From contig NZ_KI912107.1 of assembly GCF_000517085.1 (NCBI RefSeq), positions 1,488,398-1,552,397 on the forward strand: a stretch of 64,000 nucleotides of DNA. Reading direction: 5' to 3'. The notes below the pieces were generated by a model that was given only the letters and a program-made list of their open reading frames with translations, was not told where the DNA came from and did no database searches. Position 1 is the first letter of the stretch; each line of letters starts with the position of its first letter. This document shows positions 1 to 64,000 of this stretch, one piece after another. The translations under genes were made by a program, and so were the position numbers. Origin of the DNA: Saccharicrinis fermentans DSM 9555 = JCM 21142. GTDB taxonomy: Bacteria; Bacteroidota; Bacteroidia; Bacteroidales; Marinilabiliaceae.

Positions 1-102
1 TCTATTATTAGCTACAAATTGGAGCTGCTGAATATGAAAATTCAAAGTATGTACGATTTCGAAAATAATGTTCCTGTAACACCTCAATTCACAAAGAAAT
101 AA
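1..102 (+). CDS. C-terminal end of a TolC-family outer membrane efflux protein (partial)
   Basis: An open frame enters from the left edge and stops at 100-102. It encodes 33 residues ending in ...TPQFTKK. The segment SYKLELLNMKIQS looks like the last helix of a TolC-type outer membrane factor. The RND adaptor gene begins 10 bases later on the same strand, which fits the usual order of outer membrane factor, adaptor and permease. Only the tail is visible, so the call rests mainly on context and on the wording of this short helix. Confidence 0.6.
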   Translation, partial: SIISYKLELLNMKIQSMYDFENNVPVTPQFTKK

Positions 103-112
103 TTCTATAACT

Positions 113-1168
113 ATGTTTAATAAGTATATTCCAATAGCATTTTTAGGCCTAGTCATGATGGCCTGCAACGACCAACAAAATAAATTCTCAGCTGATATTG
201 CCATTCCGGTTACGGTGGAAGAAGTAAAACTAGATAATATTCAGGAGGTGTTTACTGCTACAGGAACCATTATGTCGGAGTATGAAACCACGGTGACCAG
301 TGAGGCATCCGGAGAATATTACTTACAAGTGAATCCGCGTACTGGTGAGTATTATAAAATGGGTGATCAGATAAAAAAAGGAGAGATAATTATTAAAATT
401 AAAGACCTGGAGTACGAGAATGAGGTTAACCTGGAAGGTGCGAAAATAGATTTGGATATTTCGGAGATGGAATATGAAAAGCAAAAAGCTTTGTACGAAA
501 AAGGAGGTGTAACCTTACGTGAATTAGTGACTGGTGAAAAACAGCTGGTAACAGCCAAAAAAACCTACGAAAATGCCATTATACAATTGAATAAAATGAA
601 AGTGACCGCTCCTTTTGATGGGGTTATAACCGATTTGCCCTATTTCTCGCAAGGGGTTGAAATAGAACAAGGTGAAGATGTTTTGCAGCTGATGAGTTAT
701 AAGGAGATGGTGATGGATTTAATGTTACCTGAAAGTCAAATTACCAAGGTGTCGCTCAAACAAAAAGCATGGATCACCAATTATGCTTTACCTGAAGATA
801 CCATTATAGGGATGCTCAGTGAAATATCTCCGGCGATTGATGTGGATTCCAGAACTTTTAAAGGAAGGTTAGTCATTGATAATAGGGAGGCTAAACTTCG
901 TCCAGGCATGTTTGTGAAAGCCGATATAATTGTGGATAAAAAAGATAGTGTGGTGGTTATATCCAAAGACGCTATTGTGGTCAGAACTGATGGCAAAGCG
1001 GTGTTTGTTACACGCGGAGAAACAGCCAGAGAAGTTAAAATAAATACCGGCATGGAAAATAACGGAAGAGTAGAGGTTCTGGATGGATTAAAACCAGAAG
1101 ATCGATTAATTATCAAAGGCTTTGAAACGCTGAAAGATCGTTCTAAGATTAAGGTGCTTAATAAATAA
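113..1168 (+). CDS. RND efflux periplasmic adaptor (membrane fusion lipoprotein)
   Basis: This 351-residue protein is the periplasmic adaptor linking an inner-membrane RND pump to an outer membrane channel. It starts with a lipoprotein signal ending in LVMMAC, so Cys18 is probably lipidated. A split lipoyl/barrel-sandwich domain follows: residues about 50-105 and about 160-190, with the typical segment KVTAPFDGVITDL. Between the halves is a short alpha-hairpin (about 110-160) rich in E, K and Q. A beta-barrel domain follows (LRPGMFVKADI near residue 265) and a membrane-proximal domain closes it. Length is normal for the HlyD_D23/AcrA-like family. It sits 10 bases after the TolC-type gene and 77 bases before the RND permease, so the three are probably cotranscribed. 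The substrate cannot be read from the sequence. Confidence 0.9.
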   Translation: MFNKYIPIAFLGLVMMACNDQQNKFSADIAIPVTVEEVKLDNIQEVFTATGTIMSEYETTVTSEASGEYYLQVNPRTGEYYKMGDQIKKGEIIIKIKDLEYENEVNLEGAKIDLDISEMEYEKQKALYEKGGVTLRELVTGEKQLVTAKKTYENAIIQLNKMKVTAPFDGVITDLPYFSQGVEIEQGEDVLQLMSYKEMVMDLMLPESQITKVSLKQKAWITNYALPEDTIIGMLSEISPAIDVDSRTFKGRLVIDNREAKLRPGMFVKADIIVDKKDSVVVISKDAIVVRTDGKAVFVTRGETAREVKINTGMENNGRVEVLDGLKPEDRLIIKGFETLKDRSKIKVLNK

Positions 1169-1245
1169 GTTAATAAAATTAAATGACGAAATAGTATATT
1201 CTCACTTCATATGAGTCTTTTTGTCGTTCAGCTAATATCTGTTTA

Positions 1246-4200
1246 ATGAAAAAGCTTGCACAGTTTTCTGTTAATTATCCCGTTACGGTAGCCATGATCG
1301 TTCTAGGCATCGTATTATTGGGATTTATATCCTTTTCTCGTTTAGGAACGGATTTGTTTCCTGACTTGAATAATCCACGTATTGTGGTTGAAATTGAGGC
1401 GGGAGAACGTCCTCCGGAAGAAATCGAGAAACAATTTATAGAACCCATGGAAGGTACAATCATTCGACAAAGTGGAGTGACCAATGTGGGTTCATTGAGC
1501 AAAGTAGGATCTGCTCAAATTACCGTTGAGTATAATTGGGATCAGGACATGGACGAGGCCTTTTTGGATTTACAAAAGGCGTTGACCAGTTATAGCCAGG
1601 ACGAAGATATCGAAGAATTGAATATCTACCGAAACGATCCCAATGCTTCACCTGTGATGCTTGCCGCCGTTTCAAACCCGGATATTACTGATATGGACGA
1701 ATTGAGAAAAGTAGCCCAAAATTATATCCGAAACGAGCTTATTAGAGTGGATGGTATTGCTGATGTACGTTTATCTGGGGATGAAACCAAAGAGATCCTT
1801 ATCGAAACAGATCCTTATATCTTGGAGTCGCATAACATTAGCTCTTCTACGATCGTTACCAAAATTGAAAATTATAACCGAAATGTTTCCGGAGGTTCCA
1901 TTGAAGATCTGGGACAAAAATATATTATCAAGGGTGTAAGTATTTATCAATCACCACAGGATTTGGGTAACCTGGTTGTGGGACAAACTTTGGTGAGTGA
2001 CGAAAGTGGTCAGTCTAAAGAAGTGCCTTTGTTGTTGAAAGATGTGGCAACGGTTTCCTATAAAAATCAGGATCCGCTAAATATTGTTCGTTTGGATGGT
2101 AAACGTTGTATCGGATTATCTATTTATAAAGAAACAAAATATAATACGGTTGCGGCTGTTGATGCTCTTAATGAAGGTTTTGAGAAGGTGAAAAAGGCCT
2201 TACCTGGCTATGAAATTACTATTATCAAAAATCAGGGTAAGTTTATCAACGATGCCATCGGTGAGGTCAAAGACAGTGCCCTGATTGGTGTTGTGTTTGC
2301 TGTTTTGGTACTGTTTTTATTCCTTCGCAGAATTGGAACAACACTGGTGGTGAGTGCCGCCATCCCTATCTCTATTATTGCAACATTTAATTTAATGTAC
2401 TTCAATGGATTAACATTAAATATAATGACACTTGGGGGACTGGCCCTGGGAGCTGGTATGTTGGTGGATAATGCTATAATTGTGGTGGAGAATATTTTTA
2501 GTCTGCTCGAAAAAGGTAGGTCATTGCGTGAAGCCGCTGTTGAAGGAACCGCCAAAGTGGGAGGCGCTCTCGTGGCCTCTACCTTAACTACCATCGTTGT
2601 TTTTCTTCCCATCGTTTATTTGCATGGCGCTTCGGGTGAATTATTTAAAGATCAGGCATGGACGGTTGCTTTTTCTCTTCTTTCTTCTTTATTTGTGGCT
2701 CTTTTAATTATCCCTATACTAAGTGTATTATTGCTGGGCAGACGTCCTGATAAAATTAAATTGCAGCATAAAACATATCCTCGTTATTCACGCTTTTTAA
2801 GCGGAATGATCGATCATAGATATTGGGTGATATTGGGCGCGACTGTATTGGTGGTCCTAAGTTATTTTTCTATTTCATTGGTAGGAAGCGAATTTATGCC
2901 CCAGGCTAAAACACGTGAGTTTTCTATTGAAGTGACCTTGCCTGCGGGAGCAGGTCTGGAAAGGACCGCTTCTACCATGCACTCCATGGAAGAGATGATA
3001 AGAGAAGGACTGAATGGGCATTGGGCACATGTTTATGCACATTCCGGACCTCAAACAGATTTGTCGGGAACTGATAAAAGTGTTTTTGAAGGTGAAAATA
3101 CTGGTTTTATAAAGATTATATTAAACGAGGATACTCCTTATTCAACGGATGATTTTATTCCTATTTTAAATAATTTGTTTTCTGGAATCTCTGGTCTGGA
3201 ACTGGAATATATACAGGACGAAACTGCTTTGGGTGAGATTTTAGGTAATGATTCTGCACCCATTATCGTTGAGTTGATTGGTGATGATTTGGATGTGTTG
3301 GATAAACTGACAGATCAGGTATATGAAAGCCTAATAAATGAGGAAGAATTATATAATGTAAAAAGTTCTTTTGAGGAAGGTGTGCCGGAAGTAAATGTGG
3401 TTATTGATCGGTATCGAGCGGGTATTTTTAATATTACAGCTTCTTCTATTATCACGCAGTTACAAGAGTTTTTGATGGGTAAGGATGCTGGAAGCATTGA
3501 AAGTGAGGGGGAACTAACAGATATCACGCTAAAAATGCCCGATTATGAATTGAAAGATCTGAATAATTTTGTGATTGAAAATGGTGATGAGTCTTATCGA
3601 CTTAGCGAACTTGCTCGCATCAGCATAGGTTCGTCACCTAAGGAAGTGATTCGTAATAACCAAAACCGTGTGGGACGAATATCTGCTCATATGAAAGGGA
3701 ATATTCCTGTGGATAAATTGGCGCTGAGGATTGAAAGTGTTTTGTCGGAAATTGACATGCCCACTGGATATAGATACCAAATAAAAGGTGATGAGATGAT
3801 GCGAAGGGAATCTTTTAGCAGTCTTTCATTTGCCTTGTTGTTATCCGTTATATTGGTGTATATGGTGATGGCTTCTCAGTTTGAGTCATTGATTCATCCT
3901 TTTACCATTTTGCTGACGATACCTTTGGCAGGAGTAGGAGCCATTGCAGCTTTCTTAATATTGGGTAAGTCATTGAATATTATGGCTTACATTGGACTGG
4001 TTATGCTGGCAGGTATTGCGGTAAATGATTCTATTATACTGGTGGATGCCATTAATCAGCTGAAAAAAGAAGGTGCAAAGCTCAAGGATGCGGTGATTAC
4101 TGCAGCTAATAATCGTTTGCGCCCTATTATTATGACTAGTTTAACCACCATCTTAGGATTGTTGCCGTTGACAATTGGCTTTGGAGAAAGCTCTGCTATT

Positions 4201-4320
4201 CGTTCATCCATGGCTATTGCAGTCATAGGAGGGTTGGTAACATCAACGCTTTTAACCTTGCTGGTAATACCTTGCGTGTATTACATCTTTGATGGATTGT
4301 TTAAAAAGAAAAATACATAA
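1246..4320 (+). CDS. RND efflux permease (AcrB/HAE1-like)
   Basis: A 1024-residue inner-membrane pump of the RND superfamily that exports substrates using the proton gradient. The N-terminus shows the first membrane helix followed by RLGTDLFPDLNNPRIVVEIE, a classic RND start. The two repeats of six helices plus two large periplasmic loops are visible: the TM4 segment GMLVDNAIIVVENI carries the conserved Asp, and the matching second-half segment is GIAVNDSIILVDAI. The length is standard. It follows the adaptor by 77 bases. In Bacteroidota such pumps export drugs, bile salts or solvents; which one is not decidable here. A second, longer RND gene follows directly, suggesting a two-pump arrangement with shared adaptor and channel. 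Confidence 0.93.
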   Translation: MKKLAQFSVNYPVTVAMIVLGIVLLGFISFSRLGTDLFPDLNNPRIVVEIEAGERPPEEIEKQFIEPMEGTIIRQSGVTNVGSLSKVGSAQITVEYNWDQDMDEAFLDLQKALTSYSQDEDIEELNIYRNDPNASPVMLAAVSNPDITDMDELRKVAQNYIRNELIRVDGIADVRLSGDETKEILIETDPYILESHNISSSTIVTKIENYNRNVSGGSIEDLGQKYIIKGVSIYQSPQDLGNLVVGQTLVSDESGQSKEVPLLLKDVATVSYKNQDPLNIVRLDGKRCIGLSIYKETKYNTVAAVDALNEGFEKVKKALPGYEITIIKNQGKFINDAIGEVKDSALIGVVFAVLVLFLFLRRIGTTLVVSAAIPISIIATFNLMYFNGLTLNIMTLGGLALGAGMLVDNAIIVVENIFSLLEKGRSLREAAVEGTAKVGGALVASTLTTIVVFLPIVYLHGASGELFKDQAWTVAFSLLSSLFVALLIIPILSVLLLGRRPDKIKLQHKTYPRYSRFLSGMIDHRYWVILGATVLVVLSYFSISLVGSEFMPQAKTREFSIEVTLPAGAGLERTASTMHSMEEMIREGLNGHWAHVYAHSGPQTDLSGTDKSVFEGENTGFIKIILNEDTPYSTDDFIPILNNLFSGISGLELEYIQDETALGEILGNDSAPIIVELIGDDLDVLDKLTDQVYESLINEEELYNVKSSFEEGVPEVNVVIDRYRAGIFNITASSIITQLQEFLMGKDAGSIESEGELTDITLKMPDYELKDLNNFVIENGDESYRLSELARISIGSSPKEVIRNNQNRVGRISAHMKGNIPVDKLALRIESVLSEIDMPTGYRYQIKGDEMMRRESFSSLSFALLLSVILVYMVMASQFESLIHPFTILLTIPLAGVGAIAAFLILGKSLNIMAYIGLVMLAGIAVNDSIILVDAINQLKKEGAKLKDAVITAANNRLRPIIMTSLTTILGLLPLTIGFGESSAIRSSMAIAVIGGLVTSTLLTLLVIPCVYYIFDGLFKKKNT

Positions 4321-4341
4321 AAATGACATCTCCTGACATTC

Positions 4342-4355
4342 ATCTCTGCAGAGAT
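4342..4355. repeat. 14-bp perfect palindrome between two RND genes
   Basis: The sequence ATCTCTGCAGAGAT is a perfect 14-base palindrome 22 bases after the stop of the first RND permease. It could be a protein-binding site or a chance palindrome. The rest of the 272-base gap up to 4592 has no convincing gene. It ends with a run of imperfect AACTGA-like heptamers just before the next start codon. Confidence 0.4.
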
Positions 4356-4550
4356 AACACAGAAATGATCCTTGTGGATGTGAAAAAAAAGGAAGAAGGA
4401 GGGGCGTTTGTTCTATGTAATGAGGAGATGATAAAAAGGCCTCGGGAAAGTCATAAATTCTCGCATATAAAACGATTAAACCAATGCTATATTGTTTATT
4501 AAAAAATGACATATAGCTTACAGCATTCGAATAAATATTTTACAAATCAA

Positions 4551-4590
4551 TAGTTAACTGATCACTGCTAACTGAATACAGCTGACTGAG
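4551..4590. repeat. Degenerate AACTGA-type heptamer repeats
   Basis: Just before the start of the RND-ABC gene the sequence reads as several imperfect copies of a short unit: GTTAACTGAT, GCTAACTGAATACA and GCTGACTGAG. The 12-mer TAACTGAATACA at 4569-4580 recurs at 9779-9790 and 25475-25486, each time just upstream of a gene start. This looks like an intergenic short repeat family, but the number of units is too small to be sure. Confidence 0.35.
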
Positions 4591-4592
4591 AC

Positions 4593-7500
4593 ATGAACTT
4601 TATAATAAAAAGAAAAGTATTGATAAGCATGTTGTTTATTGCACTCTCCATGTTAGGGATTGTGTCGTACAACCACTTATCGGTAGAGCTATACCCCGAT
4701 ACGGAATTTCCCGTTTTGTATGTTCAGATTGTAGGAGAAACAGAATCTGATCCTGTATATGTGGAACAGGAGGTTGTAATACCTATGGAAGGTGTTGTGG
4801 GAACACTTGAGGGCATCGAAAAAATGGAGTCTCGTATTAATCCGGGACGGGGTACCATTATTGTTTATTTAAGTAAGGATGTTGATTTTAAATATGCTTA
4901 TTTAAAATTGGCAGAAAAGGTGAGTGCTTCGCAAAGTTTATTGCCAGAGGACTTTAGAGCCACTGTTATTAAAGTGGATATGCAGCAAATAACCAATCAG
5001 TTTATGCAGTTGCAGGTGCTGGGTGAGGGTGATGTGGATAGGGTGCGCTCTATTACCGACGAGCGTATCAGTGATAAACTGGAAAGTGTTGATGGAGTTG
5101 CAGGTATAGAAGTGTACGGAGGTAGAGAAAAAACAGTAGAGATTACCTTGAATAAAGATAAACTGGAAGCACTGGGTATAACCACTTCCGAAGTACGTAA
5201 AAAAATACTTAATAACGAAGGTGAGAAAACGTTTGCCGGTAGAGTGGTGGATGATAATCAGTATCTGTTTGTAAATGTTGAAGGAGAGTACAATGATATA
5301 CAAGATTTGGAGAATGTAGTTATTGCTGCTGATGGCCCCATCTTATTAAAAGATATAGCTGAAATTGTATTTGGGGTGAAAGAGCAAACATCCTATAGTA
5401 GAGTAAATGCCAAAGAGGCGGTTACGATTCGTATGGCCAGAGAATCAACCGTGAATCAAATTGAGCTCTCGGCCAGGGTGAAGAAACAGGTGGAAGCATT
5501 AAATGAGCAGCTCAAATCTGAAGGAGTTGAGATTTCTATCACCTCCAACACAGCGGAAACCATGGAGGAGAATATCTCCCAAATTATTGACCTGGCACTG
5601 ATAGGAAGCATCCTGGCCGTTTTTATACTATGGATATTCCTGAAAAATATTCCGCTGGTATCTTTGGTAATGCTCTCTATTCCCATATCTGTATTTTCGG
5701 CTTTTAATATTTTTTATGCATTTGATATCACCATCAATACTTTAACTTTAATAGGTATTGCACTAGCAGTAGGGATGCTTATTGATAATAGTATTGTGGT
5801 GATGGAGAATATCTACCGGGTGGCATCCACCGAAAAAGACAGAGACAAGGCTGTTATTATGGGAACCCGTGAGGTTTGGAGAGCCATTTTAGCTGCTACA
5901 CTGACTACCATTACTGTTTTTCTTCCTTTTGTGTTCTCATCGAATATAATGTTTAAAATGGTAGCCAAAAATATTAGTGTTTCCATAGTGGGTACTTTAA
6001 TCATATCCTTGGCTGTGGCCTTGACCTTGGTGCCTATGATGACGCACAGTATTCTTTGGTATGGTAAATCAAACGTTCAGAAACGATTGAGACGTTTGCC
6101 TTTACATAACCGCATGATTCAATCTTATTTGGTATTGCTAAAAAATGCACTTCGCCTGCCTGCACGTACTATTAATATCGCTGTACTGGGCTTCTTTTTA
6201 ACCATATTTATTAGTCTGGTGGTGAGTTATCAGGTAAGTAAAGAAGTTGAAACACCTGAGTATGTAATTGATATAGAACGTCCCTCTGGATCTACATTGG
6301 AGGCTACCGATGAGATGGTAAAAGAATTGGAAAAGAGAATGGCGAATGTGGTTGAGCATGATAAAATCATCAGCCAGGTGTATGAAGAAAAAGCCAGTCT
6401 GGTGGTTCAGCTCAAAGAGGACTATAAGAAGGAGTCAGATCGTACATTGGGAGAGATCAAGGCCGATATTCAATCTAAGCTTTATGGTTTTGATGACTCA
6501 GAAATTAATCTTGAACAGGGAGGCACAACCACCGGAGGAGGTTCTGGCTTTGGAGATAATCCAGGTATGAGTATGATGGGTATGTTTGGCATAGGCCAGC
6601 AACAGGAAAGTATTGTGATTAAAGGAGAGGATTTTGATAAGATGCTCTTATTGGCCGAAGATATTAAGTATATACTGGAAGATAATATGGATGAGATGAA
6701 ATCTGTACGTGTCAGTGCTGGATTTCCACGTCCTGAGGTTCATTTGGAATTTGATCCAGGCTTAATGAGTATGTATAGTGTAACACCCCAAAATGTGCTT
6801 ACCGAATTATCTACCTTCCAAAGTGAATTACGCTCTGGTGGCATGCTGAAGGTAGATAACCAAGAATACGATATTGTGATGAAGGAGGAAAATCCTTATG
6901 ATGATCAGGAATTACCTCCTAAAACATATGATGATTTGCAAGAGTTGAATATCATTTCTGAAGCAGGGGCTTTAGTTGCTTTGCGTGATTTTTCTGATAT
7001 TATTTATGCCAGTGGCCGCGCTGAAATATTGCGGGTAAATCAACAAAAAGAAATAACTGTGAGATACTCTTTTGATCAGGAAATCAACGACTCAAAATCT
7101 CTTTTGGAGCAAGCACGCCAAGATGTTGACGATTTGGTGGCAGAGGTTAACCTACCTTCAGGAACTGCTCTGGAGGTTATACATGAAGAAGATCAGTTTC
7201 AAGAATTTTACTTCTTGATAGGAATGGCCTTTGTTTTGATATTAATGATTCTGGCCTCTGTCTTTGAATCGTTTGTGACACCCTTTGTGATGTTATTTTC
7301 CATTCCTTTGGCTGCTATTGGTTCTTTTTTAGGACTTATTTTTACAGGGAATTCATGGCTTAACCTTAATACACTCATTGGCTTTCTTATTTTATTGGGT
7401 ATCGTGGTCAACAATGGTATTATTTTAATCGATTATGCCAATATTTTGCGAAAAAGAGGGATGCGACATTCGCGTGCATTGTTGCAAGCTGGAATTTCCC

Positions 7501-9308
7501 GGGTACGACCCATCCTTATTACTGCAGCTACCACCATTATTGCGATGTTACCTTTGGCAATGGGAAAATCAGAATATGTGGGTAGTTTGGGTGCACCCTT
7601 TGCGATCACCGTTGTGGGAGGACTCTTGGTTAGTACTTTGTTGACCCTGGTTTTTATTCCAACTTTTAGTTTTGGTTTGGAAACGGCCTTGGATTGGATC
7701 CGTTCCTTAAATGTCACATATAAATTGGTCATCTTTACTTCCTGGATCGGAGGAGTCCTGCTAATTCATCTGGTGCTAAATCATGCTTTTATTTGGATGC
7801 TGGTTGAGTATTTTGCCTGCCTGGTGGGTGTACCTGCTGTTCTGTATTTTGCTCTTACCAGCTTGCGACAAGCCAATACCCAATTGATTAAACCCGATGA
7901 GCCTATTACCATTCGTTTACAGAGTGTCGTGAAAGTATATGACCGTAGTAATAGATTTATGCGAGAATGGAAAACGGCTAAGCTTTATGGAGCTCGAGAA
8001 CAGGCTATGCAGGGAATAAAAAGTTATAAGGAAGGTATAATATGGCAAATACCCTTATTGGGTTTTCTGGTTTGGATGACCTGGTTTTATTTGGAGACTT
8101 CTTTATGGAACTTTATTTTCGCCTTTGTTAGTTATTTTATTTTTCTATCCTATACAGCTTATCTCAGACAATGGCCCGATAAAAAAGACGTATTTAAACG
8201 TTGGTTTTCAGAGCGTAGCGTGATTTATAAAATAATATTATGGATTTATCCTGTTATATCATTGGCTTTGTTTGTTGTCAAATTCGACAGTATGGCTTCT
8301 GCTATCGTATGGGCATCTCTGTGGTATTTGGGTATTTATATTTATGTGACAGGTAAAAAAATACAGTCTGAGAATATTAATGTGGAGCGATTGAAAGGTC
8401 GTTTTGCAGGAGTCCGTAGGACGTGGTATATTTTTGTACGTTCTATTCCTGTAATAGGAAAACAAAAACAACCTTTTAAAGCATTGAAAGGTCTTACCTT
8501 AACTATGCAAAGTGGTATGATTGGTCTTTTGGGACCCAATGGAGCAGGTAAAACAACAATCATGCGTATCATTTGCGGTATACTTGATCAAAGTTATGGT
8601 AAGATATTCGTAAATGGAATGGACTCCCTTCGTTACAGGGAAGAATTACAAGGTCTGATCGGCTATCTTCCACAAGAATTCGGGTCTTATGAAAATATGA
8701 CTTCGTTTGAATTTTTGGATTATATGGCTTTACTCAAAGGACTTCGTAAAAAAGAGGAGAGATACCAAAGAGTAGAGTATGTTTTAAAGGCGGTGCATAT
8801 GTGGGACAGAAAAGATAATCCCATTGGTTCTTTTTCAGGAGGAATGAAACAACGTATTGGAATAGCTCAGATAATGCTTCATCTACCACGTATCTTGGTA
8901 GTGGATGAGCCTACTGCTGGATTAGACCCTAGGGAGAGGATACGTTTCCGGAATCTGCTGGTGGAATTGAGCCGTGACAGAATTGTTATTTTCTCTACAC
9001 ATATTATCGAAGATATTTCCAGTTCGTGTAACCAAGTGGCTGTCATGAAAAAAGGTGAACTCAAATATTGGGGTAAACCTTCGGAGTTGTCACAAATAAC
9101 TGAGGGTAGAGTATGGACCTTCGAAGTGCCTACTGATGCCTTTGAACAGGTAAATAGTAAGTATCAGGTGGTTCATCATATTGGTACTGGTAAAACTGTT
9201 CGGGTTAGGGTTTTGGCTTCAGAAAAACCTGTTGCGGATGCAGAACTTGTCAACTCAAGCCTGGAAGACTCGTACCTTTGGTTATTAAGAAATGAAGTGA
9301 GTAAATGA
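4593..9308 (+). CDS. RND permease fused to a C-terminal ABC ATPase
   Basis: A single uninterrupted frame of 1571 residues. Residues 1 to about 1030 form a complete RND permease: start IKRKVLISMLFIALSMLG, loop motif LYPDTEFPVLYVQIV, TM4 motif GMLIDNSIVVMENI near residue 400, and second-half motif GIVVNNGIILIDYAN near 945. Residues about 1035-1285 are an extra region with roughly seven hydrophobic segments not found in ordinary RND pumps. From about 1290 to the end is a full ABC nucleotide-binding domain: Walker A GPNGAGKT (about 1313), signature FSGGMKQR (about 1413), Walker B ILVVDEPTAGLDP (about 1434) and H-loop STHI (about 1467). An XRE regulator and an ABC-2 type permease follow on the same strand. 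The ATPase probably works with that permease, the RND part with the upstream adaptor. RND pumps normally need no ATPase, so the fusion is remarkable. Confidence 0.92.
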   Translation: MNFIIKRKVLISMLFIALSMLGIVSYNHLSVELYPDTEFPVLYVQIVGETESDPVYVEQEVVIPMEGVVGTLEGIEKMESRINPGRGTIIVYLSKDVDFKYAYLKLAEKVSASQSLLPEDFRATVIKVDMQQITNQFMQLQVLGEGDVDRVRSITDERISDKLESVDGVAGIEVYGGREKTVEITLNKDKLEALGITTSEVRKKILNNEGEKTFAGRVVDDNQYLFVNVEGEYNDIQDLENVVIAADGPILLKDIAEIVFGVKEQTSYSRVNAKEAVTIRMARESTVNQIELSARVKKQVEALNEQLKSEGVEISITSNTAETMEENISQIIDLALIGSILAVFILWIFLKNIPLVSLVMLSIPISVFSAFNIFYAFDITINTLTLIGIALAVGMLIDNSIVVMENIYRVASTEKDRDKAVIMGTREVWRAILAATLTTITVFLPFVFSSNIMFKMVAKNISVSIVGTLIISLAVALTLVPMMTHSILWYGKSNVQKRLRRLPLHNRMIQSYLVLLKNALRLPARTINIAVLGFFLTIFISLVVSYQVSKEVETPEYVIDIERPSGSTLEATDEMVKELEKRMANVVEHDKIISQVYEEKASLVVQLKEDYKKESDRTLGEIKADIQSKLYGFDDSEINLEQGGTTTGGGSGFGDNPGMSMMGMFGIGQQQESIVIKGEDFDKMLLLAEDIKYILEDNMDEMKSVRVSAGFPRPEVHLEFDPGLMSMYSVTPQNVLTELSTFQSELRSGGMLKVDNQEYDIVMKEENPYDDQELPPKTYDDLQELNIISEAGALVALRDFSDIIYASGRAEILRVNQQKEITVRYSFDQEINDSKSLLEQARQDVDDLVAEVNLPSGTALEVIHEEDQFQEFYFLIGMAFVLILMILASVFESFVTPFVMLFSIPLAAIGSFLGLIFTGNSWLNLNTLIGFLILLGIVVNNGIILIDYANILRKRGMRHSRALLQAGISRVRPILITAATTIIAMLPLAMGKSEYVGSLGAPFAITVVGGLLVSTLLTLVFIPTFSFGLETALDWIRSLNVTYKLVIFTSWIGGVLLIHLVLNHAFIWMLVEYFACLVGVPAVLYFALTSLRQANTQLIKPDEPITIRLQSVVKVYDRSNRFMREWKTAKLYGAREQAMQGIKSYKEGIIWQIPLLGFLVWMTWFYLETSLWNFIFAFVSYFIFLSYTAYLRQWPDKKDVFKRWFSERSVIYKIILWIYPVISLALFVVKFDSMASAIVWASLWYLGIYIYVTGKKIQSENINVERLKGRFAGVRRTWYIFVRSIPVIGKQKQPFKALKGLTLTMQSGMIGLLGPNGAGKTTIMRIICGILDQSYGKIFVNGMDSLRYREELQGLIGYLPQEFGSYENMTSFEFLDYMALLKGLRKKEERYQRVEYVLKAVHMWDRKDNPIGSFSGGMKQRIGIAQIMLHLPRILVVDEPTAGLDPRERIRFRNLLVELSRDRIVIFSTHIIEDISSSCNQVAVMKKGELKYWGKPSELSQITEGRVWTFEVPTDAFEQVNSKYQVVHHIGTGKTVRVRVLASEKPVADAELVNSSLEDSYLWLLRNEVSK

Positions 9309-9352
9309 TAAGGTGCTTTATTTGATTTGTTTTTATGCATTTTCAATGATAA

Positions 9353-9709
9353 ATGACTATGTTAAAATATAACTTTAGAAGAATATTTAGGGCTCGGGGT
9401 ATTGAAAAGCCACATGCTTACCTTCGTAAAGCAGGCTTTTCGGTGAACTTTGCCACCAAGGTGAAAAACAATAATATTAAACGCCTGGACTTAAAAGAGC
9501 TTGAGAAATTATGTTTATTACTGCGCTGTACCCCCAATGATTTTATGGAATGGATGCCGGATCCTAATACTGAGTTGTCTGAAAAACATCCCATGAATGA
9601 TTTGAAAAAACCTGCAAATGAGGTCGATTTTGTTAAAACATTGAGCGAGGTACCTCTGGGAAAATTGGAAGAGTTGAATCGCCTCTTAAAGGAGCATCTC
9701 GGAAAGTAA
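9353..9709 (+). CDS. Small XRE-family (Cro/C1-type) helix-turn-helix protein
   Basis: A 118-residue cytoplasmic protein. Residues 3-70 resemble the minimal Cro/C1-type HTH domain seen in many Bacteroidota: YNFRRIFRARGI, AYLRKAGFSVNFATKV and LDLKELEKLCLLLRCTPNDFMEW, with the usual WMPD ending. The C-terminal 45 residues are charged (SEVPLGKLEELNRLLKEHL) and may mediate dimerisation. It lies 44 bases after the RND-ABC fusion and about 100 bases before the ABC-2 permease, so it probably regulates this transporter set or itself. An alternative start is the second Met at 9359. The DNA target is unknown. Confidence 0.8.
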   Translation: MTMLKYNFRRIFRARGIEKPHAYLRKAGFSVNFATKVKNNNIKRLDLKELEKLCLLLRCTPNDFMEWMPDPNTELSEKHPMNDLKKPANEVDFVKTLSEVPLGKLEELNRLLKEHLGK

Positions 9710-9810
9710 AGCGAGAATGATTGACTGATGTCAATAAAGATTTTTAGTATTAATTCTTGAATAGTTTTGTGATTCATATAACTGAATACAAAACACTTGA
9801 TAATTATTTT

Positions 9811-10503
9811 ATGAAGAACATAATCCACATCATTAAATACAACTTAAAAATTATATTCGGCAATCGTTTTGTCTATTTTTTAGGGGCATCACTTATTTTT
9901 TACCTTCTTTTTACGGGCATAGCTTTGTTCTCGGGTGATATGATTTCCGTGGAAGATGTTTATTATCAATTGATATTTCCAGGTATATTGTTGATTTTTT
10001 TTCCCACTGCTTTTGGTATACAAAATGACGAGGATGCAAGAATTTTAGAAATACTTTTTGGTATACCTAACTATCGTTATAAGGTCTGGTTAGTGCGCCT
10101 GTCCATCATATTTGTCATGGTATTTGTTGTAGTAACCATATTGGCTTTTCTTAATAATTACCTATTAGTTGAGTTACCTGTGCTTGAGATGGGTGTGCAA
10201 CTGATGACTGTGCTTATATTATTTGGTACACTGGGCTTTTTATTTAGTACCATGGTGAAAAATGGTAATGGTACAGCCGTGGTGATGGTTATTGTTGGCC
10301 TGGCTCTTTGGTTTTTGCATGGATTCATGGGGGTTTCTAAATGGAATGTTTTTCTAAATCCGTTTCTAACACCTACTAATATTAGTGAGTCAGTGTTTCA
10401 GACTATGTTATTTCAAAACAGACTAATAATTGTAGCTGTTTCTGTGGTGTCTGTTCTTTGGGGACTGATTAACTTACAAGGGAGAGAAGGGTTCATTAAA
10501 TAA
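9811..10503 (+). CDS. ABC-2 type transporter permease
   Basis: A 230-residue membrane protein starting MKNIIHIIKYNLKIIFGNRF. An upstream in-frame codon at 9757 would add 18 residues, but those are polar and overlap a repeat-like 12-mer, so the ATG at 9811 is preferred. It shows about six membrane segments, among them FVYFLGASLIFYLLFTGIA, LIFPGILLIFFPTAFGI, IIFVMVFVVVTILAF and VVMVIVGLALWFLHGF. This is the layout of ABC-2 type permeases. No separate ATPase gene lies nearby, so the ABC domain at the C-terminus of the fusion protein (4593-9308) is the natural partner. Substrate unknown. About 480 bases without a gene follow. Confidence 0.75.
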   Translation: MKNIIHIIKYNLKIIFGNRFVYFLGASLIFYLLFTGIALFSGDMISVEDVYYQLIFPGILLIFFPTAFGIQNDEDARILEILFGIPNYRYKVWLVRLSIIFVMVFVVVTILAFLNNYLLVELPVLEMGVQLMTVLILFGTLGFLFSTMVKNGNGTAVVMVIVGLALWFLHGFMGVSKWNVFLNPFLTPTNISESVFQTMLFQNRLIIVAVSVVSVLWGLINLQGREGFIK

Positions 10504-10987
10504 TGTGTTGTATATACCGTGGGTTAGGATGTAGAACAGAATGCAGATGGTATGTATTTATTATTTGGCCGATGCAAAAGCAGTGATGTGAATCACCGAC
10601 AATGACTTAGTGCTGTATTTTCTGAAATCGTATCATACAACAGTGATTGTAATGCGCATCTAGCTGATCTTTTGTCGCATTGTTATAAAAAGTATAACAG
10701 TTGTCTGAATTTTTCAGAAAACTCCAACCAATTCCAATGGAACCTTGAGAATCCTAACTCATAAATTGATATTTAGCATTGTGCTTTTTTCTTTCGCAAT
10801 ATGTAGCAGACCGTATACTTATTTTGTTTGCCATAATCTTTATGGTAAAATGAAATATCAATTATAATCTTAATGATATTTGTTAGTGAACGTTCATTCT
10901 TTTATATATCTTTGCCAACTGAAATAAGTTTGATAAAAAAGATAACATTTTTATTTAATAAGAAATAAAATCTATTGAAAGTATAGT
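10504..10987. other. 484-bp intergenic region upstream of tetR
   Basis: No supported gene is seen between the ABC-2 permease and the TetR gene. The last 110 bases hold the probable tetR promoter and a TetR-type operator, listed separately. A small inverted repeat GTTATA-AAAAG-TATAAC lies at about 10681-10697. The remainder has stop codons in all frames and no recognised RNA. Confidence 0.5.
10879..10914 (+). promoter_or_regulatory. Probable tetR promoter with embedded TetR-type operator
   Basis: A Bacteroidota-type -33 box TTTG (10879-10882) and -7 box TATCTTTG (10907-10914) are separated by 24 bases, slightly longer than usual. Between them lies the perfect palindrome TGAACGTTCA (10887-10896). 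A matching site, AATGAACATTCATT, stands before the next gene at 11594. Binding there by the encoded TetR protein would block both promoters; this is inference from position and symmetry. Confidence 0.55.
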
Positions 10988-11569
10988 ATGATGGCAAAAC
11001 TTCAGAAAAGTATCGATAAGCAAAGAGCTTTATTAGAAGCAACCTTAAATCTTATCAACAATGGAGGTATTCAAGAAGCTTCTATGGCAAAGATTGCGAA
11101 GCTTGCAAGGGTTTCGCCAGCCACTATATATTTATATTTTGAGAACAAAAGAGATTTGGTTAATAAATTATATCTTGAGGTTAAAGGATCGTTTACTGAA
11201 AAAGCATTTGAAGGATATGAGGTGAAAAATCCTGTAAAAAAAAGTTTTGAACAAATTTGGTTTAATATGGCAGCATTTAAACTAAGGCATAAAGAAAAAG
11301 CGTCTTTTTTATCGCAATGTGACAATATACCTCTGATTGATGAACAAACAAGACAAGAAGGGCTTAAGCATTTACAGCCCCTGTTCGATTTATGGTTACG
11401 GGGACAAAAAGAAGGGATTATTAAAAGTTTTTCTCCTCATTTATTGTATGCTTATACCATATATCCAATGGCTTTTCTTATGAATGCGCAATGTAGAGGG
11501 ACTTTTCAAATAAATAAAAAGGTATTGCAGGAAGCTTTTCAAGCTGCCTGGGATAGTATAAAGGTGTAA
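10988..11569 (+). CDS. TetR/AcrR-family transcriptional regulator
   Basis: A 193-residue regulator. The N-terminal DNA-binding domain (about 10-60) is a textbook TetR HTH: RALLEATLNLINNGGIQEASMAKIAKLARVSPATIYLYFENKRDLVNKLY. The C-terminal 130 residues form the helical ligand and dimer domain, which is divergent and gives no ligand clue. The Met at 10991 is an equally good start. The gene stands 76 bases before a DJ-1/PfpI-like gene. Similar half-sites TGAA-N2-TTCA occur upstream of both genes, so it probably represses itself and the downstream detoxification genes, much as NemR does for nemA and gloA in E. coli. That comparison is by gene content, not by proven orthology. Confidence 0.9.
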   Translation: MMAKLQKSIDKQRALLEATLNLINNGGIQEASMAKIAKLARVSPATIYLYFENKRDLVNKLYLEVKGSFTEKAFEGYEVKNPVKKSFEQIWFNMAAFKLRHKEKASFLSQCDNIPLIDEQTRQEGLKHLQPLFDLWLRGQKEGIIKSFSPHLLYAYTIYPMAFLMNAQCRGTFQINKKVLQEAFQAAWDSIKV

Positions 11570-11593
11570 ACCTTTTTTTTAGCTAATTTTAAG

Positions 11594-11607
11594 AATGAAC
11601 ATTCATT
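11594..11607. promoter_or_regulatory. Second TetR-type operator
   Basis: AATGAA-CA-TTCATT is a perfect 6-base inverted repeat around a 2-base spacer. It lies 25 bases after the tetR stop and 39 bases before the DJ-1/PfpI start. It shares the core TGAAC-TTCA with the site in the tetR promoter. A clear -7 box could not be picked out nearby. Confidence 0.5.
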
Positions 11608-11645
11608 TATAAATATCCATAGTAATAAGTTAAAATCATATAGAA

Positions 11646-12458
11646 ATGAAAAAAATTTCAATAGTAGTATTAGTCTTTGCTTTATTCTCTTCATGCAATA
11701 GTGGTTCAAAAGGTAGTAAAGTTACTGAGCAAGAAGCAAGTACTAAATCAGAAAGTAACACAACAATTAAAAATGTATTGTTTGTATTAACGAGTCACGA
11801 TGAATTAGGAAATACAGGACATAAAACAGGGTTTTGGATTGAAGAATTCGCGACACCATATTATTTTTTGAAAGACCATGGTGTTAAAATAACCATTGCT
11901 TCACCTAAAGGAGGTCAACCGCCCATTGACCCAAGAAGTTCATCTCCTGATTCTCAAACCCCTGCTACGGTAAGATTCAATGAAGATAAGGAAACCCAAG
12001 AAATTTTGTCTAAAACCCAAAAATTAGAAACTATAAATCAGGCTGATTATGATGCTGTATTTTATCCTGGAGGTCATGGACCATTATGGGATTTAGCTGA
12101 AGACAAAAATTCTATTGAACTTATCCAGGCATTTTATGCAAATAACAAACCGGTAGGTGCAGTTTGTCATGGCCCAGCCATATTTAAAAATACAAAAAAT
12201 GCAGATGGTACTTTTTTGGTTGAAGGGAAAAAAGTTACCGGATTCTCAAATAGTGAAGAAGATGCCGTTCAATTATCAAACATTGTTCCTTTTTTAGTGG
12301 AAGATATGTTAAAGGAAAATGGAGGTGTTTATACCAAAGGTGAGAATTGGACACCTTATGCGGTTGAAGATGGTTTATTAATCACTGGACAAAATCCAGC
12401 TTCTTCAGAATTGGTTGCTGAACTACTATTTAAAAGATTGTTTTCTGAGTCTAACTAA
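11646..12458 (+). CDS. DJ-1/PfpI-family (Hsp31-like) lipoprotein
   Basis: A 270-residue protein of the class I glutamine amidotransferase-like fold. The probable catalytic residues are present: Cys174-His175 in GAVCHGPAIF, a Glu at 66-67 in GFWIEEF, and the FYPGGHGPLWDL segment. This set fits the Hsp31/glyoxalase III branch, which converts methylglyoxal to lactate or repairs glycated proteins. Unusually for this family it begins with a lipoprotein signal (FALFSSC, Cys17) and a Ser/Thr/Lys-rich linker. The protein should therefore be anchored outside the cytoplasm. It is downstream of TetR and upstream of an old yellow enzyme remnant and a YqhD-like reductase, pointing to reactive carbonyl defence. 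Confidence 0.85.
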   Translation: MKKISIVVLVFALFSSCNSGSKGSKVTEQEASTKSESNTTIKNVLFVLTSHDELGNTGHKTGFWIEEFATPYYFLKDHGVKITIASPKGGQPPIDPRSSSPDSQTPATVRFNEDKETQEILSKTQKLETINQADYDAVFYPGGHGPLWDLAEDKNSIELIQAFYANNKPVGAVCHGPAIFKNTKNADGTFLVEGKKVTGFSNSEEDAVQLSNIVPFLVEDMLKENGGVYTKGENWTPYAVEDGLLITGQNPASSELVAELLFKRLFSESN

Positions 12459-12543
12459 AGTTGGCATCCAAAATGATTGTAAAAGTATAATTCTCCAATG
12501 GCTAGATGAATTAATCTGAAATAAAAAAATATCAAAGTACAAA

Positions 12544-13443
12544 ATGGATATCAATAGTAAAAACATACTGACGCCTTTTACATTTCCTGTATCTGGAATA
12601 GTAATCCCAAACAAAATTGTACTGGCACCTATGACCACTTTTTCAGGTAATGATGATGGTACAACCACCGACGAGGAAGTAGCCTATTATAAAAAACGAA
12701 ACGAATCAGCGGGTTTACTTATAACTGCATGTGCTTATGTCATAAAACATGGTAAAGCTTTTCATGGTCAGTTTGGAGCCGACAGCGATGAAATGATTCC
12801 AAGTCTTAGCCGCATTGCAGAGACATTGAAAGAAAATGGCGGAAAAGCGATTCTCCAACTTCAACATGGTGGCAGAATGTCGCCACCAGAAGAACTTGTT
12901 GATGGTCAAGCATTGAGTGCTAGTGCAGTAGCTGCAGAAAGAGAAGGTGCGCAAGTTCCGAAAGAAATGACTGAATATGAGATTGTTGAAACAATCAAAG
13001 CGTTTGGACAAGCAACACTTAGGGCTATTAAAGCAGGTTTTGATGGCGTGGAAATTCACGGTGCAAATACATATCTGATTCAGCAATTTTTTTCGCCTCA
13101 TTCGAACAGGAGAACTGACAAATGGGGGGAGATCTAATTAAAAGAATGACATTTCCTTTGGCAGTGGTTGATTCGGTAAAGAATGCAGCTGCAAGAGCTG
13201 CTCGGCCATTTATGGTGGGGTATCGTATTTCACCTGAGGAAATGGAAAATCCAGGAATTAGTATGGATGATACCATGCAATTGGTAAAAGCACTTGCTGC
13301 AAAAAGTAAAAGACCTTAAGCCGGAACAAATACAAACAGAGCTTGGTATTGAAAACCAGGATTTATTGAGCATTCCTATTCCATTATGGAATTTGCTTTT
13401 GAATAGAACTGGTTGGTTGCCTTTGAAAGGCAAAAATGACTAA
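12544..13443 (+). pseudogene. Old yellow enzyme (NADH:flavin oxidoreductase), disrupted
   Basis: The 5' part encodes a good OYE N-terminus: IVLAPMTTFSGNDDGT, LQLQHGGRMS and GFDGVEIHGANTYLIQQFFSPHSNRRTDKWG. At about 13124-13129 the expected run of seven G has only six, which shifts the frame and stops translation at 13137. The expected continuation GGDLIKRMTFPLAVVDSVKNAA is intact in the next frame to 13319. A C-terminal OYE piece (IPIPLWNLLLNRTGWLPL) then follows in the original frame to 13443. Roughly 70-100 residues of the C-terminal half of the barrel, including FMN-contacting parts, are missing between these pieces. The gene therefore looks dead rather than merely misread. It lies between the DJ-1 and YqhD-like genes, in the position of an electrophile-reducing enzyme. 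Confidence 0.85.
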
Positions 13444-13478
13444 GGCATATAATTTGAACGAAATAAAAATATTAGGAT

Positions 13479-14639
13479 ATGAATAATTTTGAATTTAAAA
13501 ACCCAACAAAAATTATTTTTGGAAAAGATGAAATTGCTAAACTAGCAAATGAAATTCCAGACAATGCTAAAGTATTAATGCTTTACGGAGGTGGTAGTAT
13601 CAAAAAAAATGGAATTTATAAACAAGTTAAAGATGCACTTTCTGTATTTGATATAGTTGAATTTGCTGGTATTCCTTCTAATCCTGAATATGAAATATTG
13701 ATGGAGGCTTTGGAAATTATTAAAGCACAAAATATTACTTTTTTACTAGCCGTTGGTGGAGGGTCCGTAATTGATGGAACAAAGTTTTTATCTGCTGCCG
13801 CAAAATATGAAGGTGAAACACCATGGGATTTGTTAGCGCAACGAAAACCAGTTTTTAATGGCTTGCCCTTTGGAACTGTACTGACTTTGCCAGCAACTGG
13901 TTCTGAAATGAATGGTGGTTTTGTGATTACACGTAGAGAAACAAAAGAGAAATTGGCAACTGGTGGACCGGCATTGTTTCCTCAGTTCTCTATTCTCGAT
14001 CCACAAGTGATAAGTTCTATTCCTCAAAATCAAATTGCAAACGGACTGGCTGATTCATTTACGCACGTTCTGGAGCAATATATGACTTTTCCAAACCAGT
14101 CATTGTTACAAGATAGATTTGCCGAAAGTATTTTGCAAACAATTGTGGAAGTAGCTCCTGTAATTATGAATGATGCAACAGATTACGATGCTGCTGCTAA
14201 TTTTATGTGGAGCTGTACAATGGCATTGAACGGATTGATTGGACAAGGTGTTTCTCAAGATTGGGCCATACACATGATGGGACATGAACTCACCGCTTTG
14301 TTTGGTATTGATCATGCGCAAACTTTGGCAATAGTAGCACCAAGTCATTATCGTTATAATATTGAAAGTAAAAAAGAAAAATTGGCTCAATATGCCGAAC
14401 GCGTTTGGGGTATTACAGAAGGAACTATAGAGGAAAAGAGCAATGCGGGTATTGAAAAAACTGAGGACTTTTTCCACTCTTTAGGTATTAAAACTAAACT
14501 TTCAGAATATACTGAAGATTATGAAAATGCCGCCGGAATTATTGAAAATAGATTTATAGAACGTGGCTGGAAAGGCATTGGTGAGCATGGAAAAGTTTCA
14601 CCTGGCGATGTAGCCAACATTATTAAGATGAGCTATTAA
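13479..14639 (+). CDS. Iron-containing alcohol dehydrogenase, YqhD/BdhA-like
   Basis: A 386-residue reductase of the group III alcohol dehydrogenase family. YqhD-type enzymes reduce aldehydes such as methylglyoxal, acrolein and butanal with NADPH. The start MNNFEFKNPTKIIFGKDEI is diagnostic. The cofactor-binding region is AVGGGSVIDGTKF (about 91-103). Probable metal ligands are Asp192 and His196 in ADSFTHVLEQ, His265 in DWAIHMMGHE, and His279 in GIDHAQT; their spacing matches E. coli YqhD. Length is normal. It is the last gene of the TetR-headed cluster and is followed by a hairpin terminator. Together with the DJ-1 protein it suggests detoxification of short reactive aldehydes. Confidence 0.9.
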   Translation: MNNFEFKNPTKIIFGKDEIAKLANEIPDNAKVLMLYGGGSIKKNGIYKQVKDALSVFDIVEFAGIPSNPEYEILMEALEIIKAQNITFLLAVGGGSVIDGTKFLSAAAKYEGETPWDLLAQRKPVFNGLPFGTVLTLPATGSEMNGGFVITRRETKEKLATGGPALFPQFSILDPQVISSIPQNQIANGLADSFTHVLEQYMTFPNQSLLQDRFAESILQTIVEVAPVIMNDATDYDAAANFMWSCTMALNGLIGQGVSQDWAIHMMGHELTALFGIDHAQTLAIVAPSHYRYNIESKKEKLAQYAERVWGITEGTIEEKSNAGIEKTEDFFHSLGIKTKLSEYTEDYENAAGIIENRFIERGWKGIGEHGKVSPGDVANIIKMSY

Positions 14640-14660
14640 TAATTTATAGTATGACTTACA

Positions 14661-14703
14661 TTTCCTCAAGGGGGACACACCTTTGAGGAAATTTTAGCTT
14701 TTT
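14661..14703 (+). terminator. Hairpin terminator after the aldehyde reductase
   Basis: TTTCCTCAA (14661-14669) pairs with TTGAGGAAA (14683-14691) around a 13-base loop, followed by a T-rich stretch. It closes the TetR-headed cluster. Confidence 0.75.
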
Positions 14704-14878
14704 CAAATATCTTTCGCATCCCTTATTAATTTGAAAATAGAATCCGAACAAAATTCAATCCTTAAAGTGTAGTTTTCAACATCGGGATTAGCCGGTTTAT
14801 TGCGTAGCTATAATTCCGTTGTCGATTAAAGTAATATATTTGTGATTTATTTTTTCATTTAAAAAACATTATCGCAAA

Positions 14879-16522
14879 ATGCACTATAAAAGATTAGGGA
14901 TTGGTATTTTTATTGCAACCCTCGTTGTTTATATTATAGGTTTATTTCCTGAGGTAGGTATTGATTCAGGAAAGTATGCGGCGGTGAGCCGCATTATGTT
15001 TGAGAACGGCGACTGGATGACACCTCAAATTCATGGTCATCCTTATTTGCATAAACCCCATTTAATGTTTTGGTTAAGCAGCCTTTCCTTTCACCTATGG
15101 GGCTTATCCTTGTTTGCGTTTAAGTTACCCTCCTTATTGTTTTCCATAGTTAGTGTTGTTGCACTTTACAGAATGACAAAACTATATTATGGTACTAAAA
15201 CAGCATGGTTGGCTGTATTGATGTATGCCACATCAGAAATGATGTTTCTGTACCATAACGACTTGCATACAGATGCCTTGTTAACAGCCAATATTGTGAT
15301 AGGAGTATCTTTTTTGGCTTACTATCTTCATAATAAAAGAGCGGTTAATTTTATTTTAGGTTTTGTATTTATTGGTTTGGCCATGATTACCAAAGGTCCT
15401 GTTGGGTTGGCAGTTGCTGTTTTTGCAGTGGGAGGCCACTTACTTATGAAAAAAGATTGGAAAAATGTGTTTAATCCGCTTTGGTTATTGGCTTTTCCAA
15501 TTTTAGCTTTGGTGCTGTATCCTACCTTAAAAAGCAATTATAACAATTTTGGTTGGGAAGGAATCAAATTCTTTTTTTGGTCTAATAATGTAGGAAGGAT
15601 ACAAGGAGAATTTAATAAAGGTGGTTCTGTTGATGGGGACATGAGTTTTTACCTGCATACCATGATTTATATTTATTTGCCATGGTCTTTTTATACCCTC
15701 ATTACCATTGTAAATCAAATGAAAGGCCTTTTTATAAAAAAGGGAAATGATCGATTTAAGCGTCCCGAGTACATGAGTTATGCCGTTATTGTTGTTTATA
15801 CATTGATACTATCGGTGGCCAACCAAAAGGCTCCGCATTACTTATATCCCGTCATACCTTTTTTATCGGTTGTTGTTGCTGATTTTGTTTATAAAGGTGT
15901 TGTGGAAGACCGAAATAATCGACTGGGAAAGTGGCTGTTGGGAGCACGAAATGTTATGCTGTTTATTATTGCTGCCGTTTTAGTTTTTATACTCACCTTT
16001 GTTTTTAAAACAGATCGATTGATCATTTGGATTCCTGTAGTACTTGCAATGGTGGTAACTTTTTATTTTGTTTTGCCTAAACATGAGTTATACAAAAAAA
16101 TCATTGTGCCTTTAGCGATAGCTTCTATTGCATTGAATTTTGTGCTCAATGCTCATTTCTTACCCACTGCATTTCAATATCACGGTGGAATAAGGGCCAG
16201 TGATGCTTATAGTGAACTAGCCAATGAAAACGAAGACCTATACACCTATAAATTCAGACAATTTGAAACTTATTTTTACCCTTCAAAAATATCATCTTGG
16301 TATAAAGAAAAAGAAGATTTTGAAAAGGTGATGAATAATAATCATTATTGGGTTGTGACAGATGAAAAAGGAATTCAGGAGATAAAGGAGATGGTGGGTG
16401 ATCGTATTAGCTATGAAAAGATTTTTCCACATCGCTTAATTTCCCGAATGTCATGGGACTTTCTGAATCCCGCTACACGTGAAAAATCACTAAAAAAAGT
16501 ATATTTACTAAAAGTAGATTAA
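14879..16522 (+). CDS. ArnT-like glycosyltransferase (GT39/GT83, PMT-type)
   Basis: A 547-residue integral membrane glycosyltransferase of the GT-C fold, which moves a sugar from a polyprenyl phosphate onto an acceptor on the periplasmic side. The first loop carries PEVGIDSGKYAAVSRIMFENGDWMTPQIHGHPYLHKPHLMFWL, which holds the catalytic acidic residue and the HKPP-like motif (here HKPHL). About eleven further hydrophobic segments follow, including GLAMITKGPVGLAVAVF. The C-terminal 100 residues are soluble. In enterobacteria the relatives ArnT and ArnC modify lipid A; here the acceptor is unknown. An ArnC/DPM1-like gene starts 18 bases downstream, so the pair probably makes and uses one polyprenyl-linked sugar. 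A possible -7 box TATATTTG lies at 14835-14842. Confidence 0.85.
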   Translation: MHYKRLGIGIFIATLVVYIIGLFPEVGIDSGKYAAVSRIMFENGDWMTPQIHGHPYLHKPHLMFWLSSLSFHLWGLSLFAFKLPSLLFSIVSVVALYRMTKLYYGTKTAWLAVLMYATSEMMFLYHNDLHTDALLTANIVIGVSFLAYYLHNKRAVNFILGFVFIGLAMITKGPVGLAVAVFAVGGHLLMKKDWKNVFNPLWLLAFPILALVLYPTLKSNYNNFGWEGIKFFFWSNNVGRIQGEFNKGGSVDGDMSFYLHTMIYIYLPWSFYTLITIVNQMKGLFIKKGNDRFKRPEYMSYAVIVVYTLILSVANQKAPHYLYPVIPFLSVVVADFVYKGVVEDRNNRLGKWLLGARNVMLFIIAAVLVFILTFVFKTDRLIIWIPVVLAMVVTFYFVLPKHELYKKIIVPLAIASIALNFVLNAHFLPTAFQYHGGIRASDAYSELANENEDLYTYKFRQFETYFYPSKISSWYKEKEDFEKVMNNNHYWVVTDEKGIQEIKEMVGDRISYEKIFPHRLISRMSWDFLNPATREKSLKKVYLLKVD

Positions 16523-16540
16523 GATTATAAAATATATAAC

Positions 16541-17476
16541 ATGAAGATATCTGTAGTTATTCCGGTATATAATGAGCAGGGTAATATTACTCCATTGGTA
16601 GATCAAGTGTATGAAGCATTAAAGCCATCAAAATACGATTTTGAAACCATATTGATCAATGATGGATCCAAGGATAAGACTGTTGAAGAAATAAAGCAGC
16701 AAAAAGGAAAAAATGTTGTTTTAATCGATCTAAGAAAAAACTTTGGTCAGTGTCCTGCTTTAAAGGCTGGTATTGATTATGCTACCGGAGATATCATTGC
16801 TACGTTGGATGGTGATTTACAAAATGATCCTGCTGATTTAATTAAGATGATGGAGGTGATGGAAGAGACTGGTTGTGATGTGGTTACTGGCATTAGGGCT
16901 AAGCGTAAGGATGGCATGTTATTAAGAAAGATACCTTCTAAGATTGCCAATGCGCTGGTTCGCAAAGTATCGGACACACCTATCATCGATAATGGTTGTG
17001 CCATCAAAGTCTTTAAAAGTGAAGTAGCAAAAGACATTCCTTTATATGGAGAGATGCACCGCTTTATTGCTATTCTTGCTATTAATGAAGGTGCAAGGGT
17101 GGAACAGATTCCTGTTAATCATAGGGCACGAGTGGCAGGAGAATCGAAATATGGATTGTCACGTACTTTTAAAGTGGTTAGTGATCTGATATTAATGCGC
17201 TTTACCAATAAATATGCACAGAAACCCATGCATTTTCTTGGCCCTATTGGAGCTGGAAGTTTTACGATTGGTGTAATTTTGATGTTTTACTTGTTGATTG
17301 TGAAATTAATGGGGCAGGATATCTGGGGTAGACCATTGATTTTTGCGGCTATTATATTTCTTTTTGGTGGTTTTCAGCTTATCATGTCTGGTATTACACT
17401 GGATTTATTAATGAGAACGAATCACGAATCCCAAGAAAAGAAAATTTATAAGGTACGTAAAAGAGAAGCCATATAG
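16541..17476 (+). CDS. GT2 glycosyltransferase, ArnC/GtrB/DPM1-like
   Basis: A 311-residue enzyme that loads a sugar from a nucleotide donor onto a polyprenyl phosphate at the inner face of the membrane. The GT-A domain shows SVVIPVYNEQGNI at the start, the nucleotide-binding segment ILINDGSKDKT, and the metal-binding motif ATLDGDLQNDP. The acceptor region is EQIPVNHRARVAGESKYGLSR. Two membrane helices near 235-260 and 270-290 anchor it, as in GtrB and ArnC. It follows the ArnT-like gene by 18 bases and should supply its lipid-linked donor. Length and order of domains are normal. Confidence 0.88.
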   Translation: MKISVVIPVYNEQGNITPLVDQVYEALKPSKYDFETILINDGSKDKTVEEIKQQKGKNVVLIDLRKNFGQCPALKAGIDYATGDIIATLDGDLQNDPADLIKMMEVMEETGCDVVTGIRAKRKDGMLLRKIPSKIANALVRKVSDTPIIDNGCAIKVFKSEVAKDIPLYGEMHRFIAILAINEGARVEQIPVNHRARVAGESKYGLSRTFKVVSDLILMRFTNKYAQKPMHFLGPIGAGSFTIGVILMFYLLIVKLMGQDIWGRPLIFAAIIFLFGGFQLIMSGITLDLLMRTNHESQEKKIYKVRKREAI

Positions 17477-17644
17477 AACCCATATAAGTGGATATTAGGA
17501 CCTGGATTACACATATTGGAAATGCTACTTGATTCGTGTTTGTCTGCGAATGTTATAGCTTACAGTCATTATTTTCTGTAGGCTATTTTTGTTTTTACAT
17601 GTATAATTTGCCAGAGCTATCCGGCTTCATGTCTCGTATTTTAA

Positions 17645-17652
17645 TATCTTTG
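17645..17652 (+). promoter_or_regulatory. Possible -7 box before uvrA
   Basis: TATCTTTG matches the Bacteroidota -7 consensus TAnnTTTG, 20 bases before the uvrA start codon. A matching -33 box was not found at the usual distance, so this is tentative. Confidence 0.35.
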
Positions 17653-17672
17653 TAGCTTAATTAATTTTGTTT

Positions 17673-20471
17673 ATGGCCAACGCTGTTTCTAAGAACATTC
17701 AAATAAAAGGAGCTCGAGTACATAATCTTAAAGGGATTGATCTAGAGCTTCCCCGAAATAAATTTATTGTTATTACTGGTGTTTCCGGGTCTGGAAAGTC
17801 ATCTCTTGCCTTTGATACACTATATGCTGAAGGACAAAGGCGTTATGTGGAAAGCTTAAGTTCTTACGCCCGACAGTTTTTGGGAAGGATTGACAAACCG
17901 GAAGTCGATTTTATTAAGGGAATTCCACCTGCCATCGCAATTGAGCAAAAAGTAAATACCCGAAATCCGCGTTCTACGGTAGGTACTTCTACCGAGATAT
18001 ATGATTATATGAAGCTTTTGTTTGCTCGCATTGGTAAAACAATTTCTCCGATTTCTGGAAATGAGGTGAAGCGTCATTATGTTTCGGATGTGGTCAACTA
18101 TATTACGGCACATGATGAAAAGAGTAAATTGGTCATTCTGTCCAATATTTATATCCCTCAGGGGAGAAGCTGTGCCGAGCATCTTGAAGTATTGATGAAG
18201 CAGGGGTTTGTAAGGGTGGAATACAATGATGCATTTTATAAAATTGAAGATATTCTTCAGGATCAACAATTACTTTCCGCTGGAAAAACATTTCATTTGG
18301 TAGTAGATAGAGCCACTGCATCGAAGGGTGAAGATAACCTTTCTCGTTTGGCCGACTCAATTCAAACAGCTTTTTTTGAAGGCAAAGGAGAATGCATGGT
18401 TCGTATTTACGTAAAAGATCAAGTGAACACACGCAGCTTCTCCAACCGCTTTGAATTGGATGGTATTGAGTTTGAGGAGCCCAGCGAACATATGTTTACC
18501 TTTAATAATCCCGTGGGAGCTTGTCGAAAATGTGAGGGCTTTGGAAGTGTTATAGGTATTGATGAAGATTTGGTGATCCCCAATAAATCTCTTTCTGTCT
18601 TTGAGGATGCTGTAGCATGCTGGAAAGGAGAGAAGATGGGTGAATATAAAAAAATGTTGATCTCCGCAGCTCACCGTTGTGATTTTCCAGTACATAAACC
18701 ATATTATGAACTTAGCGATAAAGAAAGAGCGTTGCTCTGGAAAGGGAATAAGTATTTTCATGGCATAGATACCTTCTTTAAACATGTAGAGGAGCAGCAA
18801 TACAAAATTCAATTCAGGGTGCTGTTATCTCGTTATCGAGGTAAAACAAAGTGTCCCGACTGCAATGGTACAAGACTTAAAAAGGAGGCTTCGAATGTGA
18901 AAGTAGGAGGGAGAAGTATCTCCGAATTGGTACTGATGCCCATCACTGAACTAATGGCTTTCTTTAAACATCTTGAACTTACAAAATATGAAGAAAAAGT
19001 AGGTCTCCGTTTACTTAGAGAAATCAATACACGACTAAAATTTTTATTTGAAGTTGGTTTGGGCTATCTTACTTTAAATCGTTTATCATCATCTCTTTCC
19101 GGTGGAGAAAGCCAGCGAATCAATCTGGCCACTTCTTTGGGAAGTACATTGGTTGGCTCTCTGTATATTTTGGATGAACCAAGTATTGGCTTGCATTCCA
19201 GAGATACTGAATTACTCATTGGCGTGTTGAAAGAATTAAAACGAATGGGTAATACGGTCATTGTAGTGGAGCATGATGAAGATATTATGCGTGCAGCAGA
19301 TGAGATTGTTGATATAGGACCTGGAGCAGGGCGTCTAGGGGGTGAGGTGGTCTTTAAAGGTAAGTTGGATGATAATGCAAATGCCAACTTGAGTTTGACA
19401 CACCAATATTTATATGGTGCAAAAAAAATAGAATTACCGGCATCACGAAGAAATTGGAATAATTTCGTGGAAATAGTTGGGGCAAGGGAAAATAACCTCA
19501 AAAATATTAATGTGAAAATTCCATTAAATGTTCTTAATGTGATTACGGGGGTAAGTGGTTCCGGTAAATCATCGTTGATCAAAACAGTGCTATTCCCTGC
19601 CATAAAGAAGAGATTGGGAGGCTATGCCGATAAAACAGGATCTTTTGATCTATTAGGGGGGGATATAGAACAGATAGCGGATGTGGAATTTGTAGACCAA
19701 AACCCCATCGGAAAATCGTCTCGTTCTAATCCTGCAACTTACCTAAAGGCATACGACGAGATACGTAAGTTGATGGCTGCGCAACAAGCATCCAAAATAA
19801 ATGGTTATAAGGCTTCTCATTTTTCTTTTAATATCGACGGTGGTCGCTGCGAAGAGTGTCTGGGCGAGGGTACGGTGAAAGTGGAGATGCAGTTTATGGC
19901 CGATATTGTACTGACATGTGAGAGCTGTCATGGCAAAAGATTTAAGAATGATATTCTGGACGTGAAATACAAAGGAAATAATATTCATGATATTTTAGAG
20001 ATGACCATTGAACAGGCCATCGAATTCTTTGCCAGCGATGCCACAAATACTGAAAAGAGAATAGTAAATAAGTTACAACCGCTGGCCGACGTTGGCTTGG
20101 GATATATAAAAATGGGTCAATCGTCCAGCACGCTCTCTGGTGGTGAAAGTCAGCGGGTTAAGCTGGCCTCGTTTTTAGCTAAGGAAAAAAACGAACCTAC
20201 TTTATTTATCTTTGATGAACCTACCACCGGACTGCACTTCAATGATATTAAAAAACTCTTAAAAGCATTTGACGCTTTGATAAAAAAAGGGCATTCCTTG
20301 GTGATTGTTGAGCATAATATGGAAATTATTAAATCGGCCGATTGGGTGATTGATTTGGGGCCGGAAGGAGGAGACAAAGGAGGATATTTGGTTTTTGAAG
20401 GAAAGCCGGAAGATCTGGTGAATGTGGATGCTTCTTATACAGCTCGTTTTTTAAAGCCTTATTTGCAATAG
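17673..20471 (+). CDS. uvrA: Excinuclease ABC subunit A
   Basis: UvrA is the damage-recognition ATPase of nucleotide excision repair and acts in the cytoplasm with UvrB. The product is about 932 residues from the ATG at 17673; the TTG six bases earlier is less likely. Two ABC modules are visible: Walker [15 protein letters not shown], signature SLSGGESQR and Walker [12 protein letters not shown] in the first; [21 protein letters not shown] and [10 protein letters not shown] in the second. The second zinc module is complete (CEEC, 19 residues, CESC). In the first zinc module only the second pair is seen, in [15 protein letters not shown]; the expected earlier CxxC is replaced by [15 protein letters not shown]. 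This marks a Bacteroidota-type variant or a UvrA paralogue. The gene is monocistronic, with a hairpin terminator after it. Confidence 0.93.
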
Positions 20472-20474
20472 AAA

Positions 20475-20504
20475 AAAAAGCTGCTCCTCAAGGAACAGCT
20501 TTTG
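20475..20504. terminator. Bidirectional terminator between uvrA and a convergent gene
   Basis: AAAAGCTG (20477-20484) pairs with CAGCTTTT (20496-20503), and the stem extends by TCC/GGA after one mismatch. An A8 run on the left gives a T-tract for minus-strand transcripts, while TTT follows on the plus strand. It serves uvrA and the convergent exported-protein gene. Confidence 0.7.
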
Positions 20505-20603
20505 TATTTACTATACTATATCTTTTTGACAATTACTAGATCCTCTGTTCTAATTTTTATAGCTATAAATCTGCTATTCAATAACTAGAAGTAGATCTGG
20601 GAC

Positions 20604-21074
20604 TTATTTCTTTTTATCTTTTTCTATTCCGAAAAGAACGGCTACACATCCTTTGGTTGTATTTTCATTGTTACTAAAATCGTCCAGTACTTTCAACTTT
20701 AGAATTAACATTTGTGTTGTTTCAACAGTGAAATCCCATACATCCGTAAAATCATGCTCCTTATTATCAAAAAGAATATGATTGTCTTTATCAACCAAGC
20801 GAAAATGTATGTTAGGAAGACTTTCTATTTTACTGATTGCTACACGGTATTTTTGACCGGCAAAAAACGTTTTATACAATTCTGCTGTTTCACCCGTCCC
20901 CAGCACTGTGGCATTATAATTTCCGTCATGGATAAATTCACCTAACTTAACTTTACCAACATTTTTAGCGAAACTTGCACATTGCGCCATACATAAATTT
21001 GGTGTCAGATATAGTGCAAATACCAACAGCCCAAGTAAGAAGGCTTTTTTCATTTTTTTCATTTTTTGTTGCAA
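20604..21074 (-). CDS. Exported protein of unknown function
   Basis: The product is 156 residues. It starts with a signal peptide (KKAFLLGLLVFALYLTPNLCMAQ), so the mature protein of about 130 residues should be in the periplasm. The mature part is predicted mostly beta strand by its alternating pattern (KYRVAISKIESLPNIHFRLVDKDNHILFDN) and ends in a basic tail. Two or three internal Met codons could serve as start. I recognise no domain. It is separated by only 9 bases from the lipoprotein gene upstream (21084-22022), so the two are probably one transcription unit and may act together in the envelope. Confidence 0.6.
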   Translation of the reverse strand: MQQKMKKMKKAFLLGLLVFALYLTPNLCMAQCASFAKNVGKVKLGEFIHDGNYNATVLGTGETAELYKTFFAGQKYRVAISKIESLPNIHFRLVDKDNHILFDNKEHDFTDVWDFTVETTQMLILKLKVLDDFSNNENTTKGCVAVLFGIEKDKKK

Positions 21075-21083
21075 AGTTGGTAA

Positions 21084-22022
21084 TTACGATATAAATTCAC
21101 TTCTAATCTCTTTCACTTTCTTCACCAAAGATTCAAATACCTCTTTAGAAATATGTGTCTCTGAATCTGCCTTTATCGTTGTCACTCTATTAGCAGCATC
21201 GGTTTCAGATTGAACATTTGAAGTGTTAACTATTTTTACTTGCTCAAAAATGCCTTTTAATTCATTCATCTTAGCATGTAAATATTGAATATCTTCATTC
21301 TCGGGATATGATTCCAATAGATTCAGAACGGTAATCAATGAAAGCTTTTGGTAAATAATTCTATCCAATAGCCTTTTGTTGTTTTCCATAGAGCCATTGG
21401 TTAATTCAGAGGCTAAATATAAGCCTTCGACCCAGCCTCCCACTAAAACCATTACTGAAATAGCAGGACGGTCATTTTCTTTTAAATAGGCATTGGAATT
21501 CATAAAAGTTTCGGAGATTATTTCAAGAACCGCATCTCTGTTGTTCATGTTGTCCTCCAGCTTCTTCATTGTATTTTCGTCAATAGCATCAATAATACTT
21601 AAACCTTCTGCCATTTTTTTTGCGCAACCCATATATTTAATGGCGCTTTGCGTTTGATCAAAAAGGCTTGTGTAGCTTAAGTCAGCACTATAGATGCCTA
21701 AATTTAATGCCATCTTTAAATTGGTATTGTAATTGGAAATATTTGATGTTGGATTTAAAATCTCCTCGTCATAACGAGCACCAGACCTTTTAATCAACAT
21801 AGCCGTCTCTAGAGGTGATGGCAAAGAATAAAAAATCAGTTTTGATTTATTAAAATTATCCATTATCTGTGGATCAATATCTTGCTTTGCTGATTCTATT
21901 AATTCATCTTGTTCATTGGATGACTTTTTCTGGTCGCTGGATTGACACGATACAATTAATATGCTAACCGCAATAGATAATATTGAAACTGTTTTTGGAA
22001 ACAGATGAAAAGTTTTTCTCAT
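21084..22022 (-). CDS. Lipoprotein of unknown function
   Basis: A 312-residue protein with a clear lipoprotein signal (SILIVSC, Cys26) followed by a Ser/Gln/Lys/Asp/Glu-rich linker. The rest is almost entirely helical by composition, with segments such as AIKYMGCAKKMAEGLSIIDAI and PAISVMVLVGGWVEGLYLASEL. It resembles a family of hypothetical Bacteroidota lipoproteins, but I cannot name a domain. The C-terminal 70 residues look coiled-coil-like (KMNELKGIFEQVKIVN). It sits upstream of the 156-residue exported protein with a 9-base gap. About 260 bases without a gene separate it from the DHOD-like gene. Confidence 0.6.
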   Translation of the reverse strand: MRKTFHLFPKTVSILSIAVSILIVSCQSSDQKKSSNEQDELIESAKQDIDPQIMDNFNKSKLIFYSLPSPLETAMLIKRSGARYDEEILNPTSNISNYNTNLKMALNLGIYSADLSYTSLFDQTQSAIKYMGCAKKMAEGLSIIDAIDENTMKKLEDNMNNRDAVLEIISETFMNSNAYLKENDRPAISVMVLVGGWVEGLYLASELTNGSMENNKRLLDRIIYQKLSLITVLNLLESYPENEDIQYLHAKMNELKGIFEQVKIVNTSNVQSETDAANRVTTIKADSETHISKEVFESLVKKVKEIRSEFIS

Positions 22023-22281
22023 TTTCGTTAATTTTTAATGCCTCCACCTATCGGGTATATACCAAAAATGTAGACTGTAACTGCTAGGGTTCTTTAAAAG
22101 TTTTGATACCAAATGATTTTAAAATAAAAGAATCAACTTACTTTTAAAAAAATATCACCTTAAAAATATTAAATATAATTTAAAAGCAATGTTTATTGTT
22201 GGTATTGTTTGATGAAATAACCATAAAAAGCTTCTGATATGCAAATTTTCAAAAGCTTTTTATGTATTTTTTTGATGAATC

Positions 22282-23268
22282 TTATTCCAGGTTCGAAAAA
22301 TACCTCATAAATTGAGCTCTTTCGTACATAGCTGGATCTTTTATTTTCCTATAACTCATTAATCCTTGGAATGAATCGATGGACTCAAATTTCTTTTCTT
22401 CCATCCAATACGATAATTCATTGAGCATATCTGAAATTACTCCGGCTCCCTTTTGATAAATAGCAGAACAAACCTGCACAGTAGATGCACCTGCTAATAA
22501 TTGTTTGATAACGGCTTCTCCGTCATGATTACCTGTGGAGGCTGAAATATCTATTTGTTCTATCTTGTCAGATACAATGGCAACCCATCGTAACGATCTT
22601 CGGATGTCATCAGGAGTGCTAAATACCGAAGCAGAAGTCAATTTTAACGCATTGATGTCAATGTCAGGCTGATAAAAACGGTTAAATAATACAACGCCTT
22701 TAGCACCCAATGCATACAATTTATTTACAACTCCCACAATATTAGCAAAGTTATCGCCTATTTTCATTGAAAAAGGGATGTTTAATACCTTGTTAATATT
22801 TTCTGCCACAGAGTAATAAAGACCTTCGATAACAGAGGCCTCAACGTTTTTGTCGCTATTTACCACATGAATATTCAGTTCAATAGCATCGGCTCCTGCT
22901 TCTTCTATTTGTTTGGCAAATGAAATCCATTGATTGGACGAAAAACAGTTGATGCTTGCAATTATAGGAATATCAAATTTATTTTTTGCATCAGTGATAA
23001 GTTGAAGGTATTCTCCAACGGAATTATTTTGGGTGTAACCAGCAATATAATCCATTGCTTCAGGATAATCAAAACCTTCTCCAGCCTTGATTTCCCTATT
23101 AATGTCATGATTAATTTGCTCTTCAAAAAGAGATTTTAGAACAATAGCGCCTGCACCAGCATCCACCTGTTTCTGAATTTTTTCAACGGTATTGGTTAAA
23201 CCGGAACTACTAACAATGATTGGGTTTTTTAGTTTTAGTCCCAGATAGGTAGTATTTAAACTTGTCAT
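22282..23268 (-). CDS. Dihydroorotate dehydrogenase-like protein
   Basis: A 328-residue TIM-barrel flavoprotein related to PyrD. Recognisable parts are TTYLGLKLKNPIIVSSSGLTNT at the start, the FMN-binding region AGAGAIVLKSLFEEQI, ADAIELNIHVVNSDKN, SMKIGDN and the C-terminal AGASTVQVCSAIYQKGAGVI. In genuine PyrD proteins the active-site loop follows an N-CxxP-like segment; here it reads ELNIHVVNS and lacks the catalytic Cys or Ser arrangement. It is therefore probably a dihydroorotate dehydrogenase-like protein whose substrate is not orotate. A possible -7 box for this strand is TATATTTG at 23299 to 23292. The yggS gene lies 75 bases upstream on the same strand and may be cotranscribed. Confidence 0.8.
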   Translation of the reverse strand: MTSLNTTYLGLKLKNPIIVSSSGLTNTVEKIQKQVDAGAGAIVLKSLFEEQINHDINREIKAGEGFDYPEAMDYIAGYTQNNSVGEYLQLITDAKNKFDIPIIASINCFSSNQWISFAKQIEEAGADAIELNIHVVNSDKNVEASVIEGLYYSVAENINKVLNIPFSMKIGDNFANIVGVVNKLYALGAKGVVLFNRFYQPDIDINALKLTSASVFSTPDDIRRSLRWVAIVSDKIEQIDISASTGNHDGEAVIKQLLAGASTVQVCSAIYQKGAGVISDMLNELSYWMEEKKFESIDSFQGLMSYRKIKDPAMYERAQFMRYFSNLE

Positions 23269-23343
23269 AGACTCTTATTTATTTATCAGAACAAATATAA
23301 TATTTTTAGATATTTTTTTTCTAAAAACTGCATTTAATCAATA

Positions 23344-24015
23344 TCAATGATAGTTTCGTTGGCCAAATATTGAGCTGCCAATGCGTACCATGGTACTTCC
23401 TTGTTGAATAGCTATCTTGTAATCGCCTGACATTCCCATTGATATCTCTTTGAAATTAGGATGGCAGTTAAAATACTTCTTTTGGAGTTGGTCAAAAATA
23501 TTTGTCAACATCGAAAATTCCCTTGCTACCTGTTCATTATTATCTGTGTTGGTAGCCATGCCCATTACTCCACAAATCTCAATATGTTCAAATTTTTCGA
23601 TGGTATTATCTTCTATTAACGCATCTACTTCATTAATGGAGAACCCAAATTTACTGTCCTCTTCGGCTATGTGAAATTGTAGCAGACATTTTATAATTCT
23701 ATTATTCTTTTGGGCCTCTTTATTAATGGTAGATAAAAGCTTCAGTGAATCCACTCCGTGTAATAGACTCACAAATGGAGCAATGTATTTTACCTTATTG
23801 CTTTGCAGATGGCCAATAAAATGCCATTGAATGTCTTTGGGCAGTTCTTCGTATTTTTTGGTTAAATCTTGTACTTTGTTTTCTCCAAAAATCCGCTGCC
23901 CGGCATCATAAGCTTCCATTATATCGCTATTGGGCTTTGTTTTGGATACAGCTACCAGTGTTACTGAATCGGGTAGGGAGGATTTAATGTTGTTTAGATT
24001 CTCTGCAATTGCCAT
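23344..24015 (-). CDS. yggS: YggS-family PLP-binding protein (PLPHP)
   Basis: A 223-residue cytoplasmic protein that binds pyridoxal phosphate and helps balance vitamin B6 and amino-acid pools. The PLP-binding lysine is in VTLVAVSKTKPNSDI (about residues 19-33). The family signature HFIGHLQSNKVK follows near residue 65. The C-terminal phosphate-binding part is EISMGMSGDYKIAIQQGSTMVRIGSSIFG. Length matches the family (about 220-235). Its place among amino-acid genes (serA, serC, gcvT), several of which use PLP, fits its role. Confidence 0.93.
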   Translation of the reverse strand: MAIAENLNNIKSSLPDSVTLVAVSKTKPNSDIMEAYDAGQRIFGENKVQDLTKKYEELPKDIQWHFIGHLQSNKVKYIAPFVSLLHGVDSLKLLSTINKEAQKNNRIIKCLLQFHIAEEDSKFGFSINEVDALIEDNTIEKFEHIEICGVMGMATNTDNNEQVAREFSMLTNIFDQLQKKYFNCHPNFKEISMGMSGDYKIAIQQGSTMVRIGSSIFGQRNYH

Positions 24016-24050
24016 GGATATCGTTTTTTTAGCACCACAAAAATATCAAT

Positions 24051-24088
24051 AAAAAAAGAGATTGCCTATCTATTGCAACCTCTTTTAG
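24051..24088 (-). terminator. Terminator after the DUF1015 gene
   Basis: AAAGAGATTGC and GCAACCTCTTT form a stem with one mismatch around CTATCTATT. For the minus strand it is followed by a run of seven T (plus-strand A run at 24051-24057). It would end the DUF1015 transcript before yggS. Confidence 0.65.
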
Positions 24089-24199
24089 TAAGAACTTCGT
24101 CATGAGCATTATAAGTGCAATCAAACTAGTTAATTGTCGACTTGATTGGCAGCTACTCAATGTATAAGACATTATTTATAAATGAGCCAGCTTAAAATT

Positions 24200-25450
24200 T
24201 TAATCTAATTTATGAATTACTAAGCCTGAACGTAGTTTCGGTTCAAACCAGGTGGTTTTGGGTGGCATGATATTACCCGTATCTGCAATATCAATGAGTT
24301 GTTGCATGGATACTGGATACATAGCAAAGGCTACCTTCATTTCTCCACTGTCTACCCTGCGTGATAGTTCTCCCAAGCCTCGTATACCTCCAACAAAATC
24401 AATTCGATTGTCTGTACGTAAGTCTTTTATCCCTAGTATATTATCTAGTACCAATTCTGAAAGAATGGTAACATCCAAAACCCCAATGGGATCATTGTCA
24501 TTGTAAGTGCCTGCTTTAGCATTTAGCTTGTACCAGTTACCATTTAGGTACATGGTGAACTCATGAAGTTTATTGGGCTTTATAATTGCTTTGGAAGCTC
24601 TGCTTATTTCAAAACATTCTCTAAGTCGCGCCATAAACTCTTGATTGGACAGTCCGTGTAAATCTTTTACAACCCTGTTGTAATCAATTATTTTTAATTG
24701 ATTGTCAGGAAAATGAACTGCCAAAAAATAGTTGTAATTTTCGTCTCCTCGGTGCCTGGGGTTTTGCAGCCTTTTCTCTTGACCAACGAGCGCTGCTGCT
24801 GCTGTTCTGTGGTGTCCGTCGGCCACATAGGTGGCAGGAACTTTTGTAGCAAAAAGTTCTTCTATGCGTTGATTTGTAGCACTGTTTCTGATAACCCAAA
24901 AATGATGCCCAAAACCATCTTCTGCAACAAAATCATACTCGGGGGTGTTGTTTTTTACATAATATTCAACGATGTCATCTATTTCTTGTACGTTAGGATA
25001 GGTAAAAAAAACAGGTTCGATATTGGCATTGTTTATTTTTACATGAACCATACGGTCTTTTTCCTTCTCGTTACGGGTTAATTCGTGCTTTTTAATGATG
25101 CCATTTAAATAATCATCAACCGAGGCAGCACCAACAATACCATATTGCGTACGTCCGTCCATTGTTTGCGCATATATATAAAACCGGGCTTCTTTTTCCT
25201 GAAATAACCAACCTTTTTCCTGAAACATTTGGAAATTATAAATCGACTTGTCATATACCTCCTGAGAGTGAATGTCCGTATCGGCCGAACAATCTATTTC
25301 GCTCCGGGTAATATGTAACAACGATTCTGGTTTTCCTTCCGCCATCTTTGCTGCTTCCTGACGGTTCATAACATCATAAGGCAAACATGCCAATTTGCTG
25401 GCAATGTTTTGTGGTGGACGAAGGCCTTTAAAGGGTTTTACTGTAGCCAT
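24200..25450 (-). CDS. DUF1015 domain protein in a serine biosynthesis neighbourhood
   Basis: A 416-residue cytoplasmic protein. It starts with the DUF1015 signature KPFKGLRPPQNIASKLACLPYDVM. The most conserved segment is VPATYVADGHHRTAAAAL near residue 200, an ADGHHR motif like that of ParB/Srx-type nucleotide-binding folds. Other family features are NYFLAVHFPDNQLKIIDYNRVV and FAMYPVSMQQLIDIADTGNIMPPKTTWFEPKLRSGLV. Members commonly sit beside serA and serC in Bacteroidota, as here. Some ParB-fold proteins with a similar motif (SerK, SbnI) phosphorylate free serine, so a role in phosphoserine metabolism is possible, but that is inference only. The gene seems to be its own transcription unit. 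Confidence 0.85.
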   Translation of the reverse strand: MATVKPFKGLRPPQNIASKLACLPYDVMNRQEAAKMAEGKPESLLHITRSEIDCSADTDIHSQEVYDKSIYNFQMFQEKGWLFQEKEARFYIYAQTMDGRTQYGIVGAASVDDYLNGIIKKHELTRNEKEKDRMVHVKINNANIEPVFFTYPNVQEIDDIVEYYVKNNTPEYDFVAEDGFGHHFWVIRNSATNQRIEELFATKVPATYVADGHHRTAAAALVGQEKRLQNPRHRGDENYNYFLAVHFPDNQLKIIDYNRVVKDLHGLSNQEFMARLRECFEISRASKAIIKPNKLHEFTMYLNGNWYKLNAKAGTYNDNDPIGVLDVTILSELVLDNILGIKDLRTDNRIDFVGGIRGLGELSRRVDSGEMKVAFAMYPVSMQQLIDIADTGNIMPPKTTWFEPKLRSGLVIHKLD

Positions 25451-25769
25451 AGTATTCCGTTTTATCTCGATTATTAACTGAATACAATATAAACACTAAT
25501 TTTTGTTTTGAATAGTGATTTTTATCAAGGAGTATAAAGCAGTTACACTGATTTTTAGCAGTCCTTATCAAAAGTGGTAAATTAATTCAGGTACGAACAA
25601 TTTAAATACACTTTTAAATATCTTATTATAAGTGTTATATAAGTATGTAATAACTGATGTTTCGAAGTGCAAAGAACTTAATAGCTAAGCGTTTATTATT
25701 TTGAAATAAAAAATGGGAGGAAGTTATATAACTACCTCCCATTATAAATGAGCCATTAAATGCTTGAAA
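25451..25769. other. Intergenic region between serA and DUF1015 genes
   Basis: These 319 bases hold the serA terminator (25705-25743) and a copy of the 12-mer TAACTGAATACA (25475-25486), 25 bases before the DUF1015 start on the minus strand. Nothing else was recognised. Confidence 0.45.
25705..25743 (-). terminator. Terminator after serA
   Basis: AATGGGAGG (25712-25720) pairs with CCTCCCATT (25735-25743), and the stem continues as AGTTAT/ATAACT after one mismatch. A T-rich tract follows in the minus-strand direction. Confidence 0.75.
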
Positions 25770-26690
25770 TTATTTATTTACTTTATAAGTAGTATTCCCA
25801 TTTTTAATGTAATCAACAATCTGCTCAGCAGCAGCAACACCAGCATTAATATTTGCTTCGGCTGTCTGTGCGCCCATTTTTTTAGGAGTAAAGAAATATC
25901 TTCCTTCAAAAGGAGTATATGCATCTTTATTATCGGGTGCAATATCCGATATATAAGCAAAATCTGCTCTTTCGTTCATTAATTTAATGATATCTGCCTC
26001 GTGAATAACTTCTTTACGAGCAGTATTCACTAAAACGGCATTTTTAGGCATCTTACGTAATAAGTCGTAATTGATGGATTCTTTGGTTTGAGGAGTAGCA
26101 GGAATATGCAAGGATACATACTGACATGTGGCATATAATTCTTCAACAGAAGCTAGAGGAGTTACCCCATCTGCCTTAATTTTTTCAGCATCCACAAATG
26201 GGTCAAAAGCATATACCTCCATTCCTATTCCTTGAGCAATTTTGGCAACATATAAACCTACGTTACCATAGGCATGAATACCGATTTTTTTTCCTCTAAG
26301 TTCGGTTCCTGCCGTACCATTATAAGCATTTCTAGCCATAGAAATCATCATACCAAAAGCTAACTCCGCAACAGCATTAGAGTTTTGTCCCGGTGTATTC
26401 ATTGCTACAATGCCTTTTGATGTACACGCTTCGAGATCAAGATTATCGTAACCGGCACCAGCTCTAACAACTATTTTAAGTTCTTTTGCTGCTTCTATTA
26501 CTTCAGCAGTAACTTTGTCGGAACGAACAATCAGTGCTGAAGCATCCTTTACAGCTTCTAAAAGTTCGGATTTATCGGTGTATTTTTCAAGTAATGCAAA
26601 GTCGAATCCGGCTTTGGTTACAACAGCTTTAATTTGATCAACAGCAGCCTTTGCAAAAGGCTTTTCTGTGGCAACAAGTACTTTTGACAT
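25770..26690 (-). CDS. serA: D-3-phosphoglycerate dehydrogenase, short Bacteroidota-type
   Basis: This 306-residue enzyme takes the first committed step of serine synthesis, oxidising 3-phosphoglycerate with NAD. It has only the substrate and NAD domains and lacks the C-terminal ACT regulatory domain. Visible features are VVRAGAGYDNLDLEACTSKGI (substrate binding), GKKIGIHAYGNVG (dinucleotide loop, with Ala replacing the first Gly of GxGxxG) and VNTARKEVIHEADI with catalytic Arg225. The usual active-site His of TPHIG is replaced by Lys270 in TPKKMGAQT. As I recall, the same replacement occurs in other Bacteroidota and in Entamoeba PGDH. The product feeds SerC, encoded 147 bases upstream on the same strand. 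Confidence 0.92.
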   Translation of the reverse strand: MSKVLVATEKPFAKAAVDQIKAVVTKAGFDFALLEKYTDKSELLEAVKDASALIVRSDKVTAEVIEAAKELKIVVRAGAGYDNLDLEACTSKGIVAMNTPGQNSNAVAELAFGMMISMARNAYNGTAGTELRGKKIGIHAYGNVGLYVAKIAQGIGMEVYAFDPFVDAEKIKADGVTPLASVEELYATCQYVSLHIPATPQTKESINYDLLRKMPKNAVLVNTARKEVIHEADIIKLMNERADFAYISDIAPDNKDAYTPFEGRYFFTPKKMGAQTAEANINAGVAAAEQIVDYIKNGNTTYKVNK

Positions 26691-26738
26691 AATAAAAGAT
26701 TTGTGTTTTTTAGGTTATTCTAATTAGGCTAACGTATA

Positions 26739-26760
26739 AAAAATAGCATTTGCTATTTTT
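26739..26760. repeat. 10-bp stem with a 2-base loop in the serA leader
   Basis: AAAAATAGCA and TGCTATTTTT form a perfect inverted repeat around TT, 49 bases upstream of the serA start. With its terminal T/A runs it could be a second terminator between serC and serA, or part of the serA leader. Confidence 0.5.
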
Positions 26761-26779
26761 CTGGCACACCTAAAATATA

Positions 26780-26812
26780 TTCTTCCCTTTAACTTGTACT
26801 TAAAGGGAAGAA
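26780..26812 (-). terminator. Terminator after serC
   Basis: TTCTTCCCTTTAA (26780-26792) and TTAAAGGGAAGAA (26800-26812) make a perfect 13-bp stem with a 7-base loop, 25 bases after the serC stop. It would separate serC from serA transcription at least in part. Confidence 0.75.
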
Positions 26813-26837
26813 ATAACTTGTAGTATATTCAATTATT

Positions 26838-27908
26838 CTAGTGTTTAGAAGCAAACTCTTTCATAGCAGCTACCAATACTTCAACACTTTCTCTTGGAAG
26901 TGCATTGTATGTAGAGGCTCTGAATCCACCTACCGAACGGTGTCCTTTAATACCTACACAGCCTTTGGATGTGGCTAGTTCCATAAAGTCTTTCTCTAGT
27001 TCGGCATATTCTTCATTCATCACAAAACAAATGTTCATGATCGATCTATCTTCTTGCGCTTCAACAGTGGCTTTGAAAAATTTGTTATTATCTATTTCAT
27101 CATAAAGAAGAGTGGCTTTTTCAACATTTTTCTTGTTCATGGCCTGAATACCGCCATTATCTTTAAGCCAAGTTAATGTTTGTAAGGCAGCATATACAGG
27201 TAGTACAGGAGGTGTGTTGAACATAGAGCCTTTGTCGATGTGTGTACGATAATCCAACATGGTAGGAATGGCACGATCAACTTTGCCTAATGCATCTTCT
27301 TTTACAATAGCTACAGTTACACCGGAAGGAGCCAGGTTTTTTTGCGCACCAGCATAGATAATATCATATTTTGAAATATCTACAGGACGTGAAAAAATAT
27401 CTGATGACATATCCGCAACTAAACGAACACCTAGGTCTAAATCTGTTTTTATCTCGGTGCCGTAAATGGTATTGTTAGAAGTAATATGTAAATAATCTAC
27501 ATCCGCTGGAACCTCAAATCCTTTGGGAATATAATTATAGTTTTTATCTTTTGAAGATGCCACTTCAATCACTTCACCAAATAACTTTGCTTCTTTTTGA
27601 GCCTTGGCAGCCCAAGATCCTGTATTTAAATAGGCGGCTTTTTTATTTAAAAGGTTATATGGCACAGTGCAAAATTGGGTGCTAGCACCACCCCCGACAA
27701 AAATAACCTCATAACCAGCAGGCACATCCAACAATTCTTTAACAAGAGCAATCGCTTTTTCCATTACCTCAACAAATTCTTTGGATCGGTGAGATACTTC
27801 CATAACAGATAAACCTGTTCCCGCAAAATTTACAACAGCTTCAGCCGTGTTTTTAATCGTAAATTCCGGTAAAATAGATGGTCCGGCGTAAAAATTGTGT
27901 TTTTTCAT
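26838..27908 (-). CDS. serC: Phosphoserine aminotransferase
   Basis: A 356-residue PLP enzyme that converts 3-phosphohydroxypyruvate and glutamate to phosphoserine and 2-oxoglutarate; it also acts in the pyridoxine pathway of some bacteria. It begins [21 protein letters not shown]. Other family parts are [32 protein letters not shown], the PLP lysine in [15 protein letters not shown] (about 195-205) and the C-terminal [20 protein letters not shown], which binds phosphate. Length is exactly that of the family. It precedes serA and a DUF1015 gene on the same strand. A possible -7 box for this gene is TAAATTTG at 28084 to 28077. Confidence 0.96.
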
Positions 27909-28405
27909 GTTTTATTTATTTTTTACACTATAGCCATTGTCAATCTTAGAATTGTTAATGGATATGTATTATTATACAACAATTAATTATCTTAAAAAAT
28001 ATAGCTTCTGGTTCGTAAAAAAAACCTTGAAACGCTCAGAGTATTCAGTCTTATGCCTTTCTTATGAAGTGTGCCGCAAATTTAGAAAATTCTACCACTT
28101 AAATCCACTATTTTCCATAAAACATAGTTATACATTATAATGAAATGTTATAGTCACAACAATCTATTTTGCTGCTCTTAGCGCTTAATATATTGTGATT
28201 AAAGTATATGGATATCCATTCGACGACCATTTAAATCTGATATTAATCATGAAAAAAATCTTTAATAAATGACCTTAGTCATATGCAATCGGTAAAAAAC
28301 ATCTACTACTTTGTGTTATTAATGAATAAATATACAGAGATTAGAGTTTGTTATTTACAAAACGCGATCATCCCATCTTCTTAATTTGTCGTTGAGTACA
28401 TCTAT
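27909..28405. other. Intergenic region between serC and the first MITE copy
   Basis: About 500 bases without a supported gene. They contain a -7-like box for serC (minus strand, 28084 to 28077) and the 12-bp perfect palindrome ATGGATATCCAT (28208-28219). Short frames here are AT-rich and lack homology-like features. Confidence 0.45.
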
Positions 28406-28573
28406 TAACTAGTCTTTGCAAGAAAACTCCAAATACTGCGTTATTCTCATTTTTGAAACAGTCATTTACAATCAGTCAACTCCTTGGTTTCAAAAATATC
28501 GAAAGCCTTGTCTTTGAAGCTTTCTTATCAAAGACACAAAAAAAAACAGTAGTTTTCTTGCAGCCACTAACTA
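28406..28573 (-). mobile_element. MITE-like element, copy A, with 6-bp target duplications
   Basis: The element spans 28412-28567 (156 bp) and is flanked by TAACTA direct repeats (28406-28411 and 28568-28573). Its ends form a 17-base terminal inverted repeat with 14 matches (GTGGCTGCAAGAAAACT against GTCTTTGCAAGAAAACT). Two internal inverted repeats are present: 8 bp at 28510-28517/28528-28535 and a perfect 11 bp at 28449-28459/28487-28497. A second copy, about 85% alike by eye and in the opposite orientation, lies at 59947-60100 with its own TAAATA duplication. There is no transposase frame. It starts 4 bases past the gcvT stop. It fits a miniature inverted-repeat transposable element mobilised in trans. 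Confidence 0.85.
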
Positions 28574-28576
28574 AGA

Positions 28577-29659
28577 CTATATAAAAGGCGTTTTTACAAT
28601 TTCAGCCTTAAGTTTTCGGTTTCTTACTTTTATGTAGATTACAGACCCTAGTTTTGCTTGATCAGTATGAATATATCCCATACCAATACCTTGCTTCAAT
28701 ACTGGAGATTGTGTTCCTGAGCTTACTTTACCAATGACATTATCATTTTCATCTACTATTGGGTAATCTTTACGCGGGATACCTCTGTCGAGCATTTTAA
28801 AACCTCTGAGTCGCTGTTTAATCCCTTCTGACTTTTGCGCAAAGAGGATTTCTTTATCTATAAAATCTTTGTCCTCAGTGAACTTTGTTATCCATCCCAA
28901 ACCAGCTTCAATAGGAGAGGTCGTGTCATCGATGTCATTCCCATATAAACAATAACCCATTTCTAATCGAAGTGTATCTCTGGCTCCCAAACCAATAGCT
29001 TGAATATCAAATTCCGCTCCGGCCTCAAAAATAGCTTTCCAAACAAGTGCAGCGTCCTCATTGTGCATATATAATTCGAACCCACCAGCACCTGTATAAC
29101 CCGTATTAGATATGATAACATCTTTTATGTTCGCAATACTACCTGTAATAAAACTATAATAAGGAATCTGCGACAGGTCTATTTCTGTAAGTTTTTGAAG
29201 CGTTTCGAGCGCTTTAGGTCCTTGTATTGCCAATTGTGAAATCTGATCAGATGCATTTTCCAGTTCTGCACCCATGGTATTGTTTTCAACGCACCATTTC
29301 CAGTCCTTTTCGATATTGGATGCATTTACCACTAATAAGTATTTCTGATCCTCGTAGTAATATACCAGTAAATCATCCACAATACCTCCTTTTCCATTGG
29401 GAAAGCATGAATATTGAGCATCGCCCACTTTAAGTTTAGATGCATCATTAGAAGTTACCTTTTGTACGAATGATAGTGCATTGGGGCCTTTTACCCAGAA
29501 TTCACCCATATGGGATACGTCAAATACACCGACCGAATTTCTTACCTGCATATGTTCATTGTTAATGCCGGTATATTCGATGGGCATTTCAAAGCCTGCA
29601 AATTCTACCATCTTAGCTTTTAGTTCCTTATGGATTGCGTTAAATGCGGTTTGTTTCAT
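28577..29659 (-). CDS. gcvT: Aminomethyltransferase, glycine cleavage T protein
   Basis: A 360-residue folate enzyme of the glycine cleavage system. It releases ammonia from the aminomethyl-lipoyl H protein and forms methylene-tetrahydrofolate. Conserved parts are [31 protein letters not shown] (substrate pocket), [36 protein letters not shown], the catalytic region [13 protein letters not shown], and [19 protein letters not shown]. Length is normal. The other glycine cleavage genes are not in the window; placement next to serC and serA links serine, glycine and one-carbon metabolism. The stop is directly followed by the MITE copy A, so its native terminator may have been displaced. Confidence 0.95.
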
Positions 29660-29990
29660 TGTATGTATACTTGAAATTTTAATAATTACGAATGATGAAT
29701 AAGCACAAATGTATGTAAATGTTATGTTGGCAAATATGATAATTACTTTCTTTTTGTCTTATTTTTACCCAAATTGCCAAAAAAAAGCAGATATTCGTTC
29801 ATGTAATATTTAAAGAATATGTATATCTTTAACTCGAGTTAGATGCCCTTAAAAAGGTATATTCATGTTAAAAAAACTAAAACCACACGCTATGAGTGCA
29901 TGAAATTCCTGAATTTACTCGAGAATTGCATGCTGGTTTCATAAAAAAAACTAGATTTGTATTTTAAACAAATAATTAATACCAGACCTT
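29660..29990. other. Divergent intergenic region between gcvT and the Hpt gene
   Basis: The 331 bases contain the perfect 12-bp palindrome TAACTCGAGTTA (29830-29841), a second ACTCGAG at about 29917-29923, and the inverted repeat AAATTC-CT-GAATTT near 29903-29916. These could be operator sites. A promoter-like sequence for the Hpt gene is listed separately. Confidence 0.45.
29926..29959 (+). promoter_or_regulatory. Possible promoter of the Hpt-STAS operon
   Basis: TTG at 29926-29928 and TAGATTTG at 29952-29959 match the Bacteroidota -33 and -7 boxes with a 23-base spacer. The Hpt start codon follows 31 bases after the -7 box. Confidence 0.4.
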
Positions 29991-30470
29991 ATGGTAGAAG
30001 ATTATAAATATATTGACTTATCTTATCTGGAAGGAATTGCAGAAGGAGACAAGGGAATTATTAAAGAGTTGGTTGAGATATTCCTGGATCAAATGCCTGA
30101 ATTTACTGATGGTTTTGACGAAGGTATCAGAGATAAAGACTGGGTAAAGATAGCTGCCATTGCACATAAGGCGAAATCTTCGGTCATGTCAATGGGAATG
30201 GAAGAGCTCGGCAATATTGATCTGAAAAATATGGAGTTGTTGGCAAAACAATTGCGGATCAATGAACTATTGAGTAAAGTAAGTGTAACGGAAGCTCAAA
30301 AAGAAGAGATGAACAGTCTCAAACGAAACCTGGATAGTTATCCGGAAGAACGGGTAAGTTGGGTTATGAAGAACGCAAATTTGGAAATGCTGACAAGTCT
30401 GATAGAAAAATTTACAACTGTTTGTGAAAAAGCAGTTGACGAGTTAAATAAAGTGATTAGTACCTATTAA
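29991..30470 (+). CDS. Hpt (histidine phosphotransfer) domain protein
   Basis: A 159-residue cytoplasmic protein. Residues about 1-105 form an Hpt four-helix bundle, with the phosphoaccepting His59 in IAAIAHKAKSSVMSMGMEELG, matching the HxxKGSS-type motif. In such proteins a phosphoryl group is passed between response-regulator receivers and histidine kinases. The C-terminal 50 residues (WVMKNANLEMLTSLIEKFTTVCEKAVDELNKV) are helical and may be a docking or dimer segment. A STAS protein follows after 15 bases, so the two are cotranscribed. No kinase or receiver gene is present nearby, so its partners must be encoded elsewhere. Confidence 0.8.
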   Translation: MVEDYKYIDLSYLEGIAEGDKGIIKELVEIFLDQMPEFTDGFDEGIRDKDWVKIAAIAHKAKSSVMSMGMEELGNIDLKNMELLAKQLRINELLSKVSVTEAQKEEMNSLKRNLDSYPEERVSWVMKNANLEMLTSLIEKFTTVCEKAVDELNKVISTY

Positions 30471-30485
30471 ACCTTACATATTCTT

Positions 30486-30809
30486 ATGGTTGAGACAAGA
30501 TTAAACGACGGATTTGTAATCGCCGGTATCAAGGGATCGGACAGACTTACAGCGGCTGTAGCGGATGACGTAAAAAGCGATTTAACGAGTATTGTATCTG
30601 AAAGTAACGGTAAAGTAATACTTGATTTATCAAATATTAAATTTATTGACAGTACAGGAATAGGCGTATTGATATCTGCCTTAAAAACAGCCAGGCAAAG
30701 TGATACCTCCTTTGCTTTATGCAAAATACAGAAAGATGTGATGAGCTTATTGTCCTTGATGAAACTGGATAAAATTTTTGAAATTTGTAGTGACGATAGT
30801 AAGTTGTAA
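30486..30809 (+). CDS. STAS-domain protein (anti-sigma factor antagonist-like)
   Basis: A 107-residue single-domain protein of the SpoIIAA type. The core is VILDLSNIKFIDSTGIGVLISALKTAR, with Ser56 in the DSTGIG loop, the residue phosphorylated by anti-sigma serine kinases. Such proteins switch anti-sigma factors or act in related partner-switching systems. It follows the Hpt gene by 15 bases. The pairing of an Hpt and a STAS protein suggests a junction between two-component signalling and partner switching. A bidirectional terminator lies just downstream. Confidence 0.88.
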   Translation: MVETRLNDGFVIAGIKGSDRLTAAVADDVKSDLTSIVSESNGKVILDLSNIKFIDSTGIGVLISALKTARQSDTSFALCKIQKDVMSLLSLMKLDKIFEICSDDSKL

Positions 30810-30850
30810 AATATTTTTGGACATTACAAGTGTTACAATTCAATTGTAAC

Positions 30851-30884
30851 AAAAAAGCCTGACTCTCTAGAATCAGGCTTTTTT
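30851..30884. terminator. Bidirectional terminator between STAS gene and batE
   Basis: AAAAAAGCCTGA (30851-30862) and TCAGGCTTTTTT (30873-30884) form a perfect 12-bp stem with a 10-base loop and T runs in both directions. It ends the Hpt-STAS operon and the convergent Bat operon. Confidence 0.88.
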
Positions 30885-30905
30885 GTGTTAAATATGCAGC
30901 TTCTG

Positions 30906-31655
30906 TTAAATTACTTCCATTGCAGATGCAGGCATCCATCCTTCGTTACCATCGCTAATAACAATTCTTTTCCATTCACCAAGCTCCTCCAGTATATTAA
31001 CTTTTGTTCCTTCATGCAAAATAAAAAGATCCGTACCTCCAGCAGAGGGGGAGCTCTTAACGCTTACGGATGGTTCAAAAATGATGGCACTGTTTCTATT
31101 AATCAGTTTGTCTTTTTGAGATGCTGAAAAATTAAATGCTATGAATGCAACGATGAACATAAGCAATGCAGTGCTAAAAGAAACCTGTTTGATAGCTCTT
31201 TTGCGTGAAAATAAAAACAATCCTAAACCTAAAATAGAGATAGCAAAACTTAAAATCGATATGATGGCCCAAGTATCCGATTTTGTTTTGTTTTTGAATC
31301 CTTTAAACCATGCTGTCAAAAAGAAATCACCTACAGTTTCCAGTTTATCGGTAATTTGCATATTCGACATTTCTAGGTTATACCTGATATCTTTATCATG
31401 AGGCGCCAATAAGAGGGCTCTTTCGTAGTTCAATATTGCACGGGGTAAATTACCAGACTTATAATAAGCATTACCCAAATTGTAATATAGTTTGGCACTT
31501 TCAACCCCTGTATTGATAATTTCATTGTAAGATGTGATGGACTCTTCGTATTTACTTTCTGTAAATAAGCTATTGGCTTTATCAAATCTCATATCCTGGC
31601 CATATGCATAAACATTGGCAACAAAGATGAATAAATATATAAATAGTTTTTTCAT
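30906..31655 (-). CDS. batE: BatE-like TPR and SH3 protein
   Basis: A 249-residue envelope protein. It starts with a signal peptide (LFIYLFIFVANVYAYGQ). TPR repeats follow at about 25-100 (SIYNEI-type helices, NLGNAYYKSGNLPRAILNYERALLLAPHDKDI). Two membrane segments lie near residues 125-150 and 155-175, and the C-terminus is a small SH3-like domain (SVKSSPSAGGTDLFILHEGTKVNILEELGEWKRIVISDGNEGW). This domain order matches BatE. It is the last gene of the Bat operon, 8 bases after batD. Bat proteins were linked to aerotolerance in Bacteroides fragilis; their molecular job is still unclear. Confidence 0.85.
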   Translation of the reverse strand: MKKLFIYLFIFVANVYAYGQDMRFDKANSLFTESKYEESITSYNEIINTGVESAKLYYNLGNAYYKSGNLPRAILNYERALLLAPHDKDIRYNLEMSNMQITDKLETVGDFFLTAWFKGFKNKTKSDTWAIISILSFAISILGLGLFLFSRKRAIKQVSFSTALLMFIVAFIAFNFSASQKDKLINRNSAIIFEPSVSVKSSPSAGGTDLFILHEGTKVNILEELGEWKRIVISDGNEGWMPASAMEVI

Positions 31656-31663
31656 GTTACTCG

Positions 31664-33487
31664 CTATTTTTTTATTTGGTTATCCAACTTACTGATGTTG
31701 CTTAAAGCCCTCTTGTACAACTTATCCATTTCTTCGCTGGCTCCTGATTCGGGCGAGAAGCGAGCAAACTCACAAGTATCAAGTATGGATATCAGTTCAT
31801 CTTTTACTTCCGATTCAACTCCACGTTCCTCGATGAGCATGCTTACCTTGTCTTTGTTCAATTCACTTACAGGTAAATATAGTTTGTCGCTTAAATAGGT
31901 GTATAGAGCTTTTAAAACTTCATCATAGAATGCCTCATGATCTTTGGCCTTCAGAAAAGCCGAAGATTTTTTTAACCGTTTTTGCGCCATTTTATTGGCT
32001 TTTTTATTTTTAACCAAATGTAAGTTTTCGTTTTCATGCATACGCTTCCTGTATAATACAAAAACTATCATAAATATTAGTACCGGAATAATGTATCCCA
32101 GATAAAACAACATAGAACCAAATAGGAAGGTTCCTTTGGGTTTCAAGTTTGGATTACCGGTTTTAATAAAACGGATGTCTTTTCCTACAAATTTTACATC
32201 TTCACGATTCACTACAGATGGACTGTATGTTCCCCCGGTATATTCTTCACCTTCACCACTTTTTTCTACTTCAATAACAATGGGTTGAGATGAAATAGTT
32301 TTGAAACTCTTCGATTTATAATCAAAGTATGAGAAGTTCAACGGATCTATGGTGAACTTACCTGGAAATCTTGGTATTATCAGATACTCAAAGGTCTTTG
32401 TTCCTTTCATACCAGCCACCGTGTTCTTAAAATTGTTTTTAGGAGTTGGGTCAAATACATCAAAATCGGTAGGGAAATTAAAAGTCGGAGATGACATTAA
32501 CTTATGATTCCCTGTGCCAGATATTACTACTTTGATAGTAATACCATCATTTACCTTTACTTTATTGGCAGAGGTAAGTACTTTCATATTCAACTGACCT
32601 ACTGCGCCGGAAAAATCCCGAGGTCGGCCTGCCGGATATGGTTTAACCGTAATTTGTATAGGTTTTGATTTTACACGTTTCTTAACAATTCGATAATTAT
32701 TGTCGAAAAATTCGTCAAATATATTTGCTGACCTTCGGCGTACTCTTTGTTTAATCAAAAACTCAATCTCAGTGGGAGAGATGTTTTGCACGCCTGTTTT
32801 TTGTGCATACAGTACCTTTTGTTCAAAAGTTCCAACTCTGTATTGTTTGTTATTAACATACTCATACGACCATTCAATATTACTTGCATCCGACAGATCT
32901 TGAACAATAAAATTTCTAAAATCAGGATGTTTGATATCTGAAACATTATCCAGGTCAATGCGGGTATAAATCTTAGTAGTTAGTACGAGTGGCTCGCCTT
33001 GATAAATGCTTTTTTTATTGTTAATAACCCTAATAAATAAGTCATCATTAGAAAAATTAGCATCTGATGATTGCTGCTGTTGTTTTTGAAGAGAGCCGTC
33101 ATTTTTAATGACTTCAATATTAATTTTATTACTGGTATACTTCTTACCTTTTATGGTTATTTGTGCGGGATTAATGGTGTATTTACCAACTTTATCCCCT
33201 TTCAAAATGTAAGTATAAGTATACTGTCTGTTTCTGGATACCTTCCCGTTAATGATTTGTGTACTTGAACTGGTCATAACGCTGGGACCCATTAACACCG
33301 TGAAATCAGATAAAGGAGGTAGTCTGAAATCTTCGCCTTCCTCGTTGACTGAAAAAATGAGCTGAAATTTCTCTCCGGCTAATACAGATTGCTTTGCCTT
33401 TGCTGTAAATTGAACATCCTGAGCTCCCATGTTTCCATAAATGGAAAACAGAAGAACCATAAATAATATGTTTTTTAATTTGTGCAT
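31664..33487 (-). CDS. batD: BatD-like protein
   Basis: The preferred start is the ATG at 33487, which puts a signal peptide (KNILFMVLLFSIYGNMGAQ) at the N-terminus; an in-frame Met 9 residues earlier is less likely. The mature protein has repeated beta-sandwich units typical of BatD: VQFTAKAKQSVLAGEKFQLIFSV, LFIRVINNKKSIYQGEPLVLTTKIYT and LNMKVLTSANKVKVNDGITIKVVISGTGN. A membrane helix near residue 455-475 (LFGSMLFYLGYIIPVLIFMIVFVLY) is followed by a cytoplasmic helical tail. About 607 residues. It is encoded between batC and batE. The large part in the periplasm probably binds other Bat components. Confidence 0.88.
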   Translation of the reverse strand: MHKLKNILFMVLLFSIYGNMGAQDVQFTAKAKQSVLAGEKFQLIFSVNEEGEDFRLPPLSDFTVLMGPSVMTSSSTQIINGKVSRNRQYTYTYILKGDKVGKYTINPAQITIKGKKYTSNKINIEVIKNDGSLQKQQQQSSDANFSNDDLFIRVINNKKSIYQGEPLVLTTKIYTRIDLDNVSDIKHPDFRNFIVQDLSDASNIEWSYEYVNNKQYRVGTFEQKVLYAQKTGVQNISPTEIEFLIKQRVRRRSANIFDEFFDNNYRIVKKRVKSKPIQITVKPYPAGRPRDFSGAVGQLNMKVLTSANKVKVNDGITIKVVISGTGNHKLMSSPTFNFPTDFDVFDPTPKNNFKNTVAGMKGTKTFEYLIIPRFPGKFTIDPLNFSYFDYKSKSFKTISSQPIVIEVEKSGEGEEYTGGTYSPSVVNREDVKFVGKDIRFIKTGNPNLKPKGTFLFGSMLFYLGYIIPVLIFMIVFVLYRKRMHENENLHLVKNKKANKMAQKRLKKSSAFLKAKDHEAFYDEVLKALYTYLSDKLYLPVSELNKDKVSMLIEERGVESEVKDELISILDTCEFARFSPESGASEEMDKLYKRALSNISKLDNQIKK

Positions 33488-33551
33488 TATCTCAAAATTG
33501 AAATTCTTGTGCAAAAATAGAATATTTATCTAGTTAAACGCTGCTGGGTGC

Positions 33552-34481
33552 TTACCAGTTTTTTTCAATGTTTTTGTTCGCCTCACCTTTTATTTTCTTC
33601 ATCTTATCCTGTAATTCCTGTTCATCCTGATTTAGTGCATTTAAAATTCGTTGCGCATCCTCTTTGGATATCTGGTCATTCGGTTGAGCTTGCTGATCTT
33701 GACTATCTGGTGTTCCATCATTGTTGGAATCGGTGTCTCTATAATCTGGAATTCCGTCCCCATCTGAATCCTTGGGTTCTTCTGGATTTTCTCCGGCCTC
33801 TTTCTTATCAGGTATGCCATCATTATCAGAATCCTTGTCCTGATAATCGGGTATACCATCTTTATCCGTATCCTGGTTTTTATTTTGCTGACCGTTTTGA
33901 TCCTCTTTTTCTTTCTGGTCAGGAATACCATCTCCATCGGAATCTTGTTTTTGTTGATTCTGCTTGTCCTGGTCTTTATTTTGATCTTTGTTCTGGTCTT
34001 TATTCTGATCTTTGTTTTGGTCTTTATCCTGGTCTTTGTTTTGTTCCTGTTCCTGTTTCATCTTCATGGCAGCAATCAGGTTATATCGTGTTTCATCATC
34101 CAAAGGGTTATTTTTTAAAGCTTCCTTGTAAGAATGAATGGCATTATCTATATCCTTCTTTGCTAAGTAGGCATTGCCCATATTGTGTTGTACTTGCGCT
34201 TTTTGCTCTTTGCTTAAATTTTCCTGATTGATTCCTTTGAACTGATTCAAAGCCTCCTCGAATTTTTCCTGTTTAAAATAGGCATCTCCCAAGTTAAATT
34301 CTGCTTCAAAAGAGGATTCTCCTTCTTTTAAATTTTCCAAAGCTTTTTTGTATTCAATTTCAGATTCAATGAATTTGCCATTGTCATATTCATCATTTCC
34401 GCTACGAATAAACTTACGTTCTTTTTGTGCAAAGATTGTAACTGCACATAATAGTATAATAATGGTCAATAAAGTTCTCAT
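33552..34481 (-). CDS. batC: BatC-like TPR protein with calcium-binding-like repeats
   Basis: A 309-residue exported protein (signal [14 protein letters not shown]). TPR units occupy about 25-125 ([45 protein letters not shown]). A low-complexity KDQN/KDQD tract follows, encoded by a 12-bp tandem repeat. Then come five thrombospondin type-3-like repeats of the form DSDGDGIPD, which normally bind Ca2+. Short BatC proteins usually have the TPR part and a short tail; the acidic repeat region makes this one unusual. The gene overlaps batB by 4 bases (ATGA), showing translational coupling. The last 35 residues are helical ([21 protein letters not shown]). Confidence 0.85.
33969..34040. repeat. 12-bp tandem repeat inside batC
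   Basis: Six imperfect copies of a 12-base unit, close to CTGGTCTTTATT on the plus strand, encode the alternating KDQN/KDQD tract of BatC. Because the unit length is a multiple of three, copy-number change would alter protein length without shifting frame. Confidence 0.85.
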
Positions 34482-35518
34482 TTCTCGTCCTCCTCTTCGA
34501 ACAGTTTAATTTTACTCAAGTATTTGTTCTTGCGCTCTAATACAATGAAATCGATTAACAGAAAAAGAAGAGCAAATAGAGCCATATACTGAAACTGATT
34601 TTTATAGTCAGTATAAATTTTAGCTTCCATTTCTGACTTTTCTAACTTTGAAAGGTGATCAACCAAATCGTTCATTCCTTTTCGGATATTATTGGCAGCG
34701 ATAAACTCTGCATCACCTGCATTCGCTATTTCAACCAACATTCCTTCGTTAAGTTTTGAGATGACCACATTGCCTTGGTTATCCTTCATAAAGGTGTTTT
34801 TACTTCCGCCAGGAACCGGAATTGGAGATCCTTTAGGAAGTCCCATTCCAACCGTATATACTTTAATGCCCTTTTCAGCGGCTGCTTGTGCTGCTTGAAT
34901 AGCATTATCTTCATGATTTTCTCCATCGGTGATAACTATGATCGCCCGATTGATATCTTCTTGTGAAGTAAATGAACGAACAGATTGATTTATAGCCGCG
35001 CCAATGGCCGTTCCTTGCGTTGGAATAATGCCTGTATTAATCGATGAGATAAACATCTTAGCTGAGGCATAATCGGTTGTTATGGGTAACTGTGTATAAG
35101 CTTGTCCTGCAAATACAACCAAACCTACTTTATCATTTTGTAGCTTATCAACCAATTGAAAAATTGCTCTTTTGGCTCTGTCTAATCTACTGGGTTGAAT
35201 ATCTTGTGCATTCATACTATTGGAAACATCCAAAGCAATGATAATTTCTATCCCTTTGCGTTTCACGGTCTCTAATTTAGTGCCAAACTGAGGTCCTGCT
35301 AATGTGAGTATGATGGCTGTCAAAGCCAACAACATCAAGTAAAACTTAATGATAGGACGCACCGAAGAAGCACCAGGCATAAGAGGTTCTAGTAATGCTG
35401 GATTTCCGAACCTTTCCAGTGCTTTTTTCCTTCTTCGTCCGATGATCAGACTGACAAAGGCTAAAATGGGTATAATAGCCAATAGATATAATAATTCTGT
35501 ATGTTCAAATCTAAACAT
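34478..35518 (-). CDS. batB: BatB-like VWA-domain membrane protein
   Basis: A 346-residue inner-membrane protein. Two hydrophobic segments are near the N-terminus ([16 protein letters not shown] and [17 protein letters not shown]) and one at the C-terminus ([17 protein letters not shown]). Between them is a von Willebrand factor A domain with a full MIDAS: DVSNSM (DxSxS) near residue 95, and [15 protein letters not shown] further on. VWA domains bind a metal and mediate protein contacts. BatA and BatB are paralogues, and the ATPase MoxR is thought to act on such VWA partners. It overlaps batC by 4 bases and follows batA by 16. Confidence 0.92.
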
Positions 35519-35534
35519 GATGATTTTCTTTTAT

Positions 35535-36527
35535 TTATGGTAGGTTACGTAACACCGTGCTTTTTAAAAACACCTCCAACAATATAAATAAGGCTGCGAG
35601 AATTGCCCAGAGCATATACTTTTCTGAACGTTTGGTGTACTCCTTCACCTCAATCTTGGTTTTTTCCAGTTGATCAATTTCTTCGTAAATGTGCTTTAGC
35701 CCATCTTTATTAGTAGCTCTAAAATACTGTCCGCCTGTGATATTAGAAATCTCTTGCATCATCTCTTCATCAATCTTAACTTCTTCTTCTATTAAGCGTG
35801 TACCATAGGGCGTTTGTACAGGACGCTGGGCAATACCTTTGGTTCCAACTCCAATTGTATAAACCCGGATGCCAAATGTTTTGGCTATTTCGGCAGCTGT
35901 GAGTGGGGCTATCTCCCCTTGGTTATTTACTCCATCCGTTAATAGAATAATTACTTTTGATTTGGCTTGGCTGTCTTTAATACGATTAACCGCCGTTGCC
36001 AGCCCCAAACCAATGGCGGTTCCATCTTCCACCATATGTGTTTTAATATCCTTCATCATATTTATCAATACCACTTTATCTGTGGTTAAGGGGCATTGGG
36101 TGAAGCTTTCACCAGCAAAAATGACCATTCCAATTTTATCGTTTTCACGTGCCGAGATAAATTGTGAGGCCACATCTTTGGCGGCTTCTAATCGGTTGGG
36201 CTTAAAATCTAAGGCTTCCATACTCGATGAAATATCCATCGTCATCACAATGTCTATTCCTTCCGTGATGACGTCTCTGGAACTATTGGTAGACTGTGGG
36301 CGCGCCAATACCACTACAATCATAGCAATGGCCAACGACCTCAAAACAACCGGCAAGTGCCGTAAATGAACTTTCCAAGATGTGGGCGCTGCGCTAAAGC
36401 CTTTTAAAGTAGATATTTGTAGCGAAGCCTGGGCACTTTTATGTTTCCAGATATACCAACCTATCATAGGTACTAATACCAGTAATAAGTAAAAATAATC
36501 CGGATGTAAAAAATTAATATTATTCAT
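35535..36527 (-). CDS. batA: BatA-like VWA-domain membrane protein
   Basis: About 330 residues from the ATG at 36527; a Met six codons upstream is possible but adds only polar residues. Segments near the N-terminus (FYLLLVLVPMIGWYIW and VLRSLAIAMIVVVLARP) and the C-terminus (YMLWAILAALFILLEVFL) cross the membrane. The VWA domain has the MIDAS motif DISSSMEALDF and VIILLTDGVNNQGEI. This is the BatA paralogue, lying directly upstream of batB. Typical length and order for the family. Confidence 0.92.
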   Translation of the reverse strand: MNNINFLHPDYFYLLLVLVPMIGWYIWKHKSAQASLQISTLKGFSAAPTSWKVHLRHLPVVLRSLAIAMIVVVLARPQSTNSSRDVITEGIDIVMTMDISSSMEALDFKPNRLEAAKDVASQFISARENDKIGMVIFAGESFTQCPLTTDKVVLINMMKDIKTHMVEDGTAIGLGLATAVNRIKDSQAKSKVIILLTDGVNNQGEIAPLTAAEIAKTFGIRVYTIGVGTKGIAQRPVQTPYGTRLIEEEVKIDEEMMQEISNITGGQYFRATNKDGLKHIYEEIDQLEKTKIEVKEYTKRSEKYMLWAILAALFILLEVFLKSTVLRNLP

Positions 36528-36554
36528 TATATGATTGTTATGCAATAACCTGTT

Positions 36555-37601
36555 TTACTTTTTATCCGAGCTGTTCTCCTCCGCATTGTTTTCTAACATT
36601 GTTTCCTTTACTTCTTCCAATGTCTTCATTTCTTCTTTTTTTGTTTGATTCACAAAGAAATAGGCGTTCATTAAGGTCAATGCGTTTTCATCTGCCAAAG
36701 GATCAAACTTTGCAAACTTTACCAAGTCGGCTAATTCCAGCACCTGCCTAAGTTGCTCCATCGATTTTTTATCGATATCTAAATATTTGATTGCATTAAA
36801 AATTTCAATGGATGTTAACTCCATGGCTGGTTGGTCATACCTGTGCTCAATATAAGCACGAATAATATTGGAAACCTGGGTGTAAAACTCTTTAACCTTA
36901 TGATGCTCCCAAAGTTTTGCATCCTTTATCTTATCTAACTCACGAAGGGCAATAATATGCGCAGGTTCTTTGGGTTTTGCTTTGATAAAGGTTCGTCCTT
37001 CTCCGTTGCGTTTTTTGCGTAAATATATAAAGAGCCAAATGAGTAATCCAAGAGCCAGAGCTATACCTCCATACAAGTATATAAGATCGAGAATTTCCTC
37101 TATTTTAAAAGGAGCACCATGCGGCCCTTTGATATCTGTCACCCCTTTTTCGGGGTCTACCTCCTTAAAAGGATTTACTACCATCAAACTTAAAGCGTTA
37201 GATGCAGCAACGTTCCTCACTTCGTTTTGAATGACTTCAAATTCAATGGGAGGAATATAATGTAAGCCACTGTCAAATGAGGTAATTCTGAAAAGTTGAG
37301 AAAGTACCAAACGGTCATTGTCGAGCTTTAAACTGTCTACCTGTCCCTTTTCAACTATTTCAATGTTTTTTGTGATCGTATCTGTAAGATGCGGAAAGTT
37401 GACCAGTAAACCAGCAGGTTGACTCACCTCAAGTTTTAAATCCATTTGTCCTCCAATCAATATCATGGCAGAATCCAAGGTAGCGGTAACACTTACTTGT
37501 TGGGAAATAGCGTTATAACCGAGCAATACCCATAGTGATGCCACCATCAAAATCCTGAGACAGAAACGCTTGATTGTAATCACAAGTGTCAATCCTTTCA
37601 T
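36555..37601 (-). CDS. Bat-operon membrane protein (BatD/DUF4381-like)
   Basis: A 348-residue protein found between DUF58 and batA in Bacteroidota Bat operons. It has an N-terminal signal or anchor (LRILMVASLWVLLGYNAISQ), a beta-rich part resembling BatD units (VSVTATLDSAMILIGGQMDLKLEVSQPAG), then a membrane helix near 175-195 (LIYLYGGIALALGLLIWLFIYL) and a cytoplasmic helical domain. That domain includes WEHHKVKEFYTQVSNIIRAYIEHRYDQPAMELTS, similar to the DUF4381-type tail. Its start codon shares one base with the DUF58 stop (TAATG). The function is not known apart from its place in the complex. Confidence 0.75.
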   Translation of the reverse strand: MKGLTLVITIKRFCLRILMVASLWVLLGYNAISQQVSVTATLDSAMILIGGQMDLKLEVSQPAGLLVNFPHLTDTITKNIEIVEKGQVDSLKLDNDRLVLSQLFRITSFDSGLHYIPPIEFEVIQNEVRNVAASNALSLMVVNPFKEVDPEKGVTDIKGPHGAPFKIEEILDLIYLYGGIALALGLLIWLFIYLRKKRNGEGRTFIKAKPKEPAHIIALRELDKIKDAKLWEHHKVKEFYTQVSNIIRAYIEHRYDQPAMELTSIEIFNAIKYLDIDKKSMEQLRQVLELADLVKFAKFDPLADENALTLMNAYFFVNQTKKEEMKTLEEVKETMLENNAEENSSDKK

Positions 37602-38467
37602 TACATTCGTTTTTTAAATAAATACATTAGTGACTTTACATAATCTTCGTCGGTTCTAATTGAAGTATTATCAATACCACACTTTCTAAAAATAGCTTTT
37701 GTATTTTCATCATTCTCTTTCCACCATCGATAAAAAGCTTTCCTCACATTCATGTTGGACGTATCAATCCAGGAGTACTGACCTGTTTCTGCATCTTTCA
37801 TTTTTACCAGGCCAACCGAAGGCATTTCTGTTTCTCGTTTGTCATAAATTTTTAAAGCCACCACATCATGCTTTTGATTGGCAATCTTCAGCGGATTTTC
37901 AAAATCTTCGTCAATAAAATCAGAAATAACAAAAGCTGTACATCTCTTTTTAATGGCATTGGTCAAATATCTCAATGCCTCACCAATATTGGTGGTTTTG
38001 TTTTCTGGTGTAAAAGAAATTAGTTGCCGAATGATATGTAATATATGTTTACGACCCTTTTGTGGCGTAATAAATTTCTCAATTTTATTAGAAAAAAATA
38101 TAACACCTATCTTGTCATTGTTATGAATGGCCGAAAAGGCCAAGACAGCCGCAATTTCAGTGATAATATTCTTTTTGTATTTAAAGGATGTGCCAAAATC
38201 TCTGGAGCTTGACACATCAATAAGAAGCATAACCGTGAGTTCTCTTTCTTCTTCAAAAACCTTTACGTAAGGATGATTAAAACGAGCTGTTACATTCCAG
38301 TCAATATTGCGGATGTCGTCACCGTACTGATATTCACGTACTTCGCTAAAGGTCATACCCCTTCCTTTAAAGGCAGAATGGTACTCACCTGCAAATATAT
38401 TATTGGACAGCCCCCTGGTTTTAATCTCTATCTGTCGAACCCGCTTTAAAAGCTCTGCTGTTTCCAT
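37601..38467 (-). CDS. DUF58 domain protein
   Basis: A 288-residue cytoplasmic protein related to VWA proteins. The DUF58 signature SAFKGRGMTFSEVREYQYGDDIRNIDWNVTARFNHPYVKVFEEERE is complete (about 29-75), and LLIDVSSSRDFGT (about 80-92) resembles a MIDAS. DUF58 genes follow moxR in most MoxR-type operons, and the products probably link the ATPase to the membrane VWA partners. The gene overlaps the next one by a single base. Confidence 0.9.
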   Translation of the reverse strand: METAELLKRVRQIEIKTRGLSNNIFAGEYHSAFKGRGMTFSEVREYQYGDDIRNIDWNVTARFNHPYVKVFEEERELTVMLLIDVSSSRDFGTSFKYKKNIITEIAAVLAFSAIHNNDKIGVIFFSNKIEKFITPQKGRKHILHIIRQLISFTPENKTTNIGEALRYLTNAIKKRCTAFVISDFIDEDFENPLKIANQKHDVVALKIYDKRETEMPSVGLVKMKDAETGQYSWIDTSNMNVRKAFYRWWKENDENTKAIFRKCGIDNTSIRTDEDYVKSLMYLFKKRM

Positions 38468-38552
38468 AGTGTTTGTTGTTTTTTAGGATGCTTTATCAAA
38501 TGAGAAAGCATTTTATAAACCTTTTAAATTTTAACTTGAATGCTAAAATTTA

Positions 38553-39548
38553 CTATGGCACTTCAATGGTATTTAATATATCATTAATCACATCTATTGA
38601 CGTAATGTTGTTAGCTTCAGCCTCATAGGACAGGCCGATTCTATGACGCATTACATCATGACAAACGGCACGTACATCTTCGGGAATCACATAACCTCTG
38701 CGTTTAATAAAAGCATATGCTTTGGCTGCCATAGACAGGCTGATACTAGCTCGTGGAGAACAGCCATAGGAAATCATTTCTTTATACTTTTCCAGGTTAT
38801 ATTGTTCCGGAAAACGTGTAGCAAAAACAATGTCAACAATATATTTCTCTATTTTTTCATCCATATACACATCTTTGACCACTTCGCGTGCCCGTAAAAT
38901 ATCATCAGGTTTTAATATTGAGGATGCTTTAGGAAATGATTGAGCCAAGTTGTGGCGTATAATCATTTGTTCTTCCTCTTTTTGAGGATAATCAATGACA
39001 ATTTTTAGCATAAAACGGTCTACCTGTGCTTCGGGTAGGGGATAAGTTCCTTCTTGTTCTATAGGGTTTTGGGTGGCCATCACCAAAAAGGGTTCTTGTA
39101 ATTTGTGGGTAGTTTCACCAATGGTAACCTGACGCTCCTGCATGGCTTCAAGTAAAGCACTTTGAACCTTTGCCGGGGCACGGTTAATCTCATCGGCCAA
39201 TACAAAATTAGTGAAGATAGGTCCTTTTTTAATGATGAATTCTTCATTTTTTTGACTGTAAATCATTGTACCCAGCAAGTCAGCAGGTAATAAATCCGGA
39301 GTGAACTGTATTCTGCTGAAATCCGCATCTACAATAGTAGCCAATGTGTTAATGGCTAAGGTCTTTGCCAAGCCAGGAACCCCTTCTAAAAGAATGTGTC
39401 CATCGCTCAATAACCCGATTAACAAACCCTCTATTAAGTGTTTCTGGCCCACGATTACCTTATTCATTTCGATGGTTAATAAATCCACGAATGAACTCTC
39501 GTTTTTGATCCTCTCGTTTAACTCTCTTATATCAACAGATTGCTCCAT
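38553..39548 (-). CDS. moxR: MoxR-family AAA+ ATPase of the Bat operon
   Basis: A 331-residue AAA+ ATPase, probably a chaperone that loads metals or remodels VWA partners. Walker A GVPGLAKT is at 56-63, Walker B VLADEINRAPAK at about 116-127, followed by LLEAMQERQVTIG and the sensor segment VMATQNPIEQEGTYPLPEAQVDRF. The C-terminal lid contains YGCSPRASISL. First gene of the Bat operon; 85 bases separate it from DUF58. A possible -7 box for the operon is TAATTTTG at 39603 to 39596 on the minus strand, without a clear -33 box. Confidence 0.93.
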   Translation of the reverse strand: MEQSVDIRELNERIKNESSFVDLLTIEMNKVIVGQKHLIEGLLIGLLSDGHILLEGVPGLAKTLAINTLATIVDADFSRIQFTPDLLPADLLGTMIYSQKNEEFIIKKGPIFTNFVLADEINRAPAKVQSALLEAMQERQVTIGETTHKLQEPFLVMATQNPIEQEGTYPLPEAQVDRFMLKIVIDYPQKEEEQMIIRHNLAQSFPKASSILKPDDILRAREVVKDVYMDEKIEKYIVDIVFATRFPEQYNLEKYKEMISYGCSPRASISLSMAAKAYAFIKRRGYVIPEDVRAVCHDVMRHRIGLSYEAEANNITSIDVINDILNTIEVP

Positions 39549-39855
39549 GATTTTTAATATTATAATTTATTAAATTTACTTTTTCTTGTGGTCTCCAAAA
39601 TTAGTTTTTTAAAGAGCAGTCATGAATCTAAGGTTGTTAAAAAACGTTAATCAACAATGTAAACAAACCATAAATACGCTATTTTAACAGTTCCTTAACT
39701 TTTTATATGGTATGCTTTAACGAATTGAACCAAATTAGTGACTGGAGGTTTTAGTTGTTCAAGAATTTAGTACAGAAAGATAAACTATTTATTAAAGAAT
39801 AGGTGATTAAAGAAATAATTCCCTACGAGATTTTAAAAATAAAAAATAAAAGAAA
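39549..39855. other. Divergent intergenic region between moxR and the BFD-like gene
   Basis: The 307 AT-rich bases contain the weak -7 box for moxR noted above and no recognised gene, operator or RNA. The leader of the small iron-sulfur gene is A-rich immediately before its ATG. Confidence 0.4.
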
Positions 39856-40062
39856 ATGAGTAAATTTGAAGATAGAGATTTTGTGTGTAAGCACATGATG
39901 TTAAGAAAACAAGATTTAGTAAAGGTCATTCATGAAAAGGATCTAAAAACAGTGGAAGATATTCAGGATGAAACCAATGCTGCTACAATATGTGGTTCCT
40001 GTTATGATGACCTGGAAGATATTTTGCAGGAAGAGCTAAAAAAGAAAAAAGAAAAAAAGTAA
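39856..40062 (+). CDS. BFD-like [2Fe-2S]-binding small protein with a CxH variant
   Basis: A 68-residue protein whose fold resembles the BFD (bacterioferritin-associated ferredoxin-like) domain. The family motif is CxC, about 32 residues, CxxC. Here it reads C11-K-H13, then 32 residues, C46-G-S-C49. The spacing is exact, but the second Cys is His, which would give three Cys and one His around the cluster. Residues 14-45 (VKVIHEKDLKTVEDIQDETNAATI) match the helix-turn-helix core of BFD. The C-terminus is a Lys/Glu-rich tail. It might sense iron or redox state or donate electrons; no function is assigned. A strong terminator follows. Confidence 0.7.
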   Translation: MSKFEDRDFVCKHMMLRKQDLVKVIHEKDLKTVEDIQDETNAATICGSCYDDLEDILQEELKKKKEKK

Positions 40063-40079
40063 AATAAAAAATATGTATT

Positions 40080-40125
40080 GCGGCTGTCTCGTCTATATAA
40101 AATACTTTTGAGACAGCCGCTTTTA
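40080..40125. terminator. Terminator between the BFD-like gene and the convergent efflux operon
   Basis: GCGGCTGTCTC (40080-40090) and GAGACAGCCGC (40110-40120) form an 11-bp perfect stem followed by TTTT on the plus strand. It lies 17 bases after the BFD-like gene stop. Confidence 0.85.
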
Positions 40126-40154
40126 AAATATAGTTTATGTTTGACCCAGACCTG

Positions 40155-40340
40155 CTATTTGGGGACCCCTAATTTGGATAAGATATCAGTCATCAAACAC
40201 CATTTGGTGATGGAAGATTGTAGTAAGTTAAGTCCTACAAAACCTGTGAAAAATAACCAGTTAATGTTTACATAAACGGCCAATAGAACACTGGTTATTA
40301 TAAATATTCCTGCAATGGCCCTTACGATTCTTTCTTGCAT
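40155..40340 (-). CDS. DUF2892 / YgaP-like transmembrane protein
   Basis: A 61-residue membrane protein: an N-terminal MQERIVRAIAGIFIITSVLLAVYV helix, then NWLFFTGFVGLNLLQSSITKWCLMTDIL. This is the DUF2892 layout seen at the C-terminus of YgaP rhodaneses and as free-standing proteins. It lies 83 bases after the PII-like gene at the tail of the RND operon. Its function is unknown, but such proteins often travel with sulfur or metal-related genes. Confidence 0.85.
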   Translation of the reverse strand: MQERIVRAIAGIFIITSVLLAVYVNINWLFFTGFVGLNLLQSSITKWCLMTDILSKLGVPK

Positions 40341-40423
40341 TTTTTTTATTTTATATTAATAATGTTATTTAATAAATGCACTGTATGTTGTAACCATTAA
40401 TATATGGTAGACATATAAATGCT

Positions 40424-40732
40424 TTACAAGCTACTGTCAATATTTAAAACATAAGCTTGGATATTACAATCAGGAATTTCATCCTTACAGCGATTCAAAT
40501 CTTCAAGAATATTTTGGGCCTGTGCGTCTTCTACAACGGTAAAAAAAGCAATATTATCGGTGGAAGCAGCGTTGTTACCAAAAAACCAGTTTCCTGCCCT
40601 ATGAGGCGTTTTATCGGGTTTTTTCACCCCTGTTACGTCAAAAAGATTGTATGAATTAATATTTTGTTTGGTAAAAAACTCTTCCAATTTTTCGCGATAA
40701 TCAGCTATCGTTATAACAAATAATAGTTTCAT
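40424..40732 (-). CDS. PII-like small protein of an RND efflux operon
   Basis: A 102-residue protein with the beta-alpha-beta order of the PII/CutA superfamily. It starts MKLLFVITIADYREKLEEFFTKQNINSYNLFDVTGV and ends QAQNILEDLNRCKDEIPDCNIQAYVLNI. The T-loop region (PDKTPHRAGNWFFG) is short and lacks the uridylylated Tyr of GlnB. Similar PII-like proteins (for instance the DUF3240 group) accompany metal-type RND pumps. It is 89 bases downstream of the RND gene and ahead of DUF2892. A role as sensor of a small ligand or metal for this pump is inferred from context. Confidence 0.7.
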   Translation of the reverse strand: MKLLFVITIADYREKLEEFFTKQNINSYNLFDVTGVKKPDKTPHRAGNWFFGNNAASTDNIAFFTVVEDAQAQNILEDLNRCKDEIPDCNIQAYVLNIDSSL

Positions 40733-40821
40733 ATGACTTGAGTGTTAAGTAATTAGTAATGAAGTAAATAAATACATATTGTGTGTTTAAATATTTAAAA
40801 GGCTGTTTTTGAATTGATCAT

Positions 40822-43800
40822 TCATTCTGCTTTAGCATGACTCTTAGGATCCACATTAACGGAAGCTTTCTCTCCCTTGGCTTGATGGTTTTTATATTCT
40901 GCCATATAGTAAATCAAAGGCACTATAAGTAAGGTAAGGAATGTGGAAGCAATGGTACCTCCCATTAAAGAAATAGCCAAACCCTGAAAAATAGGGTCGA
41001 ATAAAATAACCACAGCGCCAATCACAACTGTTCCAGCTGTTAATAAAATGGGGGTTGTTCGTACTGCACCAGCTTCAATAATGGCTTCTTTGAGGGGAGC
41101 TCCTTCTGCGAGTCGGATATTAACAAAGTCAATAAGTAAGATGGAGTTTCGGACCATGATGCCTGCTAATGCAATCATTCCAATCATTGATGTTGCAGTA
41201 AAAAAGGCATTTAGCATCCAGTGTCCCACAACAATTCCAACCAGTGAAAGAGGTATGGCTACCATCATTACAAAAGGAACTTTTAGATTTTGGAACCAGC
41301 CCACAATAAGCATATAGATGATCAGAAGAACTACAGCAAATGCGGTACCCAAGTCTCGAAATACTTCATAAGTTATTTGCCACTCACCATCCCATTTTAA
41401 GCCATAATTATTTTCCACAAAAGGTTGCCCATTATAAAATTCTTCGATTTCATATCCTTTCGGAATTACGATCTCATCCATTCGATCAGAGATATCCATG
41501 ATGGCATAAACAGGACTTTCTAATTTGCCTGCAATGTCAGCAGTAACGTAAACAACAGGTTTTTGATTTTTACGGAAGATGCTCTTTTCTTTCGTGGCTT
41601 TTTCAATATTCACCAAATCACCAATTGCAACCATTTGACCATACTGAGACTTTAGATTTATACTTTTCAGATCTTCTATTCCGCTACGATCTTCCTCAGC
41701 CATACGTAAGGTAATGCCCACTTGATCATGATCATTTTCAGCAAACAAGTTGGTGACTTTGGTACCTCTTAGGTTCATATGGATGGCGTGCACAATCTGC
41801 TGTGTAGAAATACCAGCCAACATGGCTTTTTCCTTATCTACATTGAATTTATATTCATCTTGATCATCTTCTACCATCCAGTCGATATCAACTACACTCT
41901 CAGTGGTTTCAAATAGTTTTTTCACCTGCAAGGCGACATCTTTTTGGGATTCGTAATCAGGACCATATATTTCAGCTACCATAGTTGACATAACCGGAGG
42001 TCCGGGAGGAACTTCCACTACTTTTACATTGGCATTAAATTTCTTTCCAATTTCTTGTAATCGAGGACGCAATGCTTTGGCAATATCATGACTTTGTAGG
42101 TCTCTTTCTTTTTTAGAAACGAGATTTACCTGAATGTCGGCCACATTAGAACCTTTTCGCAAGTCATAATGACGTACCAAGCCATTAAAATTAATGGGGG
42201 CAGAGGTACCTACATAAGTTTGATAATTGGTTACCAACTCATGATTTCTTAAAAAAGCAGCCAGTTCTTTTGTCACATTGGCTGTCTGTTCCAATGTTGT
42301 TCCCTCTGGCATGTCCACAATAACTTGAAATTCATTTTTATTGTCAAAAGGTAAGATTTTGACAGTAACAGCCTTGAACAAAAACAAACTGGCAGAACCA
42401 AATAACATAAGGGTTACCGTGATAATAAATGCCCAACGTTTGGTTTTATGTTCAATCATAGGGCGCATGGTTTTATCATAGATTCTATATATCAGTGTTT
42501 TCTCCAGAGAATAATCTTTCTCATCTTCGTTGCTTTCATCATGCTTTAGTAAGCGATATGCCAACCAAGGCGTAATCATTAAGGCAACCAATAAGGAGAA
42601 TATCATGGCGATGGAGGCACCTATGGGCATTGGGCTCATATAAGGCCCCATCATACCCGAAACAAAAACCATGGGTAATACTGCTGCAATCACCGTAAAG
42701 GTGGCTAATATAGTTGGATTACCCACTTCGTCAATAGACTTAAGAGCTGCCTGAAAAAATGGTAGTTGTTTCATTTTAAAGTGGCGGTGCATATTTTCTG
42801 CGATAATAATAGAGTCATCAACCACAATACCAGTTACAAAAACTAAAGCAAAGAGCGTTATCCTATTGAGTGTATAGTCCATAAAGTAGTAGCTGAACAT
42901 GGTTAAAGCAAAAGTGATAGGTACCGAAATAAACACTACTAAACCACCGCGCCATCCCATGGCCAACATCACCACAAATGTTACAGCAATAATGGCTCCC
43001 AGGAGGTGCATCAATAATTCAGATACCTTTTCTGAAGCTGTTTCTCCGTAATTGCGCGTTACCTCCACATGGATATCTTTAGGAAGTAATTCCCCTTTTA
43101 ATATGTCTATTTTATGCTCAATTTGTTGGGCCAATCGCATAGCATCCGCACCGCGTCTTTTGGCAATAGAAATAGTTACAGCACTATATTCGCCAGGATT
43201 AACCTCTTTTTGCATACTGGCCTTACCGTATCCAAAAGAAACATAAGAATTAGGCAAGGCCGGTCCGTCGTTAATTGTAGCCACTTGGTGCATGTAAACA
43301 GGACTATTTTGGTATACACCAATAACTAAATTACTTACTTCTTCGGCCGACTGCAAGAACTTACCTGTAGTTACCAAGTATTCATTGTTATACTCATTAA
43401 AAGAACCAGATGATGATTGTAAATTAGAAGCTTTTAGTTGTTGAGCAATCATCAAAGGATCCATATGAACAGCAGTCATACGATCCCTGTTAAGAATAAC
43501 TTGTATCTCACGGTTTCGACCTCCTATTATTTTGGTCTCTGAGATATCGGTAATCTTTTCTATTTCCCCATTTAATTCTTGGGCTACTCTTTTTAACTGA
43601 TAATCGTCGTATGTTTCGCTCCACAATGTGAGTCCCATGGCAGGAACATCATCAATAGACCTTGTTTTAATTAAAGGAAGCGTAATTCCCGCAGGCATCT
43701 GATCCATGTTCTTCATGATCTCATTGTAAAGCTTCACCAAACTACGTTCAATGTCTTCACCTACATAGAATTGAACAATCAACATAGCTTGCTCCGGCAT

Positions 43801-44067
43801 AGATTGAGAATAAACATACTCAACACCTTTTATGTTAGAGATAACTTTTTCAATGGGAGCAACAATTCTTGATTCAACCTCCTGGGGGCTGGCTCCTGGA
43901 TATCCTAAAAAAATATCGGCAATAGGAACATCTATTTGCGGCTCCTCTTCACGAGGGGTCAGGTATGAACTGTACATTCCAATGATTACGAATGCAACCA
44001 TTAAAAGAGGTGTCAGTTTTGATTTTATAAACATTCGGGCCAATGACCCTGCAAATCCTGTTTTCAT
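40822..44067 (-). CDS. RND efflux permease
   Basis: About 1081 residues from the ATG at 44067. The longer frame begins 23 codons earlier but adds only a Cys-rich stretch that does not look like the family. The pump start is MKTGFAGSLARMFIKSKLTPLLMVAFVIIGMYSS, followed by EEPQIDVPIADIFLGYPGASPQEVE. The TM4 segment FVTGIVVDDSIIIAENM holds two Asp as in AcrB. The second-half helices include GMIALAGIMVRNSILLIDFVN. This is a distinct RND branch from the two pumps at 1246 and 4593. Its operon also encodes the adaptor, TolC, PII-like and DUF2892 proteins. Substrate unknown; metals or organic compounds are both possible. Confidence 0.92.
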   Translation of the reverse strand: MKTGFAGSLARMFIKSKLTPLLMVAFVIIGMYSSYLTPREEEPQIDVPIADIFLGYPGASPQEVESRIVAPIEKVISNIKGVEYVYSQSMPEQAMLIVQFYVGEDIERSLVKLYNEIMKNMDQMPAGITLPLIKTRSIDDVPAMGLTLWSETYDDYQLKRVAQELNGEIEKITDISETKIIGGRNREIQVILNRDRMTAVHMDPLMIAQQLKASNLQSSSGSFNEYNNEYLVTTGKFLQSAEEVSNLVIGVYQNSPVYMHQVATINDGPALPNSYVSFGYGKASMQKEVNPGEYSAVTISIAKRRGADAMRLAQQIEHKIDILKGELLPKDIHVEVTRNYGETASEKVSELLMHLLGAIIAVTFVVMLAMGWRGGLVVFISVPITFALTMFSYYFMDYTLNRITLFALVFVTGIVVDDSIIIAENMHRHFKMKQLPFFQAALKSIDEVGNPTILATFTVIAAVLPMVFVSGMMGPYMSPMPIGASIAMIFSLLVALMITPWLAYRLLKHDESNEDEKDYSLEKTLIYRIYDKTMRPMIEHKTKRWAFIITVTLMLFGSASLFLFKAVTVKILPFDNKNEFQVIVDMPEGTTLEQTANVTKELAAFLRNHELVTNYQTYVGTSAPINFNGLVRHYDLRKGSNVADIQVNLVSKKERDLQSHDIAKALRPRLQEIGKKFNANVKVVEVPPGPPVMSTMVAEIYGPDYESQKDVALQVKKLFETTESVVDIDWMVEDDQDEYKFNVDKEKAMLAGISTQQIVHAIHMNLRGTKVTNLFAENDHDQVGITLRMAEEDRSGIEDLKSINLKSQYGQMVAIGDLVNIEKATKEKSIFRKNQKPVVYVTADIAGKLESPVYAIMDISDRMDEIVIPKGYEIEEFYNGQPFVENNYGLKWDGEWQITYEVFRDLGTAFAVVLLIIYMLIVGWFQNLKVPFVMMVAIPLSLVGIVVGHWMLNAFFTATSMIGMIALAGIMVRNSILLIDFVNIRLAEGAPLKEAIIEAGAVRTTPILLTAGTVVIGAVVILFDPIFQGLAISLMGGTIASTFLTLLIVPLIYYMAEYKNHQAKGEKASVNVDPKSHAKAE

Positions 44068-44189
44068 GTGATTAAATTTAATTTTCAATGGGCACAAGTA
44101 ACAAACCGTACATGTCCTCCTCTTGTGTGAGAACAATTATTAATGGTCCGTTTCAAGTGTTTAAAATATAGTTATTTGCTTGAGCTATG

Positions 44190-45260
44190 CTATAATCTTA
44201 CAGCCATCCCATCATACAATCTCTCTTGGCATTCAACAATCAATAGATCACCTTCCGAAAGACCAGAAAGTACCTCCACCTGATTGGCATCACTTTTACC
44301 CAGTCGTACCCACCTTAAAAGAGCAGCTTGGGATTCTCCAACAGTCCAGACTCCAGTTAACTGACCTCGATTGACAATTAGATCTTTTGAGATCATGATT
44401 TTCTCATTGCTTCCCTTTCTCAATTTCACTTGCGCAAACATTCCACTTCTTAAAGCTTTTTCCTGCATTTTAGTTGGAAGTAATGAAATGCGAACTTCGA
44501 ACTGAGCACCAGACAATATACTGGAACTACTTACCCGGGAAACAAATCCTTTGATGTTTGTTTCACAGCTTTTTAGCGCTATATAAACTGTATCACCTTT
44601 GCTCACCAAGTCAATTTCAGATTCCGGTATCCGGGTCATTACTTCAAACTCACCGAGCGCTTCCACAGCTAACAAAGGCAAGCCAGGATTGGCCATATCA
44701 CCTGCATCCACAAAAAGATTGGTAATTACACCAGCATAGGGGGCACGTATATGGGCATATGTCATCATTTCTTCTACCTCAGCTTTTGCTTTTTGAGCCA
44801 CTTCTAGTCTGGCCTTTGCCATATTAAAATGCATACTTACATCGTCCAATTCTTTTTGCGTAGCACTTGCTTGTTTATACAAATTACTTATTCTATTGTA
44901 ATCCCGTTCTGCATTTTTATAAGCCGCATCAGCCTCAATAATACCAGCTTCAACCTGACTTTTTTTTGCCATTATATCATTACTTCTTATGGCCAATAAC
45001 AATTGTCCCTTTTCTACCCGATCTCCCTCGTGTGCATATATCTGATCTATTTGCCCCATAATACGAGTACTTATTGTTGATTTTTTTACAGCTGCGATAG
45101 TGCCGGAATATTGGTACGTTTTAGGCACCTCTGATGCCCTAACCTGTGATGTTTTAACCAAAGCGCCTGCTTTATTGCTTTCTTCTGTTTCGTGACTGCC
45201 ACAACCGTGTAGTATTATTGCTACAACTGTTACTAGCATGAATAATTTAGACTGATTCAT
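44190..45260 (-). CDS. RND periplasmic adaptor lipoprotein
   Basis: A 356-residue adaptor with a lipoprotein signal ending in ILHGC (Cys20). The barrel-sandwich domain is at about 60-85 and about 165-185 (YAHIRAPYAGVITNLFVDAGDMAN). Between its halves is a helical hairpin (KSQVEAGIIEADAAYKNAERDYNRISNLYKQA). A beta-barrel domain (EVRISLLPTKMQEKALRSGMFAQV) and a C-terminal part (LTGVWTVGESQAALLRWVRLG) follow. It is encoded between the TolC gene (33 bases upstream) and the RND gene, so the tripartite pump is complete here. Confidence 0.93.
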   Translation of the reverse strand: MNQSKLFMLVTVVAIILHGCGSHETEESNKAGALVKTSQVRASEVPKTYQYSGTIAAVKKSTISTRIMGQIDQIYAHEGDRVEKGQLLLAIRSNDIMAKKSQVEAGIIEADAAYKNAERDYNRISNLYKQASATQKELDDVSMHFNMAKARLEVAQKAKAEVEEMMTYAHIRAPYAGVITNLFVDAGDMANPGLPLLAVEALGEFEVMTRIPESEIDLVSKGDTVYIALKSCETNIKGFVSRVSSSSILSGAQFEVRISLLPTKMQEKALRSGMFAQVKLRKGSNEKIMISKDLIVNRGQLTGVWTVGESQAALLRWVRLGKSDANQVEVLSGLSEGDLLIVECQERLYDGMAVRL

Positions 45261-45293
45261 AGTTATATTGAGTTTTATTATTTACTATTTTTA

Positions 45294-46637
45294 TTAATTG
45301 TTAGTATATTGTGTTGATTCCGAAGATAGTAGCTCATACCGGAATACAGAAATATTATAATTATAGATGGCGTTCAAGTGTTTCAACTCATTTTCGGCTG
45401 ATGTAGCCTCAGCCATTAATAAGTCAGAAGTTCTTTCCATTCCTTCTTTATAGCGATTCGTTCTAATTCGTAATGATTCACGCGCTTGTTCTGCTGCTGT
45501 TTTATAAGTTATTAATTGACTTTCGTTTACTGCAATATCTCTTTGAGCCTGCAAAAGTTCCATATTTCCTTTGTCCAGGTATTCCTTATATTCTATTTCT
45601 GATTTATGAAACGCGGCCTTTGATTTATTGAATTTACCAATGTTTTTTCCGCCATTAAATAATTTCCACTGTAGATGAATACCGAACATATAGCTGTCGG
45701 CATCAAAACCACCCAGATCTGCATCGTACATATTATATAAAGCAAAAGCGTTAATCCTGGGGGCAAAGCTAAATGCGTCGCTTTTTTTCATCAGCCGTCT
45801 GGCTTCCATGCCATACTGCATTGCCAGTACATCTGCTCTGTTATTTACCGAGTTAAAGCCAGTAAAGGAAAAATCTACTTTGTGAATTGAGTCAGCAACC
45901 TCTAAGGGTAAATGAATATCTCTTCCTATTAGAAAGTTAAGGGATTCTTTCATGGATTGTTCTTGGTTTATTGCGGCTTTTAATTGTGCCTCCAGTTCCA
46001 AGGTCCTTACTTTTATGGCCAATACATCCGCTTCTTTCATATACCCTTGTTCCATGTTGTCTTGTGCCATTTTTAAATAAGCCTCCGAAGCTTTGCGTGC
46101 TTTTTCAATTACTGTTATTCTTCCTTTTGCCAACTGTAAGGCGTAATACGTTTGTTTCAATACATAATGAATATGCTTTTTAGTGTATTCACTTTTTAAA
46201 TGGATCGCTTTTACTTTTTTTATAGCGGCATTCTTTCCCATCCATGCATCTACATTAATGAATGGTTGCTCTACCTTAATTTGTGTATGAAAATTATTTA
46301 TATTTCCCGGATCATTTAATTCATCGGGGTTAAAATCTGCTTGCGTAACAATGGCTTGCTGCAATTTGAATCCAAAAGCATTCAAAGGATCCGTCGTAGA
46401 ATAATAGGTGCCTGAAACTTCCACTGAAGGTAAATAGGTGGCTCTTGCTTTTTGATTATCAGCCTTTGCACTTTCGATGTCGTATAAACTCTTTCGTATT
46501 TCTGTGTTGTTATTATTCGCTATTTCTAAAATTTCATGCAGCGTGAAAATGCTCGCTGAATCCTGCGCTTTTACTGATAAATTCGTGATAAAGTACAGCA
46601 ATAGGGTAACGATTATTGTTTGTTTTGTATCCATCAT
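45294..46637 (-). CDS. TolC-family outer membrane channel
   Basis: About 447 residues from the Met pair at 46637/46634, which gives a normal signal peptide (TIIVTLLLYFITNLSVKAQ); the frame extends 11 codons further upstream without support. The mature part has the two-fold helical repeat of outer membrane efflux proteins: SLYDIESAKADNQKARATYLPSVEVSGTYYST, then MAQDNMEQGYMKEADVLAIKVRTLELEAQLKAAINQE, then the second half MKKSDAFSFAPRINAFALYNMYDADLG and RTNRYKEGMERTSDLLMAEATSAENEL. First gene of its operon, with a well-formed promoter 100 bases upstream. Confidence 0.9.
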   Translation of the reverse strand: MMDTKQTIIVTLLLYFITNLSVKAQDSASIFTLHEILEIANNNNTEIRKSLYDIESAKADNQKARATYLPSVEVSGTYYSTTDPLNAFGFKLQQAIVTQADFNPDELNDPGNINNFHTQIKVEQPFINVDAWMGKNAAIKKVKAIHLKSEYTKKHIHYVLKQTYYALQLAKGRITVIEKARKASEAYLKMAQDNMEQGYMKEADVLAIKVRTLELEAQLKAAINQEQSMKESLNFLIGRDIHLPLEVADSIHKVDFSFTGFNSVNNRADVLAMQYGMEARRLMKKSDAFSFAPRINAFALYNMYDADLGGFDADSYMFGIHLQWKLFNGGKNIGKFNKSKAAFHKSEIEYKEYLDKGNMELLQAQRDIAVNESQLITYKTAAEQARESLRIRTNRYKEGMERTSDLLMAEATSAENELKHLNAIYNYNISVFRYELLSSESTQYTNN

Positions 46638-46743
46638 TATATTTGGTTTAAATTTTATGTTAATGTCCATAGATTCCTTTTGTAAAGAAATTGTTGCGAT
46701 GGCTCATCTTAAATTATATTCAAATTTGTTGTTTTTCTGGGTT

Positions 46744-46775
46744 CAAATATAAATCCATAAATACATATATCCAAA
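46744..46775 (-). promoter_or_regulatory. Promoter of the tolC-adaptor-RND operon
   Basis: On the minus strand TTTG (46775 to 46772) and TATATTTG (46751 to 46744) match the Bacteroidota -33 and -7 boxes exactly, with a 20-base spacer. Predicted start of transcription is near 46738, about 100 bases before the tolC start. An inverted repeat covers the -33 box. Confidence 0.6.
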
Positions 46776-46791
46776 TAATTAGATATGTATT
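46760..46791. promoter_or_regulatory. Inverted repeat over the -33 box of the efflux operon
   Basis: AATACATAT (46760-46768) and ATATGTATT (46783-46791) are perfect 9-base arms with a 14-base spacer, centred on the -33 box. It has the form of a repressor operator. No regulator gene is adjacent. The rest of the 366-base gap (46671-47036) shows nothing further apart from a TTGGAA/TTCCAA pair at about 46940-46970. Confidence 0.5.
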
Positions 46792-47036
46792 AATGTAGAT
46801 TGTATATTTTTAAAATCGTAGTCTTTTCATTTACAGGATTTAAAGTACTATTAAGGTAATGAAAATACTTAAACTTTCATGAATAAAAAGAAAAATTAAA
46901 ATCTGCCAAAATGTCAATATTTAAGTGAATATGAAGGAAATTGGAAGTCATATTGACCGATCGTTCCAATAGTAATGACCAGGCATTTTTTAAATTATCA
47001 CGATTAAACTACTTTTACATCATAGAACTGTCGTAC

Positions 47037-47906
47037 ATGGATAAAAAAGCACAATATTTAAGCACCGCTCATTCCATAAACTGTAATGGTCGCTTTATAA
47101 ATACATCGAGCCCGTTGGTAATGGGTATTTTAAATATAACGCCCGATTCTTTTTTTGATGGTGGTAAATACAATGATCATAAGTTTGTTCTGAAAAGGAT
47201 CAATGGTATGTTGGAGGAAGGAGCTGATATCATTGACATTGGGGCATATTCATCCCGTCCCGGAGCTTTGGATATTACGGAGAAAGAAGAACAAGAGCGA
47301 TTGTTTTCTGTTTTGGAATTAATTAGAAATCAGTTTCCTGAAATTATTCTTTCAGTGGATACATTTCGTTCTGGAATCGCCAAAGGGGTGGTGGAAACTT
47401 TTCAGGTGGATATTATTAATGATATTTCGGCAGGGGAAATGGATGATAAGATGTTTTCTACCATTGCCAAGCTGAATGTGCCTTATGTTATGATGCATAT
47501 GAAAGGAACACCACAGAATATGCAGCAAAATGTGAGGTATAAAAATGATGTTGTCTTTGAGGTAATTGATTATTTGGCAGAAAAGAAAAAGAGGCTAGAT
47601 TTACTGGGAGTGCACGATGTTATCATTGATCCTGGTTTCGGATTTGGGAAATCATTGGATCATAATTATGAATTACTTAATCGACTCTATGAGTTTAGAT
47701 TGTTGGGGCTACCCATATTGGTTGGTATATCGCGAAAATCAATGATATATAAACTATTGAATAGCTCACCCCAAGAAGCTTTAAACGGAACCACTGCCTT
47801 GCATATGTTGGCTTTGGAGAAGGGAGCCAATATTTTACGAGTGCATGATGTAAAAGAAGCCAAAGAATGTATTGGTCTATATGAAAAATTAAAGAGTTTG
47901 CATTAA
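47037..47906 (+). CDS. folP: Dihydropteroate synthase
   Basis: The ATG at 47037 gives 289 residues; the frame is open 32 codons further upstream but that part is not family-like. FolP joins dihydropterin pyrophosphate and p-aminobenzoate in folate synthesis and is the target of sulfonamides. Motifs: LVMGILNITPDSFFDGGKY, EGADIIDIGAYSSRPGA, SVDTFRSGIAKGVVE, IINDISAGEMD, PYVMMHMKGTPQNMQQ, VIIDPGFGFGKSLDHNYELL, GISRKSMIYK and the C-terminal LRVHDVKEA. Length is normal. It lies 29 bases before cdaA. Confidence 0.95.
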   Translation: MDKKAQYLSTAHSINCNGRFINTSSPLVMGILNITPDSFFDGGKYNDHKFVLKRINGMLEEGADIIDIGAYSSRPGALDITEKEEQERLFSVLELIRNQFPEIILSVDTFRSGIAKGVVETFQVDIINDISAGEMDDKMFSTIAKLNVPYVMMHMKGTPQNMQQNVRYKNDVVFEVIDYLAEKKKRLDLLGVHDVIIDPGFGFGKSLDHNYELLNRLYEFRLLGLPILVGISRKSMIYKLLNSSPQEALNGTTALHMLALEKGANILRVHDVKEAKECIGLYEKLKSLH

Positions 47907-47935
47907 CTTAAGACAATCAAAAACAAAAGGATAAC

Positions 47936-48706
47936 ATGACATTTTTAGATATACGCTTCATTGACTTAATTGATATTACTCTTGTGGCATACTTGATGTA
48001 TCGGCTCTATAAGCTGATTAGAGGTACGGTGGCGCAAAATATCTTTTTTGGATTGTTTGCTTTTATTGCATTTTGGCTCTTTATCAAGTTTTTGAATATG
48101 GAGCTGTCAACCGCTATTATTGATAACATCGTTAACGTTGGTGTTATTGCTTTAATTGTGGTATTTCAACAAGAAATAAGACGTTTTTTTCTACTTTTAG
48201 GAACCAAATATAATATAGCCAACCGTTTTTCATTTGAAAAAATATTTTCGACACCCTCAACAGGTGTGATGAATATTTATAACAAACCCATTGTGCGAAC
48301 TTGTCAGAATTTGGCTAAAACAAAGACAGGAGCACTGATTGTTATTTCTAAAAAATCAGAATTGCTGGATTATGTGCAGACCGGTGAATTGGTTAATGCC
48401 GTGATTTCAAGTCGACTATTAGAGAATATATTTTTTAAAAATAGTCCATTACACGATGGAGCGGTCATTGTTGCTCAGAATAAAATTAAAGCAGCAGGTT
48501 GTATATTGCCTGTTTCGCAGAGCTTTGACTTGCCTAAAAAACTAGGTTTAAGACATCGGGCGGCACTAGGGGTAACGGAAGCAACTGATGCCTCGGCAAT
48601 TGTGGTGTCAGAAGAAACAGGTAAAATTTCTTATTTTCATGCAGGCGAAATAAACCATGGTGTAACCCCAGATGAATTAGAAAAGCTTTTAGCCCAAGAA
48701 TATTAA
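47936..48706 (+). CDS. cdaA: Diadenylate cyclase CdaA
   Basis: A 256-residue membrane enzyme that makes cyclic di-AMP from two ATP. Three membrane helices occupy about 10-85. The DAC domain carries both signatures: PLHDGAVIVA (DGA at 174-176) and GLRHRAALGVTE (RHR at 206-208). Cyclic di-AMP controls osmotic balance and cell-wall homeostasis. It follows folP by 29 bases, an arrangement common in Bacteroidota. No CdaR-like gene is present, as in other members of the phylum. Confidence 0.95.
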   Translation: MTFLDIRFIDLIDITLVAYLMYRLYKLIRGTVAQNIFFGLFAFIAFWLFIKFLNMELSTAIIDNIVNVGVIALIVVFQQEIRRFFLLLGTKYNIANRFSFEKIFSTPSTGVMNIYNKPIVRTCQNLAKTKTGALIVISKKSELLDYVQTGELVNAVISSRLLENIFFKNSPLHDGAVIVAQNKIKAAGCILPVSQSFDLPKKLGLRHRAALGVTEATDASAIVVSEETGKISYFHAGEINHGVTPDELEKLLAQEY

Positions 48707-48792
48707 AAAAATATTTTATAGATTCGCAAGTCTTATGTTAAAAATATTTTCTACATTTAAGCATTGCTAAAATATAAAATCTCTGTGCTGTT

Positions 48793-49653
48793 ATGAAGAT
48801 TTGCTTGACCGGAGGAACTGGTTTTTTAGGTTCCAGAATTAGTCTTTTTTTTAAAGAAAATGGATTTGAGGTAGTAAATATAACCCGTCAAGATTTTAAG
48901 GAAAGTCCCAACGCAATTGCCAATATTATTGAAGGGGCAGATATGTTAATTAATCTGGCTGGTGCTCCTATTTTTAAAAAATGGACATCTCGTTACAAAA
49001 GGATTATTCACGACAGCAGGGTGCATACCACCCAAAAACTGGTTGAAGCTGTTGGATTGGTTAATCACAAACCCGCAATTGTTCTTTCTTGTTCTGCGGT
49101 GGGCATATATGATGACATATATGAACATGATGAATTTTCAGACAGATTTGGTAATGATTTTTTAGCATCAGTCTGTAAGGAGTGGGAAGCAGCTTTGGTG
49201 CCATTATTGTCCATGGATATTAAGTTGGCCGTTATGCGTATTGGCGTAGTATTAGACCATAAGCAAGGAGCTTTAGCCAAGATGTTACCTAGCTTTAAGA
49301 TGGGATTGGGTGCTGTTGTGGGGAATGGATTGCAGCCTTTTCCTTGTATTCATATCAATGATTTTCTTTCTGCAATTTGGTATATTCTTAAAAATCCTGA
49401 ATCAAATGGTGTTTATAATTTAGTGGCGCCAGATATTGTCTCTAATCGATATTTCTCAAAAAAATTAGGTGAAAAACTAAAGCGTCCTGTTTTTATGAAA
49501 GCTTCTGCCTCTATGATGAAGTTGGTATTGGGAGATGGAGCTAGCGTACTAACAAAGGGACAAAAAGTAAAGCCTCAGCGCTTGCTGGATTTGAATTTTC
49601 CCTTTCAATTTCCTACTGTAGATGATATGCTAAACGATTTGGTAAGTAAGTGA
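48793..49653 (+). CDS. TIGR01777-family NAD-dependent epimerase (SDR39U1-like)
   Basis: A 286-residue protein with the extended SDR fold. The nucleotide-binding start is KICLTGGTGFLGSRISLFF, followed by DMLINLAGAPI and LSCSAVGIYDD. The C-terminal part PFPCIHINDFLSAIWYILKNPESNGVYNLVAPD matches the TIGR01777 family (YfcH, SulA-like). The substrate is not known. It stands 86 bases after cdaA on the same strand and a terminator follows. Confidence 0.88.
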   Translation: MKICLTGGTGFLGSRISLFFKENGFEVVNITRQDFKESPNAIANIIEGADMLINLAGAPIFKKWTSRYKRIIHDSRVHTTQKLVEAVGLVNHKPAIVLSCSAVGIYDDIYEHDEFSDRFGNDFLASVCKEWEAALVPLLSMDIKLAVMRIGVVLDHKQGALAKMLPSFKMGLGAVVGNGLQPFPCIHINDFLSAIWYILKNPESNGVYNLVAPDIVSNRYFSKKLGEKLKRPVFMKASASMMKLVLGDGASVLTKGQKVKPQRLLDLNFPFQFPTVDDMLNDLVSK

Positions 49654-49750
49654 GCGTTGATCATCCATCATATTAAGAGGAAGATCATTATCCTAAAACT
49701 GTATCTGAAAATAGTTATCGATTTTATTATGATTTTTCGGGCTAAATATA

Positions 49751-49782
49751 AAAAAAGGAGACCATTATGATCTCCCTTTTCA
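49751..49782. terminator. Bidirectional terminator between the epimerase gene and asnB
   Basis: GGAGA (49757-49761) and TCTCC (49771-49775) form the core of a hairpin flanked by an A6-7 run on the left and CTTTT on the right. It serves both convergent genes. Confidence 0.6.
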
Positions 49783-49806
49783 TATTTTAAATATCAATTT
49801 CCTGAA

Positions 49807-51393
49807 TTATTCACCACTCTTACCGTAGTTCGGAAGAACACGTGCACTAGGATCGTCCACATCACAGTTCTCCCATTCTTTGTTAGGCATCCAAAATGAC
49901 TTAATGACCTGATCTCTTCCTGGGAAATGTTTTTCAAAGATATCACGATACATCAAAGATTCTTTTGTGAAAGGAGTATTGCTTGGATACTTTGTTTTTG
50001 CATTTTCCAAATCATCGTCTGTGTACATTTCTTCAGCATATGCTTTTAAATAATCAACCGAACTATGTCCAACAGCATCGGAGAATGCCGCCTTGTCGCG
50101 ATGTAGAATTTCCTGAGGCAGGTAATCACCTTCAAAGGCTGCACGTAACAAATATTTACCTTCTCCATATGTATTCATTTTTTTGGCGGGATCAATACTC
50201 ATGATATAATCCACAAAATCTAAATCTCCAAATGGTACACGCGCTTCAAGGCCACAGGATGAAATGCATCTGTCAGCTCTTAGTACATCGTACATATGGA
50301 TTTCACGAATTCGCTTTTCGGCTTCTTGTTGAAAAGCCTCAGGGGTGGGAGCGAAGTCAGTATATTTATAACCCAGAATCTCATCTGCAATTTCACCTGT
50401 CATCAATACTTTTACATCCGTGTTTTCACTAATGTACTTACAAATTAGGTACATACCCATAGATGCTCTAATGGTGGTGATATCCCACGTTTCTGTATTA
50501 TATATCAGCGTACTTAACGTATCAAATATCTGTTGTCGTGTAAACAATACTTCAGTATGGTCTGCACCCAGATAATCCGCTACTATTCTGGCATATTTAG
50601 TATCAATGGGATCATCTTCAATACCCACAGCAAAGGTTTTGATAGGCTTATCTAGCATTTTCGCCGCAACAGCACAAACTAAACTGGAGTCCAATCCTCC
50701 ACTACAAAGAAAACCCACCGGAACATCTGCCTGTAATCTTTTTTCAATACCAACAGTTAATTTCTTGTTGATGTTTTTTAAGATCTCGTCTAAATCGTGA
50801 TCTACGAATTTTTCAACTTTAGATATATCTTTATAACAAACAAATTTTCCGTCTGCATAATAATGCCCCGGAGGAAATGGTTTTATTTCCTGACAAAGAG
50901 GATGTAATGTCTTCATTTCACTGGAAAACATAATTTCACCCTGTGCCGAATAACCATAAAACAAAGGGCGAATTCCAATGGGATCTCTGGCTGCAAAATA
51001 TTTCTTTGCCACAGAATCATATATCACAAATACAAATTCAGCATCTAAAGATTTTGCTGTTTCTTCAATTCCTTTGTCTAAGAATAAAGGAATGATTACT
51101 TCACAATCACTCGTTGATTTGAATTCATATTTATGTTCATACTTTTTGCGTAGTTGTTGAAAATTATAAACCTCACCATTACATACTAAATTAATATTTT
51201 TGTACACAAGGGGCTGATTTCCGTTGCTTGAAACATCCATAATACTCAAGCGATGGAAGCCCATCCATCCTTCTTTTCCCAGGTCTCGGATGATAGAATT
51301 ATCCGGACCTCTGTATTCAATTCTGTTAAACTCACTGGCAAACAATAGTTTGTCCATCATATCACTTCCTGTGTAAACTGCAAATCCGCACAT
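49807..51393 (-). CDS. asnB: Asparagine synthase B (glutamine-hydrolysing)
   Basis: The start at 51393 puts Cys2 (MCGFAVYTG) at the N-terminus, as required for the class II glutaminase nucleophile; the 18 extra codons of the longer frame would bury it. The product is 528 residues. The glutaminase domain (1 to about 190) has GPDNSIIRD, GWMGFHRLSIMD and LVCNGEVYN. The synthetase domain has the ATP P-loop VGFLCSGGLDSSLVCA near residue 235, then LMTGEIADEILGY and RDKAAFSDAVGHS. It converts aspartate to asparagine. Unlike some AsnB proteins of actinobacteria it does not lie in a biosynthetic cluster. Confidence 0.95.
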   Translation of the reverse strand: MCGFAVYTGSDMMDKLLFASEFNRIEYRGPDNSIIRDLGKEGWMGFHRLSIMDVSSNGNQPLVYKNINLVCNGEVYNFQQLRKKYEHKYEFKSTSDCEVIIPLFLDKGIEETAKSLDAEFVFVIYDSVAKKYFAARDPIGIRPLFYGYSAQGEIMFSSEMKTLHPLCQEIKPFPPGHYYADGKFVCYKDISKVEKFVDHDLDEILKNINKKLTVGIEKRLQADVPVGFLCSGGLDSSLVCAVAAKMLDKPIKTFAVGIEDDPIDTKYARIVADYLGADHTEVLFTRQQIFDTLSTLIYNTETWDITTIRASMGMYLICKYISENTDVKVLMTGEIADEILGYKYTDFAPTPEAFQQEAEKRIREIHMYDVLRADRCISSCGLEARVPFGDLDFVDYIMSIDPAKKMNTYGEGKYLLRAAFEGDYLPQEILHRDKAAFSDAVGHSSVDYLKAYAEEMYTDDDLENAKTKYPSNTPFTKESLMYRDIFEKHFPGRDQVIKSFWMPNKEWENCDVDDPSARVLPNYGKSGE

Positions 51394-51882
51394 ATGGTCT
51401 GATGATTTTAATATATTATAGTTGTTGTATTTTATTAATGTGGGCATAAAAGTAACTATTTATAATAAATATGCAATATAAAATTACGATTTATTACCAC
51501 ATTGCTAATAATGCTATCAATATAGTAGTTGAGATCATACTGGGGTGGTGCTGGTAAAAAGTGTATGATTAAATGTATATATACATAATTTAAAGGGGTG
51601 TACTTAATAATTATCCATTTTATCGAATGAGATAGCCGATAGGGTGGGGGTTGGTCTAGAAATATTTAAACCTGTATCTTTTTAGCTATAGGATTTTATA
51701 TTTGAACCATGTCAAGCATGTTTGTATTTGTTGTTTAATATTGATAAAAAGAAAAGAAAAAGACACAAAGAATTGGATTTTAAATATTTTTTTAGTTTTT
51801 TGTAAACTTCAAATTGTAATATTCACCCTAAAATTAAATGCCTATTGCATACGTTTACGCTTAATTTATAAATTTTTTAAGC
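51394..51882. other. Divergent intergenic region between asnB and the ECF sigma gene
   Basis: A 489-base AT-rich gap. The only element noted is a -7-like box TATATTTG at 51697-51704 on the plus strand, which would give a long leader for the sigma factor. No gene, RNA or repeat was recognised. Confidence 0.4.
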
Positions 51883-52473
51883 ATGAAAAACATTCAGAGA
51901 ATGTCTGATGATGAATTGGTAAAGTCGTTCATGTCAGGGCAAGAAGATTGTTTGCACGTTCTAATGAGTCGGCATAAGAATAAAATCTATTCGTATATTT
52001 TAATGATGGTCAAGCAGCAAGAATTGGCCGAAGATGTCTTTCAGGACACCTTTATTAAGGTGCTTCAAAACCTGAAAAGGGGAAAATATGTTGAAAATGG
52101 TAGGTTTCCTTCTTGGGTGATGAGAATTGCTCACAATTTAATCATTGATTTTTATCGTAAGCAGAAGCACATGCAAGTGGTAAGTAATGATGCCAACAAT
52201 TACGATCTATTAAACTCTGCCAAATATTCAGAGGCCAATGTAGAAGATAAAATGGTATATTCTCAGGTTTTAACTGAGGTGGTGGAATTGTTGGAGCAAT
52301 TGCCAGACAAACAAAAGGAAGTTGTGCGTTTAAGGCATTTTATGGGCTTGAGCTTTAAAGAGATAGCTGAAGAGACCGGAGTGAGTATAAATACTGCGCT
52401 TGGAAGAATGCGCTACGCCTTGATTAATATGCGTGCCATGGTGGAAGAAAAAAATATTTCACTAACAATTTGA
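51883..52473 (+). CDS. ECF-type RNA polymerase sigma factor
   Basis: A 196-residue sigma-70 of the ECF group. Region 2 spans about 10-85: VKSFMSGQEDCLHVLMSRHKNKIYSYI, LAEDVFQDTFIKVLQNLKRGKY and RFPSWVMRIAHNLIIDFYRKQK. Region 4 is about 130-185: LLEQLPDKQKEVVRLRHFMGLSFKEIAEETGVSINTALGRMRYALINMR. No gene with an anti-sigma FecR domain or an anti-sigma zinc finger follows; instead there is a 70-residue small protein 166 bases downstream. In Bacteroidota this kind of single ECF factor often serves envelope or growth functions. An alternative start is the Met at 51901. Confidence 0.93.
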   Translation: MKNIQRMSDDELVKSFMSGQEDCLHVLMSRHKNKIYSYILMMVKQQELAEDVFQDTFIKVLQNLKRGKYVENGRFPSWVMRIAHNLIIDFYRKQKHMQVVSNDANNYDLLNSAKYSEANVEDKMVYSQVLTEVVELLEQLPDKQKEVVRLRHFMGLSFKEIAEETGVSINTALGRMRYALINMRAMVEEKNISLTI

Positions 52474-52639
52474 TTTTTTTACAATAAATTTAGTGTAAAG
52501 GGCGTTTTTTAACTGTGTGTTAAGTTTGATACCGATATTATTTTTGCTTTAAAGCTTCTTTAAAGCTCACTTATTTTGTTACATAATAGTGTGTTGTGGT
52601 GTAACAAATTGTACGATTTGAAATGAGAAAGAAACGCCT

Positions 52640-52852
52640 ATGAATTCAATTTTCACGCAAGATTTGTCTAAGCTGGAGGAGTATAGCCTGGCTATGATCG
52701 ATTTCTTCGACAAATTACCTGATAGTTTTTTCGATGATGAAAGTTTAGAGCCTCCTCAAAGAATAGTAGATTCAATATTACAATATTCTAAAAATCATCA
52801 ATCTTCTTCGTTGTACAATGGAACTAAACTATTTCGGTGGGGCACTAATTAG
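52640..52852 (+). CDS. Small conserved-looking protein downstream of the ECF sigma factor
   Basis: A 70-residue acidic protein with the segment LPDSFFDDESLEPPQRIVDSILQYSK. This pattern of a short helix, a proline pair and an ILxYSK helix resembles small proteins I have seen after ECF sigma genes of Bacteroidota, which may be anti-sigma factors or adaptors. It has no membrane helix. It lies 166 bases after the sigma gene. Its last 4 bases overlap the end of the convergent glycosyltransferase gene. Confidence 0.55.
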   Translation: MNSIFTQDLSKLEEYSLAMIDFFDKLPDSFFDDESLEPPQRIVDSILQYSKNHQSSSLYNGTKLFRWGTN

Positions 52853-53835
52853 TTATAAAAGTTTTTCTCATAGGCAGTAAATTCCTTTCTTTTGAAGATC
52901 ATACGCTTGAATATGGCGGTCAAAAATCCTGATCCATATCCAACAATCTGAACCATTGCGGCTACACTGGCACTCATGGCAACTCTTATACTTTTTGTTT
53001 GAATGGCAGCGTCTATAAAAAAAATAAGCCATGGTAGTAGCGTAAGTGGCAGTAGAATAGGTACAAAGAATCCAATTAGGATATAAATAGCGTAACCCAA
53101 AGTAAACATGGCAGGGATTGCATGAACCAATTTTAGTGATCCCGGATGACGGTATTGTAAATTAATTCTTGCAATTCCAGAATTGAAGACTTGTTTAAAA
53201 AATGATCGGAAATTATTTCTGCGTTTATGAAATACTGCTGCTTCATTAATGAGTTTAGTGCTGTATCCTGCCTCTAAAATACGCATGCTAAAATCAAGAT
53301 CTTCACCAAAGCGAAGTCGTTCAAATCCTCCTAGGCTTCTAAAAACATCCTTTTTAATACCCATATTAAAACTACGTGGATAAAACGTATCTAATTTTTT
53401 TTCCCCTCCTCTAATGCCCCCTGTTGTTAATGTGGAGGTCATGGAATAACTGATTGCTTTCTGAATGGTATTAAATGATGCATGTGCCTTGTCAGGTCCT
53501 CCAAAACAATCTACCTTATTCAGATGACTGTCCACATAGTTAAAATACGCAGGAGGAATCAGGCAGTCTGAATCAAAAAATAAAAAATATTCACCTGTAG
53601 CCAGTTCTGCTCCTTTATTTCGAGCTGGACCAGGCCCCGTATTTTCTTGAAATTGATACCTTAAATGGAGTTGATGTTGATACTGTATACACACGCTTTC
53701 TGCAGATAATGTGGAACCATCTTCTATAACGATCACTTCAAAATCTTTATAGTGAACGCGTGTTAAACTATGTAGTAATTCATCTATTTCCTGAGGGCGG
53801 TTATAAACCGGAATAATTACAGAATACTTGGGCAT
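52849..53835 (-). CDS. GT2-family glycosyltransferase
   Basis: A 328-residue enzyme with a GT-A domain at about 1-240: KYSVIIPVYNRPQEIDELLHSLTR, VIVIEDGST-type segment (VIEDGSTLSAES), GPGPARNKGAELATGEYFLFFDSDC (DSD near residue 92) and FGEDLDFSMRILEAG, the acceptor-side ED motif. Two or three hydrophobic segments follow at the C-terminus (AIPAMFTLGYAIYILIGFFVPILLPLTLLPWLIFF), so it is membrane-attached. The sugar and acceptor are unknown. It is 177 bases downstream of the phosphofructokinase gene. Confidence 0.85.
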   Translation of the reverse strand: MPKYSVIIPVYNRPQEIDELLHSLTRVHYKDFEVIVIEDGSTLSAESVCIQYQHQLHLRYQFQENTGPGPARNKGAELATGEYFLFFDSDCLIPPAYFNYVDSHLNKVDCFGGPDKAHASFNTIQKAISYSMTSTLTTGGIRGGEKKLDTFYPRSFNMGIKKDVFRSLGGFERLRFGEDLDFSMRILEAGYSTKLINEAAVFHKRRNNFRSFFKQVFNSGIARINLQYRHPGSLKLVHAIPAMFTLGYAIYILIGFFVPILLPLTLLPWLIFFIDAAIQTKSIRVAMSASVAAMVQIVGYGSGFLTAIFKRMIFKRKEFTAYEKNFYN

Positions 53836-53938
53836 GGGTACTTTATTGTTAATTGTGTAACAAATGTAAACTAACCATGCATATTCACAAAGGGAAAGTT
53901 ACTTTTATAGTGTGTGAAGAAAATACTCTTCGTTTATT

Positions 53939-53978
53939 GGCAATTTAGGTTACTGTTTTATCAGCAACCTAAATTGCC
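53939..53978. repeat. 13-bp perfect inverted repeat between pfk and the glycosyltransferase gene
   Basis: GGCAATTTAGGTT and AACCTAAATTGCC form a 13-bp stem; the stem continues as CTG/CAG after one mismatch. It lies 34 bases beyond the phosphofructokinase stop. No T-run follows on the minus strand, so it is a weak terminator at best and could instead protect the 3' end of the mRNA. Confidence 0.6.
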
Positions 53979-54012
53979 CTACACTCTATTGGTTAACAAC
54001 ATGTAAGGCACA

Positions 54013-55221
54013 TCAATCTTTGGTTAAGAATAACATGGGAGAGCCTATTATGTCTTGGTAAATAGGTCTATATCTATTGGTGTCGTAATATTTGGCTACG
54101 TTTACCTTTTTTATGCTTTCTCCTCTTTCATTTTTTTGAACCGTTTCAATGGGAACATAATCAAATTTTCCATCTTTTACACAAACCATACATCCAGACA
54201 CTCCTTTTTTTATTAAGTCAAGTGCCATATTGCCATAAGTTGTTGGAATAATCGAATCTAAAGCATCTGGTTGCCCTGAACGAACAAGATATCCTAGTTT
54301 TTGATGTATGATATTGATTTCGTGTCCATTATTGTACTTAGAAGAGTGTTTTTTTAGTTCGTTACCTATCTGCTCACCTATTCCTCCAAGTTTTTTATGT
54401 CCAAACGCATCTGTTTCTGCATTGGCGTATACAATTTCGGAGCCATCAAAAGATGCGCCTTCAGATACCAAGACAACAGAATAATTGCTGGGGTTATTTC
54501 TTCGATCTTCTACCATTAATGCGGTTAACTTTTCGGTGTTTATGGAATATTCAGGTATCACGCAACGGTCGGCAGCACCACCAATTGTCGGGAGCAAAGC
54601 TGAAAATCCTGCGTTTCGTCCAAATACTTCTAAAACCAAAAAACGCTCGTGGGAGCCTGCACATGTTCTTAGTTCATGGGTTAATTCAATGGTTCGAGTA
54701 ACACAAGTGCTAAAACCAATACAATATTCAGTTCCAGGTACATCACCATCCATAGTTTTGGGAATGCCAACTACCTTGATACCCTCCTGATGCAATCGAA
54801 CCGCATAACTTAAGGTGTCATCTCCGCCAATTGGAATCAGATAGTCAATACCGATGTGTTTTAAATTCGCAACGGCTTCATTTGTTAGATCATTAAACTC
54901 ATCTTTATAAATGGACTTTAGGTGTTCGGGTACTTCATTCAATGCCACCTTAGTGGCCTTGGTTCTGCTGGAATGCAAAAAGGTACCTCCAGTACGACCA
55001 ATTTTATTGACCGTCAGTTCTGTTAGAGGAATACAGTATGTTTGTTCTTCAACGGATTTAGATCGGTCAATACTTATAGCTCCTTTCCATCCATTTTTAA
55101 TTCCTATTACCTTATAACCTTCACGAATAGCTCGCAGTGTTACTGCTCTAATGGCAGGATTAAGACCAGGCACATCACCTCCTCCGGTAAGTATACCTAT
55201 GGTTAGTTTATTTTTATTCAT
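54013..55221 (-). CDS. 6-phosphofructokinase, predicted pyrophosphate-dependent
   Basis: The frame is open for 90 further codons upstream, but the start at 55221 (MNKNKLTIGILTGGGDVPGLN) is the one that matches the family, giving 402 residues. The enzyme phosphorylates fructose 6-phosphate. Key positions: the nucleotide loop IGGDDTLSYA has Asp135 where ATP enzymes have Gly104 (E. coli numbering), and PKTMDGDVPGTEY has Lys155 where E. coli has Gly124. Asp plus Lys at these places is the known signature of pyrophosphate-dependent enzymes. The catalytic loop reads TMDGD in place of TIDND, an unusual Gly for Asn. Substrate segment AGSHERFLVLEVFGRNAGFSAL is typical. The Nudix gene starts 160 bases away on the other strand. 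Confidence 0.85.
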   Translation of the reverse strand: MNKNKLTIGILTGGGDVPGLNPAIRAVTLRAIREGYKVIGIKNGWKGAISIDRSKSVEEQTYCIPLTELTVNKIGRTGGTFLHSSRTKATKVALNEVPEHLKSIYKDEFNDLTNEAVANLKHIGIDYLIPIGGDDTLSYAVRLHQEGIKVVGIPKTMDGDVPGTEYCIGFSTCVTRTIELTHELRTCAGSHERFLVLEVFGRNAGFSALLPTIGGAADRCVIPEYSINTEKLTALMVEDRRNNPSNYSVVLVSEGASFDGSEIVYANAETDAFGHKKLGGIGEQIGNELKKHSSKYNNGHEINIIHQKLGYLVRSGQPDALDSIIPTTYGNMALDLIKKGVSGCMVCVKDGKFDYVPIETVQKNERGESIKKVNVAKYYDTNRYRPIYQDIIGSPMLFLTKD

Positions 55222-55381
55222 ATTCAAATGATTTAATGAAAGTGATAGTGTTTGTAACTGTTTGTTTTTTAAAGGTATAAAATAATTATATGACATCATA
55301 CATCGTGCAATATATATTTGTGGCTGTTGTTGAATATATTGGACTGATTTCACTATTTTTGGTCCCCAAATAGAATTGTAC

Positions 55382-56458
55382 ATGAATGTCATTGATCTTA
55401 TCAAAAAACTACTACCCGGACTAGCCCCACTCATCATTTTTGTTATTGCAGATAGTATTTGGGGTACAGAAATTGGTTTACTGTTTGCCATCGGTTTAGG
55501 GATAATAGAAATTGTTTACAGCTTCATTCAAAAGCAAAAACCAGATAAATTTATTTTATTTGATGTTGGTCTACTGGTAATTATGGGCGGAATATCTTTG
55601 CTGTTAGAAGATGATTTGTTTTTTAAACTTAAACCCGGTGTCATTGGAAGTATTTTATGCGCGCTACTTGGTATTTCTGCTTATGGAAAACACAATTTAA
55701 TGATGGCCATGAGTGGTCGGTATTTAAAAGGTATTCAAATAAATCAATGGCAACAGTATGAAATGCTGAAGAGTATGAAGGTTTTATTTTGGATTTTCGT
55801 ACTACATACTATTTTGGTTTTTGTTGCGGCCATTGCTATGAGTAAAAATATGTGGGTAACTATTAGTGGACCTGGTTTTTATATCTTATTTGGATTGTAT
55901 TTTATTTTTGAATTGTATAAAAAACGTAGGGCACAAAGTAAATATAAAAACGAAGAATGGCTGCCTATCGTAAATAACGAGGGAGTAATAGAAGGCAAAA
56001 TGCCTCGTAGTATCGCCCATAATGGTTCTATGATTTTGCATCCGGTAGTTCATGTGCAAGTACTTAATTCTAAGGGAGAGCTGTATCTACAAAAGCGTGC
56101 GCATCATAAATTGATTCAGCCCGGAAAATGGGATACAGCTGTGGGAGGCCATGTTGCTGCTGATGAATCGGTTGATACGGCCATGAAAAGAGAAGCGCAG
56201 GAAGAAATAGGATTGCAAGGTTTTTCAGTAACAGCCTTTAAGCAGTATAAATGGAAAAGTGAAATAGAACAGGAGTTGGTTTTTGCTTTTGTTTCGATAA
56301 CTGACAAGCCTATAAATGTTAATCATTTAGAAGTGGATGAAGGAAGGTTCTGGACCATCAGGGAAATTGAACGCTGTTTAGGAAAAGGCATTTTAACACC
56401 CAACTTTGAGTATGAATTCGAGATGCTTAAGACCTACTTGCAAAGACAAAGTAAATAG
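55382..56458 (+). CDS. Fusion of a YciB-like membrane domain and a Nudix hydrolase
   Basis: About 358 residues from the ATG at 55382; a TTG two codons upstream is possible. Residues 1 to about 180 form five or six membrane helices and resemble the septation protein YciB/IspZ, notably FDVGLLVIMGGISLLLEDDLFFKLKPGVIGSIL and ISAYGKHNL. A linker follows (KKRRAQSKYKNEEWLP). Residues about 190-358 form a Nudix domain like isopentenyl-diphosphate isomerase or its relatives: VHVQVLNSKGELYLQKRAHHK and the Nudix box GGHVAADESVDTAMKREAQEEIG. This couples a membrane domain to hydrolysis of a nucleoside-diphosphate-like compound. The substrate is unknown. Confidence 0.85.
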   Translation: MNVIDLIKKLLPGLAPLIIFVIADSIWGTEIGLLFAIGLGIIEIVYSFIQKQKPDKFILFDVGLLVIMGGISLLLEDDLFFKLKPGVIGSILCALLGISAYGKHNLMMAMSGRYLKGIQINQWQQYEMLKSMKVLFWIFVLHTILVFVAAIAMSKNMWVTISGPGFYILFGLYFIFELYKKRRAQSKYKNEEWLPIVNNEGVIEGKMPRSIAHNGSMILHPVVHVQVLNSKGELYLQKRAHHKLIQPGKWDTAVGGHVAADESVDTAMKREAQEEIGLQGFSVTAFKQYKWKSEIEQELVFAFVSITDKPINVNHLEVDEGRFWTIREIERCLGKGILTPNFEYEFEMLKTYLQRQSK

Positions 56459-56506
56459 GTTGGCAAAAGCACCTCGTAAAAATAAATATGGGATAAATAA
56501 AATATT

Positions 56507-59500
56507 CTAAAACAAACGGCCTTGCGTTGCCTCATGGCAGACCGGAATAATTTTATCCAGTGTCACATACCAAATAAAACCTTTGACAGATGTATGTCCC
56601 ATGTTTTGTACTTGTCGGATATACTGCAATACCTGTTTTTCATATTTTGCTTCTTCAATATCGCCAAATTTATAGTCAATGATATGAACTTCGTTCTCTA
56701 AAAACACAACGCGGTCCGGACGATAAGTTCCTCGGGGGGATAAAATGGTATTTTCTGCTTTTATCTGATGTTTCGGATGAAACCATTTTTGTGTATCAGG
56801 TTTAGAAATCAAATCAGAAATTTGATTTTTCAACATTTCTTTTTCCATTTCTGATATTTTACCATCAAAAATCATTCTTGTCAGAGCCATTTCAATATCA
56901 TCTTTGGTATGAATATATTCAAAAGCTTCATGCATTAGCTTTCCATAATTAATCTTACTCTGTCCACCTGTATTGGAAAAATACCCTTCATTATCCGCTT
57001 TAATAGCTATCTTGTCATCGTTTAATAGCTTATTGGTAAAAGGTTTTAGTATTTCACCTAATATAATATCTTCGTCCTTCGTGTTTGATATTTGCTCTGG
57101 TATTTCACCATAACTAAAGCAATTATTTTCTGCATCCCATGAAGAGGCCAAATCAATAAAACCTCTATTATCCGTGTCTGTTAAATGATGATTTTGAATG
57201 GTAAAATACATTAAGTCGGACACACTTTTTAATTTATCTTTATTATTAGAAGATGGTGTATTGCCAAAGGTTATTAAGACCTCACAACAACGGGTAAGTG
57301 CAACATAAAGCAAATTTAAGCTATCAACATATTGATATAGGCGTTCCTGAAAATACTCTTCTTTAAATATTGTATTTTGTAATTTTGAAGTATAAGTAAC
57401 GGGCAATAATTTAATTTCATCAAAAGGTGCTATATCGGGTCTGCACCAAATAATATTACTTTTTATTTCAGTATCCAGTTTCCAGTTACAATAGGGTAAA
57501 AATACAACTTTAAATTCCAGACCTTTAGACTTGTGAATCGTCATTATTTTTATTGCATCCTGATCATCAGGTACAGCAACGGCTTCCATATTTCCTTTAT
57601 CATCCCACCAATCAATAAATGCCGTTAGATCAGGATAATAATCTTTGATAAATTGATTGGTGCAATTGATAAATCCCTGTATAAAAACCCCCTGTTGTTC
57701 CTGAATCTCCTCTGGTAAATTATGTGCCAGCAGTTCCACCAATTCAAGTAAGGGTTTTTGGCGTTGGGTTAGCAACTCATTGATCCAATCAAATTCTTGT
57801 TTTGCAAAACCAATCTCTGTCTCAAAATCAAAATACTTACCTACTTCATATGCCCCTTTTTGTTCTTTATTATGCAGTAATTGTCTATTTAAGACCATTT
57901 CGGCCTTCAGGATAAGATTATTGGGATTTTGTAAGAATTTAATTTGTGCCACCATAAAATGAACCGCTGAAGAACCGGACAAGAACAATGATTCATTGGA
58001 AATAACAGGAATGGCTTTGCCTTGAATAGAGTAGGCCCCTGATAATAAGGCGTTGGCAATGGTTTCGCCTTCTCCCTTTTTTCGTACTAAAATACAAAAG
58101 TCATGATAGTTATAGCCTTTGTCCACTAAATTTTCAATGTTTTTCACCATTTCAAAAAGCATGCGTTCATCATAACTTTTTTCTTTGTCTCGATCGAAAA
58201 ACATGGCTTTCACATGCCCTTTATTGAGGTCTTTATTTGCCGGTAGCTCCTGAAAAACATCTGCATATGCATGGGAAATCTTGGAGCTAAACTCGGCTAT
58301 CGTATCTTCGCCCTTGAGTAAACCTGAGAATTGTTGATTAAAATCGTTTTGAATGTATTTTGCGCCGGATACAAAAAGAGAATTGTTAAAACTTATAATA
58401 TTTGATAGACTTCTCCAGTTTTTATTCAGGGTAAGCGCCTCGCTTCCATGCTGAATAAAATCATGTTCTACTTTACTGGCCAGTAGGTTCCAGTCGGAAT
58501 TACGCCAACGGTAAATAGATTGTTTTACATCACCCACAATTAAACTCGTGTCATCACTTGATAAAGAATTATCAACAAGAGGTTTAAAGTTTAACCACTG
58601 CAATTTGGAGGTATCTTGAAACTCATCAATCATAAAATTTTGATAACGTGTTCCAATTTTCTCATAAATAAAAGGTGTATCATTTTGATCGATGATCTTG
58701 TTTAAAAAGTGGGATGAATCTGCAATCAAAAATATGTTTTCATCACGACAAATGGCACGAACTTCATTGGCTATATCTGCAATAATGCCCAAGGCAAAAT
58801 AATTTTGACTAATTACTTTGGCTGTAGTATAATTCTCATATTCCCGTTCAATGTAATCAATAGCTTTCTTTAAGAGCATGTTGAGTAAAGGATATACTTC
58901 AGAAATTTGTTGGTTAATAGCCGGTGTATTATCTTTTCGTCCCCATTTTTCGGATGCATCGATTAATTTTAGAACCGATGCACCAGGTTCTGGTTTTTCT
59001 ACATTTTTTAGCCTCTCGAAATACTTGAGAGGTGTACGACTTTTACCGGTAAATAAATCGTATTTCAATCCACTTTTAATTATTGCGGCACTTCCTTGCT
59101 CACCAATCGATTTTATTTCTGATTCAAATTGATGCACAATAGCTTGGATATTATTCAGGTAATCCTGCATTTTTCCTTTTTGGCTAATAACATCAAAGAT
59201 GGCACGACTTTCTAACTGAAAGAGTTCATTGAAAATTTCTGAGCCCAATTTATGAAGGTCATTGCTTAAATTCCAACTTTTTCCTTGGTTAAGCTTTTGT
59301 TCTGCAAATTGAACTAACCAATCTTTGAGATGGGAATATTCTGGTAAATCCACCTTCATCAATAGGTGGTCAATGGCTTTTTGTAATATCTTGGGGGTGT
59401 TAAGTTCAATTTTAAAACCGCTTTCCAGACCAGCTTCACGCGCAAAAGATCGTATGATTTTCTGAAAAAAACTATCTATGGTACTTACCGAAAAATTTGA

Positions 59501-59797
59501 GAAATCATGGAGTAGGTAACTTAATATAACCTGGGCCTTTTGCCTTATTTCCTGATCTTCCAGTTTAAATTCTTTCATTAGATCACTTACATAATCATCT
59601 GTTTTGTTTGTAGATATTTCAAACAATTTTTCAAGGATACGACTTTTCATTTCGGCGGTAGCCTTATTAGTAAAAGTAACCGCAAGCGTATGTATGTAGT
59701 TCGTAGGACTCTTATATAAAAGAAAAAGAAATTCTTTGGTTAAGGTGAAGGTTTTTCCTGATCCGGCCGAAGCCTTGTATATTTTAAGTTTTGACAT
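56507..59797 (-). CDS. AddA/RecB-like UvrD-type helicase with a C-terminal nuclease
   Basis: 1096 residues from the ATG at 59797 (MSKLKIYKASAGSGKTFTLT); the 29 extra upstream codons come from a repeat-like region and are excluded. Walker A ASAGSGKT is at 9-16. Superfamily 1 motifs include FMIDEFQDTSKLQW, SLIVGDVKQSIYRWR and LTLNKNWRS, then IKIMTIHKSKGLEFKVVFLPY and LLYVALTRCCEVLI. The C-terminus is a PD-(D/E)xK nuclease: GKLMHEAFEYIH, then RPDRVVFLENEVHIIDYKFG and QVLQYIRQV. This is the AddA role in double-strand break repair. The AddB partner is not adjacent. Confidence 0.88.
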   Translation of the reverse strand: MSKLKIYKASAGSGKTFTLTKEFLFLLYKSPTNYIHTLAVTFTNKATAEMKSRILEKLFEISTNKTDDYVSDLMKEFKLEDQEIRQKAQVILSYLLHDFSNFSVSTIDSFFQKIIRSFAREAGLESGFKIELNTPKILQKAIDHLLMKVDLPEYSHLKDWLVQFAEQKLNQGKSWNLSNDLHKLGSEIFNELFQLESRAIFDVISQKGKMQDYLNNIQAIVHQFESEIKSIGEQGSAAIIKSGLKYDLFTGKSRTPLKYFERLKNVEKPEPGASVLKLIDASEKWGRKDNTPAINQQISEVYPLLNMLLKKAIDYIEREYENYTTAKVISQNYFALGIIADIANEVRAICRDENIFLIADSSHFLNKIIDQNDTPFIYEKIGTRYQNFMIDEFQDTSKLQWLNFKPLVDNSLSSDDTSLIVGDVKQSIYRWRNSDWNLLASKVEHDFIQHGSEALTLNKNWRSLSNIISFNNSLFVSGAKYIQNDFNQQFSGLLKGEDTIAEFSSKISHAYADVFQELPANKDLNKGHVKAMFFDRDKEKSYDERMLFEMVKNIENLVDKGYNYHDFCILVRKKGEGETIANALLSGAYSIQGKAIPVISNESLFLSGSSAVHFMVAQIKFLQNPNNLILKAEMVLNRQLLHNKEQKGAYEVGKYFDFETEIGFAKQEFDWINELLTQRQKPLLELVELLAHNLPEEIQEQQGVFIQGFINCTNQFIKDYYPDLTAFIDWWDDKGNMEAVAVPDDQDAIKIMTIHKSKGLEFKVVFLPYCNWKLDTEIKSNIIWCRPDIAPFDEIKLLPVTYTSKLQNTIFKEEYFQERLYQYVDSLNLLYVALTRCCEVLITFGNTPSSNNKDKLKSVSDLMYFTIQNHHLTDTDNRGFIDLASSWDAENNCFSYGEIPEQISNTKDEDIILGEILKPFTNKLLNDDKIAIKADNEGYFSNTGGQSKINYGKLMHEAFEYIHTKDDIEMALTRMIFDGKISEMEKEMLKNQISDLISKPDTQKWFHPKHQIKAENTILSPRGTYRPDRVVFLENEVHIIDYKFGDIEEAKYEKQVLQYIRQVQNMGHTSVKGFIWYVTLDKIIPVCHEATQGRLF

Positions 59798-59841
59798 GTT
59801 TATTGCTATTTTATGGCTAAAGTAGCAATTGTTTTCTAAAA

Positions 59842-59941
59842 AAAAGACAGGTAGTTGCAAACCATCCCAAAGTGTTGCTACCAAATTATTCTTTAAGTTC
59901 GATTACTACGAATACAGCAAAAAAATAACTACCTGTCTTTT
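59842..59941. repeat. 100-bp element bounded by a perfect 15-bp inverted repeat
   Basis: AAAAGACAGGTAGTT (59842-59856) and its exact complement AACTACCTGTCTTTT (59927-59941) enclose 70 bases with no gene. The layout is that of a small MITE or of the ends of a lost insertion sequence. No other copy was found in the window and no clear target duplication could be fixed. It lies in the upstream region of the AddA gene, directly next to MITE copy B. Confidence 0.65.
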
Positions 59942-60106
59942 AAATAATGGCTGCAAGAAAACCAGTGTTTTTTCTGTCTTTGATAAGAAAGCTTTAAAGA
60001 CAAGACTTTCGACATTTTTTGAATCCAAGGAGTTTACTGATTGTAAATGGCTGTTTCAAAAATGCGAATAATGTTGTATTTGGAGTTTTCTTGCAAAGAC
60101 TAAATA
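59941..60106 (+). mobile_element. MITE-like element, copy B, with 6-bp target duplications
   Basis: The element spans 59947-60100 (154 bp) and is flanked by TAAATA direct repeats (59941-59946 and 60101-60106). Ends are ATGGCTGCAAGAAAAC and GTTTTCTTGCAAAGAC. It aligns over its whole length with copy A at 28412-28567 in inverted orientation, about 85% alike by eye. It has a 4-base gap and an inner stem (GTCTTTGA/TTAAAGAC) that keeps pairing as a G-U. There is no transposase frame. It lies 10 bases beyond the stop of the XylF-like gene; copy A has a similar position after gcvT. Confidence 0.85.
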
Positions 60107-60116
60107 TCTCCTGTTC

Positions 60117-61110
60117 TTACTTTATATCTTCTTCTAAAACAAAACCTTCAGAAACTACTGTCATTTTAATGTTTTGGCGGTGCACTATTTGGGCCGGCAA
60201 CAAGATGGCAGGGACAAGCTTTTTTCCGTTGTGAATAGTGATGTTCATATTTGAAGGGGCCTCACCGCAGGCTATTTTGATAGCGGCATTGGCAGCAGCA
60301 TAAGCCATCGATTCAATGGGTTTATAGATGGTTATTGTTTGCAGTCCACTGGCTATATTTCGGATGGCTTCAATATCGGCATCTTGTCCGGCTACCAGCA
60401 CTTTGCCATCCATATCGTGCTCTTTAAGCGCACTGATAACGCCTGAGGCAATGGCATCATTGCCTGCAATAACCGCATCTAAGTCACTATTCGTATTGTT
60501 CAAATATTCGTTGGTGATTCTATAACCTTCATGTAACGACCATGAATTGGAATATTTGTTAAAAACAATTTCAATATCTCCTTTTTCAATAAAAGGCTGT
60601 AATATATTCATTTGTCCCAAGTTAAGGAGGTGAGCATTATGATCAATCAATGATCCGCCTACAATACCATATTTTCCCATGGGTTTTATTTTTGTCAAAT
60701 AATTGGCTTGTAATTCACCGATGGCAATATTATCAGTCGATATATAATAATCGAGATTACAATCCTTAATGAGTCGGTCGTATGATATAACAGGTACATA
60801 GTTTTGGTGTGCATTCCTAACTATGTCACCTGCTTTTTTTTGAGTCAACAGGAACAATAATAAGGACTTCGATGCCATTTTCAATCATCTCCCGGGCTTG
60901 TTCTTCCTGTTTGTCCGGATCAGCATCGGCTATTGCCACAAAAAAATGCCCCCCCAGCTCCCCAACTTTTTCTTCAATCAGCTTCATATCTTTTTTCCAA
61001 CGATCCCTTTCTAAAGTATCCATTAGTAAACCCACTTTGGGCTTGTGTTGGCAACTATTTAGCAGTAATGTTCCCAAAGCGATGATTAATAATGTTTGTA
61101 GAGTCTTCAT
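60117..61110 (-). pseudogene. XylF-like sugar-binding lipoprotein split by a frameshift in an A8 tract
   Basis: Two frames together make one D-xylose-binding-protein-like lipoprotein of about 330 residues. The N-terminal part (start 61110) has a lipobox LLLNSC (Cys20), then KVGLLMDTLERDRWKKD and ENGIEVLIIVPVD. It runs out of frame at a run of eight A on the minus strand (plus-strand T run 60834-60841). With seven A the protein would continue as SKKAGDIVRNAHQNYVPVISYDRLI and ends at 60117. The C-terminal part matches XylF well: DYYISTDNIAIGELQANYL, AVIAGNDAIASGVISALKEH, VLVAGQDADIEAIRNIASG and QTITIYKPIESMA. No permease or ATPase is nearby. Expression could depend on slippage at the A8 tract. 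Confidence 0.85.
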
Positions 61111-61406
61111 AATAGGGATGTTTAAGGGATATATATATTTAAATAATTTACAAAAAATGATAGACAAAGTAAAGGGCTACCTAAGAAAATATAATTTCTA
61201 TCGATCATAACTGCATTTTGAAAAACATTTAAAGGGAGCTATTCTGCTTATTTGAATGGCGAAAGGTTGCTTTGTTTTTAATATCAGAAACAACTTAATA
61301 GTCGATAAAACGGAGCAGTTAATAGATATTGTTTTTTGTATTAGTTCTAAAAATGAACTTTTGTTCATCAGAAGAACACAAAAAAACAAACAAAAATGGA
61401 TATCAA

Positions 61407-61904
61407 ATGATTAAAAAAACACTTGCAATTTTGTTGCTGATTGGTTCATTGCTACCAGTAAATGCTCAAAATTATAAATTTCAGGCCTTGTTTATCTACA
61501 ACATTGTTAAAAGAGTCAATTGGCCTCCAAGTTCCGATAATTTTAAGATAGGAGTGGTTGGGTCCAAAGAGTTGCAAAAAGAATTGGAAATTTTATCTAA
61601 AAAACAGAAGATTGGAGGTAAGACCATTGAAATTATCACTTTAACCCCCTCAAGTATCCAAGAAAATGAAGTTCATGTACTGTATCTAGGACGATCTTCT
61701 TCTTCCAAAATAGGAGATATCCAAACGATAATTAAATCAAAACCTGTATTACTTATCGGAGATAAAGCAGGTTTAAAAGGAGCAGGAATTAATTTCATTG
61801 ATAACTCCAAAGAAATTAAGTTCGAAATATATCCAAATACAATCAAAGAACATCAACTTGCTATTTCTAGTTCATTGCTAAATCTAGGCGTGGTTATCGA
61901 GTAA
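61407..61904 (+). CDS. YfiR-family (DUF4154) exported protein
   Basis: The ATG at 61407 yields 165 residues with a signal peptide (KKTLAILLLIGSLLPVNAQ); the longer frame upstream is unlikely. The mature protein matches the YfiR/HmsC family: YKFQALFIYNIVKRVNWPPSSDNFKIGVVGSKEL, VHVLYLGRSSSSKIGDIQ, LLIGDKAGLKGAGINFIDNSKEIKFEI and LAISSSLLNLGVVI. YfiR in Pseudomonas represses a diguanylate cyclase from the periplasm. In many other bacteria DUF4154 genes precede a TonB receptor, as here. Divergent from the XylF-like gene across 296 bases. Confidence 0.85.
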   Translation: MIKKTLAILLLIGSLLPVNAQNYKFQALFIYNIVKRVNWPPSSDNFKIGVVGSKELQKELEILSKKQKIGGKTIEIITLTPSSIQENEVHVLYLGRSSSSKIGDIQTIIKSKPVLLIGDKAGLKGAGINFIDNSKEIKFEIYPNTIKEHQLAISSSLLNLGVVIE

Positions 61905-62050
61905 GCTTAGGGGTGCACTTCAATAAGGAATTGGGTGCAGGTAATAAAAAAATAGAAAATATGAAATGAGCTATGAGAAAATTTTTCTTGCACAAGAGAA
62001 TGACTAAGGTGACGAGTTTCATATAACCATTGAAAGATAAATTTAAACAG

Positions 62051-64000
62051 ATGAATAAATACATATTACTTTTTATTGCAGTATTCACCGCACAGTGTGT
62101 GGTTTATGCCCAGGATCATTCACAAACAGTAAATATAGAAGAATTGACACTGGAGCAAATGAGAGGAATGACGCAAGAGGATTTATTACAGTTGCCTTTT
62201 GAAGATTTAATACAATTGGTGAAAGAGTTAAAATTATCTTCCATCGAAGAATTATATAACCTGATATTAAACCCAACACAATCAACGGCCTCCAAAATGG
62301 AGGAGGACATCTTTAATGCGCCATTGGCTACGACTGTTATAACGGCAGATGAGTTATCTAAATCAGGTGTACGCTCTATCCCCGAGGCTTTAAAGCTCGC
62401 TCCTGGTATAATCGTTAGAGAAAAAACAAACGGAAATTACGATGTTCATATTCGGGGAAACGATTATATATCCCCTGGTTCCGATTTCGAAAATACGGTT
62501 AACTCCACAACCTTGGTTATGATTGACAATAGACCAGTATATAATAATTTTTTGGGAGCTACTTTTTGGGAAAATCTTCCCATCAGTGTGAATGATGTTA
62601 GTAAAATTGAGATTATCTATGGTCCTTCAGCGGCGCTCTATGGCCCCAATGCGGTATCTGGCGTAATTCATTTTATTACAAAAAAAAATAAGCAAGAAGG
62701 TATTCATACCGATTTTGATATTCAGGAAGGAAGCCAGCATTCAACCATCACATCTGCATCTATGGTCTATGGAAAAAGTAACTGGGGAATTCGTTTATCC
62801 GGTAATTATCAGAAAATGGATCGCTTTCAAGATACTTATTACATTCCTCAAGAGCAGAAATATATTAGTGGGGATGAAGTAGGCGAGCTAAATGCGATGA
62901 TGGACACTACTTTTATTGCAGACGAATTTATGCGTGATTATGCTAAAGCAAAGGAACAAGGTGCCTTAAATTTAGGACTCAGCTTTTCGCCTTCTGAAAA
63001 GGCAAGTCTTGCCTATGATGCTTCTTTTCAGTCTTCTTCGGTACAAACGGCCTATATGGATATTGGATCAGTGCTTTCAACACGTAAATCATCATCCTTC
63101 AGTAATAGTTTGAATATCAACATTGGTAAATTTGAAGGGCATTTATCAAGTGTTTTTGGCAAATTAAATGCGGTACAAGGTCTTACAGGATATGAATACG
63201 ATTATAGAGAAGTGAATGCTAAAGTTGGATATCTTTTTAAATATAAAAAACTGAATATTCATCCGGGTTTTGATGCGAACTATGCTCATTATTCGGATGA
63301 AGACTATGTAGATGTGAATTCTAATACAGGTTTATTAAATGGCACAGCTGAGTTAGGGACTGTTCAAGGAAGCGTAAGATTAGACTACACGGCTTTTGGT
63401 AAATTACGCTTAGCAGGAGCTTGGATGCAAGGCTATTTTTATCAACCTCAACGTGGTTACAGTGCTTATCAATTTTCAACTTCGTATAAGGCGGGTGAAA
63501 ATACATTATTACGTATGGTCGCTTCTAAATCCAACTCCAGTCCTTTTGTTTTAAATACATATATGGATAAAACTATCCAAATACCAATGCCCACAGGTGT
63601 AGAAGAATCAACAGGAACCAATACCCTAAAAAAAATAGGTAACGAAGCGCTCGACCCACAAGAAATGAAAATGATTGAAATGGGGCTCAGGCATAAGTTC
63701 ATGCAAAACCTGCAAGTGGATGTATCTCTTTTTTATAATAAAACAAAAAATTACGCTGAATTAGTAAGTGAGCAGAAGCTTACTGCTGGGGAAGAAGTTA
63801 CTGAACCTACGCAAGCAGCCGAACAAACGGTTATCATTGAGTCCATGCAAAATATGGATCTAAAATCGCAGCAAATAGGACTTACCGCAAGTATAAAATA
63901 TGTGATGAATAAAAAATTTAATACCGCAGTTTTTGCTACTATTCAAAACACCTCGCTACATGATTACGAGGTAAGTAATGCAGACCAATACGAAGCACTA
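62051..64000 (+). CDS. TonB-dependent outer membrane receptor (partial, runs off the window)
   Basis: At least 650 residues. It starts MNKYILLFIAVFTAQCVVYAQ (signal peptide). An acidic leader region follows, roughly residues 25-85, with the repeated form EELTLEQMRGMTQEDLLQLPFEDLIQLV. The plug domain is clear: APLATTVITADELSKSGVRSIPEALKLAPGIIV, VHIRGNDYI, VMIDNRPVYN and IEIIYGPSAALYGPNAVSGVIHFIT. The barrel strands begin near residue 230. This receptor type, with an acidic N-terminal region, is often coupled to a YfiR-like protein and a histidine kinase; the rest lies outside the window. Substrate unknown. Confidence 0.9.
   Translation, partial: MNKYILLFIAVFTAQCVVYAQDHSQTVNIEELTLEQMRGMTQEDLLQLPFEDLIQLVKELKLSSIEELYNLILNPTQSTASKMEEDIFNAPLATTVITADELSKSGVRSIPEALKLAPGIIVREKTNGNYDVHIRGNDYISPGSDFENTVNSTTLVMIDNRPVYNNFLGATFWENLPISVNDVSKIEIIYGPSAALYGPNAVSGVIHFITKKNKQEGIHTDFDIQEGSQHSTITSASMVYGKSNWGIRLSGNYQKMDRFQDTYYIPQEQKYISGDEVGELNAMMDTTFIADEFMRDYAKAKEQGALNLGLSFSPSEKASLAYDASFQSSSVQTAYMDIGSVLSTRKSSSFSNSLNINIGKFEGHLSSVFGKLNAVQGLTGYEYDYREVNAKVGYLFKYKKLNIHPGFDANYAHYSDEDYVDVNSNTGLLNGTAELGTVQGSVRLDYTAFGKLRLAGAWMQGYFYQPQRGYSAYQFSTSYKAGENTLLRMVASKSNSSPFVLNTYMDKTIQIPMPTGVEESTGTNTLKKIGNEALDPQEMKMIEMGLRHKFMQNLQVDVSLFYNKTKNYAELVSEQKLTAGEEVTEPTQAAEQTVIIESMQNMDLKSQQIGLTASIKYVMNKKFNTAVFATIQNTSLHDYEVSNADQYEAL

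Follow-up and report, generated by a model that had tools for sequence, protein, structure and literature searches.

Here we describe a 1571-residue protein of Saccharicrinis fermentans, encoded in a 64,000-nucleotide stretch of contig NZ_KI912107.1 (hereafter the window), in which an RND permease and an ABC ATPase share a single continuous reading frame. RND pumps are secondary, ion-driven transporters, whereas ABC exporters are primary transporters powered by ATP. The fusion recurs in related genomes as part of a conserved block of seven genes, and its ATPase domain appears to be interrupted by a membrane domain. The parts are of known kinds, and their combination, like the split ATPase, appears to be new. 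The existence of a conserved protein that is both RND and ABC, within a co-inherited gene set, makes the coupling of two energy sources in one envelope machine directly testable.

The RND–ABC fusion and its distribution

The sequence-only reading had described one frame with a full RND pump and a complete ABC ATPase, and this was borne out by the open reading frame, the Pfam matches and the motifs (Table 1). The best solved relative of the RND part is MdtB (E 1.1e-72), and those of the ABC part are ABCA-type ATPases. Among the 25 of 192 NCBIfam matches listed, those that rank best are multidrug RND models for the RND part and GldA and DrrA for the ATPase, every one of them under its curated cut-off. 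The fused ATPase aligns with the free ATPase of the same operon over 276 columns (hhalign, E 4.9e-89), and Walker A, the Q-loop (YLPQ), the SGG signature, Walker B (DEPT.GLD) and the H-loop (STH) are present in all 31 fused copies compared.

Table 1. Features of the window; positions are counted from its first nucleotide
Feature	Position	Strand	Basis or remark
Membrane fusion (periplasmic adaptor) protein, 351 aa	113..1168	+	HlyD_D23, E 1.5e-19; homologue in 31/35 loci
RND1, stand-alone RND permease, 1024 aa	1246..4320	+	ACR_tran, E 1.4e-221; best solved relative MdtB
RND2–ABC fusion, 1571 aa	4593..9308	+	ATG start; single uninterrupted ORF
RND part of the fusion, residues 1–1026	4593..7670	+	ACR_tran 2–1025, E 8.7e-164 (Pfam)
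Two extra hydrophobic segments (helices 13–14), residues 1047–1085	7731..7847	+	Mean hydropathy, 31 homologues
Predicted first ATPase strand with the A-loop tyrosine, residues 1105–1116 (ITIRLQSVVKVY)	7905..7940	+	Pattern and profile match
Apparent membrane insert (residues 1117–1292) that separates the A-loop from the second ATPase strand, about four hydrophobic segments	7941..8468	+	
Remainder of the ABC ATPase, residues 1293–1571	8469..9305	+	ABC_tran 1298–1442, E 7.6e-27 (Pfam)
Walker A, GPNGAGKTT, residues 1314–1322	8532..8558	+	Sequence
XRE-type regulator, 118 aa	9353..9709	+	HTH_26 (Pfam); in 1/35 loci
Small ABC-2-like permease, 230 aa	9811..10503	+	ATG 9811; 248 aa from TTG 9757

Both RND proteins of the operon, RND1 and RND2 (the RND part of the fusion), differ from MdtB in the proton relay. 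The relay of MdtB and AcrB type comprises two aspartates in TM4 and a lysine in TM10; in both proteins one aspartate of TM4 is retained, and asparagine replaces the second of the MdtB aspartates in TM4 and the lysine in TM10. This reading (DN instead of DD, N instead of K) holds in 35/35 fusions. Two other RND pumps of the same genome retain DD and K. Loss of the relay as a trait specific to the fusion was rejected, because unfused RND relatives in other genomes carry the same letters in all readable cases (TM4, 14/14; TM10, 15/15; 16 relatives in all). A methionine-rich, metal-binding loop near residue 660 was likewise considered and rejected, as its composition varies among homologues.

The fusion is frequent among close relatives and rarer across the wider phylum (the genome of the window is included in all counts). 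In the family, 35 of 71 genomes carry it (whole-protein query, 1e-200), the other genomes at 44–86% identity, with the 86%-identical copy on a Labilibacter marinus contig. The frames are mostly about 1570–1590 aa long; the exceptions are pieces at contig ends (G015 and G017) and a truncated frame (G022), in which the ATPase part is disrupted by frame changes away from the contig end, and in G029 the search matched residues 1–968 only. With the linker as query, 31 of 247 genomes of the order matched, and in 27 of these the frame spans at least 1536 aa; among the four shorter frames, one stops at a contig end (G928) and three lie too near a contig start for the whole protein (G818, G881 and G809). 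The same query matched 5 of 395 genomes of the class and 7 of 395 of the phylum. Six of the latter are credible, and the seventh, a 31-aa frame with 3 stops in G138, was dropped as a chance match.

The two halves were also traced separately in the phylum. The C-terminal 545 aa matched 64 of 296 genomes at 1e-60, just 4 of them across the linker, and the remaining matches are frames of about 290–410 aa that represent separate ATPases. The RND part matched 25 of 198 genomes at 1e-110; 4 of these are fusions, and the other relatives are 27–31% identical and of normal length. Because the matches outside the fusions are separate ATPases or distant RND proteins of normal length, the fusion looks like one old lineage. 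The linker of the fusion had no match in plasmids, and the ATPase part had no relatives in viral contigs.

The sequence-only reading had named two findings that would count against it, a stop or frame break within the linker and homologues in which the ABC part is always a separate gene; neither was found. Complete homologues have one continuous frame, G022 excepted, and in the family, order, class and phylum samples the linker was found in no unfused gene but in fusion-type frames only, save for the one chance match. The fusion is not an assembly accident, because the same continuous frame recurs in dozens of other genomes. This recurrence also refutes a chimera of the assembly, or a stop overlooked between two genes, an explanation that has no point in its favour at the fusion itself and that we regard as virtually excluded. 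This assembly may nevertheless contain base errors, as the frames of a neighbouring gene, at 12544 in the window, are broken.

An apparent membrane insertion within the ATPase

The roughly 250 residues of additional membrane segments that had been described between the two parts are present, and hydropathy divides them in a way that the description had not foreseen. Residues 1027–1292 comprise, in order, two hydrophobic segments (about 1047–1085), the ATPase-like strand ITIRLQSVVKVY (1105–1116), about four further hydrophobic segments and then the stretch PFKAL...GPNGAGK. The strand resembles the start of stand-alone ATPases, for example LSIKNLSKTY, in which the second strand comes close behind. 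Upstream of the membrane segment, a strand like the first strand of an ATPase, with the A-loop tyrosine, is present in 48/48 fusions examined.

The pattern that describes this strand was composed after the sequences had been seen; its first version matched 46/48 fusions (all except L185 and L186), widening by one letter brought it to 48/48, and it was widened again for comparison with other proteins. Against the 48/48 real fusions, the first-strand pattern occurs in 12 of 9600 shuffled linkers. The wider pattern matched none of the operon proteins that have no ATPase domain (0/33 RND1, 0/30 TolC, 0/31 adaptor, 0/30 giant permease and 0/31 small permease), yet it found only 11/26 free ATPases of the operon and 20/27 other ATPases, and is therefore specific but not sensitive. 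It also matched one further site in one fusion.

Between the strand and the remainder of the ATPase, the membrane insert is 163–181 residues long in 43 of the 46 fusions measured (L185 and L186 were left out), and 109, 208 and 225 residues long in L173, L144 and L174, respectively. It shows 1–4 hydrophobic peaks per sequence, mostly 3–4.

Profile comparisons with the operon's own ATPases agree with this arrangement. The profile match of the operon's free ATPases starts at position 2–4 in 26/26 cases, and the main match of the fused ATPases at position 14–18 in 26/31 and at 6–11 in 5/31. When the linker was compared with the profile of the free operon ATPase, the best match fell on positions 2–20 of the latter (score 29.3, probability 11%, E 0.0027), a score reached by 0/300 column shuffles (mean 14.6, maximum 24.6); in the same control with 48 fusions against the operon's own ATPases, 0/200 and 0/150 shuffles scored as high. 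The profile probability of the strand is low when taken alone (11–14%), and is 61% for the excised strand. A control with ATPases from outside the operon speaks against the arrangement: the linker gave no significant score (30/200, 22/150 and 14/150 shuffles were as high), and the best alignments, which keep the same register, covered just 1, 4 and 9 columns. An AlphaFold model of residues 1027–1571, predicted along with four relatives, was poor (mean pLDDT 46.2, pTM 0.25).

We also considered whether the linker is a hidden ABC-2 domain or an extra piece of an RND protein and rejected both, with profile probabilities of 0.2–0.6% against the small permease, the N terminus of the giant permease, RND1 and RND2. 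No Pfam family was credible for the linker; the four hits obtained were weak, and each came from a single one of 13 members.

Because the first-strand-like motif precedes the membrane segment and the rest of the ATPase comes after it, the membrane domain appears to sit inside the fused ATPase, between the A-loop and the second strand. The ATPase domain would then not be contiguous in sequence, with its first strand set apart by the insert. We know of no ABC protein with a membrane domain at this place, and an ATPase that tolerates one there would be unusual among ABC proteins.

A conserved block of seven genes

The fusion lies in a block with the order ABC1 (an ABC ATPase), giant permease, TolC, adaptor, RND1, fusion and small permease. 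The start of the block lies about 5.8 kb upstream of the window, where a second ABC ATPase (335 aa in the gene call; most relatives have about 296–300 aa), the 1109-aa permease and TolC are encoded. An adaptor and an outer-membrane channel accompany the RND genes in the operon. In 26 of 35 loci all seven genes have their full length, and across these 26 loci the pairwise distances of the block genes are correlated, with r of 0.80–0.98. Two of three further loci (L142 and L144) also carry all seven, and the third (L143) is cut. Contig or stretch ends truncate loci L040–L042 and L098–L101, which contain the expected genes as far as they are covered, and in L039 two extra frames separate the giant permease from TolC. 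Wherever a locus extends far enough, the small permease homologue adjoins the fusion, and in several loci the two frames overlap (for example, L081, L095 and L096).

The one true exception is L097, in genome G070, where an unrelated 599-aa frame lies upstream of the fusion; no RND1 was found in the 2.9 kb upstream of the fusion, and the 0.5 kb that the contig still covers beyond it contains no small permease. As the giant permease (36% identity) and RND1 (51%) are present on two other contigs of this genome, the fusion, giant permease and RND1 go together there without a common locus. Across the phylum, in samples of equal size drawn from the same listed genomes, the giant permease and the fusion were found in the same 4 of 198.

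The sequence-only reading had placed an XRE regulator and an ABC-2 permease without an ATPase of its own directly after the fusion. The XRE-type gene is there, but it occurs in 1 of 35 loci and is incidental, outside the conserved block. The permease gene indeed has no ATPase of its own; the block, however, supplies two ATPases for two permeases. The start of this permease is more likely ATG 9811 than TTG 9757, because several close relatives start likewise and have 230 aa.

The ABC-2 identity of both permeases is suggested by weak hits. The small permease has no Pfam hit, and 1 of 13 family members matches ABC2_membrane_3 weakly; among 12 members of the giant permease, three give weak hits to ABC2_membrane_2 and two to ABC2_membrane_4. 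All 12 of these also match Golvesin_C, five match Peptidase_M1 (best E 2e-4), and the matches to solved M1 enzymes are weak. The HEXXH zinc motif is absent from all 30 copies of the giant permease (a number that includes partial and duplicate copies), which makes peptidase activity unlikely. Neither the fusion nor the permeases gave a MacB or FtsX match in Pfam.

The free ATPases of the operon have their motifs in 26/26 copies, with the YLPQ pattern in 25/26. Over the 26 loci, the two ATPases evolve most slowly among the ten sequences compared (mean distances 0.35 and 0.41); the mean distance is 1.16 for the linker and 1.29 for the soluble part of the giant permease. In a tree of 15 fused ATPases (of 31), 13 free operon ATPases and 27 others, the fused and the free operon copies each form one clade with support of 100/100; their sister relationship has weak support (80/66) and long branches. 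The mirror-tree partial correlation of the fused ATPase was 0.25 with ABC1 and −0.09 with the small permease.

A candidate composite exporter and its relation to known systems

We favour, as the probable explanation, a composite envelope exporter in which a heterodimeric ABC-2-type exporter is tethered to an MdtBC-like RND pair, with one adaptor and one TolC. Gene content, co-inheritance, intact ATPase motifs and the position of the strand-like motif are direct observations; from the gene set we infer a physical complex, a subunit pairing, a substrate and an order of steps, as follows. Together, the seven co-inherited genes would encode an ABC-2-type transporter and an MdtBC-like RND pair, with the periplasmic adaptor and TolC common to both. 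The ABC half would consist of two permeases, one of 1109 aa with a dead M1-peptidase-like and golvesin-like periplasmic part and one of 230 aa, and of two ATPases, one free and one fused to RND2. Both ATPases and both ABC-2-like permeases may assemble into one heterodimer, as the block encodes exactly two of each, which suffices for a single exporter of this kind. The fusion of one ATPase to RND2 would tie the ATP engine to the pump, and its interruption just past the A-loop tyrosine would anchor the ATP site in the membrane beside the RND helices. ATP would drive a lipophilic or toxic substrate from the cytoplasm or the inner leaflet to the large periplasmic part of the permease, from which the RND pump, adaptor and TolC would pass it outward. 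MdtBC is reported as a B2C heterotrimer (PMC4338810); should RND2 be the single copy in a B2C-like trimer, the count would give each pump a single fused ATPase and a single ABC heterodimer.

The ATP-driven and proton-driven steps may act jointly. In the fullest form of this idea, a dual-energy machine, a hetero-trimeric RND pump would carry a covalent ABC ATPase that is split at the A-loop by a membrane domain and paired with the free ATPase to drive two ABC-2 permeases, so that ATP and proton flow power one continuous path from the cytoplasm to the outside; we consider this possible, and hold it only tentatively. The sequence-only reading had already proposed a composite exporter sharing the adaptor and TolC, which fits the conserved gene block, and had missed the apparent split of the ATPase, as well as the second ATPase and the second permease, which lie upstream of the window and so outside its view.

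Two other workings deserve consideration. MacB and FtsEX pass ATP-driven movement through the membrane, and the ABC part of the present system might similarly move no substrate and instead open or reset the RND–adaptor–TolC conduit by ATP-driven motion, with the pseudo-peptidase part as a periplasmic lever. Such mechanical coupling would suit the giant permease, whose large soluble part is HEXXH-free, and an ATPase anchored by extra hydrophobic segments; we nevertheless think it unlikely, given that some permease members have weak ABC2_membrane hits and none has a MacB or FtsX hit. The fusion might also be a mere tether that sets equal amounts and the same location for an RND pump and an ABC exporter with separate substrates and energy couplings. 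That each half retains its own sequence motifs is consistent with this idea, but a mere tether does not need a membrane insert within the ATPase, and the giant permease and the fusion co-occur (4/4 in the 198 genomes), which makes it a rather improbable account.

The composite exporter that we prefer resembles several known systems in part. As in MdtABC and MuxABC, the operon encodes two different RND permeases and one adaptor, and MdtB is the nearest solved relative of both RND parts; unlike in MdtABC, where the RND proteins are unfused, RND2 is here part of a fusion. MdtABC and MuxABC are not known to have an ABC ATPase, ABC-2 permeases or extra helices. MacAB–TolC combines ABC energy with an adaptor and TolC and has the ATPase and the membrane part in one protein (PMC8277102). 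The present system likewise joins an ABC ATPase to a membrane part in one protein that is accompanied by an adaptor and TolC; unlike in MacB, the ATPase is joined to an RND permease, lies C-terminally and is apparently split. The block shares with systems of the YbhG-FSR type an ATPase nearest to ABCA, GldA and DrrA, small permeases and an adaptor, but one ATPase lies within an RND pump and one permease has a dead M1-peptidase-like and golvesin-like part. YbhG-FSR is an ABC-2-type exporter with an adaptor. No RND–ABC fusion was reported in the literature searched, which took in few subscription papers and no bioRxiv preprints; a fusion of Snf7 to RND is reported (PMC11237479).

Upstream of the window lie genes for an ECF sigma factor, a small protein and two LTXXQ/Metal_resist-type proteins, and in gene content this set is similar to that of CnrYXH-type regulation. 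A difference is that, of 17 upstream stretches, 10 contained a sigma-factor homologue and none was found in the other 7. The flanks of the block vary among the loci listed.

Variation in the ATPase insert

The ATPase insert, a predicted membrane segment of the ATPase in the RND2–ABC fusion, comprises 109 residues in locus L173 (genome G872), 208 residues in L144 (G458) and 225 residues in L174 (G1011). These loci represent natural insert variants that would be of use in probing the role of the insert.

Block genes in genome G070

In G070, the fusion, the giant ABC-2-like permease and the stand-alone RND permease of the block are carried on three separate contigs (L097, L190 and L191), and an unrelated 599-residue frame adjoins the fusion.

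Other features of the window and its genome

The second RND system in the window is ordinary in appearance. The genes upstream of the block resemble those of CnrYXH-type stress or metal sensing. Because the probable continuations of the oxidoreductase gene past the disruption sit in different frames, this gene has either decayed or contains base errors.

Additional features and their locations
Feature	Location	Strand	Remark
RND permease (1104 aa), adaptor and outer-membrane channel	window 40822-46670	-	second RND system
ECF sigma factor, small protein and two LTXXQ/Metal_resist-type proteins	L038:3843-6100		upstream of block
NADH:flavin oxidoreductase (Oxidored_FMN) gene	window 12544-13480		frame disrupted near 13137
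Additional Golvesin_C domain	G000:C3:2151654-2152064 (L162)		within 1053-aa frame; same genome as window
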